The notes below the pieces were generated by a model. It had not been told where the DNA came from and did no database searches. It saw nothing but the letters and a program-made list of their open reading frames with translations. The position numbers and the translations under genes are program-made. Shown one piece after another: positions 1-17,303 of a DNA stretch of 17,303 nucleotides; position 1 is the first letter of the stretch; every line of letters begins with the position of its first letter. Origin of the DNA: Cyanobacteriota bacterium (GTDB lineage: Bacteria > Cyanobacteriota > Cyanobacteriia > Leptolyngbyales > Leptolyngbyaceae); the NCBI GenBank assembly GCA_027482985.1, contig JAIXVO010000351.1:1-17303 (forward strand), given 5' to 3'.

Positions 1-7
1 AAAATTC

Positions 8-98
8 GTAGAGACGGTGCCGTTGGCACGTCTCCTCCGGCGGACGAGGGAAGGGTTGTAGAGACGGTGCCGTTGGCACGTCTCCTCCGCCGGACGAG
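8..98. repeat. Two copies of a 41-bp palindromic intergenic repeat
   Basis: Positions 8-48 and 58-98 are the same 41 bases with one difference (CCGGCGG against CCGCCGG). Each unit begins GTAGAGACGG and contains an imperfect dyad: GAGAC plus GTGCC pair with GGCAC plus GTCTC around a GTT loop, with one bulged G. A related unit with a perfect 10-bp stem lies near the other end of the window at 17097-17130. Such short GAGACG.../...CGTCTC palindromes are common intergenic repeats in cyanobacteria. Their role here is unknown. Confidence 0.85.
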
Positions 99-236
99 GT
101 TGGTAAAAACGGGTGATACGTTGGGAGGGATTAGAAGGGGGGGTAGAAAAGGGATTTTCGCGGGACTAACGCCCGTTTCTAAACAATGCGGTACTCTAAA
201 TAAGAATGAATATGCACCTGTTCGGGTCACTTGCCT

Positions 237-656
237 ATGGCAGCTTTACCGCATCATCGTCCGAAACAACTGTCGCTGGGACCGTTAGAGCGCGAAATTT
301 TGCAGATTATTTGGGAGTTGGACACCGTCACGGTGAAGGATGTGCACGATCGCATTCTGGCTGACCCCGATCGCGAATTGGCCTACACCTCAGTCACGAC
401 GGTGTTGAATCGGTTGACGAATAAGGGCTGGTTGGCTTGTGACAAGCAAGGACGCAGTTTCACCTGGCGACCGTTGGTGTCGCGGGAACAGGCAAAAGCG
501 TTGCACTCTTATGAGCAGTTGAATCAATTTTTAGCGGTTAGCAATCCGGATGTGGTAGCGGCATTTGCCGACAGTCTGGATCAAACCAGTGTGGAACAGT
601 TGGAAGCGATCGCCGCCAAACTGCGAGCGGTGCGCCAAGCACGGGAGGCTGAGTAA
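237..656 (+). CDS. BlaI/MecI/CopY-family transcriptional repressor
   Basis: A 139-residue winged-helix DNA-binding protein of the penicillinase-repressor family. In that family a dimer binds operators next to its own operon and is inactivated by proteolysis after a membrane peptidase senses a signal. Seen here: a helix start at LGPLEREILQIIWEL (residues 14-28), then VKDVHDRI, and a likely recognition helix in TSVTTVLNRLTNKGWL (51-66), followed by the wing (QGRSFTWRPL) and a helical C-terminal dimerisation part to residue 139. Length fits the family (about 120-140). ATG at 237 is preferred; a TTG two codons upstream (231) is possible. No clear Shine-Dalgarno is seen for either. The TAA stop is immediately followed by the ATG of the M56 peptidase gene, the usual partner, so the two are co-transcribed and probably translationally coupled. 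I could not identify an operator by eye. The ligand or signal is unknown; beta-lactam sensing should not be assumed. Confidence 0.9.
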   Translation: MAALPHHRPKQLSLGPLEREILQIIWELDTVTVKDVHDRILADPDRELAYTSVTTVLNRLTNKGWLACDKQGRSFTWRPLVSREQAKALHSYEQLNQFLAVSNPDVVAAFADSLDQTSVEQLEAIAAKLRAVRQAREAE

Positions 657-1499
657 ATGCACTTACTGATGTTGCTAACGGGCTTGGGGTTCGCGTGGGC
701 TGTCCGCTGCTGTCCGCTGGCTCCAACGGCAAATCTGGCTTTACGCTGGCAACGCACGCTGGCTCTATTTTTATTCTCCCCGCTGTTGCTTCTGATGACC
801 GCGATCGCGATTCTCTGGATGGGGCCAACGGGACGCATGATGGGACATTGGGAAAGCAGCTTCAGTTACGATCTGGCGTTTGCCTTTCTGAGCTGGGCGA
901 TCGCCTCTGGCGTTAAATTGGCCTGGGAGGGCTGGCAAACGGTGCGTCAAATGCGCCAACATCCCGTGGTGGAAGTGCAGGGACAGGCGGCTCGCTTGCT
1001 GGCAACGGCAACACCTTACAGTGCCCAAATTGGCTTCTGGCAATCGGAGTTAGTAGTGAGTCAGGGCTTATTGCAACAGTTGGATGAGGCTCATCTCACA
1101 GCCGTCTTGGTGCATGAACGTGCCCACGAGATTTATCACGATACATTTTGGTTTTTCGGGCTGGGCTGGTTGCGGCGACTCACCTGCTGGTTGCCCCAAA
1201 CGGAAACCTTATGGCACGAATTGTTGATGTTGCGAGAACTTCGTGCCGATCGCTATGCCGCGCAGCAAGTCGATCCACTCCTGCTGGCAGAATCATTGCT
1301 GCTGGTCGTGGGAGCACCGATGTGGTCGCCCGATCTGTGTGCCGCTTTTAGTTGGGCCGAATCTCGCGATCGCCTGACGGAACGGATCGATGCGTTGTTA
1401 GAGCCGCCTGCTATTCAATCCTCCGTGTATTCTGGGTGGATTTTGGCGCTAGTCCTGGTTTTACTCCCCCTGGCGACCATTCCCTTCCATGGGGGTTAG
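657..1499 (+). CDS. M56-family (BlaR1-like) membrane zinc metallopeptidase
   Basis: A 280-residue integral membrane protease related to the peptidase domain of BlaR1/MecR1. Seen: hydrophobic segments near residues 1-17, 34-55, 72-88 and 259-277. The zinc motif HERAH (HExxH) is at residues 153-157 and the downstream acidic ligand is probably E194 in LRELRADRYAA. In the family, this peptidase activates after signal sensing and leads to cleavage of the BlaI-type repressor encoded just upstream. The protein ends soon after the last helix, so there is no extracellular penicillin-binding sensor domain as in BlaR1, and the stimulus must be different or come through another protein. The start abuts the repressor stop with no spacer, and the O-methyltransferase begins 5 bases after its stop. 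Family assignment is firm; substrate and signal are inferred. Confidence 0.9.
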   Translation: MHLLMLLTGLGFAWAVRCCPLAPTANLALRWQRTLALFLFSPLLLLMTAIAILWMGPTGRMMGHWESSFSYDLAFAFLSWAIASGVKLAWEGWQTVRQMRQHPVVEVQGQAARLLATATPYSAQIGFWQSELVVSQGLLQQLDEAHLTAVLVHERAHEIYHDTFWFFGLGWLRRLTCWLPQTETLWHELLMLRELRADRYAAQQVDPLLLAESLLLVVGAPMWSPDLCAAFSWAESRDRLTERIDALLEPPAIQSSVYSGWILALVLVLLPLATIPFHGG

Positions 1500-1504
1500 G
1501 TTCC

Positions 1505-2167
1505 ATGTCAAATCGCACCTTGGGCTTGAGCGATCGCCTCTACGATTACCTGCTGTCCGTCTCGTTACGAGAAGCGCCCATCCTGACCGCCTTACGCCAC
1601 GAAACTGCGACCCATCCGATGAACCAAATGCAAATTGCGCCCGAACAGGGACAGTTAATGGCTTTGTTGGTGCAACTGATGGGCGCGAAAAAAACATTGG
1701 AAGTGGGTGTCTTTACAGGTTACAGTGCGCTCGTTGTGGCTCTCGCTTTACCCCCAGATGGGAAGGTTGTGGCGTGTGATGTCAGCGAGGACTATACCGC
1801 GATCGCTCGGCGCTACTGGGAACAAGCAGGTGTAGCAGACAAAATCGAGTTACACCTTGCTCCAGCGATCGATACTTTAGCTGCATTAATTGCCGAGGGT
1901 CAGTCCAATACGTTCGATTTTGCGTTTATTGATGCTGATAAAAGCAACTACGATCAGTATTATGAACAGTCGCTACAACTGATTCGATCGGGTGGCTTAA
2001 TTGCCATTGATAATGTCCTATGGTCGGGTGACGTGGCAGATCCCGCGATTCTGGACACTCGCACCACTAAAATTCGAGCTTTAAATGAGAAATTGCATCG
2101 CGACGATCGCATTACTCTGAGTCTCGTGCCCATTGCGGATGGAGTGACGCTGGCTTGCAAGAAATAG
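1505..2167 (+). CDS. Class I SAM-dependent O-methyltransferase (catechol/caffeoyl-CoA OMT type)
   Basis: A 220-residue cation-dependent O-methyltransferase of the Methyltransf_3 family, which transfers the methyl of S-adenosylmethionine to hydroxyls of catechol-like phenolics. Seen: SAM-binding motif I LEVGVFTGYS (residues 65-74), the acidic ribose-binding position in VACDVSEDY (89-97), the metal-site motif FIDADKSNY (141-149, D143), and IAIDN (D169, N170) completing the expected metal ligands. It resembles the cyanobacterial SynOMT type (Synechocystis slr0095). The ATG at 1505 is chosen because the in-frame ATG at 1352 would overlap the M56 gene by about 150 bases with an unrelated extension. 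The 5-base gap after the M56 stop implies the same operon and possible control by the BlaI-like repressor. The natural substrate is not evident. Confidence 0.93.
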   Translation: MSNRTLGLSDRLYDYLLSVSLREAPILTALRHETATHPMNQMQIAPEQGQLMALLVQLMGAKKTLEVGVFTGYSALVVALALPPDGKVVACDVSEDYTAIARRYWEQAGVADKIELHLAPAIDTLAALIAEGQSNTFDFAFIDADKSNYDQYYEQSLQLIRSGGLIAIDNVLWSGDVADPAILDTRTTKIRALNEKLHRDDRITLSLVPIADGVTLACKK

Positions 2168-2170
2168 GCG

Positions 2171-2200
2171 TGATGGGTAATGGGTGATGGGTAATGGGTG
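2171..2200. repeat. Heptamer tandem repeat (TGATGGG/TAATGGG)
   Basis: Two exact copies of the 14-base unit TGATGGGTAATGGG (2171-2184 and 2185-2198) plus two more bases. Each unit is itself two diverged heptamers. Short tandemly repeated repetitive sequences (STRRs) of seven bases are typical of cyanobacterial intergenic DNA. It lies 3 bases after the methyltransferase stop codon. Confidence 0.8.
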
Positions 2201-2354
2201 TGGCCGTTGTGCGTTACGCTTGACCATAAGAGATAGGCTTCTGCGTAGGGGGCTGTTAGGCAACGCTGTAATGCACCTATAACTCTCACGATGATGGGCG
2301 TTAAGCGATCGCCAATAGCACCCTATGGCAATGTTAGGGGCTTGCGGGGAAATA

Positions 2355-2463
2355 AAATACCGTAAAGCAACGGCGAATTGCCATTCAACCCTACGCCATC
2401 AACGGTTTGTAGGGGCGAATGGCCGTTCGTCCGTTGAAATATGATTTTTCTAGAAATCCCTTA
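2355..2463. repeat. Dispersed palindromic element, intact copy
   Basis: About 109 bp running from AAATACCGTAAAG to AAATCCCTT. It contains GTAGGGGCGAATGGCCGTTCGTCC with a GGGCGAATGG/CCGTTCG dyad, and an inverted relative of the same motif upstream (GGCGAATTGCCATT). A second copy at 13479-13788 aligns along its full length (same AAATACCG start, same CCATCAA.GGTTTGTAGGGGCGAATGG core, same ATGATTTTTCT..AAATCCCT end) once a 194-bp insertion and a 9-bp duplication are removed. The two conserved ends define the element. It has no coding capacity, so it is MITE-like or another type of mobile palindrome. Confidence 0.8.
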
Positions 2464-2530
2464 GATCTGGCTTTGCAAAGCTGATAGAGTCAGAGTGCCT
2501 ATTTTTTGTAACACTCATTTTAGCCAGGTA

Positions 2531-2773
2531 TCAACTTGCTTGAGAGAGTTGTAAGACTTGATGTTGAATACGATTAGATAACCAAGATGATCCTTTCGCA
2601 ATGCAATTGGTACACAAATCACCATAGCGATCGCCCTGCGCATTACAAGCAATGACTCTTGCCTCTTGCAGTTTGAACGACTGACGACAGGTACAACATT
2701 GAGAAGGATGGGAGGATTTATTACACTCAATCTGGAACTGAATTAGACCTTTGGTCAGCAAATTATCCAACAT
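2531..2773 (-). CDS. Small zinc-ribbon-like protein, function unknown
   Basis: An 80-residue protein with two CxxC-type pairs: CCTC at residues 26-29 and CTNC at 54-57. They are separated by a segment ending in GDRYGDLC, which looks like a treble-clef or zinc-ribbon fold. Extra cysteines are at 17 and 43. Small cyanobacterial proteins with this arrangement are usually annotated as hypothetical. ATG at 2773 is chosen over a TTG at 2779 because a GAGGAG Shine-Dalgarno (minus strand, about 2781-2788) sits at ideal distance from it. It is oriented away from the secreted Thr/Gly-rich gene's hairpin terminator (2823-2854), so it probably has its own promoter in the AT-rich stretch near 2790-2820. 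I cannot name a partner or function. Confidence 0.7.
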   Translation of the reverse strand: MLDNLLTKGLIQFQIECNKSSHPSQCCTCRQSFKLQEARVIACNAQGDRYGDLCTNCIAKGSSWLSNRIQHQVLQLSQAS

Positions 2774-2822
2774 GATCAAGTCTCCTCAAATAAATTAATT
2801 TATTCAATAATCAATGCCTCAC

Positions 2823-2854
2823 ATGGAGGGAAGTTCAGCCGAACTTCCCTCCAT
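2823..2854 (-). terminator. Strong 14-bp hairpin, probable terminator
   Basis: Perfect inverted repeat ATGGAGGGAAGTTC / GAACTTCCCTCCAT around the 4-base loop AGCC. It starts 8 bases after the stop of the secreted Thr/Gly-rich protein gene (minus strand) and lies before the zinc-ribbon gene. There is no clean U-tract on the minus-strand side (AT-rich sequence follows), so it may be a terminator, an mRNA 3' stabiliser, or both. Confidence 0.75.
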
Positions 2855-2861
2855 CTCAGTC

Positions 2862-3380
2862 TTAGTAACGGTTGGTGGTGCGATCGCTCACACTCGGATC
2901 CCGGTAAACGGTGCGGTCTTCTGGTTTTTTCGCCAGTCCTGCGAGTCCTGCCAAACCAAGTAGCCCTAACCAACCCCAGTCGAAATCGCGATCGCTTTCT
3001 GTCTGACTAGTGGTGTTATAAGGCGTGGTGCCCGTCGTGCTGGTCGTACCTGTTGGCGCAGTGGTGCCCGTGGTGCCCGTGGTGCCCGTGGTTGCGGGTG
3101 CAGTGGTGCCCATGTCTGTGCCCGTCGTACCTGCTGTTCCCGGTGCAACTGTGGTACCTGTGGGAGATGCTGTCGTGCCCGTGGTGGGATCAGTTGTTGT
3201 CCCTGTTGTCCCAGTCGTACCTGTTGCGGGATCGGTGGGAGCAGGAGCTGTCGTTGAACCAGCAGTACTACCGGGAGCTGTATTGGTTTGAGCCGAGACG
3301 GGACTCATACTTGGTAGCAGGGCAATACTAGCAACGCAAGCACCTGCGCAAAATCCTTTGATCCAATGAGTGTACTTCAT
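2862..3380 (-). CDS. Secreted Thr/Gly-rich WGxxGxxG-type protein
   Basis: A 172-residue exported protein. Seen: a signal peptide (residues 1-30, basic start, hydrophobic core, likely cleavage after VSA), and a long low-complexity stretch (about 45-125) made of TGTTGTT, PTTGTT and APTGTT repeats. A short acidic linker follows, then a C-terminal WGWLGLLGLAGLAGLA segment (135-150) followed by charged residues. The WGxxG plus glycine/leucine segment near the C-terminus matches the family named WGxxGxxG in cyanobacteria and other bacteria, thought to be envelope-anchored; the role is unknown. The repeats are encoded by a 9-base unit (about 3061-3087 holds three exact copies), so length variation by slippage is likely. 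An AGGAGA Shine-Dalgarno sits just before the ATG at 3380. A strong hairpin lies right after the stop. Confidence 0.8.
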   Translation of the reverse strand: MKYTHWIKGFCAGACVASIALLPSMSPVSAQTNTAPGSTAGSTTAPAPTDPATGTTGTTGTTTDPTTGTTASPTGTTVAPGTAGTTGTDMGTTAPATTGTTGTTGTTAPTGTTSTTGTTPYNTTSQTESDRDFDWGWLGLLGLAGLAGLAKKPEDRTVYRDPSVSDRTTNRY

Positions 3381-3515
3381 AATCTTCTCCTATCTTCTGC
3401 ACTTAGAATAGCGAGATTAGATTTGAATCACGTCTTTCTGGGCAACGATTCTTGATTAAGTTGCAGTGTTATCTTGGATACTAGTGCGATGTTGTCATTA
3501 ATCAAATTGATTTCA

Positions 3516-4364
3516 TCATTCAATGTGATCATGATGCTCAATTGAGTAGACTAATTCATTCATTGCTTCTTGCATCTGCACACAGACGGAGTTGTAGCAC
3601 TCATTCACATAATTGAGATCACGGGCAGCGGCGCGACCATAACGGGGAAAGGTGATGGGAGCACAAACGCGCGTATGAATCTGATTGGGAACTGGAATGT
3701 GCGGCAATGGCCCGATCCCTAGACCCCAGGGCAACCCCAAATAAATGGGAAATACTTCCGGATCAACATCAAACAGCCAGGGCATTCCCTGTTCATGCCA
3801 TTGTTGAATGATGGGATAGACATCCTCTAGGACGACGAATGTTTCATGCGCGCCATAGGAAATCAGGGGAATGATCGGCACTTCAAATTCCAGTGCCAGT
3901 TTAACAAAAGCCTGATTCCCCCCCAAACAAATTTTGTGCCGCAGCGGGTACGGGCGGAAAACATCTTTCGCGCCACCGGGATAAACGAGGACGCTGGCGT
4001 TTTGCCGAAGCGCCGCGATCGCGACTTTGGGATGAGCGGCAACTGCCCCCACTTGCGCGGCAATCTCGGCGAGGAAGGGGGAAACTTTCCAGACGGAGGG
4101 GTGCATCAGTCCGTAGGCGGGACGTTCCAGCCCAAACCGCTGAAACCAGTCATACAACATCATGAACATGTCGGGGGAGGCCAGCCCGCCGTTGTGTGAT
4201 CCTACTAAGAGGACTTGCTGATCGGGGGGGATTTGCTCCCAGCCGCTGGTTTTAACCCGAAAGTAATACTTGTAGAGCCACCCCCAAAAGATCATGAGGG
4301 AGCCGATTACAGCCGGATTTTTAGGATAAAAAGACCATCCAGATCGTATTGTATTTCGTACCAT
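3516..4364 (-). CDS. MGAT/DGAT2-like membrane acyltransferase
   Basis: A 282-residue lysophospholipid-acyltransferase-superfamily protein of the MGAT-like subgroup, which moves acyl groups from acyl donors to lipid hydroxyls at the membrane. Seen: a membrane-associated N-terminus (residues 15-35), the catalytic-type block SHNGGLASPD (56-65) with the expected His and Asp, and VYPGGAKDVFRPY (127-139), like the YPGG..E/D motif of DGAT2 enzymes. Conserved PIIPLISYGAHE and IYLGLPWGLGIGPLP follow. Cyanobacterial DGAT2-like proteins such as Synechocystis Slr2103 have been tied to acyl-plastoquinol synthesis; that this is an orthologue is inference. The open frame extends to 4628, but that part overlaps the PF04020 gene and runs across its intrinsic terminator (4379-4408), so the ATG at 4364 is chosen. 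No good Shine-Dalgarno is seen. Confidence 0.85.
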   Translation of the reverse strand: MVRNTIRSGWSFYPKNPAVIGSLMIFWGWLYKYYFRVKTSGWEQIPPDQQVLLVGSHNGGLASPDMFMMLYDWFQRFGLERPAYGLMHPSVWKVSPFLAEIAAQVGAVAAHPKVAIAALRQNASVLVYPGGAKDVFRPYPLRHKICLGGNQAFVKLALEFEVPIIPLISYGAHETFVVLEDVYPIIQQWHEQGMPWLFDVDPEVFPIYLGLPWGLGIGPLPHIPVPNQIHTRVCAPITFPRYGRAAARDLNYVNECYNSVCVQMQEAMNELVYSIEHHDHIE

Positions 4365-4378
4365 CAAGGCATAGTAGC

Positions 4379-4408
4379 AAAAAAAGGCACCTGCTTCACA
4401 GATGCCTT
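4379..4408 (-). terminator. Intrinsic terminator of the PF04020/acidic-protein unit
   Basis: Read on the minus strand: stem AAGGCATCTG, loop TGAAG, stem CAGGTGCCTT (10 pairs, one of them wobble), then a run of T from 4385 down to 4379. It lies about 55 bases after the stop of the four-helix membrane protein gene. It stops only 15 bases before the acyltransferase ATG, so it both ends the upstream unit and excludes the longer acyltransferase start. Confidence 0.9.
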
Positions 4409-4462
4409 CTTGGGAGATTTTTGAAAACAGATAGCCTGGTACGGATGGGGTCAGATTAGCCC

Positions 4463-4846
4463 CTAGCCATTCCCGACACCCGTTTTGATGTTCAGGTTGG
4501 GGTTGCGGCTGACGAAGTACTGATTTAAGAAGGTATTCACAGCGGACAGAATGACTGGCCCCAAGAAGAAGGCGAGCAGTCCACTCACCCCAAATCCGGG
4601 CACCAGCACTGCGGCCAGCCAGAAACACAGCCCGTTGACCACCAGCGAGGCAAAGCCCAGGCTGATCACGTTCAACGGCATGGAGAGGGTGGAGAGCGCT
4701 GGTTTGATGGCAGCATTAACACCCCCGATCGCGATCGCGGCGATAATAGCAGCCGGGAAGTTGGCTAAGTCGACACCGGGAACCGCGAGATCAACCACCA
4801 GCAAACTCAGGGCTGTGGCTAAGGTGGTGAATAAAAATCCAAGCAT
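4463..4846 (-). CDS. PF04020 four-helix membrane protein ("phage holin family")
   Basis: A 127-residue protein with four hydrophobic helices at about residues 3-25, 30-48, 58-82 and 85-108, joined by short loops. The KPALSTLSMPLNVISLG segment after helix 2 is typical of this family (Mycobact_4TM/YvlD type). Databases often label it 'phage holin family', but it is a common chromosomal membrane protein and nothing here suggests a phage. Its role is unknown; relatives in Bacillus belong to envelope-stress loci. A strong AAGGAG Shine-Dalgarno sits 6 bases before the ATG. The upstream acidic-protein gene ends 23 bases away in the same direction, so the two probably form an operon closed by the terminator at 4379-4408. 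Confidence 0.9.
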   Translation of the reverse strand: MLGFLFTTLATALSLLVVDLAVPGVDLANFPAAIIAAIAIGGVNAAIKPALSTLSMPLNVISLGFASLVVNGLCFWLAAVLVPGFGVSGLLAFFLGPVILSAVNTFLNQYFVSRNPNLNIKTGVGNG

Positions 4847-4869
4847 GATTGACTCCTTACATCAGTCGG

Positions 4870-5220
4870 TTAAATGATTCCTGGGCCTTTGCCCCGGTGG
4901 TCGTGATCTGCGGTGAGCAGTCCGGTTTCGTCGTTATCGTTAATGTCATGCAGCTCGGCGGCGCGTTGATCCACATCCGCTTCGATTTCTTCGCGAGCAT
5001 CACCTGGCACTTCGTAGTACATTTCTGGCTCGATCGCGTAATTGTTCAATAAGCCTTCCCGATCAACGGTATAACCACCTGTGGTGTCGATTTGATCTTC
5101 ACCTTCTGCATCGGGTGTGTGTTTGTAATCGTCGCCTTCACGCTCTTGCCGAGCAGCGGTTTCAGCGGGAACAATACCGCGATCGTAAATATCAGATTCT
5201 ACTCTGGGGTTATTAGTCAT
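4870..5220 (-). CDS. Acidic hydrophilic hypothetical protein
   Basis: A 116-residue, strongly acidic protein with no signal peptide, membrane helix or cysteine. Sequence features: MTNNPRVESDIYDRGIVP at the start, the central DTTGGYTVDREGLLNNYAIEPEMYYEVPGD block, which looks like the conserved core, and a C-terminal DHRGKGPGII tail. The composition is like hydrophilin or stress proteins, but I recognise no named family. It stands directly upstream of the PF04020 gene (23-base gap) and next to a CsbD gene, which suggests a general-stress role. A GAGGT Shine-Dalgarno-like stretch lies about 12 bases before the ATG, a little far. The reading frame is supported by context and codon pattern rather than by a known domain. 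Confidence 0.75.
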   Translation of the reverse strand: MTNNPRVESDIYDRGIVPAETAARQEREGDDYKHTPDAEGEDQIDTTGGYTVDREGLLNNYAIEPEMYYEVPGDAREEIEADVDQRAAELHDINDNDETGLLTADHDHRGKGPGII

Positions 5221-5410
5221 AATGTTTTTTAGACCTCAATCATTCAATATCGTCAGTATGAAAGGTTGCTGTTAAAATCGCTTCTACCTCTAGAACTGTT
5301 GTGGTTGAGATGACTTCTGTCGCAGGAGATAGTGTGACAGATTGATTAACGGTGCGTGGCTGATTGAGCTTCGATTGATTTGATGTCTAGTAGTTACCCT
5401 AAAGGAAATT

Positions 5411-5441
5411 AAAAAAAGTCTGGAGCAAATCGCTCCAGACT
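5411..5441 (-). terminator. Intrinsic terminator of the CsbD gene
   Basis: On the minus strand: AGTCTGGAGC, loop GATTT, GCTCCAGACT (10 perfect pairs), then a run of seven T. It lies 45 bases after the CsbD stop codon and separates that gene from the acidic-protein/PF04020 unit, which must therefore have its own promoter within 5221-5410. Confidence 0.93.
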
Positions 5442-5485
5442 CCCTGTTTGCACCAAACTTGAGAACCCTCTAAAGTGTCGAAGTG

Positions 5486-5668
5486 TTAGTCGATCGCCCG
5501 TTTAACATCGTCTTTGACGTTTTCAACAGAGTGGCGAACATTGCCTTCGGCTTGTTTTGCTTTGCCTTCAGCTTTTTGCTCAGGATCGCCAGTCACTTCT
5601 CCAACGAATTCCTGGACTTTGCCTTCGACGTTTTTAGCAGTTGCTTTAACTCTATCTTCAGTGCTCAT
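5486..5668 (-). CDS. CsbD-family stress protein
   Basis: A 60-residue, very hydrophilic, helical protein. It has the family pattern: an initial EDRVKATAKNVEGKVQEFVGEVTGD block (residues 4-28), then EQKAEGKAKQAEGNVRHSVENVKDDVKRAID. CsbD proteins are small general-stress proteins (sigma-B regulon in Bacillus; stress-induced in many bacteria) with no known enzymatic activity. Length is normal. A GAGGA Shine-Dalgarno precedes the ATG by 7 bases. It is a single-gene unit with its own strong terminator at 5411-5441. Confidence 0.95.
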   Translation of the reverse strand: MSTEDRVKATAKNVEGKVQEFVGEVTGDPEQKAEGKAKQAEGNVRHSVENVKDDVKRAID

Positions 5669-5804
5669 AATTCTGTCCTCGTTATGAAGTATTCATTTGA
5701 TATGTTTGTATCGTAACGAACAGTCCGCGATCGCTCCTCTATCACAGGGCAGAAACAGAAAAACGACAAATGATTACTTCGGAACGTTGATTAAATCACA
5801 AGCC

Positions 5805-8252
5805 TTAGAACTTTTCTGCCTCCGCGATTTCGAGCATGGTTTTGAGGACAGAATCCGGGTTGAGGCTGATGGAGTTAATCCCCTGTTCGACCAGGAAGCG
5901 GGCGAATTCGGGGTAATCGCTGGGTGCCTGCCCACAGATGCCAATCTTACGTTGCTTGATTTTGGCAGTTTGAATCACCTGTTTGATCATCCGTTTGACG
6001 GCATGATTACGTTCATCAAACAACCGGGCGACGAGGGCGGAATCGCGATCCAATCCTAGTGTGAGTTGGGTCAGGTCATTGGAGCCGATGGAGAAGCCAT
6101 CGAAGACTTCACTGAATTCGTCCGCCAGGATGACGTTGCTGGGCAGTTCGCACATCACGTAGACTTGTAAGCCGTTTTCGCCCCGGTGCAGCCCGTTTTT
6201 CGCCATTTCTGCTAGCACCTGGCGACCTTCGTCGGGGGTGCGACAGAACGGAATCATCAGGATGACGTTGGTTAAGCCCATGTCGTCCCGCACCCGTTTC
6301 ATGGCTTCACATTCCAGGGCAAACCCTTCGCGATAGTTGTCATCGTAGTAGCGAGAGGCTCCCCGCCAGCCGATCATCGGGTTTTCTTCGGTGGGTTCAA
6401 ACTCTTTGCCGCCGAGTAAGTTGGCATACTCGTTACTCTTGAAGTCCGACATGCGGACGATCACGGGTTTGGGATAGAAGGCAGCCGCGATCGCGCCCAC
6501 GCCTTTCGCCAGCTTATCGACAAAGTACTCAGGTTTGCTGTCATAGTGCCTCGTTAAGTCTGCCAACTTATAATGAGCTAGTTCATCTGTGAGGCGATCG
6601 TAGTGAATTAAAGCCAACGGATGAGCTTGAATTTGATTGGCGATGATGAATTCTAAGCGGGCTAAACCCACCCCATCATTGGGAATGGTGGCGAGGCTGA
6701 AGGCTTCATCCGGATTCCCGACATTCATCATGATTTGGGTGCGAGTGCGGGGCAAATTATCCAATGCCACTTCCCGAATTTCAAACGGAATTAAGCCATC
6801 GTAGACTTTACCATCTTCCCCTTCACAACAGGATACGGTGATGTCCTGTCCGGTATGCATCAGATCCGTGGCATTGCCGCACCCGACGATCGCCGGAATT
6901 CCCATCTCCCGCGCAATGATCGCCGCATGGCAATTGCGACCACCGCGATTGGTGACGATCGCGCTGGCTTTTTTCATGATCGGTTCCCAGTCGGGATCGG
7001 TGCGGCTGGTGACCAGGACTTCTCCCGGCTTAAATTCGTTAATCCGGTTGACATCCAAAATCACTTTCGCAGTACCCTGTCCTACCATTTCGCCTACGGC
7101 TCGTCCCACGGTGAGGACGGTGGCGTGTTGTTGAGCGCCATTCAAACTGTAGGATTTGAGGACATTGCCGACTTTTTGCGATTGCACCGTTTCGGGCCGC
7201 GCCTGGACGATGAACAGCTCACCCGTAATCCCATCTTTCGCCCACTCCATATCCATCGGCGTGTAGGTGCCGCGCACTTGGGTGTAGTGGTCTTCAATCA
7301 GGCAAGCCCAGCGCGCCAGTTGCAGCACTTCCTCGTCGGTGATGGCATACAGTTGGCGATCGCAGGGCGGCACAGTGATATTCTTCGTCAGCTTCGACCC
7401 GCCCACGTCATACACCATTTTGATTTCTTTCGTCCCCAACCGTTTGCGCACAATGGGCCGGAACCCCTGTTTCAACGTTGGTTTGAAGACAAAGTACTCA
7501 TCGGGGTTGACGGCTCCCTGGACAACGTTTTCCCCCAATCCGTAGGCGGCAGTGACGAAGGCGACATCTTTACAGCCGGTTTCAGTGTCAATCGAGAACA
7601 TCACGCCAGATGCCGCCAGATCGGAGCGCACCATTTTTTGCACGCCGACGGAGAGGGCAATCGTGAAGTGGTCGAAGCCCCGCTGGTGACGGTAGGAAAT
7701 GGCGCGATCGGTAAAGATGGAGGCAAAGCAACGATGGCAGGCATCCAGCACACCCGGTAACCCGTGGACATTGAGGTAGGTTTCCTGCTGTCCCGCAAAA
7801 CTAGCATCCGGCAGGTCTTCGGCGGTGGCACTCGATCGCACCGCCACATCCGTATCTTCGCCATATTGGGCACACAAGCGGGCATACCCAGCGGCGATCG
7901 CGTCTTGAAGTGGCTGCGGGAAGGGCGTTTGTAACATCAGCGATCGAGCTTGCTGCCCAACGGCTTGCAAACTCAGGACATTATCCACGTCCAGTTGCGC
8001 GAAGAGTTGCCGTAATTGGTGCTCCAGTTCGGCGGATTCGATGAAGTAACGATAGGCGTAAGCGGTAGTCGCAAAGCCATTGGGCACGTTAACGCCCTGC
8101 GAGGCTAATTGCTGGATCATTTCCCCCAGAGAGGCGTTTTTGCCTCCCACAATGGGAACATCCGCAATCCCCACTTGATTAAATTCCAACACTAAAGCTT
8201 GATCTTGAATCGCTTTGAATTCGGTTGAGGTTTCAGTCGGTGTGCTCACCAT
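5805..8252 (-). CDS. ppsA: Phosphoenolpyruvate synthase
   Basis: An 815-residue cytosolic enzyme converting pyruvate, ATP and water to phosphoenolpyruvate, AMP and phosphate, the gluconeogenic step opposing pyruvate kinase. Domains in order: N-terminal ATP-grasp-like nucleotide-binding domain with VGGKNASLGEM near residue 35 and VRSSATAEDLPDASFAGQQE at 139-158; the swivelling phosphohistidine domain with NRGGRNCHAAIIAREMG (catalytic H442); and the C-terminal PEP/pyruvate barrel with the GSNDLTQLTLGLDRD block and GICGQAPSDYPEFA (catalytic C773). All signatures are intact and length fits the family. ATG at 8252 is chosen because a GGAGGG Shine-Dalgarno lies 7 bases upstream; the in-frame ATG at 8276 would put that Shine-Dalgarno inside the coding region. 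It is divergent from the methylglyoxal synthase fusion across about 266 bases. Confidence 0.98.
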   Translation of the reverse strand: MVSTPTETSTEFKAIQDQALVLEFNQVGIADVPIVGGKNASLGEMIQQLASQGVNVPNGFATTAYAYRYFIESAELEHQLRQLFAQLDVDNVLSLQAVGQQARSLMLQTPFPQPLQDAIAAGYARLCAQYGEDTDVAVRSSATAEDLPDASFAGQQETYLNVHGLPGVLDACHRCFASIFTDRAISYRHQRGFDHFTIALSVGVQKMVRSDLAASGVMFSIDTETGCKDVAFVTAAYGLGENVVQGAVNPDEYFVFKPTLKQGFRPIVRKRLGTKEIKMVYDVGGSKLTKNITVPPCDRQLYAITDEEVLQLARWACLIEDHYTQVRGTYTPMDMEWAKDGITGELFIVQARPETVQSQKVGNVLKSYSLNGAQQHATVLTVGRAVGEMVGQGTAKVILDVNRINEFKPGEVLVTSRTDPDWEPIMKKASAIVTNRGGRNCHAAIIAREMGIPAIVGCGNATDLMHTGQDITVSCCEGEDGKVYDGLIPFEIREVALDNLPRTRTQIMMNVGNPDEAFSLATIPNDGVGLARLEFIIANQIQAHPLALIHYDRLTDELAHYKLADLTRHYDSKPEYFVDKLAKGVGAIAAAFYPKPVIVRMSDFKSNEYANLLGGKEFEPTEENPMIGWRGASRYYDDNYREGFALECEAMKRVRDDMGLTNVILMIPFCRTPDEGRQVLAEMAKNGLHRGENGLQVYVMCELPSNVILADEFSEVFDGFSIGSNDLTQLTLGLDRDSALVARLFDERNHAVKRMIKQVIQTAKIKQRKIGICGQAPSDYPEFARFLVEQGINSISLNPDSVLKTMLEIAEAEKF

Positions 8253-8518
8253 AATGTTTCCCTCCAAGTCCAGCATTTTAAAGAGTGGGACAACTCATTC
8301 AACCCACGAGACAGTTACGATCTATGTCCCACACCTTTAGTGTCTGAGAAATCCTGGAAATTAGTAAGGAACGTTACAGTTCTTCTTGGAATGCGTGACG
8401 TAATGCTGGTTTTTCTACCGTTTGTCGGACTGCAAGTTTCAGAAAATTGCTTTAAGATACGGAGATTCTCAAATTAGCCTGTCTCCAGACAGTATCATTC
8501 CTTCACGCGGCGGCCTCC

Positions 8519-9802
8519 ATGCTTTCTACTATTGCTCTGATTGCTCACGATTCTCAAAAAGACCAGATTGCCGACTTTGCGGTGACTCATGCGCCCGTGT
8601 TGTCGCGCTATCGGTTGATTGCCACGGGCACTACGGGACAACGAATTCAGGATGCGACAGGATTGGCGATCGACAAAATGCTGTCGGGGCCACGCGGGGG
8701 CGACACGCAGATTGCCGCCGAGATTTGCCAGGGACACGTAATCGCCGTCATTTTTCTGGTCGATCCGCTCTATGCTCAACCCCACGAGCCGGATATTCAA
8801 GCTTTACTGCGAATTTGTAATGTGTATGATGTGGCGCTGGCGACGAATCGCAGCACGGCGGAGGCCGTCATCCAAAAGCTGGCAAACAGCTTGGTGGCGC
8901 ATTTGATCTTTAACCCAGTGGCGGGACAGGGCAATGCGGAACAAGAGCTAACGCTGATTCAGCAATTGTTACAACCCCATATGTCGCTCCACATTCACGA
9001 AACGACAGCCGAGACGAATCCGAAGGAACTGGTAGAGATGGCCTTGGAGCAGGGAGCCGATCTGGTGATTGCCTCTGGCGGCGATGGTACGATTTCGGCA
9101 GTCGCCGGAGCCTTAATTGGAACTGGAATTCCGCTGGGGATTATTCCGCGCGGCACAGCGAATGCGTTTGCAGTGGCCTTGGGTATTCCCCGCTTACTGC
9201 CTGTTCGGAATGCCTGCCAGGTGATCTTGGCGGGCCAGAAACGGCAAGTAGATGCGGCTCGGTGTAATGGGATTCCCATGATTTTGCTGGTGGGGATTGG
9301 CTATGAAGCGGAGATGGTGGATCTGGCTAGTCGCGAATTGAAAGAACAGTGGGGCGTGATGGCTTACTTAATGGCGGGCTGGCAAATACTGGATGATCAG
9401 GATCAGTTTCAGGCAGAAATTGAAGCGAATGGAGAGGTGTATGAGTTGCAAGCGGCGGCAATCACGGTGGCGAATGCGGCTCCGCCCACATCAGTTTTAG
9501 CGCAGGGAGCGGGGGAAGTGATTTATGATGATGGGTTGCTGGATGTGACGATCGCAGCGGCAGAAACCAAAGTCCAGGCCATTACTACCATGTTACGGAT
9601 GTGGGGAGCGGCGATGGTGCGATCGGGCAATCAGCAACAAAATGTGGTGCATGCCCGTGCCCAAACCGTCACGATTACGACCGAGCCACCGCAAAAAGTG
9701 GTAGTGGATGGAGAGGTGATTGGGATGACACCCGTGAAGGTGGAATGTATTCCCGACGGGTTGACGGTATTCACACCCACTGCTGGGACTTCCACCAATT
9801 AG
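8519..9802 (+). CDS. Methylglyoxal synthase fused to a DagK/YegS-type lipid kinase domain
   Basis: A 427-residue two-domain protein. Residues 1-122 match methylglyoxal synthase (dihydroxyacetone phosphate to methylglyoxal plus phosphate): H10-D11 in LIAHD, GTTG (37-40), SGPRGGD (56-62, catalytic Asp D62), DPLYAQPHEPDIQALLR with H89 and D91, and ATNRSTA. These correspond to E. coli MgsA H19, D20, D71, H98 and D101. Residues about 125-420 match the diacylglycerol-kinase catalytic/YegS-BmrU family: FNPVAGQGNAE, the nucleotide-binding ASGGDGT (185-191), PRGTANAFA (210-218), and the YDDGLLDV and VVVDGE motifs. Both halves keep their key residues. The lipid or other phosphate acceptor is unknown. 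No good Shine-Dalgarno precedes the ATG at 8519. The stop codon overlaps that of the convergent kinase gene. Confidence 0.93.
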   Translation: MLSTIALIAHDSQKDQIADFAVTHAPVLSRYRLIATGTTGQRIQDATGLAIDKMLSGPRGGDTQIAAEICQGHVIAVIFLVDPLYAQPHEPDIQALLRICNVYDVALATNRSTAEAVIQKLANSLVAHLIFNPVAGQGNAEQELTLIQQLLQPHMSLHIHETTAETNPKELVEMALEQGADLVIASGGDGTISAVAGALIGTGIPLGIIPRGTANAFAVALGIPRLLPVRNACQVILAGQKRQVDAARCNGIPMILLVGIGYEAEMVDLASRELKEQWGVMAYLMAGWQILDDQDQFQAEIEANGEVYELQAAAITVANAAPPTSVLAQGAGEVIYDDGLLDVTIAAAETKVQAITTMLRMWGAAMVRSGNQQQNVVHARAQTVTITTEPPQKVVVDGEVIGMTPVKVECIPDGLTVFTPTAGTSTN

Positions 9803-11586
9803 GGTTTGATCAGGTAGCGTTCGGCGCGACGGTAGCGGGACACTTGCCGTACATGGGACAGGATTTGATAAATCAACAGTCCGGCCAAGGTGCCGCCTGT
9901 CGCGAGTAGGCTGACAAGCAGCCAGGGATTGAAGAAGCCAACAATTTGAGCGATCGCGATCAGACTGCCACAAGCGACGGTGGTCAGCGTGACACTGATC
10001 GCAAACCGCCGACTACAGTGTTTGAAGGTGAAAAACTCCGCGATCGCCCCGACCAATGAGCCGGTGGTCGCGGCGATGATTAACCCAACCACAGCACCGA
10101 TGATGGATGCGGCGGAACCAAAGGTCGGGGTAAGGGTCGACAGGGCGCTGGCATCTAAGCCCAAAACGAGCCCCATTAGGGTCACCATGACCCCACAGCC
10201 AATCATCGTATTCGCGATCGCTCCCGTGCGCATTCCCAAGCTCGCCAACACGCCAGCCGTCAGTTGCAACCCAATCCCAAGGCCCACCAGCATGAGACTA
10301 TAATAATCTGTCGCGCTACCAGCGAATTCGCCCACAATCCGCACCATCCAGGTGGCAACCCAGGCAACGGGGATGGTGCCCAGCAGCAGTAAGCCAATCA
10401 AGCCATAGGGGGAGCGATATTGGCGGACGGGGAGGGCAGCGGTCTGAACTTTGAGATCCAGGGCGTAGGTTTTGGGTAAGCCGTTGGTATGGAGCAAAAC
10501 TTGCCGCTGAAATAAACTTTCGGCTCGGAGTTTGGTGGTATCCACGGTGATGGTACAAGTGACTTCGTTGCCGACAAAGGTGGCTGGCTCGACAGTGATC
10601 CAGGCATGGTGGTCGGGCGTGTGAGGTGGATCGCTGGTGTGGGCGGCGACTTCCCAGCGACCCTCTAACGGTTGGCGGGTGGCGATCGCGTTTTTCAAGG
10701 CAATGGTGTGGGTGACTTTCGCGCCCATCGCTGGCGCTTTCAGGGTGAGGCTAGCGTGTTCTAATTGCACTTCCGGCAGCGGCGTGACGGGAATCGGGGT
10801 GAGCGCTTCTAAGGCGGCGATCGCGTTAGGAAACCGATCTTTGGGGCGGGGTTCCACCATTTTTTCCAGCCATTTCACCCAGCGCAGGTTAAGTTTGGGC
10901 ACTAGCTGTTTGAAGTGAAAGCGATGATCAATGTCGAGCAGCGTCCCCACATCGACCGATTTAGTCTGGGTCAGCAAGCAAATCAACGTTGCCCCCAGCC
11001 CATATAAATCAGAGGCTTCGGTCAACTCCCGATTAAACAACTGTTCCGGCGGCATAAAGCCCATCGTGCCTTTGACAACGCTACTCACCGCAACTTCGCC
11101 ATCCCCAATCCGAGCAAAGCCAAAATCCACCAAAAACACTTGAATGTCGTCATTCACCAAAATATTTTCCGGTTTGATGTCCCGGTGAATGACGGGCGGG
11201 ATGCGATTCTGCAAATAACTGAGGATCTCAAGCACCGCGATCGCAATTTGCTTCACATCCTCCGGATCAAAACTGCGAGGGACTGACAACGGGACGGCAG
11301 GGATATATTCCTGTACCATGCAAAACCCATCCACCGTTTGAAAAGATTCCCGGTAACGGGGAATGCCGGGATGATTCAAGCCCCGCAAAACCTGAATTTC
11401 TTGCTGATAGCAATCATACTGTGACCAATTATTCCCTACCCTGGCAAATTGGAACTGCTTAATGACGACTTGCTCTCCAGTTCTAATTTGCGTTGCCTGA
11501 TAAGTCACCCGCCCACCGGAGCGGTTAAAACCAATCTCTCTTGTCACCTCGTAGCCGTGGGAAGTGAAATCAGGGAGGGAATTCAT
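9799..11586 (-). CDS. Membrane-anchored Ser/Thr protein kinase
   Basis: A 595-residue Hanks-type kinase with an N-terminal cytoplasmic catalytic domain. Seen: glycine-rich region REIGFNRSGGRVTYQA (16-31, not the canonical GxGxxG spacing), catalytic K43 (VVIKQF), E63 (QQEIQVLRGLNHPGI), VIHRDIKPENIL (132-143), VDFGFAR (153-159) and GTMGFMPPEQ (173-182). A beta-rich segment follows (about 275-385: VTHTIALKN, WITVEPATF, CTITVDTTKL) resembling Ig/Hydin-like folds. After it come several membrane helices (about 395-415, 428-450, 458-477, 490-515, 528-552, 555-575) and a basic tail. The substrate is unknown. The frame continues upstream to 11679, but that extension is not kinase-like; ATG 11586 sits just before the conserved part, and the longer start is possible. 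It is convergent with the MGS fusion, with stop codons overlapping. Confidence 0.9.
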   Translation of the reverse strand: MNSLPDFTSHGYEVTREIGFNRSGGRVTYQATQIRTGEQVVIKQFQFARVGNNWSQYDCYQQEIQVLRGLNHPGIPRYRESFQTVDGFCMVQEYIPAVPLSVPRSFDPEDVKQIAIAVLEILSYLQNRIPPVIHRDIKPENILVNDDIQVFLVDFGFARIGDGEVAVSSVVKGTMGFMPPEQLFNRELTEASDLYGLGATLICLLTQTKSVDVGTLLDIDHRFHFKQLVPKLNLRWVKWLEKMVEPRPKDRFPNAIAALEALTPIPVTPLPEVQLEHASLTLKAPAMGAKVTHTIALKNAIATRQPLEGRWEVAAHTSDPPHTPDHHAWITVEPATFVGNEVTCTITVDTTKLRAESLFQRQVLLHTNGLPKTYALDLKVQTAALPVRQYRSPYGLIGLLLLGTIPVAWVATWMVRIVGEFAGSATDYYSLMLVGLGIGLQLTAGVLASLGMRTGAIANTMIGCGVMVTLMGLVLGLDASALSTLTPTFGSAASIIGAVVGLIIAATTGSLVGAIAEFFTFKHCSRRFAISVTLTTVACGSLIAIAQIVGFFNPWLLVSLLATGGTLAGLLIYQILSHVRQVSRYRRAERYLIKP

Positions 11587-12109
11587 GGGGCTAATCAGTA
11601 TATTTACTGGGTGAATTTTACCCTGTTTTACCGAAAACGCCAATCTAATTACTCGCATTTGACGCAAGTGGGTTGTCATTTATTGAAGGTTTGCTATACT
11701 TTGGGGTAAGCAAGCGCAATGATTGACTCAGCAGGTTTCAATTCAATCGCATCTCAAGTTTTTAGTCATTTTAGACTTGTTTTTTGTGCAAGTTTTTGTT
11801 GTTCTCTTGATTCTCGACTCAGTTCCATCTGACTATTAAGTTGGTATTGCGGTTCTAGCCTTTCGTGTAGGTTGCCGTTAACAGCAGCATAACGTCTCAC
11901 GTCATGGCATTAGCGACCGTAACTCCACACAATCTAATGATAGTCGGACTCACTTGAGCTGCGATCGCCGTGTGTTCCCTGTGCTGAGGGCGATCGTGCT
12001 TTGCCCTGATTAGATTCGGCAATCCACGACAAACGACCGAAGGGTGCGTGGATTTCATGTCGCATCTCTGAATTTGATGATTTGTTTTCTCACAATCACA
12101 GGAGCTTTT
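11587..12109. other. Divergent intergenic region, no confident gene
   Basis: This region separates the kinase gene (-) and the CHRD/RTX gene (+). It is AT-rich near 11740-11800, with T-runs and a weak CAAGT...ACTTG dyad followed by six T, and carries a few HIP1-type sites. Open frames here are short and show no recognisable protein. It should contain both promoters, but no -10/-35 pair is convincing enough to annotate. Confidence 0.6.
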
Positions 12110-13471
12110 ATGGAAGGATTTGATGCTAAACAACAGTCCCATGATCAACTCTTGGGACAAGCCGGTGATACTTCGACCACCACTAGCTTAAACACCGCGA
12201 ATACAGCCTCTAAAGGCACCGTCGCGCCGGATGCCGCGCTCGAACAAGCCTTGAACCAAGCGCTTCCTGCCGATGAACATGAGCACGCTCCCCCAACCAA
12301 CACCAATCCTGCCTTTCACATTGCTTTAGACCAAGTGGCATCACCGCGCAATCTAGATAGCAAGAAAGTTCAGCAGGATGCTAACCTCAGAGACAATATT
12401 GGCACGCGAGGCGATTACCTCAATCCCAGAGGTGGCACGAATACGGTGATTGCATCTGGTGATTCTGACGTGATTCGTGGCACTGGGCGGGGCTTTAATA
12501 CCATCACCACGGGCACTGGTAAAGACACGATTATTTTAGGCAAAGAAACCACCAATCGCATCTTTGATTTTGACCCAGCGAACGATCGCTTTGCCTTAGC
12601 GGGCATCAATCCCAAAAACATTGTGATCGCACAGGGTAAAAATCCCGGCAAAGGAGGATTAGCACAACCGCTAGATTCCGTGAACAACACCCTAATCATT
12701 GACAAGCGATCAGGTCATATTCTCGCGTCACTCACCTTTACCAAGGCAACAGACTTAACTGAGAATCATTTTGTGAAACTCACCCCCGAAGCCAACGCGA
12801 GTCTGAAAGGACTCAAAGAAGAAGGCTTCAAAACGCAGCGCGGGAATGGTCAATTGACCGGAACGCAGGGGCGCGATCGCTTGATTGGCGGTGATGGGGA
12901 TGACTTCCTGTATGTGGGGGATGATGGGGTGAAATTTAATCCTGCCACGGGCAAAGGTGGGACTGAATTCCCCTTCGCGACAGACAGTTCTGGTACGACT
13001 GAACTGAATCTCAACTTACAAAAAGGGGTGCTCAAAGTCAGTGGGAACTATCAAGGGTTTGATGGGTTGCCGCTGTTTAGTCAGGGTGAAACCACAATTG
13101 ACCCGAAAGCCAGAATCCTCAGTGGTGCTGATCCGAAAGCTCTAGTCGATGGCTTTTTGAAGGTGCCGAAGGATGTGGAAGGCAACTTACTCTCAGGGAC
13201 TCATTTACACTTCAGTCCGGCAGGTGACTCGCGTGGCAATTTCGCGGATGCTACCGTAGTTCGTTTCTTTGAAAATACCCCCACCGATGCCAAGTCCGGC
13301 AAGATTACAGGTGAATTTGAACTCAAACCAGAGGAACAAGCCGCTTTGCTGGCTGGCAACTTGTATGTGAATCTGCACACCAACATTGATGGCGATGGCG
13401 ATGGCAGAGCGGGTTTCCCTACGGGTGAAAATCGCATCAACCTGAATCGCAACGTGGTGCAATTCGTGTAG
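12110..13471 (+). CDS. CHRD-domain protein with RTX-like calcium-binding repeats
   Basis: A 453-residue, probably secreted protein without an N-terminal signal peptide. Seen: a polar Thr/Ala-rich start (1-100); an RTX-like segment GGTNTVIASGDSDVIRG..NTITTGTGKDTIILG (108-144), followed by IFDFDPANDRFALAG as in many cyanobacterial RTX proteins; and a second RTX repeat LTGTQGRDRLIGGDGDDFLYVGDDG (249-273). The C-terminal CHRD domain (about 295-453) has SGTHLHFSPAGDSRG and LYVNLHTNIDGDGDGRAGFPTGE. RTX repeats bind calcium and are typical of substrates of type I secretion; CHRD is a beta-domain first described in chordin, with unknown function in bacteria. ATG 12110 is chosen for its AGGAG Shine-Dalgarno; an in-frame ATG at 12044 exists without one. 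Transcription may end at the hairpin 13857-13894. Confidence 0.88.
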   Translation: MEGFDAKQQSHDQLLGQAGDTSTTTSLNTANTASKGTVAPDAALEQALNQALPADEHEHAPPTNTNPAFHIALDQVASPRNLDSKKVQQDANLRDNIGTRGDYLNPRGGTNTVIASGDSDVIRGTGRGFNTITTGTGKDTIILGKETTNRIFDFDPANDRFALAGINPKNIVIAQGKNPGKGGLAQPLDSVNNTLIIDKRSGHILASLTFTKATDLTENHFVKLTPEANASLKGLKEEGFKTQRGNGQLTGTQGRDRLIGGDGDDFLYVGDDGVKFNPATGKGGTEFPFATDSSGTTELNLNLQKGVLKVSGNYQGFDGLPLFSQGETTIDPKARILSGADPKALVDGFLKVPKDVEGNLLSGTHLHFSPAGDSRGNFADATVVRFFENTPTDAKSGKITGEFELKPEEQAALLAGNLYVNLHTNIDGDGDGRAGFPTGENRINLNRNVVQFV

Positions 13472-13478
13472 CCACATC

Positions 13479-13788
13479 AAATACCGCAAAGAGAGGGCGA
13501 ATCACCATTTGCCCCTACCCCATCAATGGTTTGTAGGGGCGAATGGTCATCATGCGCTTCAACTTAAGCTGGAACTTTGGCTGTAAAGGGCTTTCAGTCC
13601 GCCCTCATCCCCCACCCCCTTCTCCCAAAATGGGAGAAGGGGAGCCGGAACTCCTTCCCCTCGCCCATTTTGGGAGAGGGGAACACAAGGGGTGAGGGCT
13701 TAAACCATTGCGTGTCAGCGCTTTTTGCTTAAGTTGAAGCCAGTAATGGTCATTCGCCCATTGGGACATGATTTTTCTGCAAATCCCT
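13479..13788. repeat. Dispersed palindromic element, copy split by an insertion
   Basis: The left part (13479-13550) and right part (13745-13788) together match the intact element at 2355-2463. Removing 13551-13744 and one copy of AATGGTCAT restores a clean palindromic core (GGGCGAATG, GT, CATTCGCCC) and an element of about 107 bp. It begins 8 bases after the stop codon of the CHRD/RTX gene. Confidence 0.85.
13551..13744. mobile_element. 194-bp MITE-like insertion with 9-bp target duplication
   Basis: Flanked on both sides by the identical 9-mer AATGGTCAT (13542-13550 and 13745-13753). Just inside the ends are perfect 14-bp inverted repeats, GCTTCAACTTAAGC at 13556-13569 and its complement at 13727-13740. 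The outermost 4-5 bases are imperfectly complementary. The interior (13601-13699) is a long imperfect inverted repeat: CCCTCA...TCTCCCAAAATGGG against CCCATTTTGGGAGAGGGG...TGAGGG, a palindrome type often seen in cyanobacterial genomes. There is no coding capacity, so movement would need a transposase supplied in trans. Confidence 0.85.
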
Positions 13789-13856
13789 AATCACAAATCC
13801 CTCACTCCGTTAGCGACAGCATCACGCACCACAGCCAGAATCCTGCTACACGAGTG

Positions 13857-13894
13857 AGCCTGTTGAGTCTCGATCCTGCCTCAACAGGCTTTTT
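13857..13894 (+). terminator. Intrinsic terminator downstream of the CHRD/RTX gene and element
   Basis: AGCCTGTTGAG pairs perfectly with CTCAACAGGCT (11 pairs) around a 12-base loop, followed by TTTTT on the plus strand. It lies 386 bases after the CHRD/RTX stop codon, behind the nested repeat element, and 79 bases before the DUF2808 gene. It probably insulates that gene from upstream transcription. Confidence 0.88.
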
Positions 13895-13972
13895 AAGTGA
13901 ACAGTCATTTTTGGATCATGGTGTAGTGCTTCGCTTGTTAACCAAGACCATCCAATTTTCTGGAGAGTTGCC

Positions 13973-14485
13973 ATGAAACAACTGCTACTGGTGTTACTAC
14001 TCAGCAGTGGCGCGATCGCCCTCACACCCTGGGCCTCGGCTGAGAAAACAAAGGCCACCCTGATCACCCAAACGTTTGAACCGGCGGCGGTGAGTCGCGA
14101 TCGCCGAGCCACCCTCAAGCCCCACGTCTTTACGTTACAACTGCCTGCCCGCGCCGGAGAACAGTTCTCGATGTTGTCGCTTTCCCTGCAAACCCAGAAT
14201 ACCCAGGCAATCCCCATTCCCTTTGACATCAAAACGGCGCAAGTGGCAGTCATTCAAAACGGTCAAACCCGCGCGATCGCCATTCAACACACGTGGATTG
14301 ATGAAACGAGCACCGTCTGGCTGGAATTCAAACCTGCCCTCCCCCCCAAAACGCAACTAACCCTTTCCCTCAATCCCCATTCCCTCCCGACCCAAACCCT
14401 CTACGACTACGGCATCGCCGCCTACGCCAACACCGACTACCCCGCTCCCATCCTGCTGGATCGCGGCACCGTCACAATTCGCTAG
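13973..14485 (+). CDS. DUF2808 exported protein
   Basis: A 170-residue secreted protein of the cyanobacterial DUF2808 family, function unknown. Seen: a signal peptide (1-23, LLLVLLLSSGAIAL core, cleavage near ASA), then a beta-rich domain with PHVFTLQLPARAGEQFSMLSLSLQ (50-73), IPIPFDIKTAQVAV, STVWLEFKPALPPKTQLTLSL and a C-terminal YDYGIAAYANTDYPAPILLDRGTVTIR. The strand pattern and the final GxxxxxxYxxG-like region fit the family. A GGAGAG Shine-Dalgarno lies 5 bases before the ATG. The gene follows a strong terminator, so it should have its own promoter in the short stretch 13895-13965. Neighbours give no functional hint. Confidence 0.87.
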   Translation: MKQLLLVLLLSSGAIALTPWASAEKTKATLITQTFEPAAVSRDRRATLKPHVFTLQLPARAGEQFSMLSLSLQTQNTQAIPIPFDIKTAQVAVIQNGQTRAIAIQHTWIDETSTVWLEFKPALPPKTQLTLSLNPHSLPTQTLYDYGIAAYANTDYPAPILLDRGTVTIR

Positions 14486-14564
14486 AGCAGATCAGCGACA
14501 GGGGCGATCGCTCAGTCCGGTGCTAATATTCGCTACACTGAGATAATATTTTCTTAGTGCGCGA

Positions 14565-15518
14565 ATGACCGAGCCACGAGACGAGTTTGATAGCCCCTGG
14601 AAGGATATCCTGGAAGCTTACTTTCCAGATTTTATGCTGTTCTTCTTTCCGCAAATTTATGCTGATATTGATTGGAGTCGTGGCTATGACTTCCTCGACC
14701 AAGAGTTGCGGCAAGTGGTGCGTGATGCCGAGTTGGGCAAGCGTTTACTCGATAAACTAGTCAAGGTTTGGTGACGGACTGGGCAGGAAACCTGGGTATT
14801 AGCCCATATTGAAATTCAGAATCAAGAAGAGCGGAACTTCAGCGATCGCATGTTTGTGTACTACTACCGTCTGCGCGATCGCTATCAGCAGCAAATCGCA
14901 AGTTTGGCGATTTTAGGCGATGAGCGAGCGACTTGGCGACCCCAACCTGTGCAAGATGAACTGTGGGGATGTGCAGTCAGCTTTCGATTTCCGATCATCA
15001 AGCTGCTGGATTATGAAACCCAGTGGGCTGAATTAGAAACCAGTACCAATCCGTTTGCGATCGCGGTGATGGCACATCTCAAGACAAAGGATACTCGTCA
15101 TGATGCGGTGACGCGGAAGGAGTGGAAGTTTCGACTCACTCGACGGTTGTATGAGCAGGGTTATGAACGGCAGGATATACTGAACTTGTTCCGGTTTCTC
15201 GATTGGCTGATGGAGTTACCGGAAGGATTAAAGCAGTTATTTTGGGCAGACTTGGAGCAGTACGAGCAGGAGCAAAAAATGCCTTACGTCACCTCAATTG
15301 AACAAATCGGGATTAAACAAGGGATTGAAAAGGGGATTAAACAAGGGATTGAACAAGGGAGAGAGCAAGGGAGAGAGCAGGAGCGGCGATCTGTGGCACT
15401 CAAAATGCTCAAGAAGAATCTGCCGTTAGAGTTAGTTGCGGAAGTCACTGAATTGACGATCGCGCAACTGCAACAACTCCAAGCTGACGCAGCGGCGGAA
15501 TCGCAACACGATACTTGA
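14565..15518 (+). pseudogene. Rpn/PD-(D/E)XK-type nuclease gene interrupted by an in-frame TGA
   Basis: The frame from ATG 14565 reads 69 residues (DSPWKDILEAYFPDFMLFFFP..DKLVKVW), meets TGA at 14772-14774, and continues in the same frame as RTGQETWVLAHIEIQNQEERNFSDRMFVYYYRL and on to a stop at 15516-15518. Together the two parts make a full-length protein (about 317 codons) of the Rpn-like family common in cyanobacteria (recombination-promoting nuclease/putative transposase, PD-(D/E)XK fold; HIEIQ is the usual E-x-Q catalytic strand). The position of the TGA fits an Arg codon CGA changed by one C-to-T step. The C-terminal IKQGIEKGIKQGIEQGREQGREQ repeat (DNA about 15310-15378) is typical of the family. 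An ATG at 14850 could restart translation but would lack the N-terminal part. A sequencing error or UGA readthrough remain possible. Confidence 0.85.
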
Positions 15519-15553
15519 TTCGCCGTAACTCCGCTATCTGCAACCGTCCCAAG

Positions 15554-16998
15554 CTATTTCACCGATCGCGCCCCGTCAAAGACTCGCATCACTTCATCGG
15601 CAATGTAACTGATGGGCGCTCGTTGCCGGACTTTGAGGTTTGCCACAACGGTCATGCCAGGAACGAAAGGATGCCGTTCTGTTTTGCGGCTGAGGAATTG
15701 ATGTTGCAGTTTGATTTCCACCGGAAAAGCGGTTTGCTCAGGCGCTTGGGGGTTGGGCGAGAGGGCTTCGCGACTGACTTTGGTGATCACGCCATCCACC
15801 GAGCCAAATTCGGTAAAGGGATAGGCATCAATCCGCACCTCGACGGGCGTTCCCGTTTGAATGTTGGCAATATCCGAGTTGGCAACCTGAACCCGAGCAA
15901 TTAAGGATTCATTCGGCACCACTTGCAGCAATTCTTGTCCCGGCTTTACCACCATGCCAGGGAGTTTCGGCCCCAGGTTAAACACAATCCCGTCAACAGG
16001 CGATCGCAAGTCTTGATTTTTCAGGTCTGTTTGCAGTTGATTCAATTGGGCATTGATTTGAATTAACTGCCGTTGATTGGTTTTGATCGTGCCATCAAAC
16101 TGGGCATCGAGTTGTGCCAATTGTCCCTGTAACTCCTGAAACGTATCCGTCATCACCTGCCGACTTTCAGCCTGCGCTTGTAAACGGCTGAGTTGTAATT
16201 TGCGTTTCTGTAACCGATTCTGATTCAGTTGACTTTGCAGTGTGTTGACATCTACTGCTCGTCGCAAAAAGTCAGTCCGCGAAATCGCCCCCTGTTCCAT
16301 TAAAGGAGTCATTTGATTCAATAATTTGCGTTCAACTTGAAACTGAAATTCGGCTTTCGCGAGTTGTGTTTCAGTTTCCGCAATTTGAGTCTGTACCGTG
16401 TCACCTTGAATTTGGCTAATCGATTGGCGATCGCGCAACTGTTGCTGAAACAACGCAAACCGCTGATATTGTTCTGGCGACAGTCCACTCGTATTGCCGG
16501 ATAGTTGTGCCTGCAATAACAAGCGCATCTGCACCTGATTCATCAATTCAGGCGGAATCGTGCCAGTGAGTTGGCGTAAAGTGGCGATCGGTTTGCCCTG
16601 CCGCGCCAGCCGCAACACTGCCGTCTCCTTGAGTAATTGATTCCGCTGCACTAACAACGTGCGGAACTGATTTTGTTGGCTGGTTTTATCAAACTGCATT
16701 AACAGTTGTCCCCGCTTCACCGCAGCACCTTCTTTCACCAACACCGTCGTCACCACGCCCCCTAACTTCGACTGCACCGCCTGCGACTGCGACACTGGCT
16801 CCAATTTGCCCCGCGCCGCAATCACTACATCAACCCGCGCCACGGTCGCCAGGTCACGCCTGCGCTCAGCCCGACCAAAATCAAGACGGTCAGTCGCTGC
16901 GTCCAGGCACCTGGCGACGGTAAGCCTAAAGTGCCCGCACTTAAATCATTTTGTTCAGCAGAGGGAAAGGGATTGAGGAAGCGGTTGAGGAGTTTCAT
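15554..16998 (-). pseudogene. HlyD-family membrane fusion protein gene, frameshifted near its N-terminus
   Basis: Periplasmic adaptor of the HlyD type, which links an inner-membrane ABC transporter to an outer-membrane channel in type I secretion. The main frame (GTG 16843 to 15554, 429 residues) has a first lipoyl half (VVTTVLVKEGAAVKRGQLL, 30-48), a long coiled-coil hairpin (about 55-275), a second lipoyl half (DLRSPVDGIV, 279-288) and a beta-barrel region, but no membrane anchor. The anchor lies in another frame: ATG 16998 encodes MKLLNRFLNPFPSAEQ... and a hydrophobic helix LTVLILVGLSAGVTW, then runs out at a TAG (16825-16827). Adding one C to the CC at 16849-16850 (plus strand) joins them as GVTW-ATVARVDVV, giving about 481 residues, a normal HlyD layout. 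So this is either a one-base deletion or a sequence error. A partner ABC transporter could lie beyond the right edge. Confidence 0.85.
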
Positions 16999-17005
16999 AG
17001 ATTGT

Positions 17006-17089
17006 GAGGGAGGAGGAGGAATGGGAGGGAGGGAGAGGGAGGGGAGGGAGGAGTCAGGAGAAAGAGAAATAAAACTAGGGAGAGAAAGT
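17006..17089. repeat. G-rich polypurine tract
   Basis: About 84 bases almost entirely purine on the plus strand, interrupted by only a few pyrimidines. It includes runs of (GGGA) and (GGA) at 17023-17053, with more than four G3 runs spaced by one to three bases, which is a G-quadruplex-capable pattern. It lies directly upstream of the HlyD gene start (minus strand), where a CCTCCTCC run replaces any Shine-Dalgarno. Confidence 0.8.
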
Positions 17090-17096
17090 GAATCTC

Positions 17097-17130
17097 GTAG
17101 AGACGTACCGCTGGTACGTCTCCGCCGGAG
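17097..17130. repeat. GAGACG palindromic repeat, third unit
   Basis: Same family as the repeats at 8-98: GTAGAGACG start, then GAGACGTACC paired perfectly with GGTACGTCTC around a GCT loop (17100-17122), ending CGCCGGAG. A more degenerate unit (CGTAGAAACGCGCCGCTGGG) follows at about 17188-17227. Loop and flanks are conserved, while the stem differs by compensating changes from the copies at the left edge. Confidence 0.8.
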
Positions 17131-17250
17131 TCGTAGGCGATCGCAGCATGCAGAAGAGGCAGATCATCGGGGAACAAAGAAAGTCTCGTAGAAACGCGCC
17201 GCTGGGATATCTTCACCGAAGTCGGGAGAAACTTCTTCGCTCCTGACTCC

Positions 17251-17299
17251 TGCCTTCTGCCTTCTGCCTTCTGCCTTCTGCCTTCTGCCTTCTGCCTCC
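17251..17299. repeat. Tandem heptamer repeat (TGCCTTC)
   Basis: Six perfect copies of TGCCTTC followed by one variant TGCCTCC, preceded by related CTCCTGACTCC. This is a typical cyanobacterial seven-base STRR. The array may continue or change just beyond the window edge. Confidence 0.9.
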
Positions 17300-17303
17300 T
17301 ACT

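Follow-up and report, generated by a model that had tools for sequence, protein, structure and literature searches.

Nezha is, like the element considered here, a short non-coding cyanobacterial element with terminal inverted repeats, the likeness being one of description, and the small dispersed repeats of Nostoc were reportedly treated by Elhai and others in 2008. Among insertion sequences, the closest described system is ISRm22 of Sinorhizobium meliloti, a member of the subgroup IS4Sa of the IS4 family. In the available portion of the source, it was reported that all copies of ISRm22 in S. meliloti lie in REPs and that insertion takes place at the palindromic axis (PMC1525189). The accessible part of a second paper gives CA------T as the ends of IS4Sa and 8-10 bp as the length of its repeats, and describes conserved target arms for ISRm22 (PMC2266710). 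GTAG-tagged REPs were found in cyanobacteria according to the available portion of a third, which also names the Nezha MITE and points to Pseudomonas, Neisseria and Sinorhizobium for REPs that are targeted by ISs (PMC3733652), and in the available portion of a fourth the string 'palindrom' does not occur (PMC2246112). The open-licence literature search gave no report of cyanobacterial IS4 elements in REPs among the matches listed. Since insertion of an IS4-family element on the REP axis was published for ISRm22, the present case is a cyanobacterial instance of a known habit, and its fresh part is the breadth of this habit over one transposase clade.

The locus is located in a window of 17,303 bp, by which the whole stretch of DNA that was analysed is meant, and the window is one contig of a cyanobacterial draft genome of 5,232,909 bases in 838 contigs that is 84% complete; its relatives are cyanobacterial, as judged from named loci and database records. 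The segment 13551-13745 is probably a non-autonomous MITE whose ends are those of an IS4-family element of cyanobacteria and which was placed at the axis of a REP-like palindrome by a transposase acting in trans (Table 1). What it shares with ISRm22 is that REP palindromes are hit at their axis (PMC1525189 and PMC2266710, as far as available); ISRm22 has its own transposase and direct repeats of six base pairs, whereas the cyanobacterial element found here is a MITE and its repeats are of 8 bp, so that the two are likened by description and not by sequence (PMC1525189, available portion). The CA------T ends of IS4Sa fit CACTGGCTT, and the repeat lengths here fall within its 8-10 bp, a comparison made by the accessible table only (PMC2266710). 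An Rfam scan of the window gave no match at the gathering score. Elsewhere in the window, a 172-aa ORF occupies 2862-3380 on the minus strand; its start is signal-like, and it includes a long low-complexity stretch rich in Gly and Thr. Short tandem TGCCTTC units make up the window end (17245-17303).

Table 1. Features of the interrupted repeat and its uninterrupted relative, in window positions.
Feature	Positions	Strand	Basis or remark
Host repeat, palindromic doublet with insertion	13479..13788	+	aligns to 2355-2463 as two pieces at 80-84% identity
Doublet palindrome 1, GGGCGAATCACCATTTGCCC	13495..13514	+	1 mismatch to GGGCGAATNNCCATTCGCCC
Interrupted palindrome, left part GTAGGGGCGAATGGTCAT, foot GTAG	13533..13550	+	sequence
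Left copy of 8-bp direct repeat ATGGTCAT	13543..13550	+	
MITE of 195 bp without an ORF of at least 80 aa	13551..13745	+	dispersed copies in own genome; ORF list
Left terminal inverted repeat core GCTTCAACTTAAGC	13556..13569	+	14 bp, perfect
Inner palindromic repeat GCCCTCATCCCC...GGGTGAGGGC	13601..13699	+	occurs by itself too, and in other genomes
Right terminal inverted repeat core GCTTAAGTTGAAGC	13727..13740	+	14 bp, perfect
Right copy of 8-bp direct repeat ATGGTCAT	13746..13753	+	
Interrupted palindrome, remainder TCGCCC	13754..13759	+	sequence
Uninterrupted relative of host doublet	2355..2463	+	palindromes 2371-2390 and 2413-2432

The host of the insertion is a doublet of two related palindromes in inverted orientation, the one at 13495-13514 and the interrupted one, as revealed by the fold and a palindrome scan. 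The insertion point is the axis of GGGCGAAT-GGTC-ATTCGCCC, the second palindrome of the doublet, and by the same fold and scan it falls within the 3' arm of a larger host hairpin. The initial annotation, which was made from the sequence of the window, had stated that joining the flanks gives back the host palindrome, and GGGCGAATGGTCATTCGCCC is indeed restored; its order of events, with the host palindrome present before the insertion, is likewise supported. The targeting preference that it proposed is retained for palindrome axes and abandoned for the tip of the host hairpin, the site being a local axis in the 3' arm of the larger structure. It had also described the copy as differing from 2355-2463 only by the insertion, which does not hold, as blastn aligned the two in stretches of 68 bp at 84% and 44 bp at 80% identity. 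Further uninterrupted relatives of the doublet are present on contigs C294 and C28.

The uninterrupted form of the palindrome itself exists as well, and solo palindromes are common in the own genome: GGGCGAATNNNNATTCGCCC was matched with at most three mismatches at 66 places, compared with 16 for the control. Fifteen solo palindromes are exact; read on either strand, their centres are AACC, TGCC, GTCC, GACC, AGCC and GGCC, and this variety of centres is also found in the flanking repeats. No orthologous site that lacks just the insertion was found; two congeners that have the same gene pair lack the doublet and the insert alike, and therefore give no demonstration of insertion by itself. GTAG-tagged REPs are repeated palindromes of 20-40 bp that carry GTAG at a foot. 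The host resembles those of cyanobacteria in its short repeated palindromes, in that the interrupted one has GTAG as its foot, and in the pairing of units as a doublet (PMC3733652, as far as available). It differs from them in that a GTAG or CTAC foot, read by eye, is present in no more than 8 of the 15 solo palindromes that are exact, and in that no Y1 (RAYT) transposase gene was found associated with the palindrome in the surroundings covered; the likeness is one of description. Y1 transposases were considered as spreaders of the palindrome and rejected, since none of the four has the palindrome nearby: GGGCGAATNNCCATTCGCCC is absent from the fetched 1.7-3.4 kb around the four above-cut-off matches to Y1_Tnp (PF01797), on contigs C322, C168, C2 and C830.

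The inserted element is short and non-coding and has terminal inverted repeats, the features by which MITEs are recognized. Its inverted ends follow CAyTGG(n)TTCAACTTAAG, the end sequence of the element type being CACTGGCTTCAACTTAAG, and both the perfect 14-bp inverted repeats near the ends and the long internal palindrome noticed at first sight are present. That it is a transposed non-autonomous element, as had been suggested, is supported by dispersed copies, which are scattered over many contigs of the own genome with differing flanks. A search of that genome with 13551-13744 gave 63 matches at E <=1e-5, many of them covering the middle part only, and the terminal core of 13 bases, used as a query, brought up more elements with the same ends and other interiors, whose paired ends span 188-325 bp with the exception of three degenerate pairs. 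The core matches with zero or one mismatch (32 in total) yielded 30 end loci, some of which are the two ends of one copy, and 22 of the 30 abut the half-palindrome GGGCGAATNNCCAT at 9 or more of 12 fixed positions, while eight fall short; random 14-mers of the same loci match at a rate of 0.000635. It could be supposed that the direct repeats are due to chance and that the nesting came about through recombination between repeats, given that the host doublet and palindromes are multicopy and that some copies, such as C370 and C296, have mismatched flanks. This explanation is very improbable, as 22 of 30 ends lie at the same half-palindrome against 0.06% expected, and different interiors share the same ends and the same kind of site.

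AATGGTCAT occurs on the plus strand on both sides of the insertion, taken at first as 194 bp, at 13542-13550 and 13745-13753. The flanking direct repeat proposed on this basis is present, but a length of 8 bp suits it better than 9 bp, because in 11 of the 12 other copies the position of A13745 is occupied by G, the terminal base of the element itself; the exception is the copy on C385, with T and then G. A repeat of 9 rather than 8 bp in the window copy is thus the less likely reading from these alignments, and one MITE copy from a different genome (L120) shows a repeat of 9 bp. The flanking 8-mers of 13 two-ended copies are perfect in three (the window copy, C490 and, after a two-base shift, C155), agree at 5-7 of 8 positions in nine and at 3 of 8 in one (C623). 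The initial annotation had named other copies without flanking duplications as evidence that would count against it, and the outcome is on balance favourable to it, with agreement at 5 or more of 8 positions in 12 of the 13 and with many palindromes left uninterrupted.

These 13 copies are what is left of 19 pairs after removal of C152, whose left flank is lost, and of C296, C370, C59, C680 and C443; a further copy, whose parts lie on contigs C85 and C24, is in neither set of pairs. Direct agreement between their left and right 8-mers was 84/104 against a shuffled mean of 71.6 (p=0.00085, with three of the 13 copies anchored by hand around small indels), and inverted agreement was 64/104 against 68.0 (p=0.98). 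With the printed anchors, for 18 of the 19 pairs (C152 out), direct agreement was 81/144 (p=0.054), and for the 10 copies that need no shift it was 63/80 (p=0.059); inverted agreement was below the shuffled value in both versions without hand anchoring. The ATGGTCAT flanks are accordingly regarded as putative target duplications of about 8 bp, which is supported but not proved, the own-genome statistics alone being only borderline.

An alternative reading of the same flanks is that the mobile unit includes the GGGCGAATNNCCAT arms, so that palindrome and insert move together with a terminal inverted repeat of about 33 bp. The direct repeat would then be illusory, because ATGGYCAT is nearly identical to its own reverse complement and a shared arm could mimic a duplication. 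Both arms are found on most copies regardless of the interior, and the direct-repeat tests without hand anchoring are only borderline, as this reading would have it. Against it, inverted agreement did not exceed the shuffled value in any of the three versions while direct agreement was above it, by a small margin where no copy was hand-anchored; solo palindromes without the insert are common; and relatives lie between perfect 9-10-bp repeats within palindromes whose sequence is different. The arms as part of the element are therefore considered quite unlikely, and insertion of a MITE into a pre-existing palindrome is the reading followed below.

No intact transposase was found in the own genome, an 84%-complete draft, and the best match there, a relic on C828, was rejected as the partner transposase since it comprises only 36 aa. 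A full-length IS with matching ends, for which the initial annotation had advised a search, exists in other cyanobacteria. The longer end pattern was matched with at most three mismatches in 10 of 291 genomes of the class, own genome included, and several of the single hits may be chance; the scan of named genomes for CAYTGGYTTCAACTTAAG yielded 38 stretches, of which 25 have cyanobacterial titles. In an Oscillatoriales MAG, a 1389-bp element (L165) has these ends and a 438-aa ORF. Its relative L154, 53% identical to it, contains a Pfam DDE domain and exceeds the NCBIfam IS4 cut-off (188.5 bits vs 115). The ends of the MITE thus appear to be those of an element that encodes a putative IS4-family transposase, L165, with the IS4 assignment made via L154. 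A decayed relative of 958 bp is present in L111 and L172, and Pfam recognized no family in two pieces of the decayed L111 transposase. Similar sites occur beyond the own genome: in Lyngbya sp. HA4199-MV5 the contig ends read GGGCGAACGGTCGT/end and end/ACGGTCGTTCGCCC, and the same type of palindrome has ACGGTCGT on either side, the two sides coming from different contigs in each case, and in another family ACCGCCGT flanks a MITE on either side, inside GGGCGCACCGCCGTGCGCCC.

The search with the L165 transposase gave matches in 39 of 388 genomes at E <=1e-30, and many full-length relatives in other cyanobacteria lie in palindromes with 9-10-bp repeats, an example of the flanks being GTAGGGGTTTAGCAATGCT-IS-AGCAATGCTAAACCCCTAC. 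Copies with both ends were classified as near (at least 49% identity to L165; 22 copies) or distant (at most 43%; 14 copies), and a site was scored as palindromic when its arms agreed at 8 or more of 10 positions. Palindromic sites were found for 13 of 22 near and none of 14 distant copies (p=0.00025, with copies of the same genome not independent and with a threshold fixed after an earlier look at the data, for which five near copies without perfect repeats but no distant ones had been added, to the advantage of this reading). Restricted to copies with perfect repeats, the counts are 7/13 and 0/7 (p=0.044), and by genome they are 9/14 and 0/9. The nine near copies below the threshold include L154 and L201, which have perfect repeats, and L156, scored as palindromic at 8/10, is not REP-like by eye. 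Duplicates of one place were counted once (L199 = L165, L253 = L204), and the 36 copies leave aside loci whose ends were not found by the script, L207, L208, L214, L217, L221, L223-L227 and L245. In an 18-tip tree of the transposases, a long branch with support 1.0 parts the near from the distant group, and all 18 have the YREK motif, Y(2)R(3)E(6)K, a likeness to IS4Sa by motif and not by alignment with named members. The palindrome habit tracks the transposase clade.

The comparison also bears on what is recognized at the target. If the target were chosen by sequence, as ATNNCCAT or a like motif, the palindrome would be incidental and the motif would merely be located in a common repeat; one consensus is in fact common to the own-genome sites. 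The palindromes hit by the relatives, however, are unlike in sequence (for example GTAGGGGTTTAGCAATGCTAAACCCCTAC, GGGCAGGCATCTTGCCTGC and GGGGCTTAACACTGTTAAGTCC), and target choice by sequence is unlikely. Under the preferred reading, insertion directed by the palindrome itself, a transposase of the IS4 clade would excise the MITE in trans and join it to both strands of the palindrome at points staggered by 8 nt. This enzyme, possibly a symmetric dimer, would favour the two-fold symmetry of the palindrome or an extruded hairpin, and the donor transposase would have been lost from the genome or would lie in its unassembled part. A wider proposal can be put forward only tentatively, as somewhat less probable than otherwise: one clade of cyanobacterial IS4 transposases may have acquired recognition of two-fold symmetry or of an extruded hairpin in any sequence, which would make the REP-like palindromes of each host havens for insertion, let left-behind MITEs inherit the targeting, and turn the nested stack into an ordered record of successive mobile elements. 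REP-axis targeting by IS4-family elements is hereby extended from one proteobacterial IS to a clade over several cyanobacterial families, and is shared by a MITE. The targeting clade and its non-targeting sister clade offer a natural comparison for locating the palindrome-reading part of an IS4 transposase, and REPs as harmless landing sites would help account for the persistence of such elements.

The inner repeat forms a further layer of the locus. It was matched in 41 of 58 genomes, own genome included (40 of 57 others), and among the matches listed those from other genomes are confined to about positions 42-167 of the insert, mostly 50-149. Because only the middle of the insert is matched, the palindromic repeat at 13601-13699 is distinct from the MITE that surrounds it and widespread, and three nested layers (doublet, MITE and inner repeat) are present. 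Nesting of palindrome in palindrome was also considered for this inner GCCCTCA repeat and found no support, the mean arm score over 19 loci being 7.47 vs 7.58 for mismatched pairs. The Cyanobacteria-wide GCCCTCATCCCC...GGGTGAGGGC repeat is found elsewhere inside other inverted-repeat units, for example between the arms CCTGACACACCAAAATAGCT...GGTTTTGGTGCGTGAAGTAT. Four MITE copies of the own genome (L002, L013, L015 and L022) have about 25 extra bases resembling GTTCGGCTGAGCGCTCA-CGTCGAAGCCC inside their inner repeat, which adds one more level of nesting. At L099 (C119) and L104 (C746), also in the own genome, type-2 MITE copies are adjoined or interrupted by another repeat resembling GAATCAGCCCTGC, which may be another IS.
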